A stretch of DNA of 64,000 bases from Lysobacter terrestris. GTDB lineage: Bacteria; Pseudomonadota; Gammaproteobacteria; Xanthomonadales; Xanthomonadaceae. A program made the position numbers and the translations under genes. Under the pieces are notes generated by a model. The model worked only from the letters and a program-made list of their open reading frames with translations, searched no databases and had not been told where the DNA came from. Shown piece by piece: positions 1 to 64,000 of the stretch (the first letter of the stretch is position 1; each line of letters starts with the position of its first letter). The stretch lies in the NCBI RefSeq assembly GCF_014489475.1, contig NZ_CP060820.1, positions 1,240,001-1,304,000 on the forward strand, in the 5' to 3' direction.

Positions 1-34
1 ACGCCTTTGCTAGGGAAAAGCGTCTGATCGATAC

Positions 35-973
35 CTAGGATCCCGGCAAAAGGATCAGGGGTGTTTCGGGCTTAGTTATTTGAGGCGACTTCGGACCGCG
101 ATACTGAGCCAGGGTCAGTGTGTTGTATCCATTGCAAAATGTCTCTGCGACGAATGCATGGGCTTGACCATCATCATCCAGCACCATCACTTCCGCCATT
201 CCTAGCGGCCCAGTACGCTGATACCCGCAGTAGCTCTTTATGAGACCGGTGGCATCTTGGGGCGAAAATTTAGAGAAGCGCTGCGCAAAGGCCGGCGACT
301 GAACGATGTGTTCGACATCAGGCGTCCCAGGCTGCGGCCTGTTCGGGTGCGCCCCAATGACAGCAAATGAAGGCTGATCGTCGAACTCGACGCAGCGCCA
401 CAGCGTGCTTGTTATCGTATTCCCGAAGTGGCTCGCAATTTGCCGGACCCTCTGCATGCTCATAGGCGCTGACCTTAGAACAGGCTCGAACTCGGCCTTC
501 GGAAAAAACAAGCGGCCAGTGCCGAAGTTCGCTTCCGCCTCAATTCGGTCGTGGCATCCGGGCGTAAGAGTAATTTTCGTATCGCCGAGCATGTAGGCCG
601 AATGCCAGGGAAGGACGCTATGCAGTATTTCGTGCCCTTCACTCCACCGCTTTTTTGGGTCTGGCAGTGATGCATCGATAAGAATCTGCTTCCTGTCAGG
701 CACAAACAGTGCCTTCAGCTCAAGCTTGCGAACAGCCTCAATGAGCAAAAGTGGTCGCTTGATGACCTGCTTTGCCCCTATTGTTAGCTTGTGAACAACT
801 TCGCTCAGCAGACCCGCATCATCAGCCGCGTAGTAAGCGAGATCTAGGCTCATGAGCGCACGAACGTCTGACAGCTCGACCTTACCGCCGCGATAGTCAA
901 GATCGCGATGTATACGGGCCACTCGATCCTCGATATCACGTGCGGTACGACCATCGAGCAGCAAGTTCTTCAT
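35..973 (-). CDS. ImmA/IrrE family metallopeptidase
   Basis: A 312-residue protein with a zinc-peptidase HExxH motif (H114, E115, H118) followed about 27 residues later by an acidic stretch (E145, E147) that fits the third ligand of the ImmA/IrrE family. Peptidases of this family cleave or inactivate a partner HTH repressor, as in phage ICEBs1 ImmA and Deinococcus IrrE. The start overlaps the stop of the XRE gene by 4 bp (ATGA), so the two are translationally coupled and are a natural peptidase-regulator pair. It is the last gene of the leftward four-gene operon. The family call comes from the motif and the HTH partner; the substrate is inferred. Base composition is AT-richer than the chromosome to the right. 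Confidence 0.85.
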   Translation of the reverse strand: MKNLLLDGRTARDIEDRVARIHRDLDYRGGKVELSDVRALMSLDLAYYAADDAGLLSEVVHKLTIGAKQVIKRPLLLIEAVRKLELKALFVPDRKQILIDASLPDPKKRWSEGHEILHSVLPWHSAYMLGDTKITLTPGCHDRIEAEANFGTGRLFFPKAEFEPVLRSAPMSMQRVRQIASHFGNTITSTLWRCVEFDDQPSFAVIGAHPNRPQPGTPDVEHIVQSPAFAQRFSKFSPQDATGLIKSYCGYQRTGPLGMAEVMVLDDDGQAHAFVAETFCNGYNTLTLAQYRGPKSPQITKPETPLILLPGS

Positions 974-1485
974 CGATCGTCTAATGCCTTATCCGAAAGG
1001 GTAGCAACTAGTGCGCTTATTGCATCGAGCTCTTCTTGCGTTACGGCACCGACATTCTTGGAGCGTGCTGCAAACCTCAACCCTTTATCAGCCGCATAGT
1101 GCGATCGCACTTCCACGTGCTTTGCTAGTTGCTGAAATCTAGTGACCGAGAATCCACAAACATTTGCAACGTTCACTAACGAACGAGGAGAAAGGTCTTG
1201 CCCCTCTAGTGTTTCTATAAGAGAAATCTCAATTTCGTCTATATCAGCCAACTCAGCCAGATCACCTCGTGTCCAGCCTCGCTGCTCGCGCACATACCGA
1301 ACAACTTTTCCAATTTCAGTTGGAACCTCGGCCAAAGCAGCTGGAGTAACGATCCGCGACCTAGCATCCTGCTGAAGAGCCTCCAAAGATGTTCCGCCAG
1401 CGGCAGCCATCGTGTCGTCGGCATGCTTTAGTTTGCGTGCCAACCATTCGCGCATAGTCTCGAAGTTCATATTTTCACCCTTCAT
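970..1485 (-). CDS. XRE-family HTH regulator paired with ImmA/IrrE peptidase
   Basis: A 171-residue protein with a helix-turn-helix in the middle (about residues 57-110, containing RGWTRGDLAELADI). N- and C-terminal extensions of unclear fold flank it. It overlaps the acetyltransferase stop by 4 bp and the peptidase start by 4 bp. The ATG at 1485 is the coupled start; an internal ATG at 1470 has a better ribosome site (AAGGGTGA), so the protein may begin five residues later. By family analogy it is the DNA-binding repressor that the adjacent ImmA/IrrE protein controls, perhaps regulating this operon. The target sites are not known. Confidence 0.75.
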   Translation of the reverse strand: MKGENMNFETMREWLARKLKHADDTMAAAGGTSLEALQQDARSRIVTPAALAEVPTEIGKVVRYVREQRGWTRGDLAELADIDEIEISLIETLEGQDLSPRSLVNVANVCGFSVTRFQQLAKHVEVRSHYAADKGLRFAARSKNVGAVTQEELDAISALVATLSDKALDDR

Positions 1486-2093
1486 CGAAGAAGCGCCTCG
1501 GCGCTCTCCTGAGTCATTTCACAGTATCTGAGGTTCTCCTTATCGATATCGCGATCCAACAAAGTCATTCCAAGTCGCTCATAGAACGCTTCAGCTTGAG
1601 AAAGCGAATGCAATCCCACGCGCCCTTTAAAGCCTAGCTCCTGACTGAGCTCCACTGCCGCACGCATTAAGGTGTGCCCGACACCTCGAAAGCGCGGCCT
1701 ATCAACGATAGCGGGCAAGTTCCAGGGCGCTGTGGCAAGAAACACGACATAGACGAGGGGCTTACCGGCCTGCGCCGGCAGACGCCCGAACTCGCCATCA
1801 GTCTTAAGCAGCATCAATCCTTGCGCATCTCCTTCGCATTCGATGGCCATCGTCGGATACGGAAGGAGATTACGGGCAGCATCCACCTTACGTTGCCAGC
1901 GCCAGTGCAAGTGCTGTGGAGGAGAAAGCTCCTTTCCCTCTGCACGCGCCTGGGCTACCTCCGCGGCAGTAAAGGTTAGCCATCTATCGTCTGCGCGACC
2001 TGCAAATTCCACATCTATCCGATCCAGCAATGTGGCGCGCACAAACTGACCCGCGTGCAAATCCTCAAGGGCGATTTCACGCGCTCTCGTCAC
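1482..2093 (-). CDS. GNAT-family N-acetyltransferase, possible toxin of an RHH-GNAT pair
   Basis: A 203-residue protein. The C-terminal half has the GNAT layout: the acetyl-CoA loop region around RPRFRGVGHTLMRAA and the terminal EAFYERLGM segment. The N-terminal hundred residues are less recognisable and make it longer than the roughly 160-residue TacT/AtaT toxins. It starts within the stop of a ribbon-helix-helix gene (4-bp overlap) and ends within the start of the XRE gene. An RHH gene directly upstream of a GNAT gene is the arrangement of TacAT/AtaRT toxin-antitoxin modules that acetylate aminoacyl-tRNA. That role is an inference from context; a housekeeping or resistance acetyltransferase is the alternative. 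Confidence 0.7.
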   Translation of the reverse strand: MTRAREIALEDLHAGQFVRATLLDRIDVEFAGRADDRWLTFTAAEVAQARAEGKELSPPQHLHWRWQRKVDAARNLLPYPTMAIECEGDAQGLMLLKTDGEFGRLPAQAGKPLVYVVFLATAPWNLPAIVDRPRFRGVGHTLMRAAVELSQELGFKGRVGLHSLSQAEAFYERLGMTLLDRDIDKENLRYCEMTQESAEALLR

Positions 2094-2302
2094 AGGACCA
2101 CTAGCTCCTTCTTTTCCTTCGCCACAGCGTCTTCAAAGAAGAGTTTTTCGCCATCCTGCAGCCGAACGGTAATGACCTGATAGAGACGCAGAGCCTGGCG
2201 AAGGATGGCGGTTTTGCTCATGTCCTTTTCAGTAGAAATCTGCTCCAGGACTTCCATCTCAGCATCTGTGAGATTCAGGGTCATGGTTCGCTTGGTTGCC
2301 AT
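2090..2302 (-). CDS. Ribbon-helix-helix (CopG-like) DNA-binding protein, possible antitoxin
   Basis: A 70-residue protein whose first 45 residues match a ribbon-helix-helix fold: a short beta strand (RTMTLNLTDAE) and two helices ending in SKTAILRQALRLYQ. The acidic-basic tail could wrap a partner. A strong ribosome site (TAGGAGGTGA) lies 4 bases before the ATG, so this first gene of the operon should be well translated, as expected for an antitoxin. Its stop overlaps the GNAT start by 4 bp. It probably represses its own promoter in the 2303-2424 spacer. An RHH regulator unrelated to toxicity is possible. Confidence 0.75.
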   Translation of the reverse strand: MATKRTMTLNLTDAEMEVLEQISTEKDMSKTAILRQALRLYQVITVRLQDGEKLFFEDAVAKEKKELVVL

Positions 2303-2343
2303 GGGTCACCTCCTAAGACGGACGAGTCTACAGCAACTGGCCA

Positions 2344-2371
2344 ATTATGCAAGTTGTTTATGGCTTTACAT
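2344..2371 (-). promoter_or_regulatory. Predicted promoter of the RHH-GNAT-XRE-ImmA operon
   Basis: On the minus strand CATAAT (2349-2344) is a five-of-six match to the sigma70 -10 hexamer. The -35 with a 16-nt spacer (ATGTAA) is weak. The RHH start codon lies about 40 bp downstream. Confidence 0.3.
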
Positions 2372-2392
2372 TAGCTATTTTTTATGTACTAT
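2365..2392 (+). promoter_or_regulatory. Predicted sigma70 promoter of the ubiquitin-like operon
   Basis: TTTACA (2365-2370) and TACTAT (2387-2392) are separated by 16 nt in an AT-rich stretch, giving a start near 2399 and a short leader before the ATG at 2425. It is the only good sigma70 match upstream of the operon. Confidence 0.45.
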
Positions 2393-2424
2393 GTGGCCAC
2401 CACAATCCAACTTGGAGCCCGAGC

Positions 2425-2700
2425 ATGGCCGCCGACCACAGCAACTCGAAGGAACACATCCCCGTTTTTATCGATGAAGTGAAGTTCGAACTCGCCTCGC
2501 GTCACGCGTTAGGGGCGCAGTTGCGCGCGCTCCCAACGCCTCCTCTTGGCCCGGAGCTTGATCTTTGGCTCGAGGTTGCGGGACCTAAAGACGATGAACT
2601 GATCCGGCCCGAGTCCAACTACGAAGTTCGGCCCGGGAGCAAGTTCTACACAGCACCGAGCACCATCAATCCGGGGAGTGGCAGCTATGTCCATTCCTGA
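2425..2700 (+). CDS. Ubiquitin-like beta-grasp protein (multi-ubiquitin family, single domain)
   Basis: A 91-residue protein. Residues 11-84 look like one repeat of the bacterial multi-ubiquitin family: a start like HIPVFIDEVKFEL, the middle helix/loop and the FYTAPSTINPG end. It lacks a terminal Gly-Gly; the NPG at 82-84 is followed by seven residues (SGSYVHS) that would have to be trimmed to expose a conjugatable glycine. The ATG at 2425 is chosen because GGAG lies 7 bases upstream and the domain begins soon after; an in-frame upstream ATG at 2347 falls inside the promoter. It is first of a three-gene operon with E2-like and JAB-E1 genes, and its 3' end overlaps the E2 gene. It is the presumed modifier conjugated by this cassette. 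Confidence 0.8.
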   Translation: MAADHSNSKEHIPVFIDEVKFELASRHALGAQLRALPTPPLGPELDLWLEVAGPKDDELIRPESNYEVRPGSKFYTAPSTINPGSGSYVHS

Positions 2701-3076
2701 TCGCGATACGACGTTCTTGCGTGAGCGGGGTTACGAGTGGGAAGTCGTCCCCGATCCTGCCGGCAGCTCATGCGTCATCGTTCGAGGCTTCGATGTGAGT
2801 GGCGGCGGCTTTACTCCCGCCGCCACCGACCTAATGGTCCGCATCCCCCCGCAATACCCAATGACACCACTGGATATGTGGTACTGCGATCCGCCTATTC
2901 GGCTATCGACAAACGGACAGTTCGCTCAAGCATCGGAGGTCATTGAGAGTCACATCGGCCGCTCTTGGCAGCGTTTTTCACGCCATCTCAATGGCGGCTG
3001 GCGGCCAGGCATCGACAGCCTGCGGTCGTTCTTCGCGCTGATTCAGCGAGAACTTCAAGGAGCCGGGCGCGCATGA
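2687..3076 (+). CDS. E2-fold (Prok-E2_E-like) protein lacking the canonical catalytic cysteine
   Basis: A 129-residue protein with the core order of E2/UBC proteins: a beta-sheet half, a Pro-rich turn (PPQYPMTP, 54-61) and a C-terminal WRPGIDSLRSFF segment (105-116), matching the W-x-P helix that follows the active site in E2s. Only two cysteines exist (C29, C67). The position 8-10 residues before W105, where E2s carry the catalytic Cys, reads QRFSRHL, with S98 and H100. The ATG at 2687 is preferred because GGGGAG lies 9 bases upstream; a GTG at 2678 is possible. It overlaps the ubiquitin-like gene by 14 bp and the JAB-E1 gene by 4 bp (ATGA). It presumably receives the activated modifier. Confidence 0.75.
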   Translation: MSIPDRDTTFLRERGYEWEVVPDPAGSSCVIVRGFDVSGGGFTPAATDLMVRIPPQYPMTPLDMWYCDPPIRLSTNGQFAQASEVIESHIGRSWQRFSRHLNGGWRPGIDSLRSFFALIQRELQGAGRA

Positions 3077-4437
3077 CCGAGAGCGCACGAATCGTCATGC
3101 TCGAAGCCCAGAAGATTGTCTTAGAGAGCTATCTGTTCGATACGCCAGGCCTTGAGGGCGCCGCCTTTCTGATCTGCGGACAAGCAGCGGGCGGTACCCC
3201 GAAGCTCGTCTGTCATGCTGTGATTCCTCTCCAGAGCACGGATTACCTCGAAAGACGGCACGACGGACTCACAATCGGCTCTGGCTCATTGACGCGCATC
3301 GCGAAATTAGCTCGAGAGGAGGGAATGTGCATTGTCTTTGCTCACTCGCACCCCGATGGCATCACCGAGTTCTCGTCCAAAGACGATGAAGAAGAGGCGA
3401 AGCTCTTGCCCTTCTTGCAGGCCCGGGCACCCGGCCGCATTCATGGAACGATGGTGGTAACCAAAACCAGTATGGGAGCTCGGCTGTACGCCCCGAGACG
3501 CATCCCTGCCAGCGTCCTCGTTGTAGGTGACCGCTTCCGTTTATACAGCGCCGAAACCGATGATTGCGTCCCGCAAGTCTATGATCGCCAAGTTCGCGCA
3601 TTCGGAAGGGACACGCAGCAAACGTTATCGGCTCTGCATGTAGGCGTAGTTGGCCTAGGAGGGACCGGCTCGCCAATTGCTGAGCAACTAGTGAGACTAG
3701 GTGTTGGCCGGATCACACTCTTTGACGGCGACAGACTCGAGAGAACAAACGTAAACAGGGTCTATGGATCCAGCCTTTCGCAAACTGGACGCCCCAAGGT
3801 TGAGATCGCAAAGGAGCATCTCGACCGCATAGGACTGGATGCGCATGTCGTCGCGGTAGCCCATCACATCACAGAAGAATCGGCCGCCAAGCGGCTCCGT
3901 GACTGCGACATCATCTTTGGATGCACTGACAAGCAGATTCCGCGTGCGATCCTGATGCAGGTAGCGCTCCGCTACTGCTTGCCAGTGTTTGATCTCGGGG
4001 TCCTAATCGACTCGAAAGATGGCGAGATCCGCAGCATTCATGGCCGCATCACAACTTTGATGCCTGGCGAATCGTGCCTCTACTGCCGAGGCCGAATTTC
4101 GGCTGAAGCTATGCGTATCGAAGCGCTTTCGCCTCAAGAGCGTGAGCAGCAGGCCCGTGAAGGCTACGCTCCTGAGCTCGATACTACCGCGCCAGCTGTG
4201 ATTGCATTTACATCCACTGTTGCCAGTCTTGCAGTTTCCGAACTTCTCAATCGCCTGACAGGATTCATGGGAAGCGATCGAAAGTCCTCAGAAGTTCTTA
4301 TCGCATTCGACCAAAGTCGCATACGAACTAACAGAGTTGCGCCAAGAGATGCATGTCATTGCGCAGATCACGCGCAGTGGTGCATCGGAGATGAGAATCC
4401 ATATCTGGGACTTGCCTGGCCTACTTTGCCCAGCTAA
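3073..4437 (+). CDS. JAB (JAMM) peptidase - E1 (ThiF-like) activating enzyme fusion
   Basis: A 454-residue fusion. Residues 1-165 are a JAB/JAMM peptidase with a complete zinc motif: E28, H91-S-H93, seven residues, S101 and D104. Residues 170-420 are a ThiF/E1 adenylation domain with the nucleotide loop GLGGTGS (194-200), D218, the NVNR motif (226-229) and a structural CxxC (SCLYC) probably paired with the terminal CHC. No cysteine lies in the crossover-loop region after CLYC, where E1s hold the catalytic Cys. The peptidase half could trim the modifier tail or remove conjugates, and the E1 half would adenylate its C-terminus. The ATG overlaps the E2 stop (ATGA). It converges with DUF6527, overlapping it by 17 bp. 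Confidence 0.85.
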   Translation: MTESARIVMLEAQKIVLESYLFDTPGLEGAAFLICGQAAGGTPKLVCHAVIPLQSTDYLERRHDGLTIGSGSLTRIAKLAREEGMCIVFAHSHPDGITEFSSKDDEEEAKLLPFLQARAPGRIHGTMVVTKTSMGARLYAPRRIPASVLVVGDRFRLYSAETDDCVPQVYDRQVRAFGRDTQQTLSALHVGVVGLGGTGSPIAEQLVRLGVGRITLFDGDRLERTNVNRVYGSSLSQTGRPKVEIAKEHLDRIGLDAHVVAVAHHITEESAAKRLRDCDIIFGCTDKQIPRAILMQVALRYCLPVFDLGVLIDSKDGEIRSIHGRITTLMPGESCLYCRGRISAEAMRIEALSPQEREQQAREGYAPELDTTAPAVIAFTSTVASLAVSELLNRLTGFMGSDRKSSEVLIAFDQSRIRTNRVAPRDACHCADHAQWCIGDENPYLGLAWPTLPS

Positions 4438-4768
4438 TCCTTCCCCGGGTCAACCAAAAGTGAGCGCCACAAGTTGTCGCGTTAACAGAAGGAAAGACCG
4501 AAAAGTCGGAAGTGCTACGAACTGAGAGACGCCATGCCGGCCGCTGCGAGGTCATAAGATTCAGCGCGATTTGGCGCTCGCAGCCACAGGGGCACTTGAG
4601 GTAAGCCCATTTCGGTCGCCCCTCAGAAATAAAAACCCCTACCGTTCGATCTGATCTTGCACCAATCTGCGCTTCACTTCGCTCGTTGAAATAGACCAAC
4701 ACGAACGATGACTCCTGCCGTGCTGGCCCCAGCCTCCGCCCTATCCAAGTTTTGAGACGCGTCAACAT
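4421..4768 (-). CDS. DUF6527-family putative zinc-binding protein
   Basis: A 115-residue protein with CPCGC (59-63) and CGAH (100-103), a probable single zinc site, and the DUF6527 pattern of an aromatic before CPCGC, a PSV segment and an aromatic-rich HFWL end. DUF6527 genes are recurrent neighbours of bacterial Ubl/E2/E1 operons, which supports it as the fourth member of this cassette; its role there is not established. Unlike the other three it is on the minus strand: it overlaps the last 17 bp of the E1 gene tail-to-tail and starts 10 bp after the aceE stop, so it could be expressed by read-through from aceE. No strong ribosome site is visible. Confidence 0.7.
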   Translation of the reverse strand: MLTRLKTWIGRRLGPARQESSFVLVYFNERSEAQIGARSDRTVGVFISEGRPKWAYLKCPCGCERQIALNLMTSQRPAWRLSVRSTSDFSVFPSVNATTCGAHFWLTRGRISWAK

Positions 4769-4778
4769 CTAAAGGCAA

Positions 4779-7472
<2,694 letters not shown>

Positions 7473-7851
7473 GGGGGCTCCGCGCGGCCCGCTGGCCGGC
7501 GCTGTGGGGTCGTGGATTAGAGTCGGGATTCTAGCAGCGGGGGGTGGGATGGGGACCCGCAGGGGCATGGGGAAACGTCCCCGGTTCGGCAAAGTGGGGC
7601 GATGGGAACGATTTCAGCGGCCCCAGCGATCGCGACCGGTTTGCGTACCCGCATGCTGGCCGGCGGTGTGGGCCGCGAGCCCGCCTGACGCACCAACCAA
7701 ACTGTGCTTCACGCTGATCGTCGCAGCAGCGGGATGGTGCGTATCGGGTTGCGCTCGCGGGGGTGTGCGCTGGTTCACGCGCGGCTTGGCTGTCTCGTAC
7801 AGGCATTGCGCTAGCATTGCGCTCCCCCGCCCGAGCGAGCCATTTCCCCCG
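7473..7851. other. Intergenic region between aceE and a glycosyltransferase gene
   Basis: A divergent 379-bp spacer that must hold both promoters. I see a small hairpin GGGGA-AACG-TCCCC at 7569-7582 and G-rich runs near aceE, but no convincing -35/-10 pair, repeat or small gene. Confidence 0.5.
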
Positions 7852-8700
7852 ATGGCCCCCCGCACCAGCCTCATCATCACCACCTACAACTGGAAGGAGG
7901 CGCTGGCCCTGTGCCTGGACAGCGTCGCCGCGCAGCGCGTGCTGCCCGACGAGGTCATCGTCGCCGACGACGGCTCGCGCGAGGACACCGCCCGGGTGGT
8001 CCATGCCTTCGCCCGCGACTTCCCGGTGCCGCTGCGGCACGCGTGGCAGGAGGACCTGGGCTTCCGCGCGGCGCGCGTGCGCAATCTCGGCATCGCCGCG
8101 AGCACCGGCGACTACGTGATCTTCCTCGACGGCGACATGGTGCTGCATCGAGAGTTCATCGCCGACCACCATGCCCTGATCCGCCCCGGGAGCTACCTCT
8201 TGGGCGGCCGCCTCAATGCCTCGCAAGGGGAAGCGGCGCGCCTGCTCACGGGCGGCACGCCGCGCTTCTCGCTGCGCATGCCCTTCGCGAGGGGCTCCGG
8301 CGAGCTCAAGCGCAAGCACGCGTTGCGCTTGCCGCTGCTGGCCAGGTGGAAGGCATCGCGCCGCAAGGGCGGCGTCGCCATGAGCTGCAATCTCGGCGTC
8401 TGGCGGCGCGACCTGGAAACGGTCAACGGCTTCGACGACGCCTACGAAGGCTGGGGCCGCGAGGACGATGACCTCACGCTGCGCCTGCGCCACGCCGGCG
8501 TGGAGCGTCGCCTGCTGCGCTACGCGGGGCTGGCCATCCACCTGTGGCACAAGACCCGCTGGCCGGATGGCATTCCACCCAACCAGGCCCTGCCCAACGA
8601 TGTCCTGCTCCAGCGCACCCGCGATACGCGGGCGATCCGCTGCGAGCGCGGACTGGACGCGCACGTCGCACGTGCGCAACAGCTGGCGGAAGCGACGTAA
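7852..8700 (+). CDS. Family 2 glycosyltransferase (copy 1)
   Basis: A 282-residue GT-A fold enzyme without membrane segments. The N-terminus has the family opening TSLIITTYNW, the ADDGS nucleotide-sugar motif and the metal-binding DGDM (about residue 95). The C-terminal part has NGFDDAYEGWGREDDDL, the galactosyltransferase-like ED acceptor region. It is a clear paralog of the gene at 9597, sharing the order of all motifs. The ATG at 7852 starts exactly at the conserved strand. Such enzymes decorate lipopolysaccharide core or capsule; the acceptor is unknown. It converges with the methyltransferase gene, with no spacer between the stops. Confidence 0.88.
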   Translation: MAPRTSLIITTYNWKEALALCLDSVAAQRVLPDEVIVADDGSREDTARVVHAFARDFPVPLRHAWQEDLGFRAARVRNLGIAASTGDYVIFLDGDMVLHREFIADHHALIRPGSYLLGGRLNASQGEAARLLTGGTPRFSLRMPFARGSGELKRKHALRLPLLARWKASRRKGGVAMSCNLGVWRRDLETVNGFDDAYEGWGREDDDLTLRLRHAGVERRLLRYAGLAIHLWHKTRWPDGIPPNQALPNDVLLQRTRDTRAIRCERGLDAHVARAQQLAEAT

Positions 8701-9513
8701 CTAGGCGTCGGCATGAATCCGCAGTACCGCCACGTACACCTCCCCCTGCAAGGGGCGCGGCGTCTTCGACAGCGTCGCCAGCATGCGTGCCAGCAGCCGC
8801 GTACCGCGGTTGCGCCGGCGATGCAGCAGGCGATACGGATCGCTGACGCTGCCTTCCCATGCGCAGTCGAAACCGGCCTCGGCCCAGCAGCGACGCAGCA
8901 CTGCAGGCGCAAGCGGCATGATGTGGCCCTGCTCCTGGTAGTCCGTGTCGCGGAACCACTGGAACACACCCTCGCGCAGGAACATCGCCTGCGACACCGG
9001 GTTGGCGAGGTTCGGCGTCGACACGACCAGGTGGCCACCCGGGTGCAGCAGTTGCCGGCACTGGCGGAAGAAGTGCCGGGGATTTTCCAGGTGTTCGATC
9101 AGCTCCAGCGCGACGACCGCATCGAAGCGCGACGACAGTTGCACCGCGAAGGGCTGATTGAGATCGAGGGCGACGAAGGGAATCCGTTCGCGCGGGGTGA
9201 AGTTGGCGTCGAACAGGTCGCTGGCGCACACGCGGTAGCCGCGATCGGCGAGGCGCTGGCTCAGGGCACCCGCGCCGGCACCGAGTTCGAGCACCTGCGC
9301 GTGTGCGTCGGTCACCGCGATCGCGAGCCGCTCGGCAGCCAGTTCGTGCAGGCCGGGCGCGGCGAAGATCGGAATGCCCTTGTAACCGTAGTTCAACCGG
9401 CCATCGAAGCGGCTCTCGAAGTTGCGCGCACGCTCGCGGGCGGTGTGATCGGCGGATTCGGACGACACAAACGATTCCTCAAAAGGATGCGCGCCAGTAT
9501 GCCCTGCATGCAC
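8701..9513 (-). CDS. Class I SAM-dependent methyltransferase
   Basis: A 270-residue protein with motif I VLELGAGAGALSQRLADRG (about 73-92), an acidic residue ending strand 2 (ASDLF), motif II around FDAVVALELIEHLENP and the post-helix GGHLVVSTPN strand. This is the Methyltransf_11/23 pattern of small-molecule or sugar methyltransferases. It lies between two paralogous glycosyltransferases on the opposite strand, which suggests methylation of a glycan or its lipid carrier. The start at 9513 gives a 30-residue polar leader before the first helix; a later start is possible. Confidence 0.8.
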   Translation of the reverse strand: MHAGHTGAHPFEESFVSSESADHTARERARNFESRFDGRLNYGYKGIPIFAAPGLHELAAERLAIAVTDAHAQVLELGAGAGALSQRLADRGYRVCASDLFDANFTPRERIPFVALDLNQPFAVQLSSRFDAVVALELIEHLENPRHFFRQCRQLLHPGGHLVVSTPNLANPVSQAMFLREGVFQWFRDTDYQEQGHIMPLAPAVLRRCWAEAGFDCAWEGSVSDPYRLLHRRRNRGTRLLARMLATLSKTPRPLQGEVYVAVLRIHADA

Positions 9514-9596
9514 TCAAGGAAGATTGACGCATCGCGGTGTTCGCACGACCTGCCTCGTCCGGTTGTCGCGGCACGCGCGCAGCGTGAGGCAACCGC

Positions 9597-10430
9597 ATGA
9601 AAGTGAGCGTGATCGTCACCACCTACAACTGGCCGCAGGCGCTGCGCCTGGTCCTGCGCGGACTGGCGCGGCAGACGCGCCTGCCGGACGAAGTCATCGT
9701 CGCCGACGACGGTTCCGGACCGGAGACGCGGCAGCTGCTGGAAGAAATCGCACGCGATTTCCCGGTGCCGCTGCGGCACCACTGGCAGGAGGACATCGGA
9801 TTCCGGGCCGCGCGCTCGCGCAATCGCGCGATCGCGGCGGCACGCGGCGACTACGTGCTGATGATCGACGGCGACATGGTGATGCATCGCGACTTCATCG
9901 CCGACCACCTGCGCCACGCGCAGCCCGGGAGTTTCGTGCAGGGCTCGCGCGCACTGACCACCCCGGCGTTGTCGCAACGGATGCTGAGCGATGGCACGGT
10001 CGACCTGAGCGTGTTCACGCCACGACTGGATCGGCGGCGCAACGCGCTGCGCTGGCCCGCGCTCGCATCGTTGAACCTGCGCCGCGCCCGGCGCCGACCG
10101 CCGCGCGCGATCAAGACCTGCAACCAGGGCTGGTTCCGCGCCGACCTGCTGCGCGTCAACGGCTTCGACGAACGCATGGAAGGCTGGGGCCGCGAGGACA
10201 GCGAGCTGGCCTGGCGCGCGTGGCATGCGGGCATCGTGCCGCGGCACCTGCGCTTCGCGGCGCTGGCCTGGCACCTGCACCACCGCGAGCGGCACATGGA
10301 CGGCGAGAGCCCGAACGATCGCTACCTGCGCGAGACGCGCGCGGCGCTCAAAGTGCGCGCCGAACTGGGCGTCGACCAGCACCTGGGCGAATTCGCGGCG
10401 CAGCCGTTGCCGGACTTGCGCACGCCCTGA
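9597..10430 (+). CDS. Family 2 glycosyltransferase (copy 2)
   Basis: A 277-residue cytosolic GT-A enzyme, paralog of the gene at 7852. It has VSVIVTTYNW, VADDGSGPET, IDGDMVMHRDFIADH and NGFDERMEGWGREDSEL in the same order. The acceptor-domain loop between about residues 125 and 165 differs most from copy 1, so the two may use the same donor on different acceptors. Its stop is only 4 bp from the stop of the convergent P-type ATPase gene, leaving no room for a separate terminator. Confidence 0.88.
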   Translation: MKVSVIVTTYNWPQALRLVLRGLARQTRLPDEVIVADDGSGPETRQLLEEIARDFPVPLRHHWQEDIGFRAARSRNRAIAAARGDYVLMIDGDMVMHRDFIADHLRHAQPGSFVQGSRALTTPALSQRMLSDGTVDLSVFTPRLDRRRNALRWPALASLNLRRARRRPPRAIKTCNQGWFRADLLRVNGFDERMEGWGREDSELAWRAWHAGIVPRHLRFAALAWHLHHRERHMDGESPNDRYLRETRAALKVRAELGVDQHLGEFAAQPLPDLRTP

Positions 10431-10434
10431 ATCG

Positions 10435-12860
<2,426 letters not shown>

Positions 12861-12864
<4 letters not shown>

Positions 12865-13259
12865 GGCGCGTCCTCCGCCAGGGCGTTGAGGATCGGGCAT
12901 TGCCCGAGTGCGCCGTGGCCCGGGCACGAGGCGACCAGCGTTTCCAGGCCTTCGCGGATGCGGGTGAGCTCGGCGATCTTGGCCTGCACGTCGGCGAGCT
13001 TCTCGGTCGCGGCTGCCTTCATCGACGCCATGTCGTCGTCGCGGTGCGCGGACAGGGCGAGCAGGTCGCGGATTTCCGGCAGGGTGAAGCCCAACGCCTT
13101 GGCGCGCCGGACGAACTGCAGGCGCCGCAGGTCCTGCGGGTCGTAGACGCGGTAGCCCGACGCCAGGCGCTGCGCCCTGGGCAGCAGGCCTTCCTTTTCG
13201 TAGTAGCGCACGGTGTCGATGCCGACGCCGGCGCGGTGTGCCAGTTCACCGATCTTCAT
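12861..13259 (-). CDS. MerR-family heavy-metal-responsive regulator
   Basis: A 132-residue activator with the winged HTH opening [26 protein letters not shown] and a long dimer helix. The metal loop near the C-terminus is C-x8-C ([10 protein letters not shown]). By eye, the residue that is Ser77 in CueR and Cys79 in ZntR aligns with Met here, so it is not a typical divalent-metal sensor; a Cu/Ag sensor fits the P1B-1 ATPase it is coupled to by a 4-bp overlap. The gene is first of a two-gene operon and should autoregulate through the dyad at 13292-13323. Confidence 0.9.
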
Positions 13260-13291
13260 GGGTGTCGTTCGCTGGAGGAGACATGCGCTGC

Positions 13292-13323
13292 AGTCTGTTG
13301 TCTGGAGTGTGGTCCAGAGTCAA
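13292..13323 (-). promoter_or_regulatory. MerR-type promoter/operator of the regulator-ATPase operon
   Basis: On the minus strand TTGACT (13323-13318) and CAGACT (13297-13292) are separated by 20 nt, longer than the normal 17, as in MerR-activated promoters. The spacer holds the dyad TCTGGA-N6-TCCAGA. The arrangement resembles the zntA promoter more than the copA/CueR one. The start codon of the MerR gene is about 33 bp downstream of the -10. Confidence 0.65.
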
Positions 13324-13356
13324 GCGATTGGGTGTGGGTGGGGCGCTGGCCGACGG

Positions 13357-13514
13357 CCCCTCACCCTGCGTCGCTGCGCGACGCGGTCCCTCTCCCCGCA
13401 CGCGGGGCGAGGGGGTGAATCAACCGTTCACGAAAAGCCCATAGCAAACGGTGTTGCCTTTCCTTCTCCCCGCTTGCGGGGAGAAGTGCCCGCAGGGCGA
13501 TGAGGGGCGCTTTT
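13357..13514. repeat. Compound intergenic palindromic repeat
   Basis: Two modules: 13357-13417 (CCCCTCACCCTGCGTCGCTG... ending in a CTCCCCGC/GCGGGGCGAG hairpin) and 13461-13514 (CTTCTCCCCGC/GCGGGGAGAAG hairpin followed by GATGAGGGGCGC). The same modules recur at 18984, 22660, 28448, 49853 and 63617. No gene is seen in the rest of the spacer apart from the MerR operator. Confidence 0.85.
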
Positions 13515-13518
13515 CCGC

Positions 13519-14136
13519 TCACTTCCCGTGCGTCGAATACCCCACCGTCGAACCGTCGCGCTTCACCAGTTCCACCGTGTACGGCTTTGCGGCGACACCG
13601 GGCACTTCCATGCCCGGTGAACCGATCGGCATGCCGGGCAGGACCAGGCCGCGTGCATCCGGCTTCTCCTTCAGCAGGCGCTTGATGTCGCTCGCCGGCA
13701 CGTGGCCTTCGACGATGTAGCCGCCGATCTGGGCGGTGTGGCACGAACCCTTGCCGTAGGGCACGCCCAGGCGCTCCTTGATCGGATTGAGGTTGTCCTC
13801 GTTGCGCACTTCGACGCGGAAACCGTTCTGCTTGAGGTGCTCGACCCAGACTTCGCAGCAGCCGCAGGTCGGCGACTTGTGCACGATGGCACGCGGCAGC
13901 GTGCCGGCGGCGACGGGCACCGCCTTGCCGGACGCGGCCTTCGCCTTGGCGGCGGGAGCATGGGCCGCGTGCGGATCCGCGGCGCGGGGTTGCGCGGACG
14001 GGGCCGGTTCACGGGCGCACGCGGGCAGCGCCAGCGCGGTTGCAAGCAACGCGGCCAGCAGCGACCGGTTCATGCGCTGCGGCATCCCGGTTGCACGTTT
14101 CGGCGACACGCGGTGGCGTGCGGACGGACGTTTCAT
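13519..14136 (-). CDS. DUF411 metal-binding protein, periplasmic or lipoprotein
   Basis: A 205-residue protein whose C-terminal 125 residues are a DUF411 domain with the conserved KSPTCGCCEVW motif, the GSCHTA motif and the GMPIGSPGMEVP loop. DUF411 proteins accompany copper-resistance genes and are thought to bind copper. Residues 22-42 form a signal sequence with a possible lipobox (LPAC), followed by a His/Ala-rich linker. The ATG at 14136 overlaps the upstream stop (ATGA) and has AAGGGAG in front; Met22 (14073) would give a more normal signal peptide. It is the last gene of the six-gene copper operon. Confidence 0.85.
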   Translation of the reverse strand: MKRPSARHRVSPKRATGMPQRMNRSLLAALLATALALPACAREPAPSAQPRAADPHAAHAPAAKAKAASGKAVPVAAGTLPRAIVHKSPTCGCCEVWVEHLKQNGFRVEVRNEDNLNPIKERLGVPYGKGSCHTAQIGGYIVEGHVPASDIKRLLKEKPDARGLVLPGMPIGSPGMEVPGVAAKPYTVELVKRDGSTVGYSTHGK

Positions 14137-14651
14137 GGCTGGCTCCCTTGCGCGGCCGCCGTCGCCTTCTTCGCACGCGACGACCAGTGGATGTGCACGA
14201 TGCGCCAGTCGTCACCGACCCGCTTCAGGACCATCGTCTCGGTGCTGAGCAGCGTCGTCGGCTTGCCGTCCTTGCTGCTGTGCAGTTCGCTCTCGGTGCC
14301 GACCCAGGCCAGGCTGCCCGCACTGCGTGCGGTGCGGCGGATGACCTGGACATGCGCATCCTTGAGGAACTCGGCGTCGGCCTTGGCGTGATGGCCGAGG
14401 TACTCCTCGCGCGAACGCTCGGCGCCGCCGCTCTCGAGGATCAGCGCATCCTCGGCCAGCAACTCCGAAACGCGCGCGAGATCGACCGCCTTGAGCGCGG
14501 CGGAGAACTGATCGACAACGGCGAGCGCGGGTTGCGCGGCCGGGTCCACCGACACGGACGCGGCAGGCGCGGCAGGCGCGGCCGGGTCGTGGGCGAATGC
14601 CGGCGGCACCAACAACGCGCCGGCGAGGAGCAAAGCAAGGTTCGTTTTCAT
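14133..14651 (-). CDS. Secreted NTF2-like (DUF4440/SnoaL-type) protein
   Basis: A 172-residue protein with a clean signal peptide (MKTNLALLLAGALLVPPAFA) and, from about residue 45, an NTF2-like cone: VVDQFSAALKAVDLARVSEL, the EEYLGHHAKADAEFL helix and a last strand with WRIVHIHWSSR. No catalytic function can be assigned; such domains often bind small molecules or serve as folding partners. It lies between cytochrome c and DUF411 genes in the copper operon and overlaps the latter by 4 bp, so a periplasmic copper-related role is likely by context only. Confidence 0.75.
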   Translation of the reverse strand: MKTNLALLLAGALLVPPAFAHDPAAPAAPAASVSVDPAAQPALAVVDQFSAALKAVDLARVSELLAEDALILESGGAERSREEYLGHHAKADAEFLKDAHVQVIRRTARSAGSLAWVGTESELHSSKDGKPTTLLSTETMVLKRVGDDWRIVHIHWSSRAKKATAAAQGSQP

Positions 14652-14667
14652 CGCATGGGTCCTGTGA

Positions 14668-15525
14668 TCAGTGCTGGTGGTCGTGCTGGTCGTGTGCTTC
14701 GGGCGCGGCTGGCTGCGCTGGCACGGGTGTGGTTGCCGGCGCGGCGGGCGCAGCGGTGGACTGGATTGCGGTGGCCGGCTTTGGTGCGTGCACGTGCTGC
14801 TTGCCGTCGGCGTGCACGTGCGTGGTGGCTCCGCTGTCCGTCGCCGGCGCTTTCGCGCCGCCGCTCGTGTCGGCGGCATGGTGGTCGTCGCCCGCGGGCG
14901 CGCCGGGATGCGGGTGCGCGTCGTCGTGGCCCGCCTCGGCGTTCGCCTGGGCGTGGCCGCCGGTTTCGCCACCGCCGTGCGAATGGCCGCCGCTGCGCGC
15001 GACCAGCTCCTGGTACTGCCGTGCATCGAGCGATGGCAGCTGCTGCAGGAACGCCACCATGTTCCAGATGTACGCGTCTTCCATGCTCTTGCCCCAGGCC
15101 GGCATGCCCGAGGCCTTGACGCCGTGCTTGATCACCCAGAACGCTTCGGCGGCATCGACGCTGGCACGCGTGAGGTCCGGCGGCGCGGGATACAGGCCCT
15201 TGCTGAGTTCGGTTTCCGCAACGCCCGGCGCGAGATGGCAACTGGTGCACATGGCCTCGTAGTTGCCGGCGCCCTGTGCAATGCGCGCGGGGTCGTCCAG
15301 GCCGGGCACCTGCAGCTTGCTGGCGCGCACCTGGACGGAGCGATCGCGCAGCGATTCAAGCAGCGCGTACACGGGACGCGTATGCGGGTCGTCGGCGCCG
15401 ACGTCGTAGACGCCGGACCAGACGAAGCCCGTCGCGGCGACGACTCCGATGCCGGCGACGACTCCGATGCCGGCGAGGACGCCCAGCGCGAGCAGCGATT
15501 TCTTCGTAATGAATGGCATCGACAT
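14668..15525 (-). CDS. Membrane-anchored monohaem cytochrome c with His-rich tail
   Basis: A 285-residue protein. Residues 5-40 are a single uncleaved membrane helix, followed by a class I cytochrome c domain with one haem site CTSCH (about 93-97) and a probable methionine ligand in SGMPAWGK. After residue 170 comes a low-complexity tail with clusters of His (GHSHGGG, DDAHPHPG, HDQHDHQH) that could bind copper. Cytochromes of this kind are found after copAB in copper operons and may pass electrons from Cu(I) oxidation. Met3 is an alternative start. It lies 4 bp from copB and 16 bp from the next gene. Confidence 0.85.
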   Translation of the reverse strand: MSMPFITKKSLLALGVLAGIGVVAGIGVVAATGFVWSGVYDVGADDPHTRPVYALLESLRDRSVQVRASKLQVPGLDDPARIAQGAGNYEAMCTSCHLAPGVAETELSKGLYPAPPDLTRASVDAAEAFWVIKHGVKASGMPAWGKSMEDAYIWNMVAFLQQLPSLDARQYQELVARSGGHSHGGGETGGHAQANAEAGHDDAHPHPGAPAGDDHHAADTSGGAKAPATDSGATTHVHADGKQHVHAPKPATAIQSTAAPAAPATTPVPAQPAAPEAHDQHDHQH

Positions 15526-15529
15526 GTCC

Positions 15530-16549
15530 TCAGAACCAGATGCGGATACCCGCGACGAGGCGGGTGTCGTTGACGGCTTCGCCCTCTTCGCGACGCAGGT
15601 CCGCGGTGCGGCCGAACGACCATTCGCGCACCACGCCGACGTAGGGCGCGAACTGGCGGGTGACTTCGTAGCGCAGGCGCAGGCCCGCCTCCATCGAACT
15701 CAGTCCCGAGCCGATGCCGCGACGCGCGTCGTCCTGGCCGTAGGCGTTGAGTTCCACCAGTGGCTGCAGGATCAGGCGGTTGCTCAGCAGGGTTTCGTAT
15801 TCGGCTTCCAGTCGCAGCGCGCTCTGCCCGCCCTGCCCGACGTAGGCGGTGGCTTCGACCTCGAACTTGTACGGCGCCAGCCCGACCACGCCGATCGCGG
15901 CGAAATCCTGCGACGCGCCGGGCTTGAAGTCGTGGCGCACGCCGGCGACGACATCCCACCACGGCGTGATCGCGCGGCCGTAGAGCACTTCGATGTCGGC
16001 GCTTTCGGTGTGGCCGCCGGCGCGTTCGCCTTCGCTGCGCAGCCACAGCTTGTGGTGGTCGGTGCCGATCCAGGCCTGGCCTTCCCATTCCACGCCGCGG
16101 CCTTCGTCGGCATCGAAGCCCTCGAGCCGGTTGAACAGCACGAAGCTGTGGAGGCCGTCGTCGTGCGCGGGATGGCCGCTCGCGGGCCGTGTGGCCGCGA
16201 CGCGGTCGGCGTCGGTGACCGGCGGGATCGGCGTCAGTGGTTCGCCCGCGACGCGCGGCATCGCGTGGCCCATGGCGGCGTGGTCGACGGGTTCGGCCGG
16301 CGGGGTGTGCCCCATCGCGGCGTGGTCCATCGTGGCGTGATCCATCGTGGTGTGATCCGCCGGTTGCTGCGTGGCGGCCTGGTCTGCGGAGTCGCCGTGC
16401 CGGTGCTGCGCATGCGCGTCGCTCGCCGGTGGCGGTGATTGCGTTTGCGTTGGCGCCTGCTCGTGTTGGTGCGCGTGCTCCTGCGCGACGGCGTTGGCCG
16501 ACAGCAACGCGGCGGCGAGCGATGCCAGAGTGAGGATGTGCCGGCTCAT
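15530..16549 (-). CDS. copB: Outer-membrane copper resistance protein CopB
   Basis: A 339-residue protein with a signal peptide (MSRHILTLASLAAALLSANAVAQ) and a His/Met-rich segment (residues 25-110, repeated HATMDHAAMGH units) for copper binding. A CopB beta-barrel follows (SFVLFNRLEGFDADEG through the terminal LVAGIRIWF with C-terminal Phe). CopB exports or sequesters copper at the outer membrane together with CopA. The ATG overlaps the copA stop by 4 bp (ATGA), so the pair is translationally coupled. Confidence 0.95.
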   Translation of the reverse strand: MSRHILTLASLAAALLSANAVAQEHAHQHEQAPTQTQSPPPASDAHAQHRHGDSADQAATQQPADHTTMDHATMDHAAMGHTPPAEPVDHAAMGHAMPRVAGEPLTPIPPVTDADRVAATRPASGHPAHDDGLHSFVLFNRLEGFDADEGRGVEWEGQAWIGTDHHKLWLRSEGERAGGHTESADIEVLYGRAITPWWDVVAGVRHDFKPGASQDFAAIGVVGLAPYKFEVEATAYVGQGGQSALRLEAEYETLLSNRLILQPLVELNAYGQDDARRGIGSGLSSMEAGLRLRYEVTRQFAPYVGVVREWSFGRTADLRREEGEAVNDTRLVAGIRIWF

Positions 16550-18414
16550 TCGTCGACCCTCACTTCGCGCATCATTCCCGCTTCCATGTGGTAGAGCAGG
16601 TGGCAGTGGTAGGCCCAGCTGCCGAGCGCATCGGCGCGCACGCGGTAGCTGCGCCGGCTGCCCGGCGGCATGTCGATGGTGTGCTTGCGCACCAGGAAAT
16701 TGCCCTGCTCGTCCTCGAGGTCGCTCCACATGCCGTGCAAGTGGATCGGGTGCGTCATCATTGTGTCGTTGACCAGCACGATGCGCAGGCGCTCGCCGTA
16801 GTTGAAGCGCAGCGGCTCGACGTCGGAGAACTTCTGCCCGTTGAAGCCCCAGGCGAAGCGTTCCATGTGGCCGGTGAGGTGCAGCTCGACGTCGCGGCCG
16901 GGATCGCGGCCGTCGGGGTCGTCGAAGGTGCTCTTCAACATCGAGTAGGTGAGCACGGTGCGGCCGTTGTCGCGCAGGCCGATACCAGGGTCGTCGAGTT
17001 TCGGCAGCGGCGCCATGGTCTGCATGTCGACCAGCGGGTTGCCGCTCTCGCTCGCCGGATGCGCCTGCATGCCGCCACCACCGTGGCCGGCGTGCGGATC
17101 GGAAGGCGCCGGCTGCATGTTCGCGCCACAACCGCCTTCCATGCCCTTCATGCCCATGTCGGCGCCACAACCGCCTTCGGCGCCTTTCATGCCCATGCTC
17201 GCGCCGCAGCCGCCTTCCATGCCTTTCATGTCGTGGCCCATGCCGCCGTGGCCCATGTCGGCCATGGTCAGCAGCGGACGCGGGTCGACGCTGGGCACCG
17301 GTGCGCGCAGGCCTTCGCGCACCGCGAGCGTGCCGCTGACGTAGCCGGTGCGGCCGATGTCCTGCGCGAAGATGGTGAAGGCATCCTGGCCGCTGGGCTC
17401 GACGATCACGTCGAAGGTCTCCGCGGTGGCGATGCGGAATTCGTCGACCGTCACCGGGTGCACGTGCATGCCGTCGGCGGCGACCACGGTCATCTTCAAA
17501 CCGGGAATGCGCACGTCGAAGTGGGTCATCGACGAGCCATTGATGAAGCGCAGGCGCACCTTCTCGCCGGAGCGGAACAGCCCCGTCCAGTTGCCCAGCG
17601 CCGTGGTGCCGTTCATCAGGTAGGTGTAGGTGTTGGCGTTGACGTCCGACAGGTCGGTCGGCGACATGCGCATCCCGCCCCACATCTTGCGGTCCGCGAG
17701 CGTGGCGTCCAGGCCGTTGCGTTTCACGTCGCCGAAGAAGTCGCCGACGGTGCGCTGGTAGCGGTTGTCGTACATCGACATCTTCTTCAGGCGCGCGAAC
17801 AGCGCGGCCGGATCGAGGTCGCTCCAGTCCGACAGCAGCACGACGTAGTCGCGCTGGTAGGCGAACGGCTCGGGCTCGATCGGATCGATCACCAGCGGGC
17901 CGTACAGGCCGGCCTGTTCCTGGAAACCGGAATGGCTGTGGTACCAGTAGGTGCCGGCCTGGTTGACGGTGAAACGGTAGTGATAGGTCTCGCCGCGATG
18001 GATGCCGGCGAAGCTCAGTCCCGGCACGCCGTCCATGTTGGCGGGCAGGATGATGCCGTGCCAATGGATCGACGTCTGGTGGCCGTGGATGGAGCCGGCG
18101 GGCAGCGCGTTGGCGACGCGCAGGTTCACCGTGGTGCCCTGGCGCCAGCGCAGCAGCGGCGCGGGCACCGAACCGTTGACGGTGATCGCGGTGCGGGTGC
18201 GGCCGGTGAAATTCATCGGCGTCTCGCCGATGCTCAGGTCGAACTCGGTGCCGGCCAGGGTGACGGGATAGCCGGCGGACTGCAGCGCCCAACCCGGCTT
18301 GGGCCACAGGCCGAGGCCGGCAACGGCGCCGCCGGCGGCCAGGCCCTGGACGAAGCGGCGTCGCGACGGCTTAAACAGACCGTCGGCATCGCGGCCGAAA
18401 GCATCAGATGACAT
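16546..18414 (-). CDS. copA: Periplasmic multicopper oxidase CopA
   Basis: A 622-residue three-cupredoxin oxidase that oxidises Cu(I) in the periplasm. A Tat signal lies at residues 17-45 (SRRRFVQGLA). Copper ligands are visible in HWHG, YWYHSH, the HPIHLHG motif and the terminal HCHLLYHMEAGM. Between domains 2 and 3 lies a Met/Cys-rich insert (about residues 390-445) with three 13-residue units. It is second in the operon after copL and precedes copB with a 4-bp overlap. Confidence 0.96.
   Translation of the reverse strand: MSSDAFGRDADGLFKPSRRRFVQGLAAGGAVAGLGLWPKPGWALQSAGYPVTLAGTEFDLSIGETPMNFTGRTRTAITVNGSVPAPLLRWRQGTTVNLRVANALPAGSIHGHQTSIHWHGIILPANMDGVPGLSFAGIHRGETYHYRFTVNQAGTYWYHSHSGFQEQAGLYGPLVIDPIEPEPFAYQRDYVVLLSDWSDLDPAALFARLKKMSMYDNRYQRTVGDFFGDVKRNGLDATLADRKMWGGMRMSPTDLSDVNANTYTYLMNGTTALGNWTGLFRSGEKVRLRFINGSSMTHFDVRIPGLKMTVVAADGMHVHPVTVDEFRIATAETFDVIVEPSGQDAFTIFAQDIGRTGYVSGTLAVREGLRAPVPSVDPRPLLTMADMGHGGMGHDMKGMEGGCGASMGMKGAEGGCGADMGMKGMEGGCGANMQPAPSDPHAGHGGGGMQAHPASESGNPLVDMQTMAPLPKLDDPGIGLRDNGRTVLTYSMLKSTFDDPDGRDPGRDVELHLTGHMERFAWGFNGQKFSDVEPLRFNYGERLRIVLVNDTMMTHPIHLHGMWSDLEDEQGNFLVRKHTIDMPPGSRRSYRVRADALGSWAYHCHLLYHMEAGMMREVRVDE
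17121..17231 (-). repeat. In-frame 39-bp tandem repeat inside copA
   Basis: Three units of 39 bp (unit boundaries near 17132, 17171 and 17210) encode MKGMEGGCGA-x-MG, giving a Met/Cys copper-binding insert. The period is a multiple of three, so unit number can change without a frameshift. Confidence 0.85.
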
Positions 18415-18507
18415 GGGAACTCCGTGGAAAGCGTAAGCGTGCGCAGGCAGCGCGGTTGGCGAGCAACCGGACGCGCGTGCGAAGGGCGCCGTGGGCGCGG
18501 AAGGCGC

Positions 18508-18921
18508 TTAGCCGATGGGAGGTCGGATCGGGTGCGGCAACGCGGGCGCGGCGTGGCCCGGGACGAGGCGGCGCACGCTGCGTTCGTGCGCACGCGGGAA
18601 CGACGCCAGTTGCAATGCCGGGACGCCGATCGGCGCGGCATGCACGCATACGCAGCGGCAGGCGCCGGACTTGCAGCAGTCGGGGGTGGTGCCGGAATCC
18701 TTGGGGTGGTGCGCGTCGCCCTGCGCATCCGTCGCCGCTACGACGTGCTCGCCGTGGTGGCAGGGCATGTCCGCCATCGCATCGGTTGCGGTCGGCGACG
18801 CGTGCATCGCGGCCGGGACCGCGTCTTGCAGCGGCAGGTGCGCGCTCGCCAGTGCCGCCGTCCCATTCAGGATGAGGCAGAGGCTGAGCAGGAAACGCAG
18901 CAGGAACGACCAGAGCGGCAT
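18508..18921 (-). CDS. copL: CopL-family metal-binding regulatory protein
   Basis: A 137-residue protein with an N-terminal hydrophobic signal (MPLWSFLLRFLLSLCLILNG) and a central His/Cys-rich stretch (MPCHHGEH, then DCCKSGACRCVCVH). It matches the small CopL protein that precedes copAB in Xanthomonas and is needed for copper-induced expression there. The ATG at 18921 starts directly at the signal sequence; the longer open frame upstream runs into intergenic repeat. It is the first gene of the operon copL-copA-copB-cytochrome c-NTF2-DUF411. Confidence 0.88.
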   Translation of the reverse strand: MPLWSFLLRFLLSLCLILNGTAALASAHLPLQDAVPAAMHASPTATDAMADMPCHHGEHVVAATDAQGDAHHPKDSGTTPDCCKSGACRCVCVHAAPIGVPALQLASFPRAHERSVRRLVPGHAAPALPHPIRPPIG

Positions 18922-18983
18922 GGAGCGTACTTTAACCGCAGCAGGGAGTTCGGGGCAGTGAATGCAAGCGCGGGGGCCCTCGA

Positions 18984-19168
18984 TCTTCTTCTCCCCGTCT
19001 GCGGGGAGAAGATGCCTGTAGGGCAGATGAGGGGCGCGAGCGCAGCGAGCGTGCCTTTTGCTTCGAAAGGTCCGTGACGTGTAGCAGAAGCAACAGCCTC
19101 GCTCGCTGCGCTCGCTTCCCCTCACCCGCCCGTTGGGCACCCTCTCCCCGCCAGCGGGGAGAGGGGCG
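18984..19168. repeat. Facing pair of palindromic intergenic repeats
   Basis: The left module (CTTCTCCCCG/CGGGGAGAAG then GATGAGGGGCGCGAGCGCAG) and the right module (GCTGCGCTCGC...CCCCTCACCC, ending in CTCTCCCCGC/GCGGGGAGAG) are inverted copies around a central 50-bp core. The whole unit could fold into one large cruciform or a bidirectional transcription barrier between copL and the pyruvyl transferase gene. Same family as 13357, 22660, 28448, 49853 and 63617. Confidence 0.85.
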
Positions 19169-19182
19169 AACGCGGGCCCGCT

Positions 19183-20091
19183 TCAGTCTGCCTGCGTGAA
19201 AGCCAATCCGTGCTCGCGGGCGAAGCGCGCGCAGGCTTCGCGCATGCGCGCCTGCTGGGCCGCACGCACGGCCGGATCGCTGAGCACGAACGAGCCCGTC
19301 TCCGCGGCGATGTTGAGCAGGTCCTGGCGCACGCGCTCGATGTCGGACGCGTTCGCGGGGCGGATCGGGCGCAGGTGGTTGCGCTCGTCCGGGCCGCCGA
19401 CCCAGCGCGCGAGGAAATTGCCGACCGCCTTGGCGGCGGGCACGTCGCGCTTGAGTTCGACGTGCACCTCGGCGGTGCGCAGCTTCAGGCCGAGCGTGTC
19501 CAGCCAGTCCTGCCACTTGAAGTCGTTGAAACGGCGCGCCAGCACCAGCGCGCGCCACGGCACGCCCAGCGTGTCGGCGAAGATCGCGCCGTGCAGCGAT
19601 TCGGTGAGCACGCGCTCGCAGCTGGCGATCGCATCGGCGACGGCCTGCGGCGACTGGCGCGGATCGATCGGATACAGCCCGGCGTCGCGCGCGAGCGCGT
19701 CCCAGTCGAAGCTGTCGTAGCTCTTGTGGTGCGGCACCAGGCCGATGCGGCCCGTGACCGGCGCGCGCTCGCGTTGCAGCGGCGGCCACAGCACCGCGGC
19801 ATCGCCGAGGCCGAGCGCGGGATCGAGGTGGCACCTCGCAGCGGTGCCCGGACCGCGCACCCAGTACACCTGCCATTCGCTGCCTAGCCGCGGCGTGCCG
19901 CGATAGCCGCAGCCCGAACCGAGCACGACCTTCGGGCCGTCCGGTTGGGTGCCACCGAGGATGGTGCCGACGCCGTACAGCCACGTTTCGGGATGCCTGG
20001 CTTCCAGGTCCGGGAACAACGCCGGCCACAGCGCGACGTTGAGGTCGTCGCCGAAATTGCCGTGCGGGAGCTTGCAGTACTTCAGGCGCAT
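19183..20091 (-). CDS. Polysaccharide pyruvyl transferase family protein
   Basis: A 302-residue protein of the GumL/CsaB type. It opens MRLKYCKLPHGNFGDDLNVALW, the usual nucleotide-type loop of the family, and has VLGSGCGYRG and the conserved TESLHGAIFADTLGVPW motif (about residue 185). The family transfers a pyruvyl ketal from phosphoenolpyruvate to exopolysaccharide sugars. The start at 20091 is chosen because residues before it are encoded by the intergenic repeat. It is a single gene far from other polymer genes, so its acceptor is unclear. Confidence 0.85.
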   Translation of the reverse strand: MRLKYCKLPHGNFGDDLNVALWPALFPDLEARHPETWLYGVGTILGGTQPDGPKVVLGSGCGYRGTPRLGSEWQVYWVRGPGTAARCHLDPALGLGDAAVLWPPLQRERAPVTGRIGLVPHHKSYDSFDWDALARDAGLYPIDPRQSPQAVADAIASCERVLTESLHGAIFADTLGVPWRALVLARRFNDFKWQDWLDTLGLKLRTAEVHVELKRDVPAAKAVGNFLARWVGGPDERNHLRPIRPANASDIERVRQDLLNIAAETGSFVLSDPAVRAAQQARMREACARFAREHGLAFTQAD

Positions 20092-20111
20092 GGGCGGGCC
20101 CGGAATCGTTC

Positions 20112-20203
20112 TCGTAGCCCGGGTAAGCGCAGCGCACCCGGGGCCTTTCGTCACGCCGCTACGTTCCCCCGGGTGCGGCCTGCGGCCTTGCCCGGGCTAC
20201 GTG
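20112..20203. repeat. GTAGCCCGGG-type dispersed inverted repeat
   Basis: CGTAGCCCGGGTAAGCGCAG opens the element and its inverted partner GCCCGGGCTACG closes it, with a second CCCGGGTGCGG inside. The same family occurs at 30429-30585. It lies upstream of the pyruvyl transferase gene and downstream of maeB. Confidence 0.8.
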
Positions 20204-20256
20204 GCTGGATTCCGGCTAGATCAGCTTCGCTGCTGAAAGCCGCCGGAATGACGAGC

Positions 20257-20285
20257 AAAAAAGCGCCACGCGGTCGGCGTGGCGC
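20257..20285 (-). terminator. Rho-independent terminator of maeB
   Basis: A perfect 9-bp stem (GCGCCACGC/GCGTGGCGC, 20263-20271 and 20277-20285) with a 5-nt loop. It is followed on the minus strand by six U (20262-20257), 8 bp after the maeB stop. Confidence 0.9.
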
Positions 20286-20292
20286 ATCAACA

Positions 20293-22566
<2,274 letters not shown>

Positions 22567-22659
22567 CGCTGGGCACGCATGCGGCAGGGCTCCCGATTGT
22601 AGCCCGGGGGGATTGCAGGGGGTCTGACAGACGTCACCGTGGCCGCCGGGCTCGGCACG

Positions 22660-22788
22660 ACCCCTCACCCTGCGTCGCTGCGCGACGCTGTCCCTCTCCC
22701 CGCAAAGCGGGGCGAGGGGTGCGAGGGCGTTGTTCCTTCTCCCCCCGTGCGGGGAGAAGGTGCCCGGAGGGCGGATGAGGGGCGCTTT
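22660..22788. repeat. Compound intergenic palindromic repeat
   Basis: Two tandem modules of the family seen at 13357: CCCCTCACCCTGCGTCGCTG with a CTCCCCGC hairpin, then CTTCTCCCCC/GGGGAGAAG followed by GGATGAGGGGCGC. The second module ends 4 bp before the stop of the QEGLA gene. Confidence 0.85.
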
Positions 22789-22792
22789 CCCG

Positions 22793-24055
22793 CTAGAGAT
22801 CGAGGAAATCCTCGCCCTGCGCCACCGCATCCAGGCGGATGCGGTTGGCGAACAGCGAGAACGCGAGCATCCCGGCCAGGCCGTTGGCGCGCACGATCCA
22901 GCGCGGCAGCCAACGCGGCGGCACCAGCACGCCGCTGTCGAACAAGGGCTCGAAGCGCTGCACGTCGCCCAGGGTCATCTTCCCCGCGAACAGGCGCCGG
23001 CACAGCAGCAGCTTGTTGTGGCGCAGGGCCCAGCGGAAGAAGGTGTGCACGCTGATCAGGCCGCGCAGGTACACGGTGTCCTTGGTGAAGGCGGCGCCGC
23101 CGGTGGTCGGTACGCCGCGGAACACGCGTTGGGCCGAGGTGAAGCTGTCGGCGTCGCTCTGCCCGGCGTCGCGGAAGTAATGGAACACCTGCAGGAAGTC
23201 GGCGCCGCCCAGTGCCATCGCCACCGCTTCGATGCGCAGGCTGATGCGCTTCATGCGCTCGATGTCGATCGAGCCGGTGATCTGCTCGGCGAACACCGCC
23301 AGGCCCTCCTGGGTCGCGGTCGCGCGCGGCGAGGACAGCGCCAGGCTCGGCAGGTGCGGCTGCTCGCGGCCGTTGAGCGCGGTGAGCGAGTGCACGAAGG
23401 CCTCGTGCTCGATCAGCTGGTGGCGGTCGTAATCGCTGAAGGCGGCACCGTGGCGCAGGCGGATGCGGGTCGCGCCGGCGGCGGCCTTGGCGATGAGGTC
23501 GGGGTCGAGCACGACCTCGATCACGCGCTTGTCGAAGAAGTCATCGAGCGCGGCCTGCAGCTGCAGCTGCAGCGCGGTGGCGGAGATCGCCACGCATTCG
23601 GACGGCGCGAGCAGTTCGCGGTCGAGTTCGTCGGCGATGTCGATGAAATGCCGCGCCGCCTCGCGCGTGGTCGGTCCGTTGCCGGGCAACGGCTCGTCGG
23701 GGCGGCCGAACAGTTCGATCGAATGCGCGGTGACCGCGGGCGTGCCCAGCGCCTCGAGCAGGGCCGCGGCGATCGACCAGCTGCGCGCGGAATCGCACAG
23801 GTAGTGGCCGAGCGGATGGTCGGGGTCGGCCTCGCGCGCGATCGCGTCGAGTTCGCGCCGCGCCTCGCCGAAGTCGTACTTCGGGTACTCGACCACGGGC
23901 AACGCGTAGCGGCCCTGCGCGGCTTCGTCGAGGAAGCGCTTCTGCGCGCTGGCCGGCCAGCTCACCAGGCCGAGCAGCTTGATGCCCTTCACCGCCTTGA
24001 CCATGCGCGCGTCGAGCGCGGAATGGTGGGCGAGGTCGGGGCTGAGGTCGGTCAT
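22793..24055 (-). CDS. QEGLA-motif (DUF1704/MATCAP-like) metallopeptidase family protein
   Basis: A 420-residue protein with HEAFVH (HExxxH) about residue 217 and the name-giving TQEGLAVFAEQ about 30 residues later. These match the zinc site of the DUF1704 family, related to tyrosine-peptidase MATCAP. Bacterial members are labelled flavohaemoglobin expression-modulating, but the substrate is not established. The last 50 residues may form a hydrophobic pair of helices (RANGLAGMLAFSLFANRIR). No operon partner: repeats flank it on both sides. Confidence 0.85.
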   Translation of the reverse strand: MTDLSPDLAHHSALDARMVKAVKGIKLLGLVSWPASAQKRFLDEAAQGRYALPVVEYPKYDFGEARRELDAIAREADPDHPLGHYLCDSARSWSIAAALLEALGTPAVTAHSIELFGRPDEPLPGNGPTTREAARHFIDIADELDRELLAPSECVAISATALQLQLQAALDDFFDKRVIEVVLDPDLIAKAAAGATRIRLRHGAAFSDYDRHQLIEHEAFVHSLTALNGREQPHLPSLALSSPRATATQEGLAVFAEQITGSIDIERMKRISLRIEAVAMALGGADFLQVFHYFRDAGQSDADSFTSAQRVFRGVPTTGGAAFTKDTVYLRGLISVHTFFRWALRHNKLLLCRRLFAGKMTLGDVQRFEPLFDSGVLVPPRWLPRWIVRANGLAGMLAFSLFANRIRLDAVAQGEDFLDL

Positions 24056-24469
24056 GGTGAAACGCCTGCGAGGGCATTCGTGCTTGCCCTCGCCGTTGCT
24101 TCTGCGCGCATGGATGCGCGCTGCCCTTCATGGGGCCCCGTGCGAAGCGGCGGTCGGCGGCGGTAGACCCGCAGGGCGGCGTACACGGATGTACGCCGTT
24201 TTTCGAAGGGACAGGAAGTCCCTTCGAAAAATCCCGTCGCCGGACGCGAACCCGTAGCGCAGGATGCGCGAAGGGCGCGTAGCCCCGGGGTGCCCTTTCT
24301 TTTGGTTATCTTTTCTTTGGGCAAGCAAAGAAAAGTAACTCGCGCCACGGGCGCGAAAGCTGTTGCTGTTGTTACTACACGATCCGAGGTATTAGCAGAA
24401 GCAAAAGCACCCCACCCCAGCCCTCCCCTTCGCTGCGCGAAAGGGAGGGAGAACGGCGGGGTAGCACGC
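24056..24469. repeat. Large intergenic region with two strong hairpins
   Basis: A 414-bp spacer without a credible gene. It contains a perfect 14-bp stem TTTTTCGAAGGGAC/GTCCCTTCGAAAAA (24199-24231) and a 10-bp stem CTTTTCTTTG/CAAAGAAAAG (24310-24335) inside the stretch CCCTTTCTTTTGGTTATC. The latter sequence recurs as an intergenic element in related Xanthomonadaceae, from memory. Its right end has a CCTCCCCTTC/GAAAGGGAGG inverted repeat. Open frames through it are Arg/Pro-rich and look non-coding. Confidence 0.7.
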
Positions 24470-25690
24470 TCAATGCTTCCCATACTTCTCGTCCAGGCGC
24501 TTGTTCAGCGCCTTGCCCTGCACCTTGTCGTCGGCCTTCTGCGCGCGACGGTTGGCCGCCTTGTTCGCGGCCACGGCCACTTCGTCGCTGAGCTTGAGGA
24601 AGTTGGCGAAGCGTTGCGGATCGAGCTTGCCGGCCTCGATCGCCGCGCGCACGGCGCAGCCGGGTTCGCGCTGGTGCTTGCAGTCGCGGAAACGGCACTG
24701 CTCGGCCAGCGCCTCGATGTCGCTGAAGTTCTCGGCGACGTCTTCCTCGCCGGTGGGCTTGAGCTCGCGCATGCCCGGGGTGTCGATCAGGCACGCACCG
24801 GTGGGCAGCGGGATCAGCGCGCGGTAGGTCGTGGTGTGGCGGCCGCGGGAATCGCTCTCGCGCACCTGGCTGGTCTTCATCTTCTCGATGCCGAGCAGGG
24901 TGTTGGTGAGCGAGGACTTGCCGGCGCCGGAAGAACCCACCAGCACGGCGGTGCGGCCGGGCTGCAGCCATGGGTTGAGCGCGGCGACGCTGGCGGGGTC
25001 CTTGGCATTGACCGCCCGCACGGCGACATCCTGCGCGGCGAGCGCGAGCACGCCGACCGCCGCGCTGCTCTCGGTCTCGGCGATGTCGGACTTGGTCAAC
25101 ACCACTACCGGCTCGGCGCCGCCGCGCACCAGCAGCAGGTAACGCTCGATGCGGCGCGGGTTGAAGTCGGCGTCCAGCCCGCACACCACGAACACGGTGT
25201 CGATGTTGGCGGCGATCAGCTGCTGCTTGTAGTGCTCGCCGGCGGCGGCGCGCTTGATCGCGGTGCGGCGCGGCAGCAGCTCGACGACCTTGGCGTGCTT
25301 GGGCGGCGCGCCTTCGATCAGCACCCAGTCGCCCACCGCCGGGCGCTCCTCGGGGGCGATGCCGCCCTTGCGGTAGTTCGCCGGGCGCTGCCACTCGGGC
25401 AGGGATTCGACGCCGAAGTTGTGCTCGGGGCCGTCGGCGACGATGTAGCCGCTGCGGTGCTGCTCGACCACGCGTGCCGGGCGGGCGTGGGGGCGCAGGA
25501 CCAGGGCCTCGCGCCAGGCGGGCTCGGTGGGCAGGCCATCGTCGGCCAGGGGCCAGCCGATCGCCTGCAGGGCGGCGAGCTCGGGGGTCAAACGGGAGCG
25601 GAAGAGGCGTGCATGGCCGGATTCTAGCGGTGCGGGATCGGCCGTGCGGGCGCGCGCCGAACCGGAACGCGACCGCGACCGCGTTTTCAT
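24470..25690 (-). CDS. rsgA: Small ribosomal subunit biogenesis GTPase RsgA
   Basis: A 406-residue circularly permuted GTPase that matures the 30S subunit. It has an OB-fold domain (VLRPHARPARVVEQHRSGYI), then G4 (VVLTKSDI), G1 (GSSGAGKSSLTNTLLG), G2 (SRGRHTTTYR) and G3 (DTPGMREL). The C-terminal zinc site has C-x-x-x-x-x-C-x-H (CRFRDCKH, then GCAVRAA). The start at 25690 yields an Arg/Ser-rich leader of about 30 residues, so translation may begin later. The Lys/Arg-rich tail ends LDEKYGKH. Confidence 0.95.
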   Translation of the reverse strand: MKTRSRSRSGSARARTADPAPLESGHARLFRSRLTPELAALQAIGWPLADDGLPTEPAWREALVLRPHARPARVVEQHRSGYIVADGPEHNFGVESLPEWQRPANYRKGGIAPEERPAVGDWVLIEGAPPKHAKVVELLPRRTAIKRAAAGEHYKQQLIAANIDTVFVVCGLDADFNPRRIERYLLLVRGGAEPVVVLTKSDIAETESSAAVGVLALAAQDVAVRAVNAKDPASVAALNPWLQPGRTAVLVGSSGAGKSSLTNTLLGIEKMKTSQVRESDSRGRHTTTYRALIPLPTGACLIDTPGMRELKPTGEEDVAENFSDIEALAEQCRFRDCKHQREPGCAVRAAIEAGKLDPQRFANFLKLSDEVAVAANKAANRRAQKADDKVQGKALNKRLDEKYGKH

Positions 25691-25768
25691 GCGGCGCAAT
25701 CGCCCCGGCGCGCTGAATCCGCGGGATTTTTCCGCTAGTCTGGCCCGCCCACCTCCGTTGCTGCGCCG

Positions 25769-27019
25769 ATGTCCCTGCCCCCCGTGAAGACCCGCGAACG
25801 CCTGTCCGAAGTCCGTTACGAAATCCGCGGAGAACTGGCGCGACGCGCCCGCGAGCTGGAGGCCCAGGGCCGCAAGCAGATCAAGCTCAACATCGGCAAC
25901 CCGGGCGCGTTCGGCTTCCGCGCGCCGGAGCACCTGCAGCGCGCGATCGCACAGCGCATCGAGCAGACCGACCCCTACACCCACCAGCAGGGCCTGCCGG
26001 CCGCGCGCGAGGCCATCGCCGCCTTCCACAAGCAGCGCGGCACGCCCAATGCCTCGCCGGAGCGCGTGTTCGTCGGCAACGGCGTGAGCGAACTGATCGA
26101 CCTGTCGCTGCGCGCGCTGCTCAACCCCGGCGACGAGGTGCTGCTGCCCTCGCCCGACTACCCGCTGTGGAGCGCCGCGACCATCCTCAATGACGGTCGC
26201 CCGGTCTATTACCAGTGCCGGCCGGAAAACGGCTTCCTCCCCAGCGCGGAGGAGATCGAGGCGCTGGTGTCGCCGCGCACGCGCGCGATCGTGCTGATCA
26301 ACCCCAACAACCCGACCGGCGCCGCGTACCCGCGCGAGCTGCTGGAGAAGATCGTCGCCGTCGCCCAGCGCCACAAGCTGCTGCTGATGGCCGACGAGAT
26401 CTACGACTCGATCCTGTACGACGATGCGACCTTCACCCCGGTCGCGCCGATCGCCGGCGACCTGCCGTGCCTGTCGTTCGGCGGCCTGTCCAAGGTGCAC
26501 CGCGCCTGCGGCTGGCGCGTGGGCTGGGCGGTGCTGAGCGGCGACCCGCTCGCCAGCGGCGACCTGCACCACGCCATGGACCTGCTCGGCGCGCTGCGCC
26601 TGTGCGCGAACGTGCCGGGCCAGTTCGCGATCGAAGCGGCGCTGCACGGCGAGGACACCATCACCCCGCTGTGCCTGCCGGGCGGGCGCCTGTTCGAGGC
26701 GCGCCGCGCGGTCAGCGAAAGCGTCGCGGCGAGCCGGCACCTGGAGCTGGTCGCGCCGGCCGGCGCGCTGTACGCGTTCCCGGCGGTCACCGGCGATGCC
26801 GCGGTCGGCTTCGACGACCACCGCTTCGCACTGGAACTGCTGGAAACCGAGGACGTGCTGGTGGTGCCGGGTTCGAGCTTCAACGTGCCCTACCGCAACC
26901 ACTTCCGCGTCACCCTGCTGCCGCAGCCGGACGACCTGCGCGAAGTGTTCCGCCGCATCGAACGCGTGCTGGACCGCTACGCGGAACAGGCGCAGGCGCG
27001 CCGCGCCGCGGTGGCGTGA
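25769..27019 (+). CDS. PLP-dependent class I aminotransferase, AlaA-like
   Basis: A 416-residue fold-type I aminotransferase. It shows the IKLNIGNPGAFGF opening typical of alanine-synthesising AlaA/YfbQ enzymes, NPNNPTGAAYPRE, MADEIYDSILYD (PLP-binding Asp) and the catalytic Lys in FGGLSKVHRACGWRVGW. The terminal carboxylate-binding Arg is in FRVTLLP. It likely interconverts pyruvate and glutamate with alanine and 2-oxoglutarate. It is divergent from rsgA with a 78-bp spacer and no operon partner. Confidence 0.9.
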   Translation: MSLPPVKTRERLSEVRYEIRGELARRARELEAQGRKQIKLNIGNPGAFGFRAPEHLQRAIAQRIEQTDPYTHQQGLPAAREAIAAFHKQRGTPNASPERVFVGNGVSELIDLSLRALLNPGDEVLLPSPDYPLWSAATILNDGRPVYYQCRPENGFLPSAEEIEALVSPRTRAIVLINPNNPTGAAYPRELLEKIVAVAQRHKLLLMADEIYDSILYDDATFTPVAPIAGDLPCLSFGGLSKVHRACGWRVGWAVLSGDPLASGDLHHAMDLLGALRLCANVPGQFAIEAALHGEDTITPLCLPGGRLFEARRAVSESVAASRHLELVAPAGALYAFPAVTGDAAVGFDDHRFALELLETEDVLVVPGSSFNVPYRNHFRVTLLPQPDDLREVFRRIERVLDRYAEQAQARRAAVA

Positions 27020-27105
27020 AGATGGCGTAGGCGGGCTCAAGCCCGCCACCGCACCGTCGATCCGGCGTGGACACGGCGGGCCATGGCCCGCCCTACAATG
27101 CCGCC

Positions 27106-27732
27106 ATGGACGCGGCCAACGACACGCTCAGTTATCTCGCCCTCGGCGACAGCTACACCATCGGCGAAGCCGTGCCCGAGGACGGCCGCTGGCCGGTGCA
27201 GCTCGCGCGCGCGCTGCGCGAGGAAGGCATCGCGCTCGCCGACCCGCGCATCATCGCGACCACCGGCTGGACCACCGACGAGCTCGACTGGGGCATCGAT
27301 TCGGCCGAGCCGCTGGGCAGCTTCGACCTGGTTTCGCTGCTGATCGGCGTCAACAACCAGTACCGCAACCGCAGCGCGGTGGCGTACGCGGAGGAATTCC
27401 ACACCCTGCTGCAGCGCGCGGTCCGCTTCGCCCGCGGCCGCGCCGACCGGGTGCTGGTGCTGTCGATTCCCGACTGGGGCGTGACCCCGTTCGCCGCCAG
27501 CGACCTGCGCGATGCGGCCACGATCGGCGCCGAGATCGACGCCTTCAACGCCGCCGCGCGCACCATGTGCGGCAAGGAAGGCGTGGCCTTCGTCGACATC
27601 ACTCCGGCATCACGCGAACACGGCACCGAAGCCGGCATGGTCGCCGCCGACGGGCTGCACCCTTCGGCGGCGATGTACGCGCTGTGGACGCAGGCCGCGC
27701 TGCCGGTCGCGCGCAAGCTGCTGGCGCAATGA
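27106..27732 (+). CDS. SGNH/GDSL-family hydrolase
   Basis: A 208-residue protein with block I LALGDSYTIGE (catalytic Ser), block III GVNNQYRN and block V DGLHPSAAMY (catalytic Asp and His). No signal peptide is visible, so it is probably a cytosolic esterase or acyl hydrolase. The ATG at 27106 is chosen because the conserved strand begins 10 residues later; an upstream in-frame ATG/GTG adds a repeat-like leader. Its stop overlaps the next methyltransferase start (ATGA), suggesting a common role. Confidence 0.88.
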   Translation: MDAANDTLSYLALGDSYTIGEAVPEDGRWPVQLARALREEGIALADPRIIATTGWTTDELDWGIDSAEPLGSFDLVSLLIGVNNQYRNRSAVAYAEEFHTLLQRAVRFARGRADRVLVLSIPDWGVTPFAASDLRDAATIGAEIDAFNAAARTMCGKEGVAFVDITPASREHGTEAGMVAADGLHPSAAMYALWTQAALPVARKLLAQ

Positions 27733-28430
27733 CTGCCAGCGCGGGCGCGACGCGGCCGCTGCCGCGCGAACAGGTGCGCGCGATCGCGAACGCCTTCCTG
27801 CCCGCGCGGCCGTGGGGCAACTACTGGGACCACTGCTACACCCGCGCCAAGCTCGGCAGCGATCCGCTGTACCCGGGCGTGTGCGATGCGCTGCGCGGAA
27901 CCACGGCGCCGCTGCTCGACCTGGGCTGTGGGCTCGGCCTGCTCGCGCACGCCCTGCGCGCGCAGGGCATCGCGCTGGCGTACCGCGGTGTCGACAACGA
28001 TGCCGGCAAGGTTGCCCGCGCCGGGCGCGCGGCGTCGCGCGCGGGCCTGGCGGACGTGGATTTCGCCACGATCGACCTGGCGCGCGAATACCCGACGCAT
28101 CGCGGCAGCGTGGCATTGCTCGACGTGCTGCAGTTCATCCCGCCGCAGGCGCAGGCGCGCGCGCTGGATGCGGCGATCGCGATGCTGGTGCCCGGGGCGA
28201 AGCTGGTGATCCGCACCGGCCTGGCCGACGGCAGCGGTCGCGCACGTGTCACCCGCGCCGTCGACGTGCTCTCGCGCGCGGTGGGCTGGATGAATGCCGG
28301 GCCGTCGCGCTATCCCGATGCGGAACAGTTGCGCGCCCGCTTCGATGCCGCGGGCCTGCAAGCGGAATTCACCCCGCTGTACGGCGATACGCCGTTCAAC
28401 AACTGGCGGGTGGTGGCGACGAAGCTGTAG
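27729..28430 (+). CDS. Class I SAM-dependent methyltransferase coupled to the GDSL hydrolase
   Basis: A 233-residue protein with motif I PLLDLGCGLGLLAHALRAQG (about 58-77), VDNDAGKV for the strand-2 acidic residue, and SVALLDVLQFIPPQ. The opening PARPWGNYWDHCYTRAKLGSDP resembles a family found beside acyltransferases and hydrolases in lipid-modifying clusters. The 4-bp overlap with the GDSL gene implies co-expression. The substrate is unknown. Confidence 0.8.
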   Translation: MTASAGATRPLPREQVRAIANAFLPARPWGNYWDHCYTRAKLGSDPLYPGVCDALRGTTAPLLDLGCGLGLLAHALRAQGIALAYRGVDNDAGKVARAGRAASRAGLADVDFATIDLAREYPTHRGSVALLDVLQFIPPQAQARALDAAIAMLVPGAKLVIRTGLADGSGRARVTRAVDVLSRAVGWMNAGPSRYPDAEQLRARFDAAGLQAEFTPLYGDTPFNNWRVVATKL

Positions 28431-28447
28431 GCGTTGCTACGCCGATG

Positions 28448-28576
28448 TTCTTCTCCCCGCCTGCGGGGAGAAGATGCCCGAAGGGCAGATGAGGGGCGCT
28501 TCTGATTCTTGCGACGACCCCTCACCCTGCGTCGCTGCGCGACGCGGTCCCTCTCCCCGCAAGCGGGGCGAGGGGA
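28448..28576. repeat. Compound intergenic palindromic repeat, partly coding
   Basis: Module one (28448-28500, CTTCTCCCCGC hairpin and GATGAGGGGCGC) and module two (28519-28576, CCCCTCACCCTGCGTCGCTG and CTCCCCGC hairpin). Module two is read through by the convergent deacetylase gene and supplies its last 17 or so residues and its stop. Confidence 0.88.
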
Positions 28577-29388
28577 ATGGCATGCTGCGGTTGTGCATCA
28601 ACTGTCGGCCCTGCAGCTTCGATCTCTTCCGGCAACAGCGTTCCGTAGCCGAGCGCATCCAGCCGCTGCAGCAGCAGCGCCAGCGTGTCCACGTTGCGCC
28701 CGTGTTTCGCGCCTTCGTGCAGCAGCACGATCGCGCCGGGCGCGAGGTCGCGTTCGATCCGCGCCACCACCGTCTGCGGATCCGACGCCAGTGCGTCGAA
28801 GCCGCGCGCGCTCCACGCCACGCGGGCGAGGCCGTGTTCGCGCAGCGGCGCCGCCACGAACGGATTGGCCATGCCGACGACCGCGCGGAACCAACGCGGC
28901 GCGGTGCCGGTGATCGCCGCGAGCGTGGCCTGGTTGGCGGCGACCTGTTCGCGCATTCGGTGCGGCCCCAGCGCCCAGAACCACGCCTGCGGATGGCCCT
29001 GGCTGTGGTTGCCGATGCCGTGGCCGCGACGGACGATCTCGCGCACCAGCTCCGGCCGTTGCTGCGCGCGCTCGCCGACGACGAAGAACGTGGCGCGCGC
29101 GCGGTGGCGATCAAGCAGGTCGAGCACGGCCGCGGTGTCGTCGGACGGGCCGTCGTCGATGGTCAGCCAGACGCGCTGCTCCGCGCCCGGCAGCCGCCGC
29201 AGCACGGGGCTGAACATGCGCGAATCCGGCTTCAGCGTGCCCCACAGGAACGGCAGGTGCGACAGCAGCATCGCCGGCAGGCCCCAGGCCCAGCCCAGGC
29301 GCCACCACACCACCGCGACCGCGAGCTGCGACAGCAGCAGGCAGGGGATCCAGGCGTGGGGGTAGCGAGGGGGGCGATGCAGCGACAT
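28522..29388 (-). CDS. Polysaccharide deacetylase (NodB-like), membrane-anchored
   Basis: A 288-residue protein. Two hydrophobic stretches at residues 13-45 (WIPCLLLSQLAVAVVWW, LPAMLLSHLPFLWG) probably anchor it in the inner membrane. The NodB domain has motif 1 TIDDGPSDD and motif 2 NHSQGHP (metal ligands Asp and two His), and LLHEGAKHG near the end. It removes N- or O-acetyl groups from a glycan. Met at 29388 is preferred; a Met four codons earlier is possible. The C-terminal residues from about 272 (LAPLAGRGTASRSDAG) come from a dispersed repeat, so the original stop was lost. Confidence 0.87.
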   Translation of the reverse strand: MSLHRPPRYPHAWIPCLLLSQLAVAVVWWRLGWAWGLPAMLLSHLPFLWGTLKPDSRMFSPVLRRLPGAEQRVWLTIDDGPSDDTAAVLDLLDRHRARATFFVVGERAQQRPELVREIVRRGHGIGNHSQGHPQAWFWALGPHRMREQVAANQATLAAITGTAPRWFRAVVGMANPFVAAPLREHGLARVAWSARGFDALASDPQTVVARIERDLAPGAIVLLHEGAKHGRNVDTLALLLQRLDALGYGTLLPEEIEAAGPTVDAQPQHAIPLAPLAGRGTASRSDAG

Positions 29389-29437
29389 GGCCGCGATCAT
29401 GCCGGCCCGCGCCGATCCCACGCAACGCGGCACCGCG

Positions 29438-29466
29438 CTGAAAGCAGCGGCGCCGAAGCGTAAAAT
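29438..29466 (+). promoter_or_regulatory. Predicted sigma70 promoter of the glutaredoxin fusion gene
   Basis: CTGAAA (29438-29443), a 17-nt spacer and TAAAAT (29461-29466), 28 bp before the ATG. Confidence 0.45.
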
Positions 29467-29493
29467 TCGCCCATCCCCGCTCCGGAAGCCCCC

Positions 29494-30423
29494 ATGTCCC
29501 TCGACCCCGCGCTGCGTTCGCGCATCGAATCCCTGCTGCAGTCGAACCGCGTCGTGCTGTTCATGAAGGGCGAGCCACGCGCGCCGCAATGCGGCTTCTC
29601 GGCCAAGGCCGTCGCCGCGCTGGCGGCACTCGACGTCGACTACGCCCACGTCGACGTGCTGGCCGATGCGGAGATCCGCGAAGGCATCAAGGCCTACGGC
29701 GACTGGCCGACGATCCCGCAGCTGTATGTCGGCGGCGACCTGGTCGGCGGCAGCGACATCATCGAGCAGATGGTGAATTCGGGCGAACTGCATTCGCTGC
29801 TCGGCCTGCCCGCGCCCGACCGCACCCCGCCTTCGATCACCATCACCCCGGCCGCCGCGGCGATGCTGCGCGACGCGCTGGCCAATGCCGGCGACGGCTA
29901 TGCGCTGCAGGTCGACGTCGACGCGCGCTTCAACGCCAAGCTGCAGCTGGGCGCGGTGGACGCCAACGCGATCGCGATCGAACACGACGGCATCCGCGCG
30001 CAGTTCGACATGGCCAGCGCGCGCCGCGCGCAGGGCATGAGCATCGACTGGGTCGACGACGAGCGCGGCCGCGGCCTGGTCATCGACAACCCGAACGCGC
30101 CGCCGAAAGTGAAGGTGCTGGCGGTGGTGGAAGCCCACGCGCGCGCCGCCGCGGGTTCGCTGACCCTGGTCGACGTGCGCCCTGCCGAGGAACGCGCGCT
30201 GGCAGCGGTGAACGTGCCGTTCTCCGTGTTCGACGGCGAAGGCCTGGTGCACCTGGAGAACCTGCCCAAGGACACGCCGCTGGCGTTCCTGTGCCACCAC
30301 GGCGGGCGCAGCGCGCAGGCGGCGGAGCATTTCCGCGGCCTGGGGTTCCGCGACGTCTACAACGTCGAAGGCGGGATCGAAGCGTGGGCGCTGGAAGCCG
30401 ATACGCACGTGCCGCGGTATTGA
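29494..30423 (+). CDS. Monothiol glutaredoxin (CGFS) - A-type-like - rhodanese fusion
   Basis: A 309-residue three-domain protein. Residues 5-105 are a Grx4/GrxD-type monothiol glutaredoxin (FMKGEPRAPQCGFS, then WPTIPQLYVGGDLVGG). Residues 110-205 resemble an IscA/HesB A-type iron-sulfur carrier (SITITPAAAAML to IDNPNAPPKV), but the three cluster-binding cysteines are absent. Residues 210-305 are a rhodanese domain with active-site LCHHGGRS. Grx4 proteins insert or relay 2Fe-2S clusters. The middle domain may be only structural. I know of similar fusions in Xanthomonadaceae from memory. Confidence 0.9.
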   Translation: MSLDPALRSRIESLLQSNRVVLFMKGEPRAPQCGFSAKAVAALAALDVDYAHVDVLADAEIREGIKAYGDWPTIPQLYVGGDLVGGSDIIEQMVNSGELHSLLGLPAPDRTPPSITITPAAAAMLRDALANAGDGYALQVDVDARFNAKLQLGAVDANAIAIEHDGIRAQFDMASARRAQGMSIDWVDDERGRGLVIDNPNAPPKVKVLAVVEAHARAAAGSLTLVDVRPAEERALAAVNVPFSVFDGEGLVHLENLPKDTPLAFLCHHGGRSAQAAEHFRGLGFRDVYNVEGGIEAWALEADTHVPRY

Positions 30424-30428
30424 GGCGA

Positions 30429-30585
30429 TCCCGATGAATGGATCCCGGGTGCGCTGCGCTTATGAAGGGATCCCGGGTGCGCTGCGCTTATGAAGGGATC
30501 CCGGGTGCGCTGCGCTTACCCGGGCTACAACGGTTTCGATTCATGCCTTCGTAGCCCGGGTAAGGCGAAGCCGCACCCGGGGATG
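30429..30585. repeat. 28-bp tandem repeat and GTAGCCCGGG inverted element
   Basis: GATCCCGGGTGCGCTGCGCT recurs at 30441, 30469 and 30497, an exact 28-bp period joined by TATGAAGG. The last copy runs into CCCGGGCTAC and a facing GTAGCCCGGGTAAGGCGAAG near 30551. The unit is the half-element of the repeat seen at 20112, locally amplified. Confidence 0.9.
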
Positions 30586-30607
30586 GCGCGCCGTCGACGC
30601 AGATCGC

Positions 30608-31999
30608 TCAACGCCCGTTGCGCGCAAGCGCATCCAGCGCCGCCTGCCGGCTCTTCGCCAGGTCGACCATCGGCGGCACGTAGCCGCGCGGGATCGTGCC
30701 GGTCCACGGCGCATGCCGTTGCGCCGGCGCGAGCGACGCCAGCTCCGGCACCCAGCGCGCAATGTAGTCGCCGGCCGGATCGAACCGCTGCGCCTGCAGC
30801 ACCGGATTGAACACGCGGTAGTACGGCGCCGCGTCCGCGCCGGTGCCGGCGACCCACTGCCAGCCCAATGAATTGCTGGCCAGGTCCGCGTCGACCAGCG
30901 TGTCCCAGAACCAGCGCGCGCCTTCGCGCCAGTGCACGCGCAGGTTCTTGCACAGCAAGCTCGCCACGATCATGCGCACGCGATTGTGCATCCAGCCGGT
31001 GTGCCACAGCTCGCGCATGCCGGCATCGACGATGGGAATACCGGTGCGTCCGTGCTGCCACGCCTGCAGTTGTTGCGGGGTCGGTTGCGCCCACGCGAAT
31101 CCGTCGAAGCGTGGATTGAAGTTGGCCTCCGGCGTATGCGGGAAGTGGTGCAGCACGTGGTGGGCGAACTCGCGCCAGCCCAGTTCGCGCACGTAGGCTT
31201 CGCGATCCTCACCCACGGCCACGCCTTCGAGCAGGCGCACGATCCGCCACGGCGCGATCTCGCCGAAATGCAGGTGCGGCGACAGGCGCGAGGTGCCGCG
31301 GCGATCCGGGCGGTCGCGTCCGTCGCCGTAGCCGTCCAGCGCCTGCATGGCGAAGGCGGATGCGGCCGCCACCGCGCCGGCTTCGCCGGGCGTCCACTCG
31401 TCCCAGAAACCCGCGTCCCAGCGCAGCGTCGGCGCGAGTGCCAGCGCCGCGATATCGACCGCGCCTTCCAATGCGGGCGGCGCGGGCAGGCGCTCGGGCG
31501 GTTCGCTCGCCGCCGGCAGGCGCCACTGCGCCTGCGCGGTGCGCCAGAACGGGGTGAACACGCGATACGGATCGCCGGTCTTGCCCTGCACCTGCCAGGG
31601 CTCGAACAACAGCGCGCCATTGTGGCTTTCCGCGCGCAGGCCCTGCTGGCGCAACGTGCGCTTGATGCCGGCATCGCGCGCTTCGATCGCCGGCTCGTAA
31701 CGCCGGTTCCAGAACACGGCTTCGGCGCCCACCTGCGTCGCGAGCCGTTGCAACGTGGCCAGCGAATCGCCGCGGAACACCTGCAACCGCGAGCCGCGTG
31801 CCTGCAGGTCGGCCGCCAGCGCCTGCAACGAACGTTGCCGCCACGCATCGGAAGCCGCACCGGGCGACCAGTCGCCCTCTTCGTCCGGCGCATGGATGTA
31901 GACCGGCACCGGCACGAAGCCGGCGCGCACGGCCGCCTGCAACGCCGGGTTGTCGGCGAGGCGCAGGTCGTTGCGGAACCAGACCAGGGCGTGGGGCAT
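30608..31999 (-). CDS. phrB: Deoxyribodipyrimidine photolyase
   Basis: A 463-residue class I CPD photolyase that repairs UV dimers with blue light. The N-terminal photolyase domain opens LVWFRNDLRLADNPAL. The FAD-binding domain shows GTSRLSPHLHFGEI, the tryptophan relay region GIPIVDAGMRELWHTGWMHNR and WFWDTLVDADLASNSLGWQW with the N-x-x-N-W type signature. It borders the ECF sigma/lipid cluster, where photolyases are frequent members of light and singlet-oxygen regulons, though I see no ECF-type promoter in front of it. Confidence 0.97.
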   Translation of the reverse strand: MPHALVWFRNDLRLADNPALQAAVRAGFVPVPVYIHAPDEEGDWSPGAASDAWRQRSLQALAADLQARGSRLQVFRGDSLATLQRLATQVGAEAVFWNRRYEPAIEARDAGIKRTLRQQGLRAESHNGALLFEPWQVQGKTGDPYRVFTPFWRTAQAQWRLPAASEPPERLPAPPALEGAVDIAALALAPTLRWDAGFWDEWTPGEAGAVAAASAFAMQALDGYGDGRDRPDRRGTSRLSPHLHFGEIAPWRIVRLLEGVAVGEDREAYVRELGWREFAHHVLHHFPHTPEANFNPRFDGFAWAQPTPQQLQAWQHGRTGIPIVDAGMRELWHTGWMHNRVRMIVASLLCKNLRVHWREGARWFWDTLVDADLASNSLGWQWVAGTGADAAPYYRVFNPVLQAQRFDPAGDYIARWVPELASLAPAQRHAPWTGTIPRGYVPPMVDLAKSRQAALDALARNGR

Positions 32000-32062
32000 G
32001 CGGGGGTCTCGCCTGAAGCCGGCACCGATGCCGCACGCGGCGGGGGTGTACGCATCCGCCCC

Positions 32063-32092
32063 GCATCCGCGCGCCGCCCGGCGCCGTATGAG
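32063..32092 (+). promoter_or_regulatory. Predicted ECF sigma promoter of the secreted protein gene
   Basis: GCATCC (32063-32068), an 18-nt spacer and TATGAG (32087-32092), 30 bp before the ATG. It shares the -35 and spacing with the element at 34349, and both resemble RpoE/ChrR-type promoters (TGATCC-N18-TATAAG, from memory). Confidence 0.45.
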
Positions 32093-32121
32093 AGGCGAAC
32101 CTTAACCGGAGCGCCCCCCTG

Positions 32122-32895
32122 ATGCGTATCTGCCCCCCGACGCTGTCGCTGGCAATCCTCCTGGCGGCCGCCCCGACGCTCGCGGTCGAACGCTACGAGG
32201 GCCTGGCCTTCCGTGTCCCCGCCGGCACCGCCCTCGCCTATCGCGAAGAGCACTGGCGCTATGAAGAGAACGGTATCGCCACGCGCCTGGTGCTGTACCG
32301 ATGCCCGGATGGCGCTGCGTTCGCGCGCAAGCTGGTGCGCGACCGTCCCAGCGCGATCGCGCCCGACTTCGAGCTGTATGACGCCCGCGACGGCTATCGC
32401 GAGGGGGTGCGTACCCGCGGCGGCAGGCGCGAAGTGTTCCGCCAGGACCATGCCCGTGTCCCCGCGCGCTGGCGCGTGCTGACCCTGCCGGCGACGGCGG
32501 TGGTCGATGCCGGCTTCGATGCGCTGGTCCGCCGCGACGGGATGCGCCTCGCGCCCGGAGCGGCCCTGTCCGCGAGTTTCCTGCTGCCGGCCCGCACCGC
32601 GTTGCTGCCGGTGCAACTGCGCCGCCTGCCGGCGGACGCGGGCGACCAGGGCGACACCGTGTTCGCGATGCGGCTGGACGCCTGGTACGGCTTCGCCGCG
32701 CCGGAAACCCGGGTCCGGTACCGCGGCCGCGATGGCTGGCTGTCCCGATTCGACGGCATCGGCAGCATTCGCGACGCCCGTGGCCGGCCGCTGCCGGTCC
32801 GGATCGAGTTCCCCGATCACCTGCGCGCGGCAGCGGAACCTGCCGGACTGACGCGAGCCCTGCGCGAGCCGCTCGATGGCCGCTGCACGATCTGA
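32122..32895 (+). CDS. Secreted protein of unknown function
   Basis: A 257-residue protein with a signal peptide (MRICPPTLSLAILLAAAPTLA) and a mature part rich in beta strands and Arg. No catalytic motif and no transmembrane segment; three cysteines, of which two (in LYRCPDG and the terminal GRCTI) would be in the mature protein and may form a disulfide. I do not recognise the family. It lies between phrB and the sigma factor gene, and its predicted promoter matches the one upstream of the lipid operon, so it may belong to the same stress regulon as a periplasmic component. Confidence 0.7.
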   Translation: MRICPPTLSLAILLAAAPTLAVERYEGLAFRVPAGTALAYREEHWRYEENGIATRLVLYRCPDGAAFARKLVRDRPSAIAPDFELYDARDGYREGVRTRGGRREVFRQDHARVPARWRVLTLPATAVVDAGFDALVRRDGMRLAPGAALSASFLLPARTALLPVQLRRLPADAGDQGDTVFAMRLDAWYGFAAPETRVRYRGRDGWLSRFDGIGSIRDARGRPLPVRIEFPDHLRAAAEPAGLTRALREPLDGRCTI

Positions 32896-32920
32896 CCCGG
32901 GCACGCCCCCCTCTGCCCGG

Positions 32921-32950
32921 TTGGCACCCTGGCGCCGGGCGTGGCATAAC
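32921..32950 (+). promoter_or_regulatory. Predicted sigma70 promoter of the ECF sigma gene
   Basis: TTGGCA (32921-32926), an 18-nt spacer and CATAAC (32945-32950), 51 bp before the sigma start. It lacks the GCATCC element of the two presumed target promoters, suggesting basal housekeeping transcription. Confidence 0.4.
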
Positions 32951-33001
32951 GCGCGGGCGTCGCACCGACGCATGGCCCGCATGTGGCCCGGAGGATGGGG
33001 A

Positions 33002-33574
33002 ATGGACGACACGGCGGTGCACGCGATCGAAGAGGCCGACCTGGTCGCCGCCCTGCTGCGGGACGTGGCCCGCGGCGACCGCAGCGCATTCGAGGCCCTG
33101 TACCGGACCACGTCCAGCACGCTGCTGGGCGTGTGCATGCGCGTGCTGGCGGACCGCAGCGAGGCGGAAGAGGTGCTGCAGGAGGTTTACGTTTCGGTGT
33201 GGAGCAAGGCCGCGCAGTTTGATGCGCAGCGGGCACGCGCGATGGCGTGGCTGGGCAGCATCGCGCGCCACCGTGCGATCGACCGCCTGCGCCACCTGCC
33301 CGCGCCGGCATTGCGAGCGCCGGTCGAGCTCGTCGAACTCGCCGCCGATGCCTCGCCCGGCCCGGCGGCGCTGGCGGAGGTCGTCACTGACCGGGTGCAA
33401 TTGGACGATTGCATGCGCCAACTGGATGCGCGGCGGCAGTCGCTGATCCGCACCGCATTTTTCGAAGGGGTCAGCTACGACGAACTCGCGCGTCGCTCGG
33501 GCTCGCCCCTGGGTTCGGTGAAGAGCTGGATCCGCCGTGGTCTCCTGCAACTGCGCGCGTGCCTGGAACGATGA
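33002..33574 (+). CDS. ECF-type RNA polymerase sigma factor
   Basis: A 190-residue group 4 sigma factor. Region 2 spans FEALYRTTSSTLLGVCMRVL to AMAWLGSIARHRAIDRLR, and region 4 spans LDARRQSLIRTAFFEGVSYDELARRSGSPLGSVKSWIRRGLLQLR. It resembles the RskA-controlled SigK/RpoE group. The ATG at 33002 has GGAGGATGGGG directly upstream. Its stop overlaps the anti-sigma start by 4 bp. The likely targets are the lipid operon and the secreted protein gene next to it. Confidence 0.93.
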   Translation: MDDTAVHAIEEADLVAALLRDVARGDRSAFEALYRTTSSTLLGVCMRVLADRSEAEEVLQEVYVSVWSKAAQFDAQRARAMAWLGSIARHRAIDRLRHLPAPALRAPVELVELAADASPGPAALAEVVTDRVQLDDCMRQLDARRQSLIRTAFFEGVSYDELARRSGSPLGSVKSWIRRGLLQLRACLER

Positions 33575-34341
33575 ACCTGCCCAACGAACGTTTCGACGAG
33601 GAATCCCCGCGGCCGCCCGGCGACGAGGTCGAGGCCGGCGAGTACGTCCTGGGCGTGCTCGACGCGCGCGAGCGCGGCCAGGCGCAGGCGCGGATTACGT
33701 CCGACCCGCATTTCGCACACTGGGTCGACCGCTGGGAGGCACATTTCGCCCCGTGGCTGCTGCGCGTGGATGCGGTCGCACCGTCGCTGTCGGTGTGGCC
33801 GCGCATCCGCGCCCGACTGGGGTGGTCGTCGGAGCGGGCCATGCCGGTCCGTGCGTGGGACCGCGTCGGTTTCTGGCGCGCGGCGGCGGGCCTTGCGGTT
33901 GCGGCGGGCATCGGCGCAACGGTGTTCGGCCTGCGGACGCGGCTGCCGGCCCCGAGCCTGCCGCCACCGGTAGCCGTGCAGCCGCCGGGCGAGGAACAAG
34001 CGGCGCGGCCGGTGACCGTGCTGGCCCGCGGCGATGGTTCGACTGGCTGGATCGCCACGCTCGACGCCGCGCGCGGCAAGGTGCTGATGGTGCCCGTGCC
34101 CGTGCCGGCCGACGCCACCGGACGCGTCAACGAGCTGTGGATCATCCCGGCGGGCGGCGCCCCGATATCCCTGGGCTTCGTCTCCAACGAGAAGGCGCAC
34201 ACGATCCAGATTCCCGCCGCCGCGCGCGCTGCGGTGGCGGTGGGCGCCACCTTCGCGGTGACGCTGGAGCCCGAGGCCGGCATTCCGCACGCCGCGCCGA
34301 CCGGGCCGGTGGTCGCCCAGGGCGGCATCCGGCAGATCTGA
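33571..34341 (+). CDS. Anti-sigma factor, RskA type
   Basis: A 256-residue single-pass membrane protein. The N-terminal domain (residues 15-75, VEAGEYVLGVLDARERGQAQ to FAHWVDRWEAHFAPW) is the RskA sigma-binding helix set. A transmembrane helix lies at about 112-130 (AAAGLAVAAGIGATVFGL). The periplasmic RskA domain ends in TFAVTLEPEAGIPHAAPTGPVV. There is no HxxxCxxC zinc motif, so it is not a ChrR-type sensor; release of the sigma factor probably needs regulated proteolysis. Coupled to the sigma gene by ATGA. Confidence 0.92.
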   Translation: MNLPNERFDEESPRPPGDEVEAGEYVLGVLDARERGQAQARITSDPHFAHWVDRWEAHFAPWLLRVDAVAPSLSVWPRIRARLGWSSERAMPVRAWDRVGFWRAAAGLAVAAGIGATVFGLRTRLPAPSLPPPVAVQPPGEEQAARPVTVLARGDGSTGWIATLDAARGKVLMVPVPVPADATGRVNELWIIPAGGAPISLGFVSNEKAHTIQIPAAARAAVAVGATFAVTLEPEAGIPHAAPTGPVVAQGGIRQI

Positions 34342-34348
34342 TCCTGCT

Positions 34349-34378
34349 GCATCCATCGGGGCACCGGCGACGTATAGC
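34349..34378 (+). promoter_or_regulatory. Predicted ECF sigma promoter of the lipid operon
   Basis: GCATCC (34349-34354), 18 nt, TATAGC (34373-34378), 26 bp before the desaturase ATG and directly after the anti-sigma stop. Confidence 0.45.
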
Positions 34379-34404
34379 CGGTAGTCCCGATCAATGGAGC
34401 GAGC

Positions 34405-35355
34405 ATGTCAGGCAATCCCAGAGGCGCGGCGCGGGCGCTGGCGACGGTGCGGCGCTGGTTCGATACCGCGGCGCCCGCCGCGCGGGACGGCGAAGCCGAC
34501 GTCGGCTCGCGCATCGACTGGCTGCGTGCCGCACCTTTCATCGCCATGCACCTGGCCTGCCTGGGCGTACTCGCGGTCGGCGTGTCGGCAACGGCGCTGT
34601 GGATCGCCGCGGCGCTGTACGCGGTGCGCATGTTCGCCCTGACGGCGTTCTACCACCGCTACTTCGCGCATCGCACCTTCCGCACCTCGCGCGCGGTGCA
34701 GTTCGTGTTCGCGGTGATCGGGTCGGCCTGCGTGCAACGTGGCCCGATGTGGTGGGCGGCGCACCACCGCAACCACCACCGCCATGCCGACACTGCGCTG
34801 GATCCCCACTCGCCCGGCGTGCACGGTTTCCTGTGGAGCCACGCGGGCTGGTTCCTCACCCGCGACGGCTTCCGTACCGACTGGGAGCGCGTGCCGGATC
34901 TGGCCCGCTACCCCGAGCTGCGCTGGCTCGACCGCTACGACACCGTGGTGCCGGTTGCGCTGGCCGCGGGCCTGTACGCGTTGGGCGCGGTGCTGGAACG
35001 GAGCGCGCCGCAGCTGGCGACGAACGGCCCGCAGCTGCTGGTGTGGGGGTTCTTCGTCTCGACCGTGGTTCTGTTCCACGCCACGGTGACCATAAATTCG
35101 CTGGCGCACCGCTTCGGAAGCCGCCGCTTCGAAACCCGCGACGACAGCCGCAACAACGCCTGGCTGGCGCTGCTGACCTTCGGCGAGGGCTGGCACAACA
35201 ACCACCATTTCTTCCCCGGTTCGGCGCGCCAGGGCTTCCGCTGGTGGGAAGTCGACCTGAGCTGGTACCTGTTGCGCGCGATGGCGGCGGTCGGACTGGT
35301 GCGCGATCTCAAGCCGGTGCCCGCGTGGGTGCTGGCCCGGGCGGGGAAGCGCTGA
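34405..35355 (+). CDS. Membrane acyl-CoA/acyl-lipid desaturase
   Basis: A 316-residue di-iron desaturase of the delta-9 type. The three histidine boxes are HRYFAHR, HHRNHH and WHNNHH. There are two hydrophobic pairs at about residues 45-80 and 185-235. It introduces a double bond into fatty acyl chains and could make the substrate that the downstream Cfa enzymes methylate. A TGGAGCG ribosome site precedes the ATG. It is first of an eight-gene run ending at the lipocalin (34405-41733). Confidence 0.93.
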   Translation: MSGNPRGAARALATVRRWFDTAAPAARDGEADVGSRIDWLRAAPFIAMHLACLGVLAVGVSATALWIAAALYAVRMFALTAFYHRYFAHRTFRTSRAVQFVFAVIGSACVQRGPMWWAAHHRNHHRHADTALDPHSPGVHGFLWSHAGWFLTRDGFRTDWERVPDLARYPELRWLDRYDTVVPVALAAGLYALGAVLERSAPQLATNGPQLLVWGFFVSTVVLFHATVTINSLAHRFGSRRFETRDDSRNNAWLALLTFGEGWHNNHHFFPGSARQGFRWWEVDLSWYLLRAMAAVGLVRDLKPVPAWVLARAGKR

Positions 35356-35356
35356 C

Positions 35357-36667
35357 ATGCGCATCGCGGTGGTCGGCGCGGGCATCGCCGGGCTGGCATC
35401 GGCCTGGTTGCTGTCGCGTGCGCACGAGGTGGTGCTGTTCGAGGCCAACGATTACCTCGGCGGGCACACGCATACCCATGCGATCGAAATGGACGGGCGC
35501 ACTTACGCGGTGGACAGCGGCTTCATCGTCCACAACCGCGCGCACTACCCCCTGTTCACCGGGTTGCTGGACGAACTAGGCGTTGCCACCCGGGCCACGA
35601 CGATGAGCTTCTCGGTGCACAGCGAGGCCAGCGGGGTCGAGTACAACGCGACCTCCCTCGATGCGTTGTTCTGCCAGCGCCGCAACCTGGTATCGCCGCG
35701 GTTCTGGGGCATGCTGCGCGACCTGCTGCACTTCTACCGCATCGCCCCGCACCTGCTCGAGGGCAACGATCCTGGCCCGACGCTCGGCGAATTCCTTGCG
35801 CGCGAGGGCTTTGGCGATGCGTTCTGCGACGAGCACCTGGTGCCAATGGCATCGGCGCTGTGGTCGTCGCCGACGCGGCAGGTGCTGGAATTCCCCGCGC
35901 GCTACCTCGCGCAGTTCATGGCCAACCACGAGATGCTGCAGGTGCGCGCGCGCCCGCAGTGGCGCGTGGTCTGCGGCGGGTCGGCCAGCTATGTCCGCGC
36001 GATGGAGCGCCACTGGCGGGTCGAGGTCCGCCGGCAGACGCCGGTGCGCCTGCTGCGTCGCGACGCTGAAGGCGTGGAGGTGGTCACCGACACGCACATG
36101 GAGAAGTTCGACCACGTCGTCCTTGCCTGCCACAGCGACCAGGCCCTGGCACTGCTCGCCGACGCGGACGAGCGCGAAGCCAGCATCCTGGCCTCGATCG
36201 GCTACCAGGACAACGAAACCGTGCTGCATACCGACGCCCGGCTGCTGCCGCGCAACCGCAAGGCCTGGGCCGCGTGGAATGCGCACGTGCCGCGCGATCC
36301 TGCGGATGCGTGCACCGTCAGCTATTGCATGAACCTGCTGCAGGGCCTGGAGACACCGCAACCCCTGGTGGTCTCGCTCAACCGTACCGCGGCGATCGAT
36401 CCCGCGCGGATCCTGCGGCGCATGCGCTACAGCCACCCGGTCTACACCACCGCATCGGTGGCGGCTCAGGCCCGCCGTGCCGAGATCCAGGGCCGCCGCC
36501 GCACCTGGTTCGCCGGCGCGTACTGGGGCTGGGGCTTCCACGAGGACGGCATGCGCAGCGCGGTGGACGTCGCGCAGGCGCTGGGCGTCGCCTGGGCCCC
36601 GCGGCCCGCCCCTGCGTCCATCACGATCGACCCCAGGGGAGTGCCCGCGCTGTGGCCGCAGTCCTGA
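35357..36667 (+). CDS. FAD-dependent amine-oxidase-like oxidoreductase
   Basis: A 436-residue flavoprotein with the Rossmann loop VVGAGIAGLASAWLL (residues 5-19), the FEANDYLGGHTHT ribose region and a C-terminal FAD segment WFAGAYWGWGFHEDGMRSA. It belongs to the phytoene-desaturase/amine oxidase group found next to cfa and DUF1365 genes in many bacteria. It is thought to act on modified fatty acids, but the reaction is not settled. One base separates it from the desaturase stop, and the downstream gene starts inside its 3' end. Confidence 0.9.
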   Translation: MRIAVVGAGIAGLASAWLLSRAHEVVLFEANDYLGGHTHTHAIEMDGRTYAVDSGFIVHNRAHYPLFTGLLDELGVATRATTMSFSVHSEASGVEYNATSLDALFCQRRNLVSPRFWGMLRDLLHFYRIAPHLLEGNDPGPTLGEFLAREGFGDAFCDEHLVPMASALWSSPTRQVLEFPARYLAQFMANHEMLQVRARPQWRVVCGGSASYVRAMERHWRVEVRRQTPVRLLRRDAEGVEVVTDTHMEKFDHVVLACHSDQALALLADADEREASILASIGYQDNETVLHTDARLLPRNRKAWAAWNAHVPRDPADACTVSYCMNLLQGLETPQPLVVSLNRTAAIDPARILRRMRYSHPVYTTASVAAQARRAEIQGRRRTWFAGAYWGWGFHEDGMRSAVDVAQALGVAWAPRPAPASITIDPRGVPALWPQS

Positions 36668-37467
36668 CCGCGCCATCGCCTTCCACGCCGTTGCACAGCG
36701 CCGTGTACGAGGGCACGGTCGTGCATCGGCGCTGCATGCCGCGCGCGCACGCGTTCGGCTATCGCATCGCGCAGTTGTACCTGGACCTGGACGAGATCGA
36801 CCGGGTGTTCGCCGGCCGCTGGCTGTGGTCGAGCCAGCGGCGCAACCTCGCCGAGTTCCGCCGCAGCGACTATCTGGGCCCGCCCGGCGTGCCGCTCGCG
36901 CAGGCGGTGCGCGATCGCGTCGAAACGGCCACCGGGCGCCGGCCGGACGGCGCGATCCGCCTGCTCACGCACCTGCGCTATTTCGGCCACGTGTTCAATC
37001 CGGTGAGCTTCTACTACTGCCACGACGCGCGCGGGAGGCTCGAGGCGATCGTCGCGGAGATCACCAACACGCCCTGGCGCGAGCGCCATGCCTACGTGCT
37101 GCCGGTGGACGCGGCGCGACCGCTCGGCCGCGCGCTGCACTGGGAGTTCGGCAAGCGCTTCCATGTCTCGCCGTTCATGGCGATGGAACGCGACTACCAC
37201 TGGTCCTTCACTCCGCCCGGCGACGACCTGCACGTGCACATGGACGTGCTGTGCGGCGGCCAACGCGAGTTCGACGCCAGCCTGCGCCTGCAGCGACGAC
37301 CGCTTGGCCGTGCGTCACTCGCGCGGGTGCTGTGGCGCTATCCCGCCATGACCGCGCAGGTCGTGGGCGCGATCCACTGGCAGGCCCTGCGCCTGTGGCT
37401 GAAGCGCACGCCGGTGCATACCCATCCACATACCCATACCCATACCCAGCCACGAGGGCACCAATGA
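36652..37467 (+). CDS. DUF1365 protein
   Basis: A 271-residue protein matching DUF1365: VYEGTVVHRRCMPRAHAFGY, LTHLRYFGHVFNPVSFYYC and GKRFHVSPFMAMERDYHW. A GTG at 36652 is taken as the start because AGGGGAG lies 10 bases upstream and the conserved domain begins about 15 residues later; it overlaps the flavoprotein gene by 16 bp. The C-terminus ends in a Thr-His run encoded by a 6-bp CCCATA microsatellite (about 37418-37447). It is always linked to Cfa-type genes but its activity is unknown. Confidence 0.88.
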   Translation: MAAVLTAPSPSTPLHSAVYEGTVVHRRCMPRAHAFGYRIAQLYLDLDEIDRVFAGRWLWSSQRRNLAEFRRSDYLGPPGVPLAQAVRDRVETATGRRPDGAIRLLTHLRYFGHVFNPVSFYYCHDARGRLEAIVAEITNTPWRERHAYVLPVDAARPLGRALHWEFGKRFHVSPFMAMERDYHWSFTPPGDDLHVHMDVLCGGQREFDASLRLQRRPLGRASLARVLWRYPAMTAQVVGAIHWQALRLWLKRTPVHTHPHTHTHTQPRGHQ

Positions 37468-38753
37468 ACGAACGGGCCGACACCGCGGCGCTGCCACGCG
37501 CTTCCTACAGTGGACTCGACCGCGTCCTGCGCGCGCGCGTGCTCGCGCAGTTGTCCGGGCTGCGCGGGCAGCCGTTGCGGCTGGCCGATGCGGTTGGCGA
37601 GGTCGTCCTGGGCGAAGGCGTCGCAGGAGCGATGCCGCTGGAGGTCACGGTGCACGACCCCGGGTTCTACCGCGCGATCGCGCGCAACGGCAGCGTCGGC
37701 GCCGCGGAGGCCTACATGGACGGCCTGTGGGACTGCAGCGACCTGGTCGGACTGGTGCGGCTGCTGGTCCGCCACCGCGACCTGCTCGATCGCATGGAGT
37801 CGGGCACCGCGCGGCTCGGCGGCGGCGTGCTGCGCGCGCTCCATGCCCTGCGCCGCAATACCCGCGCCGGCGCGCGCCGCAACATCGCCGCGCACTACGA
37901 TCTGGGCAATGAGTTCTTCGCGCTGTTCCTGTCGCCGGACCTGATGTATTCCTCGGCGCTGTTCACGGACGCGGACGACACGCTGGAGGCGGCCTCGACG
38001 CGCAAGCTGGAGGCGATCTGCCGCAAGCTGCGCCTGCAGCCAGGCGACCGCGTGGTCGAGATCGGCAGCGGCTGGGGCGGCTTCGCCGTGCATGCCGCGG
38101 CGCGCCACGGCTGCCACGTCACCACGACCACGATCTCGCGCGAGCAACACGCGCTTGCCTGCCAACGGGTGGCGCAAGCGGGATTGCAGGACCGGGTCAG
38201 CGTGCTGCTGGAGGATTATCGCGACCTGCGCGGCCAGTACGACAAGCTGGTGTCGATCGAGATGGTCGAGGCGATCGGCGCGCCGTACCTGGACACGTAC
38301 TTCGAGCGCGTGGCCGGCCTGCTGAAGCCCGACGGGCTGGCGCTGCTCCAGGCCATCACCATCGAGGACCACCGCTACGAACGCGCCCTGCACTCGGTCG
38401 ACTTCATCAAGCGGCATGTGTTCCCCGGATCCTTCATCCCGTCGATCAACGCGCTGCTCGCCGCAAAGACGCGCAGCTGCGACCTCGCCCTGTTGCAACT
38501 GGAGGACTTCGGCGCGTCCTACGCGCGCACGCTGCAGGCGTGGCGCGAACGCTTCATGGCCAACCTGCCGGCGGTGCGCGCGCAGAGCTTCGACGCGCGC
38601 TTCGTGCGCCTGTGGGAGTTCTACCTGGCCTACTGCGAGGGTGGGTTCCGCGAGCGCGCGATCGGCGTTGCGCACCTGCTGTTCGCCCGCCCCGGCCAGC
38701 GCGAAGCCGGGCAACTGCTCGACGCGGCCGGGCCGCGGTCGATCGAGGCCTGA
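37464..38753 (+). CDS. Cyclopropane-fatty-acyl-phospholipid synthase family methyltransferase (1)
   Basis: A 429-residue Cfa-type enzyme. The N-terminal lipid-binding domain is followed by NIAAHYDLGNEFFALFLSPDLMYSSALF, motif I VVEIGSGWGGFAVHAA, EMVEAIG and FIKRHVFPGSFIPS. It adds a methylene or methyl from SAM to unsaturated acyl chains in the membrane. Where E. coli Cfa has a His in its bicarbonate site, this one reads LLQAITI, a variant usual in the flavoprotein-linked subgroup. The ATG overlaps the DUF1365 stop. Confidence 0.92.
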   Translation: MNERADTAALPRASYSGLDRVLRARVLAQLSGLRGQPLRLADAVGEVVLGEGVAGAMPLEVTVHDPGFYRAIARNGSVGAAEAYMDGLWDCSDLVGLVRLLVRHRDLLDRMESGTARLGGGVLRALHALRRNTRAGARRNIAAHYDLGNEFFALFLSPDLMYSSALFTDADDTLEAASTRKLEAICRKLRLQPGDRVVEIGSGWGGFAVHAAARHGCHVTTTTISREQHALACQRVAQAGLQDRVSVLLEDYRDLRGQYDKLVSIEMVEAIGAPYLDTYFERVAGLLKPDGLALLQAITIEDHRYERALHSVDFIKRHVFPGSFIPSINALLAAKTRSCDLALLQLEDFGASYARTLQAWRERFMANLPAVRAQSFDARFVRLWEFYLAYCEGGFRERAIGVAHLLFARPGQREAGQLLDAAGPRSIEA

Positions 38754-38754
38754 C

Positions 38755-39294
38755 ATGCGCGCCCTCGCCAATGCCGTCGGCTACCAGGCCGTGTGGATCA
38801 TCGCCGTGACCGGCGCCGCCCATGGACGTGCGTATTGGGCGCTGGCCGCCGCCGCGGTGTTCGTAGCGGCGCAGTGGCTGGCCTCGCAACACCGGGCGAG
38901 CGACCTGCGCCTGCTCGCCGTGGCCGTCGCGCTAGGGGTGATCCTGGATGGCACCCTGGCGGCCTCCGGCTGGCTGCGCTACGCCACGCCGGATCCTGCG
39001 CTGCTCGCACCGGCCTGGATCCTGGCGGTGTGGGCGGCGTTCGCGCTCACCATCAACCACTCGTTGCGCTTCCTGCAAGGGCGCCCGGCGTGGGCCGCGG
39101 CGGTGGGCGCGCTGGGCGGCCCGGCCGCCTATCTCGCGGCGGAGCGCGGCTTCGGTGCGGTGACCTTCGCGACGCCGCCGGCGCGCGGCGTAGTCATGCT
39201 GGCGGTGGCGTGGGCCCTGGTCCTGGCCCTGCTCGGCCACCTGGCGCAGTCGTGGCAGCCCGTGCGAGCGGCCACCGCGGAGGAGCCGTCGTGA
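38755..39294 (+). CDS. DUF2878 integral membrane protein
   Basis: A 179-residue protein with about five transmembrane helices (VWIIAVTGAA, YWALAAAAVFVAAQWLA, LLAVAVALGVILDGTLA, PAWILAVWAAFALTIN, GVVMLAVAWALVLALLG) and the DUF2878 loop NHSLRFLQG. It is found with Cfa/DUF1365 genes; function unknown. It starts 1 bp after the cfa stop, and its stop overlaps the GTG start of DUF1295. Confidence 0.85.
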   Translation: MRALANAVGYQAVWIIAVTGAAHGRAYWALAAAAVFVAAQWLASQHRASDLRLLAVAVALGVILDGTLAASGWLRYATPDPALLAPAWILAVWAAFALTINHSLRFLQGRPAWAAAVGALGGPAAYLAAERGFGAVTFATPPARGVVMLAVAWALVLALLGHLAQSWQPVRAATAEEPS

Positions 39295-40073
39295 CGCCGG
39301 GCGCGGTGCTGCTCGTGGTGTGGGGCCTGGCGGCCCTGATGCAGGCCGCCGGCTGGGTCTGGCAGCAGCGCCGGCGCAACGCCGGCATCGTCGACGTGCT
39401 GTGGGCGGCGGGCGTCGGCGGCGCGGCCGTGCTGGTGGCGGCGCTTTCGGATGGTGCGCGCTGGCCTCGGCTGACGGTTGCCCTGCTGGGCGGCGCGTGG
39501 GGCATGCGCCTGGCCTACCACCTGTGGCGGCGGGTGCGCAGCGAAAGCGAGGATGGCCGCTATGCGCAGCTGCGCGCGCGCTGGGGCGACGGCGGTGCCC
39601 GCTGGTTCGCGTTCTTCCAGTTCCAGGCCGCGCTGGTGGTGTTGTTCGCGGTGCCGTTCGTCGCCGTCGCGCGCAACCCGGTCGACGCCGCGACGGCGTG
39701 GTGGTGGGCGGGCGTGGCCGTGTGGGTGGGCAGCGTCGCCGGCGAGGGCATCGCCGATGCGCAGCTGGCGCGCTTCCGCCGCGATCCACGCAATCGCGGA
39801 CGCACCTGCCGCACCGGGCTGTGGCGCTACTCGCGCCATCCCAACTACTTCTTCGAATGGCTGCACTGGTTCGCCTATGTCCTGCTCGCGGTCGGCTCCC
39901 CGCTGGCCTGGCTGGCGTGGTCCGGACCGGTGGTGATGTTCGTTTTCCTGCGCTGGCTCAGTGGCATTCCCTTCACCGAAGCGCAGGCGCTGCGCACGCG
40001 GGGGGAAGACTACCGCCGCTACCAGCGCACCACGCCAATGCTGTTTCCCTGGTTCCCGAGGAACGACCGATGA
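39291..40073 (+). CDS. DUF1295 membrane protein, steroid 5-alpha-reductase-like fold
   Basis: A 260-residue polytopic protein with six or so helices and the C-terminal signature GLWRYSRHPNYFFEWLHWFAYVL plus the end YRRYQRTTPMLFPWFP. The family resembles isoprenylcysteine methyltransferases and 5-alpha-reductases and may reduce or methylate a lipid. The start is GTG at 39291, overlapping the DUF2878 stop (GTGA); family alignment supports VTPGAVLL as the start. Confidence 0.88.
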   Translation: MTPGAVLLVVWGLAALMQAAGWVWQQRRRNAGIVDVLWAAGVGGAAVLVAALSDGARWPRLTVALLGGAWGMRLAYHLWRRVRSESEDGRYAQLRARWGDGGARWFAFFQFQAALVVLFAVPFVAVARNPVDAATAWWWAGVAVWVGSVAGEGIADAQLARFRRDPRNRGRTCRTGLWRYSRHPNYFFEWLHWFAYVLLAVGSPLAWLAWSGPVVMFVFLRWLSGIPFTEAQALRTRGEDYRRYQRTTPMLFPWFPRNDR

Positions 40074-41170
40074 CCTCCGCAAGCACAGCCCTTGAACGCG
40101 ATCCGCGCGAACTCGCCACCGATGCACCCGCGCCCGGCCTGCTGGGGCTGGCCGAACGCGGCCTGTTACCCGACGCGCTGGTGCGCTGGGGCATCCGCCG
40201 CCTGTGTGCGCAACGGCTGCGCAGCGAATGCGCGGACAGCGTCCAGGCACAGTCGGAACGCTTCGCGCGCCAGCTGGCGGCACTGCGGGCCAGCCCGGTC
40301 GCGATCCACGCCGACGCCGCCAACCGCCAGCACTACGAGCTGCCGCCCGCGTTCTTCCAGCACTGCCTGGGGCCGCGCCTGAAGTACTCCGCGTGCTACT
40401 ACGAGAATGGCGACGAGACGCTGGCGCAGGCCGAGGAGGCGATGCTGTCGCTGTACGCGGAACGCGCCGGGCTGGCCGACGGACAGGACATCCTGGAGCT
40501 GGGGTGCGGCTGGGGCTCGCTGACGCTGTGGATGGCGCAGCGCTATCCGCATGCCCGGGTCACCGCGGTGTCCAACTCCAGGTCGCAGCGCGAGTTCATC
40601 GAAGGCCGCTGCGCCGAGCTGGGCCTCGGCAACGTGCGCGTGCTGACCCGCGACGTCACCGAGCTCGTGCTGGAGCCCGCGGGTTTCGACCGCTGCGTGT
40701 CGATCGAGATGTTCGAACACGTGCGCAACTACGCCACGCTGCTGGCGCGCATCGGCACCTGGTTGCGGCCGGGCGGGAAACTGTTCGTGCACATCTTCTG
40801 CCATCGCACCCTCCTGTACCCGTTCGAGTCGGCCGGAACGGACAACTGGATGGGGCGACATTTCTTCACCGGGGGCCTGATGCCTTCGGCGGACACGCTG
40901 GCGTTCTTCCAGGATGACCTGCGCCTGGAGGCACGGTGGCTGGTGGATGGCACGCATTACGAGCGCACCGCCAACCAGTGGCTCGAGCGCCAGGACCAGC
41001 AACGCGACGCACTGATGCCGGTGCTGCGCGCGGCCTATGGCGAAGCCGCGCCGCTGTGGTTCCAGCGGTGGCGGATGTTCTGGATGGCATGCGCGGAGCT
41101 GTTCGGTCATGCCGACGGCCGCGAGTGGCTGGTGGCGCACTACCGCTTCTGCCGCAAGGAGCGCGCATGA
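40070..41170 (+). CDS. Cfa-like methyltransferase (2), coclaurine-methyltransferase-like subgroup
   Basis: A 366-residue SAM enzyme without the long lipid-binding N-domain of the first Cfa. It has ANRQHYELPPAFFQHCLG, KYSACYYENG, motif I ILELGCGWGSLTLWMA, SIEMFEHVRNY and KLFVHIFCHRTLLYPFE. This last motif marks the subgroup that includes plant N-methyltransferases and bacterial enzymes proposed to methylate fatty acids. It may add a methyl branch to the product of the other genes here. It overlaps both neighbours by 4 bp. Confidence 0.88.
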   Translation: MTSASTALERDPRELATDAPAPGLLGLAERGLLPDALVRWGIRRLCAQRLRSECADSVQAQSERFARQLAALRASPVAIHADAANRQHYELPPAFFQHCLGPRLKYSACYYENGDETLAQAEEAMLSLYAERAGLADGQDILELGCGWGSLTLWMAQRYPHARVTAVSNSRSQREFIEGRCAELGLGNVRVLTRDVTELVLEPAGFDRCVSIEMFEHVRNYATLLARIGTWLRPGGKLFVHIFCHRTLLYPFESAGTDNWMGRHFFTGGLMPSADTLAFFQDDLRLEARWLVDGTHYERTANQWLERQDQQRDALMPVLRAAYGEAAPLWFQRWRMFWMACAELFGHADGREWLVAHYRFCRKERA

Positions 41171-41733
41171 ACGCACCGTCCGCCTTGCTCGCCCTCGCCC
41201 TGTCGGCGGCCCTCTCCGCCTGCGCGCACGAGCCGCCTTCGGTCCGCCCCGTTGCCGCGGTCGACCTGCCGCGCTTCATGGGCGACTGGTACGTGATCGC
41301 CCACGTCCCCAGTCGCCCGGAACGCGATGCCTACAACGCGGTGGAAAGCTACCGGCTCGACGCGCACGGACGCGTGCGGACCACGTTCCGCTTCCGCCGC
41401 GGCAGCCATGACGCGCCGCTGAAGACGATGCAGCCCGTGGGCTACGTGCGTCCCGGCACCGGCAACGCGGTGTGGGGCATGCAGTTCGTATGGCCGGTGC
41501 GGGCCGAGTACGTGATCGCCTACCTGGACCCGGACTACCGGACCACGATCATCGCCCGCAGCAAGCGCGACTACGCCTGGATCATGGCGCGCACGCCTCG
41601 CATTCCCGAGGTCGAATACGAAGCCCTGCTGGACCGGCTGGAGGCGATGGGCTATCGGCTCGATGGGGTCCGTCGCGTGCCGCAGCGCTGGCCGGAGATG
41701 CGCAACGACCGCCCTGCGCTGCCGTCGCGCTGA
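41167..41733 (+). CDS. Lipocalin-family lipoprotein
   Basis: A 188-residue protein with a lipoprotein signal (LSAALSAC, Cys19) and the lipocalin strand FMGDWYVIAHVPSRPE (G-x-W), followed by AYLDPDYRTTIIARSKRDYAWIMAR. It is shorter in conserved motifs than Blc but has the same barrel order. As the last gene of the lipid operon it may carry or store a modified fatty acid at the envelope. A second lipocalin, closer to Blc, is encoded at 43445. Confidence 0.87.
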   Translation: MNAPSALLALALSAALSACAHEPPSVRPVAAVDLPRFMGDWYVIAHVPSRPERDAYNAVESYRLDAHGRVRTTFRFRRGSHDAPLKTMQPVGYVRPGTGNAVWGMQFVWPVRAEYVIAYLDPDYRTTIIARSKRDYAWIMARTPRIPEVEYEALLDRLEAMGYRLDGVRRVPQRWPEMRNDRPALPSR

Positions 41734-41735
41734 TT

Positions 41736-41909
41736 TCAGTCCGGCGGCAGCCGCGCCGCCCACAGGTTGTCGACCAGGTTGGGATAGCGGCGCCCGGCGG
41801 CTTCGGCGCGCTGCCGCGCCGCCGCCTTCTGGCTCTCACTGAGCGGCCGCGCGGGTTTGCCCTTGCGCGGGTTCGGCTGCCGCCACGGCGGTGGCTTGCG
41901 CTTCGTCAT
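41736..41909 (-). CDS. Small basic protein coupled to the S41 peptidase
   Basis: A 57-residue, strongly basic and Pro-rich protein (MTKRKPPPWRQPNPRKGK) with an Ala-rich helix SESQKAAARQRAEAAGRR and the end YPNLVDNLWAARLPPD. Its ATG overlaps the peptidase stop (ATGA), which argues that it is real. It ends 2 bp from the lipocalin stop on the other strand. No fold or function recognised; a nucleic-acid-binding or ribosome-associated role is only suggested by charge. Confidence 0.7.
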   Translation of the reverse strand: MTKRKPPPWRQPNPRKGKPARPLSESQKAAARQRAEAAGRRYPNLVDNLWAARLPPD

Positions 41910-43387
41910 CGCGGCGCCTCCTGCAACGCGGCGCGCACCGCCGCCAGCGCCGCATCGCGTCCGTTGCCGATGTCGTCCGCCGTGAGCGCGACGGCGATGT
42001 CCGGGTCGACGCCGGCGTCGGGTTCGGGCGCGACCGGGAACCGGCCGATCAGGGGCAGGTCCATCTCCAGGCCACTGCCCGGCAGCCGCAGGAAGAAGAA
42101 CGCGCCACCGTTGATGCCGCGGCGGTTGCCCCCGGTGGCCTGGCCAACCAGGGTCGCCAGCCCCGAACGCCGGGCCTGCAGGGCGAACTGGAAGGTGGCC
42201 GAGCTGTTGGCGGCATCGGTGAGCACGAACACGCGCCCGGCATAGCGCGGCGCCCGCGGGGCGATGCCGCTGCCATCGTCGTCGCCATCGCGGCGCAGCT
42301 CGAAGTAGCGCGCGTCGTACGGCCGCGCGGCCGCGCCCCAGTCCTTGAACGAGGGGTCCCAGGTATCCAGGTAGGGGACCAGCGCAGCGGGTACCGCACG
42401 ATAGCGCACCAGCCGACGGTAGGCCGGCAGCGCCAGCGGACGCTGCGCCAGGTGCGCGAGCAGTTCGTCGCCGATGTCGAGCCCGCCCTCGTTGCCGCGC
42501 AGGTCGATCACCAGCGCCGGCGCGCGCCGCGCCACCAGCGTCGCGAACGACTGCGCGAGGAACCCCTGCCAGTCCCAGCGGCTGTCGTACAGCGCCCACG
42601 AGGGCATGCGCAGCACCGCGAATGCGGGATCGCCCAGATCGAGCGTCCAAGCGGGCGCGTCGCCCTTGGTGTCGGGCACGTCGCGCTGGGCCAGGCGTGC
42701 GGCGTAGCTCAGCGAGGGCAGCTCCAGTTCAACCGGCGCCGCCGCCCCGGGCGCCTGCACCCGGTAACGGCGCTGGCCGCCGGCGGCCGGCTGCAGCAGC
42801 GACAGCAGGATGTCGAAGGTCTCGTACTGGTCGTTGCCCCGCATGTCCAGCTGGGCCATGCGCTTGGCGTCGTTGCCGCCGTCGGCGCGGGTCAGCGGCA
42901 GCATGCGCGCCAGCAGGTCCGCCGCGGCCACGCCGTCGATCGCCAGCACGCGCGTGCCGGGACGCATGGCCGCATGCCCGGAGTAGTCGCGGGTGACCAC
43001 CATGGCGCCGTCCAGCCAGCGCAGGCGGAACGGCACCCGGTCGTCGCGCTCGAACAGCGCCTGCTGCACCGCGCGGCTCTGGTTGTGGAAGTTGGGGTAG
43101 GTGTGGCCGCAACGCAGCGCGGCGGAGAAGCGGGTCAACGCGAGGTAGGCTTCGTCGACGCCGCGCGGCTGGTCGAATTCCGCGCGCAGCCTGGCGAGGT
43201 CCGCGCGCACCTGGCGCGGCGTGCGGTAGCGATACAGGCCGGGATGCAGCGCTTCGAAGGCCTGTTGCAACAGGTCCACGTCGGATCGCAGCGCCTCGGG
43301 TTGGATCCGCGGCAACGGCGCATCCGCCGCACGCGCCAGGCCGGCGAGGGCGAGCAACAGCGGCAGCACGAGGGTCAGCGCGCGCAT
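41906..43387 (-). CDS. Secreted S41-family peptidase
   Basis: A 493-residue protein with a signal peptide (MRALTLVLPLLLALAGLARA), an N-terminal helical domain, a PDZ-like part around RPGTRVLAIDGVAAADLL and the S41 catalytic core ALVIDLRGNEGG and VFVLTDAANSSATFQFA (nucleophile Ser), followed by GNRRGINGGAFFFL. The family are C-terminal processing or tail-specific proteases in the periplasm. The final domain, PDAGVDPDIAVALTADDI, is typical of the Xanthomonadaceae branch. Confidence 0.9.
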   Translation of the reverse strand: MRALTLVLPLLLALAGLARAADAPLPRIQPEALRSDVDLLQQAFEALHPGLYRYRTPRQVRADLARLRAEFDQPRGVDEAYLALTRFSAALRCGHTYPNFHNQSRAVQQALFERDDRVPFRLRWLDGAMVVTRDYSGHAAMRPGTRVLAIDGVAAADLLARMLPLTRADGGNDAKRMAQLDMRGNDQYETFDILLSLLQPAAGGQRRYRVQAPGAAAPVELELPSLSYAARLAQRDVPDTKGDAPAWTLDLGDPAFAVLRMPSWALYDSRWDWQGFLAQSFATLVARRAPALVIDLRGNEGGLDIGDELLAHLAQRPLALPAYRRLVRYRAVPAALVPYLDTWDPSFKDWGAAARPYDARYFELRRDGDDDGSGIAPRAPRYAGRVFVLTDAANSSATFQFALQARRSGLATLVGQATGGNRRGINGGAFFFLRLPGSGLEMDLPLIGRFPVAPEPDAGVDPDIAVALTADDIGNGRDAALAAVRAALQEAPR

Positions 43388-43444
43388 CGATGCACTCCAG
43401 CAGGTCGGTCCGCGGCGACTGTACCGCGCGGCGCCGGCCGTGCC

Positions 43445-43987
43445 TCAGCGCAGCGGCGCGGCCGGTTGCAGCCGATCGACCCGATAGCCGCGCGCCGCGG
43501 CCCGCGCGCGGATCTCCTCGAACAGGCTGCGCGGCATGTCCGGCTCGCGCGACAGCACCCACAGGTACTTGCGCGACGGGCCACCGACCACGGCCCAGCG
43601 GTAGTCGGGATCGAGTTCGACCACCCAGTAGTCGGCCCACACCGCGGGCAGCCAGGACAGCCAGCGCGGGGCGAAGCGCACTTCCAGCGCGCCCGGCCTG
43701 CCGCCCGCCGGGCGCGCCACGCCGTCGGCCTGCACCATCGTGCCGTCGCGCCCGCGGCAGGCGTTGCGCACCATGATCGTGCCGTCGGGCCGCGGCGTGT
43801 AGGTCGCGGTGATCGTGTCCACGCACTTGCGCTGGAAGAACATCGGCAGGTGCGCGATTTCGTGCCAGGTGCCGGCGTAGCGCTGCAGGTCGAGCGCCGG
43901 CACCGGCTGGTTGGGCAACGATTGCGCGCCGGCGTCCGCCACCGCGGCGAGCACCAGCAACACCCCCAGGAATCGGCCTGCGGCCAT
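43445..43987 (-). CDS. blc: Bacterial lipocalin Blc
   Basis: A 180-residue lipocalin with a signal peptide (MAAGRFLGVLLVLAAVADAGA). The fingerprint motifs are LQRYAGTWHEIAHLPMFFQR, ADYWVVELDPDYRWAVVGGPSRKYLWVLSREP and a terminal helix. There is no lipobox Cys, so it is probably soluble in the periplasm. A GGGAGG ribosome site precedes the ATG. It is close to the stress-lipid operon but on the other strand. Confidence 0.92.
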   Translation of the reverse strand: MAAGRFLGVLLVLAAVADAGAQSLPNQPVPALDLQRYAGTWHEIAHLPMFFQRKCVDTITATYTPRPDGTIMVRNACRGRDGTMVQADGVARPAGGRPGALEVRFAPRWLSWLPAVWADYWVVELDPDYRWAVVGGPSRKYLWVLSREPDMPRSLFEEIRARAAARGYRVDRLQPAAPLR

Positions 43988-44053
43988 GGTTGCCTCCCTC
44001 GCAAAGGATTCGTCGCGAGTATCGGCCGCGCGCGTCGGCGCGGTGTCAACGGC

Positions 44054-44593
44054 TCAACCGGCAAAGCCGCCCTCGGCGAGGAACGCGCGCTCCTCGGTGG
44101 TGCTGGCACGGCCGAGCGCGGCGTTGCGGTGGGGGAAGCGGCCGAAGCGACGGATGATGTCGTGGTGCAGTTGCGCCCATCGCAGGCCGTCGCCGGGCAG
44201 GCGTGCGAACAACTCCACGGCGCGATCCTGGTCGACCATCGCCTCGGAATGCTCGAACGGCAGGTAGAAGAAAGTGCGCAGCGCCACGTCGACCTGCGTG
44301 TCGAAGCCAAGCGTCAACGCGCGCGTGGCGTACTCGCGGGCGAGGCCGTCCGTGGCATAGGCATGGCCGCTGCGGCGGAACGCGTTGCGCGGGATCTGGT
44401 CGAGCAGCAGCACCAGCGCCAGCGCGCCCTCGGCGTCGCCCAGCCAATGCTCGAACTCGCGGCGCGCGGCCAGCAAGTGCGCGTCGAGGAAGCGTGTGCG
44501 GCATTCGGCGTCGAACGCATCGCCGCCGCCGAACCAGCGTTGCGGACCGGCCTCGCGCCAGAAGCCGACGATGTCGCGGGGAGTCGCGCTCAT
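44054..44593 (-). CDS. DUF924 family protein
   Basis: A 179-residue protein with the conserved VLLLDQIPRNAFRRSGHAYATDGLAR, LPFEHSEAMVDQDRAVELF and GRFPHRNAALGR of DUF924, a TPR-like alpha-solenoid fold. No enzymatic function is known. It is a single gene. Confidence 0.92.
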   Translation of the reverse strand: MSATPRDIVGFWREAGPQRWFGGGDAFDAECRTRFLDAHLLAARREFEHWLGDAEGALALVLLLDQIPRNAFRRSGHAYATDGLAREYATRALTLGFDTQVDVALRTFFYLPFEHSEAMVDQDRAVELFARLPGDGLRWAQLHHDIIRRFGRFPHRNAALGRASTTEERAFLAEGGFAG

Positions 44594-44653
44594 GGTGTTG
44601 CCTTCATTCGCAGTCCTTCAATCAATTCCATTCGATCGCTTGCCATCGTGCGT

Positions 44654-45232
44654 TCAATCGAACGCGTCGGCATCGTCGTCGCCAAGCTGGGTATCCAGTT
44701 CCGCGATCCACGCCGAGGTGATGCTCTCCAGCGTGACCGCATGGATCAGCGGCTGGATCGCGCCGCCAGAGTACGACTGCGCGATGAAGCGGGCGTAGCG
44801 TTCGCGGAACGCCAGCCACGCCAGGTGCACGTGTTCGAACGCGGCCAGGTTGTCGCCGTCGAGCTGCCGCCGCAGGTGCGCGACCGCCGCGTCCAGGCGC
44901 GCGTCCTCGCGTTGGAAATCGGCGACCGCGTGCACGGTGACCTCGTCGTCGTGCACCAGCAGCGCATCGCTGCGCCGCGCCACTTCGCCGGCCTGGCTGA
45001 CGTAACGTCCGGCGATCCGTACCGCCGCCTCGGCCTTGCCGATCAGCCGGTGCTCGAACTGGCGCAGCTCCTCCAGGCTGGTGCTGGCCTGTTCCAGTCC
45101 CTGTTTCAGGTTCAGCAGCTTCTGGTTGCGCTCGATGGCTTCGGTGGCCGTGCGCCGTTCCAGCCGGCGCTGGATGAAGTACAGGCCCCAGGTGATCGCG
45201 GCGCCGACCAGCAGGTAGACGATCTTTTCCAT
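44654..45232 (-). CDS. Membrane-anchored protein with LprI-like (DUF1311) C-terminal domain
   Basis: A 192-residue protein with one N-terminal transmembrane helix (IVYLLVGAAITWGLYFI), a coiled-coil (residues 22-65) and a C-terminal segment AWLAFRERYARFIAQSYSGGAIQPLIHAVTLESITSAWIAEL. That segment follows the W-x-x-F-R...GG...E-x-x-T...L pattern of LprI lysozyme-inhibitor domains but lacks their cysteines. Anchored inside or outside cannot be told. Function unknown; the resemblance is by eye. Confidence 0.65.
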   Translation of the reverse strand: MEKIVYLLVGAAITWGLYFIQRRLERRTATEAIERNQKLLNLKQGLEQASTSLEELRQFEHRLIGKAEAAVRIAGRYVSQAGEVARRSDALLVHDDEVTVHAVADFQREDARLDAAVAHLRRQLDGDNLAAFEHVHLAWLAFRERYARFIAQSYSGGAIQPLIHAVTLESITSAWIAELDTQLGDDDADAFD

Positions 45233-45296
45233 GCCTCTTCCCTCTTGAGGACGCAGTGTGCGCGATGGGGGTCGCAGGGGCTGCGACCGCGCCGCC

Positions 45297-46007
45297 TCAA
45301 ATGTCCACTCGTCTCAAAGTCACCGCGTACGTGATCTCGATGTGGTCCATGCAGCTACCCTGCCCCTCCCAGCGCGGCGTGGAGTCGCTCGACGGACACC
45401 GGAACTCCGGCTGGGCCGCTTGTTTCTTCATGCCGTGGAACCAGAGCGGCTGGATCACTTCGTACACGGCAGGCTGGCCTTCGATCAGCAACGGCGTGTA
45501 CTTCCAGGTGCGGCTCGCCTTGATCGCCGCCTGTTCGAAAGCGGGATCGGTCGCGGTCACCGTGTTGGCGTTGAGGACTCCGCCGTCGGGCCCAACTAGG
45601 ATCCGGAGTTCCGCGATCCCGTGCCGGCCGCGCCTTGCCATCTCGGTTGGGTAGTTGGGTGGCGAAAGGCGGACACCCGAGGGCCCCACCTCGGCCCAGC
45701 GCAGCGAAACCTCGAACTCATCACCGACGGGCGTCAGCACGAGCATGGCCCCAACCCGCGTGCGGCTCGAAACCGGCTGGCCGTCGCGTCGCGCGGGCAG
45801 GTAGCGCGCGGCAGCGAGCAGCGCCTTCGCCTGTTCCGCCAGCGGCCCGGAGGCGCCCTTGATCTCGCCGATCTCGGCCCGGCCGTCCGCGCCGATCTCG
45901 ATGGGCGCGGATACACGAAGGCCAAGCTCTTCTGCTTGTTTCCCTTCCGCCGCAGACAACTGCGACGGAAGGAGCGCCGCGAGCAACGCCAACATGCATC
46001 CCTGCAT
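45297..46007 (-). CDS. Secreted protein with TonB C-terminal domain
   Basis: A 236-residue protein with a signal peptide (MQGCMLALLAALLPSQLSA) and a TonB_C-type domain at about 125-200 (SPPNYPTEMARRGRHGIAELRILVGPDGGVLNANTVTATDPAFEQAAIKASRTWKYTPL). It lacks the N-terminal membrane anchor and Pro-rich spacer of true TonB, so it is an orphan periplasmic domain protein. Six cysteines lie at the two ends. It starts 8 bp after amn stops and may be co-transcribed with it. Confidence 0.8.
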   Translation of the reverse strand: MQGCMLALLAALLPSQLSAAEGKQAEELGLRVSAPIEIGADGRAEIGEIKGASGPLAEQAKALLAAARYLPARRDGQPVSSRTRVGAMLVLTPVGDEFEVSLRWAEVGPSGVRLSPPNYPTEMARRGRHGIAELRILVGPDGGVLNANTVTATDPAFEQAAIKASRTWKYTPLLIEGQPAVYEVIQPLWFHGMKKQAAQPEFRCPSSDSTPRWEGQGSCMDHIEITYAVTLRRVDI

Positions 46008-46015
46008 GGCGGACC

Positions 46016-46792
46016 TCACTCGTCGAACCGCAGATGCCGCACCGACTTGCCATGCCGGCGGATCAACCGCAGCGCCTCGATGCCGACCTGGATGTGGTTG
46101 TCGACGAACTCGCCGGTGACCTTGGCGTCGGAGGCTTCGGTCTTCACGCCTTCGGGGATCATCGGCTGGTCCGAGACCAGCAGCAGCGCGCCGCACGGGA
46201 TGCGGTTGGCGAAGCCGGCGGCGAAGACCGTGGCGGTTTCCATGTCGATCGCCATGCAGCGCATCGCGCGCAGCTTTTCCTTGAACGCCTCGTCGTGTTC
46301 CCAGACGCGGCGGTTGGTGGTGAAGACGGTGCCGGTCCAGTAGTCGTGGCCGAGGTCGCGGATCATGGTCGACACCGCACGCTGCAGGGCGAACGCGGGC
46401 AGCGCCGGCACTTCCATCGGCAGGTAGTCGTTCGAGGTGCCTTCGCCGCGGATCGCGGCGATCGGCAGCACCAGGTCGCCGAGCAGGTTCTTCTTCTTCA
46501 GGCCGCCGCACTTGCCCAGGAACAGCACCGCCTTGGGCATGATCGCGGTGAGCAGGTCCATCATCGTCGCGGCGTTGGGGCTGCCCATGCCGAAATTGAT
46601 CATGGTGATGCCGTCGGCGGTGGCGCTGGGCATCGGCCGGTCGAGGCCGACGACCTGGGCGCCGGTGAGACGGGCGAAGGTGTGCAGGTAACCGCCGAAA
46701 TTGGTCAGCAGGATGTGTTCGCCGAACTGGTCCAGCGGCACGCCGGTGTAGCGCGGCAACCAGTTGCCGACGATCTGTTCTTTGTCTTTCAT
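46016..46792 (-). CDS. amn: AMP nucleosidase, short form
   Basis: A 258-residue nucleoside phosphorylase-type enzyme: ILLTNFGGYLHTFA, MPKAVLFLGKCGGLK, CMAIDMETATVFAAGFANRIPCGALLLVSD and KVTGEFVDNHIQVGIEAL. It would cleave AMP to adenine and ribose 5-phosphate. It lacks the N-terminal regulatory domain of the 484-residue E. coli enzyme, as is usual in this group. The ATG at 46792 gives the normal MKDKEQIVGNW start. Confidence 0.92.
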   Translation of the reverse strand: MKDKEQIVGNWLPRYTGVPLDQFGEHILLTNFGGYLHTFARLTGAQVVGLDRPMPSATADGITMINFGMGSPNAATMMDLLTAIMPKAVLFLGKCGGLKKKNLLGDLVLPIAAIRGEGTSNDYLPMEVPALPAFALQRAVSTMIRDLGHDYWTGTVFTTNRRVWEHDEAFKEKLRAMRCMAIDMETATVFAAGFANRIPCGALLLVSDQPMIPEGVKTEASDAKVTGEFVDNHIQVGIEALRLIRRHGKSVRHLRFDE

Positions 46793-46986
46793 GGGGACCT
46801 CGTGGGCATGGGCCCAGATTAGGCCCGGCGCGCGCCGCGTCCAAGCCCGCCATGGCCGCGCAACGCCCGCCGCCGGCTGCGATCGGTCCGGAGCGTGACC
46901 GCGGCCACGCCCGCGCATGACCATCGTCGGGTGGCGGCCGCGCCGGCTTCGGGCTACGTTGCCGCGTCTTTACAGGGGATTTCGCA

Positions 46987-48410
<1,424 letters not shown>

Positions 48411-48414
<4 letters not shown>

Positions 48415-49715
48415 AGCGTTCGACCATGAAGACGCTGGCCGCCGCGCTGCTGCTCGCCACCGGCGTAGCGCATGCGCAGGACGTGCTGATCCGCAACGCG
48501 ACCGTGCACACCGCCACCGCGCAGGGCACGCTGCAGAACAGCGACGTGCTGGTGAGCAACGGCGTGATCCGTGCCGTCGGCAAGGGCCTCACCGCTTCGG
48601 CCAACGCGCAGGTCATTGACGCGCAGGGACGCCCGCTGACGCCGACCCTGTTCGGCGGCGTCACCGAGATCGGCCTGGAAGAGGTCTCCGGCGAGAAGAG
48701 CACGGTCGATGCGGCCGTCGGCCTCGGCGCCGGCACCAAGCAGATGACGGTGCGCCCGGAGTTCGACGTCACCCTCGCCTACAACCCCGATTCGGTGCTG
48801 CTGCCGGTCGAGCGCATCGAAGGCATCGGCTGGACCCTGCTGGGCGCGGGCACCACCGAAGGCGGTTCGATCATCGGCGGCCAGGGCGGCGTGGTGCGGC
48901 TCGACGGCAGCCCGGATCCGCTCGGCGCACGCGTGCTGTTCGTCAACCTCGGCAGCGAGGCTTCGGGCCTGACCGGCAACTCGCGCGCCGCGCAGTGGAT
49001 GCTGCTCGACCAGCTGGTCGACGAGGTGCGCGGCCGCATCGCGGCGGATTCGAACATGGCGCTGCTGACGCCGGCCGGCCGCACCGCGCTCGCGAAGTAC
49101 CTCAACGGTGGCGGCCGCGTCATGGTCAGCGTCCACCGCGCCGCCGACATCCGCCAGCTGCTGCGCTGGTCGGCGCGGCACAACGTGCGCGTCGCGATCG
49201 AGGGCGGTTCTGAGGCGTGGAAGCTCGCGCCGCAACTGGCCGCGGCGAAGGTGCCGGTGTTCGTGAACCCGCTGGCGAACCTGCCGGCCAACTTCGACGA
49301 GATCAACGCGACGCTGGAGAACGCCGCGCGCCTGCGTGCGGCGGGCGTCGCGGTGGGCTTCACGCAGGAGGGCGACGCCACCCACAACGCGCGCAAGATC
49401 CGCCAGCTCGCCGGCAACGCCGTCGCCAACGGCCTGGCGTGGGAGGACGGCCTGGCCGGCCTGACCCGGGTGCCGGCCGAAGCGTTCGGCGTCGGCGACC
49501 GCCTGGGCGGCATCGCGGTCGGCAAGCGCGCCGACCTGGTGCTGTGGAGCGGCGATCCGCTGGAAGTGAACACGGTGGCGATGCAGGTGTGGCTGGATGG
49601 CCGCGCGATCCCGATGCGCAGCCGCCAGACCGAGCTGCGCGACCGCTACCTGCGCGCGGCGACGCCGGCGGAAGCGGGCGGGATGCCGCGGGCGTATTCG
49701 CGCGGCGGCGAATAG
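48411..49715 (+). CDS. Amidohydrolase-family protein (2), probably lacking metal ligands
   Basis: A 434-residue secreted protein (signal MKTLAAALLLATGVAHA). It has the amidohydrolase start VLIRNATVHTATAQGTLQNSDVLVSNG and the end IAVGKRADLVLWSGDPLEVNTVAMQVWLDG. Where active members have the HxH motif this one reads TPTLFGGVTEIG, and few other conserved His are seen, so it may be a non-catalytic partner of the upstream enzyme. It shares its first codons with the upstream stop. Ends before a strong terminator. Confidence 0.87.
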
Positions 49716-49745
49716 CGCCGCACGGGACAGCGGCTTCGGTGCGAC

Positions 49746-49776
49746 AAAAGGGCCCGCCACATGCGGGCCCTTTTTT
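49746..49776 (+). terminator. Rho-independent terminator of the amidohydrolase operon
   Basis: An 8-bp perfect GC stem (GGGCCCGC/GCGGGCCC, 49750-49757 and 49763-49770), 5-nt loop, then TTTTTT. Four A before the stem make it partly bidirectional. Confidence 0.93.
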
Positions 49777-49852
49777 GTGCAATGACTGATCGCGACAACA
49801 CGCACGTCATGCATGCGGCTTCCGTTCTGCGTCCTTTTCCGCACCCTCTAGC

Positions 49853-50025
49853 TCTTCTCCCCGCCTGCGGGGAGAAGATGCCCGCAGGGCAGATGAGGGG
49901 CGGCGAGCGGAGCGAGTTGCCTTTGCTTTTGCTACTAGAAGCAAGGACAACAGCAACAGCAGCTCGCTGCGCTCGCCTCCCCTCACCCGCCTTCGGCACC
50001 CTCTCCCCGCGCGCGGGGAGAGGGA
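49853..50025. repeat. Facing pair of palindromic intergenic repeats
   Basis: Left module CTTCTCCCCGC/GCGGGGAGAAG with GATGAGGGGCGGCGAGCGGA. Right module GCTCGCTGCGCTCGC...CCCCTCACCC with CTCTCCCCGC/GCGGGGAGAG. They are inverted relative to one another like the pairs at 18984 and 63617. The 357-bp spacer 49716-50072 otherwise holds only the terminator. Confidence 0.87.
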
Positions 50026-50072
50026 CGCCCAGCGAGCAAGCCTGCGGGTTCGTTGCGAACGCGTTGATCGAG

Positions 50073-51773
50073 CTACGGCATCACCGCATTGCGCCGCTCC
50101 GCCGTATCGCGCGCGTCCAGCACGACGACGCGGTTGCGGCCCTCATGCTTGGCGCGGTACATGGCTTCGTCCGCGCGCTGCAGCAGCGATTGCGTGCCGT
50201 CCATCGCCTGGCACTCCACCACGCCGATGCTCAGGGTCAGGCCCACCGGCGCGCCCTGCACGCTCGCGCACCGCGCTTCCACCTGCTCGCGGATGCGCTC
50301 GGCGAGGTCGCGCGCGTGCCGGCGCGCAGAGCCCGGCAACAGCAGCAGGAATTCCTCGCCACCGATGCGGCCCAGCTGCTGCTCAGGCTGCATCTGCGTG
50401 TGGATCGCATCGATCACCGCGCACAGGCAGGCGTCGCCGACGGCGTGACCGTGCGTGTCGTTGATGCGCTTGAAGTGGTCCAGGTCGAGGAACAACACCG
50501 ACAGCGGCATCGGGCGATGGCGGCTGTCGGCAATGGCGCGGTCCAGCCGACGCATCATGCCGGCGCGGTTGAGCACGCGGGTCAGCGCATCGTGTTCGGC
50601 ATCCTGCTGCGCGGCGTCGCGTTCGCGCTGGAAGGTGCGCATGCGGTGCGCCAGTCCCAGCACCAGCACCACCGCGGCGAACGCCTGCATCAGCGGCAGA
50701 CCATATTCGAGCCACGGATTGAGCGGCTGCCCCGCGCCCAGCTGCAGCGCGCGCGCGGTAGTGACGAAGACCAGCGGCACCCAGGCGATGAGGACGAAGC
50801 CGGCGTGGCGGCCGCCGCGCAGCCACACGGCCACCAGGGTGACGATCGCGATCACGTTGGCGAGCAGCAGCAGGCCGTTGCCGATCGGCGGGAACCAGGC
50901 GTTGCGCGAGGTCCCCGGCAGCACCGCCGACACCAGCAACGCGGCCAGCAGCAGCGTCGGCAGGATCGCACCCACCCACAACAGCGCCGTACTCAGCCGC
51001 GGTGCGCGCGGGCGCAGTTCGGCGAAATCGAGCAGGAAGAAGACGGTCACGATCGTCGAGCTGGTGGCGACGAACCAGATGCCTTCCGCACCGAACCGCG
51101 CCAGCCACGACAACGGCGCGAGCGCATAGGCATCGCCGTAGGCGAGCAGCACGTACAGCAGCTGCAGCGCCATCGTCGCGGCGAACAGCAGGTACACCCG
51201 TTCGCGCAGCTGCAGCCAGAACAGCAGCGTCACCAGCGAGACCCCGATCAGGATGCCCAGGCACAGCCACAGCACGCGCACGTGCCCATAGTCCTCGCTG
51301 GCGAAATCGCGCGACGAGCGCACGGCGAGCTGCAGCGGGTAGCGCGCGTCCTCCACGCCGACATAGATCGGCGCCGTGGTGTCGGGCCAGGCGAACGCCA
51401 GCGCGCGACGCGAGTGTCCGCTGTCGGCGCCCGGATCGAAGATCGACCCGCGCTGCGGCTGGTAGTGCGGCGGCGCCAGCACGGTCAGGCGCGCGCTGTA
51501 GGGGTGGTAGACCAGCAGCAGCCGCGACCCCTGCGCCGGCAGCGCATGCACGCGCCACCACCCGCCGTGTTGCGCGCCGGCCAGCTGGTGCGGTTCGGCG
51601 GTCGGCGTCCAGGCGCGTTCCGGCTGCGCTTGAACCTGCGCAGCGGTGGTCGCGATCCCATCGTGCAACCGCTCGATGCGGGCGACGCCATTGCTCGCGT
51701 GCGACGCCTCGGCGCCGGCCGGCATCAGCACCAGCCACGCCAACAGCGCCATCGCCCACCATGCTGCCTTCAT
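50073..51773 (-). CDS. Diguanylate cyclase with 7TMR-DISM sensor
   Basis: A 566-residue membrane protein. It has a signal segment (MKAAWWAMALLAWLVLMPAGA), a periplasmic 7TMR-DISMED2-like domain (about 25-170), seven transmembrane helices (about 180-375) and a C-terminal GGDEF domain with active site GRIGGEEFLLLLPG. An RxxD-type inhibitory site cannot be confirmed. It makes cyclic di-GMP in response to an unknown periplasmic ligand, possibly a carbohydrate. It is a single gene. The ATG at 51773 is chosen for the signal sequence; the frame continues upstream without one. Confidence 0.93.
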   Translation of the reverse strand: MKAAWWAMALLAWLVLMPAGAEASHASNGVARIERLHDGIATTAAQVQAQPERAWTPTAEPHQLAGAQHGGWWRVHALPAQGSRLLLVYHPYSARLTVLAPPHYQPQRGSIFDPGADSGHSRRALAFAWPDTTAPIYVGVEDARYPLQLAVRSSRDFASEDYGHVRVLWLCLGILIGVSLVTLLFWLQLRERVYLLFAATMALQLLYVLLAYGDAYALAPLSWLARFGAEGIWFVATSSTIVTVFFLLDFAELRPRAPRLSTALLWVGAILPTLLLAALLVSAVLPGTSRNAWFPPIGNGLLLLANVIAIVTLVAVWLRGGRHAGFVLIAWVPLVFVTTARALQLGAGQPLNPWLEYGLPLMQAFAAVVLVLGLAHRMRTFQRERDAAQQDAEHDALTRVLNRAGMMRRLDRAIADSRHRPMPLSVLFLDLDHFKRINDTHGHAVGDACLCAVIDAIHTQMQPEQQLGRIGGEEFLLLLPGSARRHARDLAERIREQVEARCASVQGAPVGLTLSIGVVECQAMDGTQSLLQRADEAMYRAKHEGRNRVVVLDARDTAERRNAVMP

Positions 51774-51881
51774 GCCCCGTCTCCCAGGCTGCCCGGGCAG
51801 TGTCCGCCGCGCCGGATGACACCGCAACCCTGCGCCAGGCCTTATGCTCGGCTTCCGCACAGGGCTCGGGGGGAGCCATCC

Positions 51882-52277
51882 ATGTCGACCGACATCAACT
51901 GGCTGGCCGCCGTTGCCGCCGCCGTCTCCGCGTTCGTGCTCGGCGGCATCTGGTACGGGCCGCTGTTCAAGAACGCCTGGTGCCGCGAAGCCGGCGTCGA
52001 CCCGAATGCGGCGCCCGCGCACCCGGCGCGCGTGTTCGGCAGCGCGTTCGTGCTGGCGCTGGTCGCCGCGATCGCGTTCGCGATGCTGCTGGGCCCCGCG
52101 CCGTCGCTGCACCTGGGCCTGCACCACGGCGCGCTGGTCGGCTTCGCCTTCGTCGCCACCAGCTTCGGCATCAACTACGCCTTCGCCCAGCGCAGCCTGA
52201 AGCTGTGGCTGATCGACGGCGGCTACCACGTGCTGCAGTTCGTGCTCTACGGCGCGATCCTGGGCCTGTGGCATTGA
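51882..52277 (+). CDS. DUF1761 membrane protein
   Basis: A 131-residue four-helix membrane protein with the DUF1761 pattern: NWLAAVAAAVSAFVLGGIWYGPLFKNAW, then GFAFVATSFGINYAFAQRSLKLWLIDGGYHVLQFVLYGAILGLW. The function is unknown. A GGGGGGAG ribosome site lies upstream. The next gene begins 5 bp after its stop, so they form a two-gene unit. Confidence 0.9.
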   Translation: MSTDINWLAAVAAAVSAFVLGGIWYGPLFKNAWCREAGVDPNAAPAHPARVFGSAFVLALVAAIAFAMLLGPAPSLHLGLHHGALVGFAFVATSFGINYAFAQRSLKLWLIDGGYHVLQFVLYGAILGLWH

Positions 52278-52282
52278 GCGCC

Positions 52283-52897
52283 ATGCCGATCCGCTGGTAC
52301 TTCGACTTCATCTCGCCGTTCTCCTACCTGCACTGGCAGAAGGTGAAGGCGCTGCCCGAGGCGGTGACGCCGGTGCCGATCGTGTTCGGCGCGGTGCTCG
52401 CCGCATGCGGGCAGAAAGGACCGGCGGAGATCCCCGGCAAGCGCGAATTCACCTACCGCCACGTGCTGTGGCAGGCGCGGCAGGAAGGCGTGGCGTTGCG
52501 CTTCCCGCCCGTGCACCCGTTCAATCCGCTGGCCGCGCTGCGCCTGTGCGTGGCCGCGGGCGCCAGCGCAGAGGCCGTCGATGCGATCTTCGACTGGATC
52601 TGGAAGGACGGGCATCCGGGCGACAGCTTCGAAGCGCTCGCGCCGGTGGCGGCCGCGCTCGGCATCGACGCTGCCGCGACGCAGGGCGAAGACACGAAGG
52701 CGCGGCTGCGCGCGAACACCGAAGCGGCGATCGCGGCCGGCGTCTACGGCGTGCCGACCCTGGCGTTCGCAGAGCACCTGTTCTGGGGCAACGATGCCCA
52801 CGCCTTCGCGCTTGCTGCGCTGCGCAATCCGGCGCTGCTGGCCGATCCGGAGATGCAGCGCGTCGGCGCGCTGCCGGTGGGCGTGCAACGGCGCTGA
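52283..52897 (+). CDS. DsbA-fold protein, 2-hydroxychromene-2-carboxylate isomerase family
   Basis: A 204-residue kappa-class GST-like protein. It opens RWYFDFISPFSYLHWQKV, where the Ser of SPFSY replaces the DsbA CxxC. Later motifs are FPPVHPFNPLAALRLCVAAG and YGVPTLAFAEHLFWGND. The family isomerises glutathione adducts such as chromene carboxylate; the true substrate here is not evident. It is probably co-transcribed with DUF1761. Confidence 0.88.
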   Translation: MPIRWYFDFISPFSYLHWQKVKALPEAVTPVPIVFGAVLAACGQKGPAEIPGKREFTYRHVLWQARQEGVALRFPPVHPFNPLAALRLCVAAGASAEAVDAIFDWIWKDGHPGDSFEALAPVAAALGIDAAATQGEDTKARLRANTEAAIAAGVYGVPTLAFAEHLFWGNDAHAFALAALRNPALLADPEMQRVGALPVGVQRR

Positions 52898-53013
52898 CGC
52901 GCCGCCACCCGTTGAAACGCCACGACCTGCATTGCCCGTCATGGGCGAAATCCCGTGCGCGGGCGTATGCTGCGCGGCACTGATCAAAAAAGCGCCGCCA
53001 GGGGGAAGCCAAG

Positions 53014-53961
53014 ATGCGCATCGGAATCGTCGTCGACTCGCCATGCGACCTGCCGGAAAGTTACCTGCAGGCCCACAACATCTCGATCCTCCCGACCACC
53101 GTGCGCATGGGCTCGGCCATGTTGGCCGACTACCGCAACCCGGAAGCGGCGCTGCAGTTCCTGCAGACCCACCTGGCCGAGCGCGGCTGGGAAGCGGAGA
53201 GCAGCCCGTTCGCGGTCGAGCAGATCCGCGAGCTGTTCCTCGGCAAGCTGGTCATCGACTACGACTTCGTGTTCTGCCTGACGATCACCAAGACGCGCAG
53301 CCAGATCTTCGACAACGCGCAGCAGGCCAGCTTCGCGATCCTCAACGAATACAAGGAACCGCGCGCGGCGGCGGGCAACAACTCGCCCTTCGCCCTGCGC
53401 GTGATCGACACGCAGAACCTGTTCGCCGCCCAGGGCGTGATGGCGGTGGAGGCGGTGCGCCTACGCGACGCCGGCGAGGGCACGCCGAAGATCCGCGCGC
53501 GACTGGAGAACCTCGCCCTGCACACGCAGGGTTTTTTGATCCCGCGCGACCTCAACTACATGCGCGAACGCACCCGCATCCGCGGCGACCGCAGCGTCAG
53601 CTTCCTCGCCGCCAAGCTCGGCACCGCCTTCGACATCAAGCCGATCCTGCACTGCAACCGCGGTGAGACCGGGCCGGTGGGCAAGGTCAAGAACTTCGAC
53701 AACGCCGCGCAGAAGCTGTTCGACCACGCCACCTCGCGCATCGAGAAGCGCGAGCTGATGACCCCGACCATGTGCGTGAGCTACGGCGGCGTGCTCGAGG
53801 AACTGCGCGAACTGCCCGGCTATGCGCAGCTGCGCCAGGCCTGCGTGGTGAACAACATCGAGTTGTTCGAGACGGTGATGAGCCTCACCAGCATGGTCAA
53901 CATCGGCAAGGGCGGCCTGGCCCTGGGCTACGCCGCGGAGACCGGCAAGATCGAGCTGTGA
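53014..53961 (+). CDS. DegV family fatty-acid-binding protein
   Basis: A 315-residue protein with the DegV opening RIGIVVDSPCDLPESYL, the FCLTITKTRSQIFDNAQQA stretch and the ILHCNRGETGPVGKVKNFDNA segment of the second domain. In Gram-positives DegV/FakB proteins present fatty acids to a kinase; no fakA is seen here, and in this group the role is uncertain. A single gene with an AGGGGGAAG ribosome site. Confidence 0.9.
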   Translation: MRIGIVVDSPCDLPESYLQAHNISILPTTVRMGSAMLADYRNPEAALQFLQTHLAERGWEAESSPFAVEQIRELFLGKLVIDYDFVFCLTITKTRSQIFDNAQQASFAILNEYKEPRAAAGNNSPFALRVIDTQNLFAAQGVMAVEAVRLRDAGEGTPKIRARLENLALHTQGFLIPRDLNYMRERTRIRGDRSVSFLAAKLGTAFDIKPILHCNRGETGPVGKVKNFDNAAQKLFDHATSRIEKRELMTPTMCVSYGGVLEELRELPGYAQLRQACVVNNIELFETVMSLTSMVNIGKGGLALGYAAETGKIEL

Positions 53962-54104
53962 CGATCAAGCTGTGACGAGCGGGTCGCGATGGTCGAATCG
54001 CGATCGCGCCGTGATCGTCGAGTCGTGATGTCTCCGCCCGCATTCACATGCGGGCAATAAATCCGGGCCTAAGCTGCGGTCGACTCCACTAGGGGACTTC
54101 CAGG

Positions 54105-54449
54105 ATGGCAACGCGCTACTACATCAGCCTGCCCGAGCCGACGCGCGCGCGCGGCAGCGATCCCGCCCTGGCCTTCAACGCGCACGGTGCCGAGGAGTTC
54201 GCCGCGCAGTTGCAGGACGCCTTGCGCACCACCGCGCTGTTCGAACGCTGGCGCCAGCGCCAGGAAGATCCGGACGGCGTCGATCCCTCCTACGGCGCCA
54301 CCGATCCGCAAGCCACCGTGCACGGCCAGCAGGACAACCTGCACGTGGTGCTGGTCGTGACCAGCACGATCCCGGGCAACGTGCTCAAGCACCGCCTGCG
54401 CCTGCTGGCCGGCAGCAGCTGGGAGCTGCGCGACGTCACCGCCGCCTGA
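54105..54449 (+). CDS. Conserved small protein of unknown function
   Basis: A 114-residue soluble protein: MATRYYISLPEPTRARGSDP, an amphipathic helix EEFAAQLQDALRTTALFERW, a polar loop and a last strand pair LHVVLVVTSTIPGNVLKHRL. It has no cysteine, signal or membrane segment. GGGGACTTCCAGG lies upstream. Codon use is like its neighbours, so I take it as real. I do not recognise its family. It lies between degV and the regulator gene on the opposite strand. Confidence 0.7.
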   Translation: MATRYYISLPEPTRARGSDPALAFNAHGAEEFAAQLQDALRTTALFERWRQRQEDPDGVDPSYGATDPQATVHGQQDNLHVVLVVTSTIPGNVLKHRLRLLAGSSWELRDVTAA

Positions 54450-54482
54450 TTGCGCGTCGCCGGCACAGCCGGCCCTGGACGC

Positions 54483-55124
54483 TCAGTCCTGAACCACCGT
54501 CTCGCCGACCGGCGGCTTGCGCCCGTCCGGCCGGTGCAGTGCCAGCAGCGCCACGCGGCCGCTGATGCCCTCGCGTTCGAACACCTGGTGCAGGTGGCTC
54601 TTCACCGTTTCCGGGCTGATCCCCAGGCGGCGGCCGATCTGCTTGTTGCTCATGCCCATGGCGGCCCAGTGCACGATCTCGCGCTGCCGCTCGGTGAGAT
54701 GACCGAGGTTGTTCACCGGCGCAGGCGCCCGCCGCTCCGCCGCCAGGGCCCGCGTCAGCAGAGCGCTGTCGACCGCGAACAACCCTGACTCGACCGCTCG
54801 CAGGGCCCGCAGCAGCACGTCGGGCGACGCCAGCTTCTCCAGGCAGCCGCTGGCGCCCAGGCGCGCGCAGCTGCGCAGGCTGCCGACATCCGGATGCCGG
54901 TAGCAGTAGATCCGCGACGACTGGCTGTCGGGCACCGGCAGGCGCGCCGTGCGCAGATCGTCTCCGTCCAGCAGCCAGATCGCCGGGCGGCCGGTGGGGC
55001 TCGGCAGGGTCTCGACGGTGAACACGCCGCACCAGTCCAGCTCCCCGCGCGGCGCCAACACGCGCTGGAGATGCACCGCCCAACGCCGGTCGCGTCCAAA
55101 AGCCAGTACCGGCAGACCCGACAT
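54483..55124 (-). CDS. LuxR-type response-regulator-like transcription factor
   Basis: A 213-residue protein with an N-terminal pseudo-receiver (residues 5-125) and a C-terminal LuxR/NarL HTH (HLTERQREIVHWAAMGMSNKQIGRRLGISPETVKSHLHQVF). The receiver shows WLLDGDDLR but lacks a clear full acidic pocket, so phosphorylation is doubtful. A strong GGGGGAGG ribosome site precedes the ATG. It is divergent from the large surface-protein gene with a 195-bp spacer, and is the obvious candidate to regulate it. Confidence 0.85.
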   Translation of the reverse strand: MSGLPVLAFGRDRRWAVHLQRVLAPRGELDWCGVFTVETLPSPTGRPAIWLLDGDDLRTARLPVPDSQSSRIYCYRHPDVGSLRSCARLGASGCLEKLASPDVLLRALRAVESGLFAVDSALLTRALAAERRAPAPVNNLGHLTERQREIVHWAAMGMSNKQIGRRLGISPETVKSHLHQVFEREGISGRVALLALHRPDGRKPPVGETVVQD

Positions 55125-55319
55125 GGGACCTCCCCCGTGGCGCGGGTTCGCGCACACCTTGTGGTTCACAACGTGCGGGAGGGATGAGGCCGGCCATCCG
55201 ATGGGTGTGCACCCGGGAGGGCGATTCCGAGGGGGGAGGGGCGGGCGGAAGCTGGGGCGTCGCAGCCGATCTGTGTCCCTAGGTCGCGACTTCCCCCAAC
55301 CGCTTCCGGAGACACGGAC

Positions 55320-57092
55320 ATGGCTAATCGCAAAACCTCCCGGCCATGGTCGACGTGGATCACCACCATGCTGACTGTGGCCGTCACGATCGGGCTGACA
55401 GGCACCCTCATGTTCATTCCGCCTCCTGCCCAGGCGGTGCATGACGATGCATCGCCCATCCTCAACTCCCCCTTCGAGCTGGACGGCAATGCCGTGAAGG
55501 AAAGCGGCCTGGATGACTGGGACAGCGTGCTGGCGCCCATCGCCAACGGCGTGCCCAACCCACCGGCCAACAGCGGCGCGACCTTCATCGACGACCGCAA
55601 CAATTCCGGCACCTCCGAGACCAGCGCCTTCTTCGGCAGCAACAAGGACATCCACGAGATCAACACGTGGGAGCGCAAGACCTCCGGCTTGTCTCCCGAC
55701 AAGGACAACATCACCAACGCCTACGCCAAGGCCTACTCGGTCGACCACGACGACAACCCGGCCACGCCCAAGCATCTCTTCATCTTCTTCGGTGCCGATC
55801 GTTTCGCCAACGATGGCGACGCCGCGCTTGGCTTCTGGTTCTTCAAGAACGACGTCACCGTCGCCGCGAGCGGTCCGAAGTCATCGTTCAGCGGCACCCA
55901 CTCCAACGACGACGTGCTGGTGCAGGTCGACTTCGTCAATGGCGGCAGCAAGAGCGAAGTGCAGATATTCCGCTGGCAGAGCGACGGCAACGGCAGCCAC
56001 GGCTTCCTGAACGAGATCAAGTTCGCATCGTCCAGCGGCTTCATCGTCTGCACCAACGACGATACGGCGTGCGCGATCACCAACCAGGGCGACAACACCG
56101 TTTCGCCGTGGACGTACATCCCCAAGGGCTCGACGGTGGACTCGAACTTCCCGCACGAGAGCTTCTACGAGGGTGCGATCGACGTCACCGCGCTGATCGG
56201 CGACGTCTGCTTCTCCAGCTTCATGGCTGAAACGCGCACTTCGCACTCGGAAACCGCCGAACTCAAGGACTACGCCATCGGCGATTTCAACCTGTGCGAC
56301 ATCTCGGTCACCAAGCGGTGCAAGACCAACACCACCCCGGTGATCGACCCGACCGGCACGTTCCTGACCACGACACTTGATGTCACGGTAACCAATACCG
56401 GCTTCGGCCCGGTGTACAAGACCGCGTTCGAGGAAGACATCACGATCCCCGACGCGAATACGGGTGTCCTGGCCTGCCGCCTGAAGTCGCCGATCGTGGA
56501 CGACAGCCTCGCCAAGGACGAACTGAAGGAGATCCTGGCCGGCGAACTGGCCCCCGGTGCATCGGTCACGGCCACGCTGGAGTGCGACCACACGAAGAAC
56601 CGAGTCTTCAACAACGTCACCGCGAGGGCATCGGCCTCGCCGACGGGCGCACGTGACATCACCGACAGCTACTCGATGATTGCCGAAGACACGTGCGAGC
56701 AGTCCATCTCGACGGCCATCCTGGTCGGCAAGACCTGCGACACCGTCAAGTTGGTGGTGGTCAACGGCACGTTGCAGCCCCAGGTATGCAACACCATCAC
56801 CCTGAAGAACACGTCGACCGAGAAGCTGGTCAAGATCAGTCTGGTGGATGATCCGACGCACGCGGCACCGACCACGCTGATCACCAACGGAGAACTGGCG
56901 CCTGGCGCATCCATCACGCCGATCGACCACTGCTACGTGCCGACCGCCACCGACTCGGCCACCGACGAACCCGAGCAGGCCAACTTCGGCAACGAGGTCC
57001 TGGCCACCGGCGAAGGTGCCATCAGCAAGACGTCGGTCGACGACAGCGAGAACATCCAGTGTGCGCTGTGCCCGCCGCCGCAATCGCAGTGA
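55320..57092 (+). CDS. Large secreted repeat/adhesin-like protein
   Basis: A 590-residue protein with a signal peptide (about residues 12-39, cleaving after PPPAQA). Residues 40-310 look like one beta-rich domain (SVDHDDNPATPKHLFIFFGADRFANDGDAALGFWFF) with two disulfide-type Cys pairs. After that come two DUF11-like beta-sandwich repeats (DISVTKRCKTNTTP...TLDVTVTNTGFGPV; QPQVCNTITLKNTSTEKLV), each with a GELAPGASVT-type motif. There is no LPxTG or membrane anchor. Composition is rich in Thr, Asp and Asn, unlike neighbours. Probably a surface or matrix protein. Confidence 0.8.
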   Translation: MANRKTSRPWSTWITTMLTVAVTIGLTGTLMFIPPPAQAVHDDASPILNSPFELDGNAVKESGLDDWDSVLAPIANGVPNPPANSGATFIDDRNNSGTSETSAFFGSNKDIHEINTWERKTSGLSPDKDNITNAYAKAYSVDHDDNPATPKHLFIFFGADRFANDGDAALGFWFFKNDVTVAASGPKSSFSGTHSNDDVLVQVDFVNGGSKSEVQIFRWQSDGNGSHGFLNEIKFASSSGFIVCTNDDTACAITNQGDNTVSPWTYIPKGSTVDSNFPHESFYEGAIDVTALIGDVCFSSFMAETRTSHSETAELKDYAIGDFNLCDISVTKRCKTNTTPVIDPTGTFLTTTLDVTVTNTGFGPVYKTAFEEDITIPDANTGVLACRLKSPIVDDSLAKDELKEILAGELAPGASVTATLECDHTKNRVFNNVTARASASPTGARDITDSYSMIAEDTCEQSISTAILVGKTCDTVKLVVVNGTLQPQVCNTITLKNTSTEKLVKISLVDDPTHAAPTTLITNGELAPGASITPIDHCYVPTATDSATDEPEQANFGNEVLATGEGAISKTSVDDSENIQCALCPPPQSQ

Positions 57093-57174
57093 TGGCATGA
57101 GGACCTGGACATGACAGCTGGGACATGACGTCCGTACGCACGACTCCCTCCCCCCTTTGGTCGTGCGTTCAACG

Positions 57175-57208
57175 AGGGCGGTGGATCGCATCCACCGCCC
57201 TTTCTTTC
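57175..57208 (+). terminator. Rho-independent terminator of the surface-protein gene
   Basis: A perfect 12-bp stem AGGGCGGTGGAT/ATCCACCGCCCT (57175-57186, 57190-57201) with a 3-nt loop and the tail TTCTTTC, about 80 bp after the stop. Confidence 0.9.
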
Positions 57209-57279
57209 ATCGCAAACGCGGAGGGCGACGGAACCCCCGTCGCCCCCTGCATGCCTGCGCCAGACGGGCGCGTTTCGCG

Positions 57280-59262
57280 TCAGAGCACGCGGAAGCTGCC
57301 GCTGGCGCTGGCCGCAGTGCCGCCGAGCACAGCCTCCGCGCGGAGCCCGTAGTTGCCGGCAGCGCCCTTGCCCTTGGCGGTGCGATAGGTCGCACGCGCA
57401 TAACCGTCGCTGCCGCTGCTCGCGCTGACGACCGTGGTGCTGCCGCTCGGCAGGGTCACGGTGAACTTCACGCTGGCACCGGCCGTGGCGACGCCGTCCT
57501 TCTTCACCAGCGCGCTCATGTACACGGTTTCGCCGCGCGCGTAGCTCGCCTTGTCGGTCGCCACCGCTTCGCTCAACGTGCCGGTTGGCGCGGACACGGT
57601 GTAGTTGCCCGAGGCGCTGGTCGTATGAATGGCGCCGGTGCTGCTGCTCACGCCCACGCCGATGCCGTAGCTGCCGGCCGCGGCGGTGCCCGCCGAGACG
57701 ACGCCGAGCGTGGTGCTCGCGCTGGCGCCGGGGCTCAGGGTCAGGCTCGTCGCCGCCAGCGTGCCCGACCAGCCGCTCGGCACGCTGCGCGCCAGGCTGA
57801 AGCTGGTCGCGCTGCAGGCGCTGCTGTCCTTGTTGGTCACGCTCACCGCGTAGTTCACCGCGGTGCCGGCGGCCACCGCCGTCGCGGGGCCGCTCACGCT
57901 CACGACCGGTGCCGCACGCGTGCACGTCGGCGTCGAACCGCCGCTACCGATGCTCACGTCGAGCGTCGCGCCATTGGCGTCGGCGGAGACGAGCGTGAAG
58001 GACACATTCGCCGCCGCCTCGCTGTAGGTCTGCCCGACCGCCAGCGCGCCGTCCTGGAAGTCGCCGTTCGTCGTGATGTAGCTGGCAGGCGTGGTGTCGA
58101 GCAGGTCGCTGCTGTAGCGGTCACCCTCGGTCGCCAGGCGCACGATCACGCCGCGGGTCAGGTTGCCGACGCTGCCAAGCATGGCATCGGCGCCGATGGG
58201 CTGGCGGTACTCGATGTAGTACCACAGCTGCTTGCCGCTGCTGTCCACGCCACGCGGGATCTTGATCGCCTTGGGGCCGACCGAACTGCTGGAATACGGC
58301 TCGATCGAGTAACGGCCGCTGACGTTGGCGGTGTGGATCGGCGGCGACACGCCATCGTTGAGCCAGCCCATCAGTTCCTTCTGGAACGGGCTGAACTGGC
58401 CGGCGCGCAGAGAACCCATGATGTCGATGACGTCGCCGTAGTCGGCCACCGTGCAGCTGGCGCCGAGCGTGGTGCTACCGCAGTCGCGGCTGTGCGCGTG
58501 GCTCAGGCCCTGGTTGTGGCCGAGTTCGTGGCCAATGGTGTGCAGGGTGAAGCTGCCGTTGATCCACGCGTTCGTCTTCGCGCCGCCGACATTGCCCGAC
58601 CCGGCCCAGCCGCAGGCGCTGATCGTCGGGAACATGAAGATCGTGCGCTTGTACGTCGACAGGTCGACGCCGCTGGCGGCAACGGCCTTCTGCGCTTCGG
58701 TGTAGATCGAGGCGGTATCGCAGGTCGCACTGCTCACCGGGATGGTGTACCAGCCGAACGTGTCGCCCGTGAGCCAGGTCTGCTGGAACGAGGCTTCCTT
58801 GTAGAAATTGTTGACCGTGCCGAACACCAGGTCATTGACCGCGGTGGCAGTCATCGGTTGGGGGGCGTTGTCCTGGAAGTTCACCAGGATCACCGCGGTG
58901 CGCTGCTCGCCCATGGTGTACGGCAGGGCCGCCTGCACCACCTGCACACTGCCCGAATCGCTGGACAGCGCCAGGGTCTCGCCGGCCAGCTGGCCGCGGA
59001 CGCGCACGCGTGCGCCGCTGAGCAGGCCATTGCGCTTGCCTTCGGACTTGAGTTCGAAACGCCGCTGTTCGGTCTTGAGGAAATGGCGCTCGCGGCTGTG
59101 GCCATCGGCGTAGTCCTCGACCAGCACTTCCAGCTCGCCTTCCAGCGTGGTGGCGGTGGTCGCCGCGCGCGGCGCGGCATGCGCCGACGGCACGCTCATC
59201 GGGAACAGGAGCAGCAGCGCGGCGCTGAAGGCGACACGGGCCGCCGTGGGGGAAAACTGCAT
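57280..59262 (-). CDS. Secreted metzincin (M11-like) metallopeptidase with C-terminal Ig-like domains
   Basis: A 660-residue protein. A signal peptide (AARVAFSAALLLLFPMSVPSAHA) precedes a propeptide. The catalytic domain carries the extended zinc motif HELGHNQGLSH and a Met-turn VIDIMGS, the gametolysin-like M11 pattern. After residue 400 come a NEW3/CARDB-type sandwich (APVVSVSGPATAVAAGTAVNYAVSV) and an Ig-like domain (VATDKASYARGETVYMSALV). It is probably an extracellular protease, common in predatory Lysobacter-like bacteria. GAGGTAG precedes the ATG at 59262. Confidence 0.9.
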   Translation of the reverse strand: MQFSPTAARVAFSAALLLLFPMSVPSAHAAPRAATTATTLEGELEVLVEDYADGHSRERHFLKTEQRRFELKSEGKRNGLLSGARVRVRGQLAGETLALSSDSGSVQVVQAALPYTMGEQRTAVILVNFQDNAPQPMTATAVNDLVFGTVNNFYKEASFQQTWLTGDTFGWYTIPVSSATCDTASIYTEAQKAVAASGVDLSTYKRTIFMFPTISACGWAGSGNVGGAKTNAWINGSFTLHTIGHELGHNQGLSHAHSRDCGSTTLGASCTVADYGDVIDIMGSLRAGQFSPFQKELMGWLNDGVSPPIHTANVSGRYSIEPYSSSSVGPKAIKIPRGVDSSGKQLWYYIEYRQPIGADAMLGSVGNLTRGVIVRLATEGDRYSSDLLDTTPASYITTNGDFQDGALAVGQTYSEAAANVSFTLVSADANGATLDVSIGSGGSTPTCTRAAPVVSVSGPATAVAAGTAVNYAVSVTNKDSSACSATSFSLARSVPSGWSGTLAATSLTLSPGASASTTLGVVSAGTAAAGSYGIGVGVSSSTGAIHTTSASGNYTVSAPTGTLSEAVATDKASYARGETVYMSALVKKDGVATAGASVKFTVTLPSGSTTVVSASSGSDGYARATYRTAKGKGAAGNYGLRAEAVLGGTAASASGSFRVL

Positions 59263-59538
59263 CGGAACTACCTCGGGAATGGACGGTGCGGGCCGGCATC
59301 CCGCCGATTGCCACGGGGTCCGAAGACCCCGCAGCCGGACCCGGAGGTCCGTCGATACGTCCTGTGCCGACCGCGCCGCTGCTCCCCCACAGCGGCGCCG
59401 GCGCATGTTCCCGATTCGTTCCTGGCGCTACCGGTACTGGGTCCACAGTTCGGGGAAGCCGTGGCCAAAATTTCGCCATGCCCGCGACGCGACCGCGTGG
59501 TTTTCCCGTTCAGATTTTGGCGCCGCTAAGCTGTGCGC

Positions 59539-60219
59539 ATGCAACGAGACCCGATCCTCCTGTCCTGGAGCGGCGGCAAGGACGCGGCCTGGACCCTGCA
59601 CGCGCTGCGGCAGCGTGCCGACGTCGATGTCGTCGGCCTGCTCACCACCGTCACCGACGGCTTTGATCGCATCGCCATGCACGGCATCCGCCGCGACATC
59701 CTGCTGGCGCAGGCGGCGGCCACGGGATTGCCGCTGGTCGAGGCGCGCATCCCGCAGCAGTGCGACAACGCCCGCTACGAAGCCGCCTTCGCCGCGGCGC
59801 TGGCGCAGGCGCGCTCGCGCTGGCCGGGGCTGCGCACGATCGCGTTCGGCGACCTGTTCCTCGAGGACGTCCGCCAGTGGCGCGCGGCGTTGTGCGCGCG
59901 GCTGGACTGGCGCATCGACACGCCGCTGTTCGGTGCCGACACGGCGACGCTGGCGCGGGACATGATCGCGGGCGGCCTGCGCGCGACCTTGTGCTGCGTG
60001 GACACCACGCAACTGCCCGGTGAGTTCAGCGGTCGCGAGTTCGACGCGGCGTTGCTGGCCGACCTGCCGACGGGCGTGGACCCCTGCGGCGAGCGCGGCG
60101 AGTTCCACACCTGCGTCCATGCCGGACCGATGTTCCGGCACCCGCTCGCGCTGCGCTGCGGCGAGCGGATGTTGCGCGAAACCCGCTTCGCCTACACCGA
60201 CCTGGCGTTGGTGGTGTAG
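59539..60219 (+). CDS. DUF71 adenine-nucleotide alpha-hydrolase (diphthine-ammonia-ligase-like)
   Basis: A 226-residue PP-loop ATPase with LLSWSGGKDAAWTL (SGGKD motif), MHGIRRDILLAQA and IAFGDLFLEDVRQWR, matching the DUF71/Dph6 superfamily. Bacterial members are not involved in diphthamide; some work in B12 or nucleotide salvage. The ATG at 59539 is preferred to a GTG two codons earlier. A single gene. Confidence 0.88.
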   Translation: MQRDPILLSWSGGKDAAWTLHALRQRADVDVVGLLTTVTDGFDRIAMHGIRRDILLAQAAATGLPLVEARIPQQCDNARYEAAFAAALAQARSRWPGLRTIAFGDLFLEDVRQWRAALCARLDWRIDTPLFGADTATLARDMIAGGLRATLCCVDTTQLPGEFSGREFDAALLADLPTGVDPCGERGEFHTCVHAGPMFRHPLALRCGERMLRETRFAYTDLALVV

Positions 60220-60253
60220 GAACAGGTGGCGTAGGCGAAGGCGCCGTCGCCGC

Positions 60254-60670
60254 TCAGCGCGGCTGCGGCACGCAGTGGTCGACGTCCATCAGGAAGCCGG
60301 GCGCGCAATCCATGCTGCTGCGCGCGACGGTGCGGCACAGGCCGCTGACCGGCTCGCAGCCGTAGCCCGACGCCGCGCAGTCGTTGCGCGCGCCGGCGCT
60401 GTTCACGCTCACCGTTGGCGCTTCGCAGTAGGCGTGCACCAGGCTGCCACCCTTGCGCGTCCATTCGGCCAGCTGCGATTGCAGGTTCGCGTTCTCGGAC
60501 CGGAGCTGCTGGTTCTTCTCGCGTTCCTTTTCCCACTGCTGCTTGTAGTCGATCTGGACGGCGTTGATGTTGGTGGGCGCCACCATCGGCCGGATGGCGG
60601 CGGTGTTCTGCGCGGACAGCGGCGCCGACACGAGCAGTGCGAGCAACGCCCAGCGTGCAATGCGGTTCAT
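60254..60670 (-). CDS. Small secreted coiled-coil/cysteine-rich protein
   Basis: A 138-residue protein with a signal peptide (MNRIARWALLALLVSAPLSA), a coiled-coil (about 42-72, YKQQWEKEREKNQQLRSENAN) and a C-terminal domain with six cysteines (YCEAPTV, NDCAASGYGCEPVSGLCR, MDCAPGFLMDVDHC). These suggest three disulfides. I do not recognise its family. It ends 35 bp from the DUF71 stop in convergent orientation. Confidence 0.75.
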   Translation of the reverse strand: MNRIARWALLALLVSAPLSAQNTAAIRPMVAPTNINAVQIDYKQQWEKEREKNQQLRSENANLQSQLAEWTRKGGSLVHAYCEAPTVSVNSAGARNDCAASGYGCEPVSGLCRTVARSSMDCAPGFLMDVDHCVPQPR

Positions 60671-60770
60671 GCGATTTCCCCGAAAGCCGCCCCTCCGGCG
60701 GCAGCGCAGCATATCGCCGCCGGTTCCCGGGCGTGCAGGACGCAGGCTGGGTTGGTGGAGCCAACCCCGC

Positions 60771-63527
60771 CTACCCGGTGTTCTGGATGCCCGCGGCGAT
60801 GCCGTTCACGGTGGCGACCAGCGACGCCAGCATCGCCTCGTCCTCGCTGCCGCCGGCGCGCCAGCGCGCGAGCAGGTCGACCTGCAGCAGGCTGATCGGA
60901 TCGACGTAGGGATTGCGCAGGCGGATCGACTGGCGCAGGCGCGGGTCGTCGGCCAGCAGTTCCTGGCTGCCCTTGATCGCGAACACCGCGTCGCGGGTGC
61001 GGGCGAACTCCGCGGCGATGCCGGGATGGAAGCGTGCGTGCAGTTCGCCGGCGAGCAGCGAATAGCGTTCGAAGATGCCCAGGTCGGACTTGGCCAGCAC
61101 CATCTCGACGTCGTCGATCAGGGTGGTGAAGAACGGCCAGTCGCGCGCCATCTCCGCCAGCGCCTCGCGGCCGTGCTCCTGCAGCGCGGCCTGCAGCGCC
61201 GTGCCCACGCCGTACCACGCGGTCAGGCCGGAACGGTTCTGCGCCCAGGCGAAGACCCACGGGATCGCGCGCAACGAAGCGATGCCCGGCGGCCGCAGCA
61301 CGCCGACGCCGCCGGCGCGCTTGCTCGGGCGGGAACCAATCCGCAGCCGCTCGATCACATCGATCGGCGTGGCGGCGCGGAAGTACGCGGGGAATTCCAC
61401 GTCGTCGTGCACCAGCGCGCGGTAGTGCGCGCGCGCGTTGCCGGCGAGCTGGGTGGCGATCTCGCGCCAGCGTTGTTCGCGCGGTTCGGCCACGCGCGGG
61501 CGCAGGGTCGCGCGCAGCACCGCGCCGGTCGCCTGCTCCAGGTTGCGCAGCGCGATCGCGCGGATGCCGTACTTGCGGTGGATCACTTCGCCCTGTTCGG
61601 TCAGGCGCAGGTAGCCGTCGACCGAGCCGCGCGGCATCGCGATGACCGCGCGTTCGGTCTTGCCGCCACCGCGGCTGATCGAGCCGCCGCGGCCGTGGAA
61701 GAACGCGATGCGCACGCCGCTGTCGCGGGCCAGCTGGGTCAGCGCCACCTGCGTGCGCTGCAGCGCCCAGCGCGACGCGAGCAGGCCGCCGTCCTTGGCG
61801 CTGTCGGAATAGCCGAGCATCACCACCTGGCGATCGCCGCGCGCGGCGAGGTGCTCGCGATACAGCGGATCGGCGAACAGCGCGCGCAGGGTGTCGGCGG
61901 CGGCATCGAGGTCGTCGACGGTTTCGAACAATGGGGCGATGTCGAGCGGCACGTCATCGCCGCCGCCGTCACTCCGCTCGACGCAGCCGGCGAGGCGCGC
62001 CAGCGCCAGCACCGACAGCGCATCGGCAGCGCTGCGGCTCATGCTGATGATGTAGGGGCCGAACGCGCGCGCGCCGTAACGCGGGCGCAGCCGCGCGACG
62101 GCGCGGAACACCTCGAGCGTGGCCTGCGAGGTCGCGTTGCCCGGGCCGTCCACGACCTCGTCGCCGCGCAGCAGGCGGTGCAGGCGCGCATTGCGTTCGG
62201 AAACCGCGCGCGTCGCCCAGGCCGCGTCGCCGAGCAATGCGGCAATCGCGGCGTCGTGCGTGGCCGAGTCCTGGCGCAGGTCGAGGCCGGCCAGGTGGAA
62301 GCCGAAGCAGGCGATGCGGCGGCGCAGGCGGCGCACGGCGAAGCCGCCCGCGTGTTCGCCGCGATGCGCCTGCAGGCTGTCGCCGATCAGCGCGATGTCG
62401 GCCTCGAACTCGCCGGCATCGGCATAGCCTTCCGGCTCCTCGTGCTGGGTCGCCCACAGCCGCTCGAAGATGAAGGTGAGCAGCTTGCGGTACGGCATGT
62501 CGGCATGGCGCGGGCGCAGCTTCGCCGCGGCGGCCGGTATGTGTTCGCGGTAGAACTCGATGCGCGCCAGCAATGCGGCCGACACGCCGACGCGGGTGAG
62601 CGACTGGCTCAAGGCTTCGCCCAGCGCGAGCAGGTCGCGGCGATACGCGGCCAGCACCAATGCGCGCTGGCCGGCGAGCGTGGCCGCGATGGTGTCGGCG
62701 CCGACGTTGGGGTTGCCGTCCATGTCGCCGCCGACCCAGCTGCCGAAGCCGAGCACGTCCGGCACCACCGCCGCGCCGTAGGTTTCGCGCAGCGCGTCCT
62801 CGAACACCTCGTAGAACACCGGCAGCACGCGGTAGAGCACGTCCGACAGGTAGTAGCCGACGTGCTGGAATTCGTCGGCGACGCTGGGCTTGGCCGACGG
62901 CGCTTCGGCGGTCTGCCAGCTGGTGGTGAGCGCGAGGCGGATGCGCTCGCGGTCGGCACGGCGCTCGGCCGGGGTGCGGCCGCGGTCGATGTCGGCGACG
63001 AGGCAGGTGACGATCTCGCGCTCCTTCTTCAGCAGCGCACGGCGCACCGCTTCGGTGGGATGCGCGGTGAAGATCGGCTCGACCCGCAGCCGCGGCAGCA
63101 GCGCCAGCAGTTCCTCGCGGCCCACGCCCCGCTGCGCCAGCGTGCGCAGGGCGTCGCGCAGGCCGCCGGGCTGCGGCGCGGTGCCCTGGCGCTCGTAGTC
63201 GCGGCGGCGGCGGATGCGATGCACGCGCTCGGCGAGGTTGACTGCCTGGAAGTAGGTCGCGAACGCGCGCACCAGGTCGTTGGCGCGCTCCAGTTCGATC
63301 CCCTGCAGCGCCTGGGCGAGTTCGGCCGCCGGGGCGTTGCGTTCGCGGCGCTCGATCGCGGCGCGGCGCAGGCGTTCGACGTCGTCGAGGAAGCCGGGCG
63401 AACGCTGCTCGGCGAGGATCTCGCCGACCAGCGCACCGAGCATGTTCACGTCCTCGCGGAGGAAGGCGTCGGTGGGCGCGAATTCGACGGTGCGCAGGGG
63501 CGTGGCCGCGGTGGTCGGCAGGTTCAT
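60771..63527 (-). CDS. ppc: Phosphoenolpyruvate carboxylase
   Basis: A 918-residue enzyme of normal length that carboxylates PEP to oxaloacetate. Signatures: VEPIFTAHPTEAVRR (catalytic His), GSWVGGDMDGNPNV, VVMLGYSDSAKDGG, the mobile loop FFHGRGGSISRGGG and the terminal IQNTG allosteric end. It forms the anaplerotic partner of maeB and aceE in this window. Single gene, ends in a 100-bp spacer before the small secreted protein gene. Confidence 0.97.
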   Translation of the reverse strand: MNLPTTAATPLRTVEFAPTDAFLREDVNMLGALVGEILAEQRSPGFLDDVERLRRAAIERRERNAPAAELAQALQGIELERANDLVRAFATYFQAVNLAERVHRIRRRRDYERQGTAPQPGGLRDALRTLAQRGVGREELLALLPRLRVEPIFTAHPTEAVRRALLKKEREIVTCLVADIDRGRTPAERRADRERIRLALTTSWQTAEAPSAKPSVADEFQHVGYYLSDVLYRVLPVFYEVFEDALRETYGAAVVPDVLGFGSWVGGDMDGNPNVGADTIAATLAGQRALVLAAYRRDLLALGEALSQSLTRVGVSAALLARIEFYREHIPAAAAKLRPRHADMPYRKLLTFIFERLWATQHEEPEGYADAGEFEADIALIGDSLQAHRGEHAGGFAVRRLRRRIACFGFHLAGLDLRQDSATHDAAIAALLGDAAWATRAVSERNARLHRLLRGDEVVDGPGNATSQATLEVFRAVARLRPRYGARAFGPYIISMSRSAADALSVLALARLAGCVERSDGGGDDVPLDIAPLFETVDDLDAAADTLRALFADPLYREHLAARGDRQVVMLGYSDSAKDGGLLASRWALQRTQVALTQLARDSGVRIAFFHGRGGSISRGGGKTERAVIAMPRGSVDGYLRLTEQGEVIHRKYGIRAIALRNLEQATGAVLRATLRPRVAEPREQRWREIATQLAGNARAHYRALVHDDVEFPAYFRAATPIDVIERLRIGSRPSKRAGGVGVLRPPGIASLRAIPWVFAWAQNRSGLTAWYGVGTALQAALQEHGREALAEMARDWPFFTTLIDDVEMVLAKSDLGIFERYSLLAGELHARFHPGIAAEFARTRDAVFAIKGSQELLADDPRLRQSIRLRNPYVDPISLLQVDLLARWRAGGSEDEAMLASLVATVNGIAAGIQNTG

Positions 63528-63616
63528 GCGGCCGAGTCTAGGACCGAATCATGCTGCGCGGCAGCATGATTTCAGGTGTAACGAAATTGGCCACCCGCTC
63601 GGCGACCACCTGCCGT

Positions 63617-63780
63617 TCCTTCTCCCCGCTTGCGGGGAGAAGGTGCCCAACGGGCGGATGAGGGGGCGAGCGCAGCGAGCGGCGTTGGTTCCTTCGCCAC
63701 GCAACGGCAAAGGCAGCTCGCTGCGCTCGCCGCCCCTCACCCGCCCTGCGGGCACCCTCTCCCCGCACGCGGGGAGAGGG
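63617..63780. repeat. Facing pair of palindromic intergenic repeats
   Basis: Left module CTTCTCCCCGC/GCGGGGAGAAG with GCGGATGAGGGGGCGAGCGC. Right module GCTCGCTGCGCTCGC with CCCCTCACCC and CTCTCCCCGC/GCGGGGAGAG. Same layout as at 18984 and 49853. The 294-bp spacer between ppc and the next gene is otherwise empty. Confidence 0.87.
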
Positions 63781-63821
63781 AAATCAGCGCGGGGAAACCG
63801 CAGCGCGTGGTCCGGCGACGA

Positions 63822-64000
63822 TCAGTACGCGAACTCGCGGAACACGTGATCGATGTTGCCGCCCCACTCGCCATGGAACAGCGCGAGCTTGCGCTCGGCC
63901 GGGGTCTCGTTGGCGTCGGTGAATTCGATCAGCGGCTCGAGGAAACGACTCTCGTCGGCGCCGTGGCGGTTGAGGCGCGCGCGGCGCTGAAGGCCGGCGA
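63822..64000 (-). CDS. gshA: Probable glutamate-cysteine ligase, C-terminal 58 residues (cut by window edge)
   Basis: Only the 3' end is present, entering from the right edge. The peptide (GLQRRARLNRHGADESRFL, then EPLIEFTDANETPAE and LFHGEWGGNIDHVFREFAY) matches the carboxy end of the proteobacterial/plant-type glutamate-cysteine ligases, which end in a similar HGEW...D-x-x-F-x-E-x-x-Y. That enzyme makes gamma-glutamylcysteine for glutathione. The call rests on a short segment; the upstream part would settle it. Confidence 0.65.
   Translation of the reverse strand, partial: AGLQRRARLNRHGADESRFLEPLIEFTDANETPAERKLALFHGEWGGNIDHVFREFAY

Follow-up and report, generated by a model that had tools for sequence, protein, structure and literature searches.

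Analysis of the window, a 64,000-nucleotide stretch of the Lysobacter terrestris genome, revealed what is probably a compact Bub module that was acquired horizontally and carries a switch of its own, working as proposed below. Positions 2425-4768 almost certainly represent a complete Bub operon, which is a further member of an already known type. To its left, on the opposite strand, lies a cassette of four genes (35-2302) that is linked to several types of immune operon, and the promoter region between the two contains phased TAGCTA boxes. Relative to the Bub genes, which have been described before, the cassette is the newer part of the locus and appears to be undescribed in the open-licence literature searched.

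The bub operon

The operon comprises the following genes:

2425-2700, plus strand: bubA, single-domain ubiquitin-like protein (Ubl) with the C-terminus ...TAPSTINPG-SGSYVHS and a beta-grasp model
2687-3076, plus strand: bubB, Prok-E2_E protein without a conserved cysteine, with a WQRFSRH motif
3073-4437, plus strand: bubCD, JAB/JAMM peptidase fused to a ThiF/E1 adenylation domain
4421-4768, minus strand: bubE, DUF6527 metal-binding-type protein, convergent with bubCD

The earlier note on this DNA had recognised four genes here, for a Ubl, an E2-fold protein, a JAB-E1 fusion and a DUF6527 protein, the first three overlapping and the last convergent. The coordinates of the open reading frames and the domain profiles bear this out, with overlaps of 14 nt (bubA/bubB), 4 nt (bubB/bubCD) and 17 nt (bubCD and the convergent DUF6527 gene). 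Profile searches assigned BubB to Pfam Prok-E2_E (E=2.2e-42), BubCD to ThiF (2e-39) and Prok-JAB (9e-6), and the bubE product, the only DUF6527 match genome-wide, to DUF6527 (Pfam, 3.1e-19). The Pfam Multi_ubiq match of BubA (E=0.011) is below the cut-off and weak when taken alone; 10 of the 11 aligned BubA relatives match this profile, the best of them at 5e-17.

Comparison with known structures and with related loci upheld the domain reading of the note. In PDB searches BubB matched Citrobacter BubB (9eae, E=8.6e-10) and BubCD matched Citrobacter BubCD (9ea4, E=1.4e-48) across residues 5-447. The predicted structure of BubA (pLDDT 78) has bacterial multi-ubiquitin proteins as its top PDB matches (9cd2, 8u38, 9d59), and it also matches Citrobacter BubA in 9ea8. 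The gene set is inherited together in relatives, and a DUF6527 homologue adjoins BubCD at the relatives' loci examined.

The JAMM peptidase had been called complete, and its residues E28, H91, H93, S101 and D104 are indeed intact, D104 aligning with D104 of the Citrobacter protein. In an alignment of homologues the E1 domain of BubCD retains GLGGTG, N226 and R229; its only universally conserved cysteine, C284, lies in a GCTD motif, which is interpreted as belonging to the nucleotide site. A CxxC pair (335, 338) and C428 are conserved in most members, being absent from the Citrobacter-like ones. Among 21 BubB homologues no conserved catalytic cysteine of the canonical E2 kind was found (the Cys67 column holds Cys in 4 of 21 and the Cys29 column in 7 of 21), so that BubB is not expected to form the classical E2 thioester. 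BubB keeps S98, R99 and H100 within a W-x-R-[WF]-S-R-H motif. Gly84 of BubA is invariant and the tail behind it (SGSYVHS in the window) varies, an arrangement that implies processing of the protein. Taken together, these residue features of BubA, BubB and BubCD would support a non-classical transfer chemistry.

Relationship to known systems

Bub systems were described biochemically in 2025-26. The arrangement itself was predicted in 2006 by Iyer, Burroughs and Aravind (PMC1779556), whose operon type 6e combines a polyUbl, an E2/RWD-like protein without Cys, a JAB-E1 fusion and a metal-binding protein. The available part of that account reports mostly two or three Ubl domains (a solo domain in one species), deems the E2 inactive and contains no counterpart of the control cassette. 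The earlier note had placed the genes among relatives of Bub systems; the relationship holds, and can be stated more exactly, since the set is a Bub operon and, in the terms of PMC1779556, one of type 6e.

The same components, a Ubl, a Prok-E2_E protein and a JAB-E1 fusion, make up the Citrobacter Bub system (9ea4, 9ea5, 9ea8, 9eae, 9eav), with homology over the full length of BubCD and of BubB. In contrast to Citrobacter, the window BubA has one beta-grasp domain instead of several, bubE is convergent rather than collinear (as also in genome G132), the CxxC and further cysteines missing in the Citrobacter-like branch are kept, and the control genes are different.

A four-gene control cassette

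The cassette occupies positions 35-2302, and each of its genes overlaps the next by 4 nt:

35-973, minus strand: CapP-like ImmA/IrrE metallopeptidase, 312 aa (PADLOC capP, E=1.4e-13), HExxH intact
970-1485, minus strand: CapH-like HTH repressor, 171 aa (PADLOC capH, E=2e-4; Pfam HTH_31/HTH_3)
1482-2093, minus strand: GNAT acetyltransferase, 203 aa (Pfam Acetyltransf_10, 1.2e-6), a cassette-specific family with an extra N-terminal region
2090-2302, minus strand: CopG-type RHH protein, 70 aa (profile against CopG structures, E=5.5e-6), the probable TAGCTA binder

The 'regulatory and toxin-antitoxin-like genes' which the earlier note saw nearby are thus present, but it missed that they form a single four-gene cassette with a phased operator. 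The genes for the RHH, GNAT, CapH-like and CapP-like proteins stand in identical order at 21 loci (the window, G132, G180, G258, G596 and 16 plasmid loci), and at all of them the GNAT gene is accompanied by the other three. The CapP-like peptidase has HEILH and EAEAN motifs in the aligned homologues, and the CapH-like gene is conserved in the cassette. In the GNAT protein Gly137, Gly139 and Tyr171 are invariant; its AlphaFold model (pLDDT 88) has the toxins GmvT, AtaT and TacT among its nearest folds, at modest query TM-scores of 0.44-0.50. It may be a toxin-like partner of the RHH protein or an enzyme modifying a regulator.

Two pairs of genes in the cassette resemble known systems. An HTH repressor gene and an ImmA-type peptidase gene beside an immune operon, the gene content of CapH+CapP controllers, are found here. 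According to the summary of Lau et al. 2022 in PMC13373217, CapH+CapP consists of an HTH repressor and an ssDNA-activated peptidase located beside CBASS and Bub operons, and CapP cleaves CapH (PMC13373217, PMC10904395). In contrast to CapH+CapP, the pair in the window belongs to a four-gene operon with RHH and GNAT genes, shows low sequence similarity and has a longer peptidase. The group defining Bub counted 544 Bub operons, of which 219 are adjoined by CapW or CapH+CapP, and their paper contains no mention of a GNAT or acetyltransferase (PMC13373217). The second pair shares with AtaRT, TacAT and GmvAT the order RHH then GNAT and a similar fold; unlike theirs, the GNAT protein of the window is longer (203 aa), has an N-terminal addition and occurs with CapH/CapP-like genes at every cassette locus. 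No description of the cassette was found in the open-licence papers searched.

Operons facing the cassette

At the 21 loci the cassette is mostly divergent from a Bub, BIL-like or type III CBASS operon. Divergent Bub operons with a JAB-E1 protein are found in the window, G132, G180, Shinella, Novosphingobium, Methylomagnum, Nitratireductor, Agrobacterium, Thioclava, Roseibium and Rhizobium CIAT894, several of these plasmid neighbours being classed as Bub by annotated gene names alone; in G258 and G596 the divergent Bub operon has a DUF6791-E1 protein. The cassette faces a BIL-like operon in Rhizobium WYJ-E13 (BilD 8e-18) and Bradyrhizobium barranii (BilD 4e-9, BilC 1e-12), and a type III CBASS operon with cyclase, HORMA, AAA and SAVED-nuclease genes in Nitrobacter (assigned by profile), Methylocystis and Methylobacterium (both by annotation). 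In Gemmobacter the divergent gene codes for DUF2188 and the cassette peptidase is truncated, while in Marinibacterium it is a short ORF that, by eye alone, looks similar. The exception is Jiella, where the cassette is near Bub yet not divergent from it, and the peptidase gene looks broken. A tree of the cassette groups the CBASS-linked copies in a single clade, which branches from within the Bub-linked ones and is consistent with a change of target.

A phased TAGCTA operator

The divergent promoter region shared by the cassette and bubA contains two features:

2303-2424, no strand assigned: shared promoter region, with a promoter-like TTTACA-16-TACTAT at 2365-2392 on the plus strand (9 of 12 matches)
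2361-2388, no strand assigned: degenerate operator array of TGGCTT (2361), TAGCTA (2372) and TATGTA (2383), with an 11-bp period, overlapping the bubA promoter

The window array, in which one box is exact and the other two have 2-3 mismatches, overlaps the only promoter-like match of bubA. A double box within 2 mismatches occurs at 5 places in the 3.15-Mb genome, of which 2 overlap at this array.

Scoring a box pair at no more than 1 mismatch in total, a pair at exactly 11 bp was found in 18 of 22 loci with the RHH gene, while each spacing of 6-10 or 12-15 bp occurred at one locus at most; the histogram of spacings peaks at 11, 22 and 33 bp. Dinucleotide shuffles gave a mean of 0.01 loci with a pair (maximum 1), and comparison of cassette loci with Bub loci lacking the cassette (16/20 against 0/12 with a pair) gave a Fisher p of 1.6e-5, figures that overstate independence because the loci are related by descent. 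In Fic-associated Bub loci the RHH context differs and TAGCTA pairs are absent, so these loci were used as controls. Most intact arrays have their boxes between a TTGNNT and a TATA-like hexamer reading toward the immune operon. A strict composite pattern of promoter and operator derived from cassette loci, of use only as a control for chance, had no match in 369 genomes of the class, and is therefore rare by chance.

These data make it very likely that, at loci with intact arrays, the RHH protein represses the divergent operon from the phased boxes. Confidence is lower for the decayed array of the window. Since this array is degenerate, and a clean 11-bp pair is absent at G180, L056 and L075, repression may be weak or changed at these loci.

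Arrays of the 6-bp TAGCTA palindrome also serve as operator for RptR, an all-alpha protein of 79 aa that represses type I restriction islands; there the arrays overlap defence-island promoters (PMC12255303). With this operator published, the TAGCTA hexamer as a defence operator is not new, and as the arrays are bound elsewhere by a protein unrelated to it, the RHH protein is a candidate rather than a proven binder. The two cases differ in that RptR is encoded first in its own, type I restriction-linked island, whereas at the loci studied here a CopG-type RHH protein is the candidate binder, the boxes recur every 11 bp and the targets are divergent Bub, BIL and CBASS operons. Use of TAGCTA by an RHH cassette, 11-bp phasing and these targets were not found in the open-licence papers. 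The RHH protein was also considered as an RptR homologue (9R2Z was tested), and this was rejected, PDB searches giving only CopG and a designed protein.

Distribution and island setting

Within the family to which the window belongs, 9 of 299 genomes, representing 8 of 54 genera, have a member of the E2 family, and BubCD relatives are found on 213 plasmid records, which indicates that the system is sporadic and mobile. The Bub relatives analysed were drawn from plasmids and family genomes. A BubCD scan of the genome collection gave three distant relatives only, phage records contained no BubCD relative, and a broad BubCD protein search of the family genomes returned mostly general E1/MoeB/ThiF-like matches.

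The locus lies on an AT-richer island, as the earlier note had observed, with about 54-59% G+C compared with about 68% outside. The right boundary of the island is the 3' end of aceE; its left boundary was located only roughly. At the same point one congener carries a different AT-rich island with a Schlafen-type helicase (PADLOC PDC-S41), a D12 methyltransferase and DndB/DpdB-like proteins, so that the 3' site of aceE looks like a hotspot for defence-type cargo. Another congener has no island at this point. No tRNA gene was found in the scanned stretches around the insertion site.

Proposed mechanism and alternative explanations

In the proposed mechanism, where we infer binding, repression, induction, conjugation and any role in defence, the steps inside the operon are modelled on the Bub family. 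BubE or the JAB domain would trim BubA just behind its conserved Gly, taking off the short tail, and the E1 domain of BubCD would adenylate that Gly. BubB would then hand BubA to targets by a chemistry that does not involve a conserved E2 cysteine, and JAB or BubE could reverse the attachment. The divergent cassette would keep bub expression off, the RHH protein blocking RNA polymerase from the phased TAGCTA boxes. Release upon DNA damage probably depends on the CapH-like repressor and the CapP-like protease, although cleavage of CapH by CapP as the releasing step is proposed by analogy only. The GNAT protein, whose coupling to RHH resembles that of a toxin with its antitoxin, may add a second input.

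It is unlikely that the RHH and GNAT genes are an ordinary type II toxin-antitoxin pair, with CapH/CapP an independent regulator and both beside Bub as incidental island clutter. The 4-nt overlap of the two genes is as in such pairs, the nearest structures of the GNAT model include RHH-paired toxins, and the RHH protein has a conserved C-terminal tail. An RHH gene followed by a GNAT gene in one operon is indeed found, but an autonomous two-gene module is not: plasmid records with this RHH family contain no free-standing pair, the one exception examined being an RHH gene without GNAT. Moreover, at 21 loci the four genes are arranged and coupled in the same way, for the most part divergently from an immune operon, and the boxes lie in the immune promoter rather than in the RHH promoter core. 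Equally improbable is that it is the CapH-like HTH protein, or a repressor of the RptR type, that binds the boxes. RptR does bind TAGCTA arrays, which in defence islands overlap the -10 box (PMC12255303). However, Rhizobium CB3060 (L086), where the RHH gene stands without the other three and is divergent from a Bub-type operon, retains two exact boxes, which points to RHH as the binder, and Bub loci with HTH and ImmA-type genes but no RHH gene (L037, L038, L051) have no box pairs. In profile comparison the RHH protein resembles CopG and not RptR, and the 11-bp period differs from that of RptR, whose three repeats span about 28 bp, nearer 9-10 bp. RHH repressors typically use short tandem subsites.

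A weightier alternative, though still the less probable one, is that Bub in the window serves general protein tagging in the stress response rather than defence against phages. The earlier note had linked Bub and BIL systems to action against phages; this has been shown for Bil, while according to the describers of Bub no phage protection by it has been demonstrated, and they consider a global stress role (PMC13373217). The control genes also resemble a DNA-damage switch. Against this, CBASS and BIL-like operons also have this cassette opposite them, the chromosomal site is taken up by a different defence-type island in a congener, and BubCD relatives lie on 213 plasmid records.

Because the cassette adjoins other immune systems and shares its boxes among them, it resembles a portable switch that turns immunity on and off. 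On balance, and with somewhat less confidence than for the module as a whole, the evidence favours an RHH-GNAT-CapH-CapP switch that joins toxin-antitoxin-like and DNA-damage-protease pairs and moves, with its own 11-bp-phased operator, among unrelated Bub, BIL-like and type III CBASS operons. If the cassette works as proposed, one switch design would govern at least three kinds of immune operon, and a GNAT acetyltransferase would be placed in immune control. The unrelated repressors RHH and RptR would then use the same hexamer at defence loci. An operator readable from DNA alone would help to locate immune loci under such control and to study the conditions in which Bub turns on. The operon of the window adds a compact, single-Ubl member to the Bub family, and the control cassette matters more.

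Additional genes and neighbouring loci

Some Bub operons contain an extra gene between bubCD and the DUF6527 gene:
L036, 6281-7729: TCAD9 plus phosphotransferase (APH) protein
L052, 5717-7321: annotated phosphotransferase
L048, 5747-7336: extra gene at the same place

A fifth gene located 3' of the DUF6527 gene in the Methylocystis Bub locus L033 (6652-7551) matches the ClpP-like SDH-type serine proteinases (PF01972); L034, L050 and L035 have genes at a similar place.

The chromosomal site adjoining aceE is occupied in a congener by another, unlike AT-rich island (L083, G039:C7):
4233-11218: Schlafen-group helicase (PADLOC PDC-S41), D12 adenine methyltransferase and two DndB/DpdB-like proteins

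Arrangements of the control cassette and its RHH gene

The Methylocystis bryophila plasmid NZ_AP027150 holds a cassette with CBASS (L055) and, about 9 kb away, the Bub operon of L033 with the Fic-type RHH arrangement. The cassette of Jiella pelagia (L056), in which the peptidase gene appears disrupted, adjoins a Bub operon having its own HTH and ImmA genes, separate from the cassette. The gene faced by the cassette in L070 and L071, adjoining RHH, is a small DUF2188-type gene, which takes the place of a large immune operon; L071 also has a Vsr/MvaI-type restriction gene pair close by.

A solitary RHH gene, lacking GNAT, CapH and CapP, is divergent from a Bub-type operon in Rhizobium CB3060 (L086, 5498-5704), and this locus has two TAGCTA boxes without mismatches, spaced by 11 bp. 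In the Fic-associated Bub loci L033, L034 and L050, another RHH gene occupies the same divergent position upstream of bubA, where tandem TGGTATC-like repeats replace the TAGCTA boxes. This suggests that RHH/operator pairs have been swapped.
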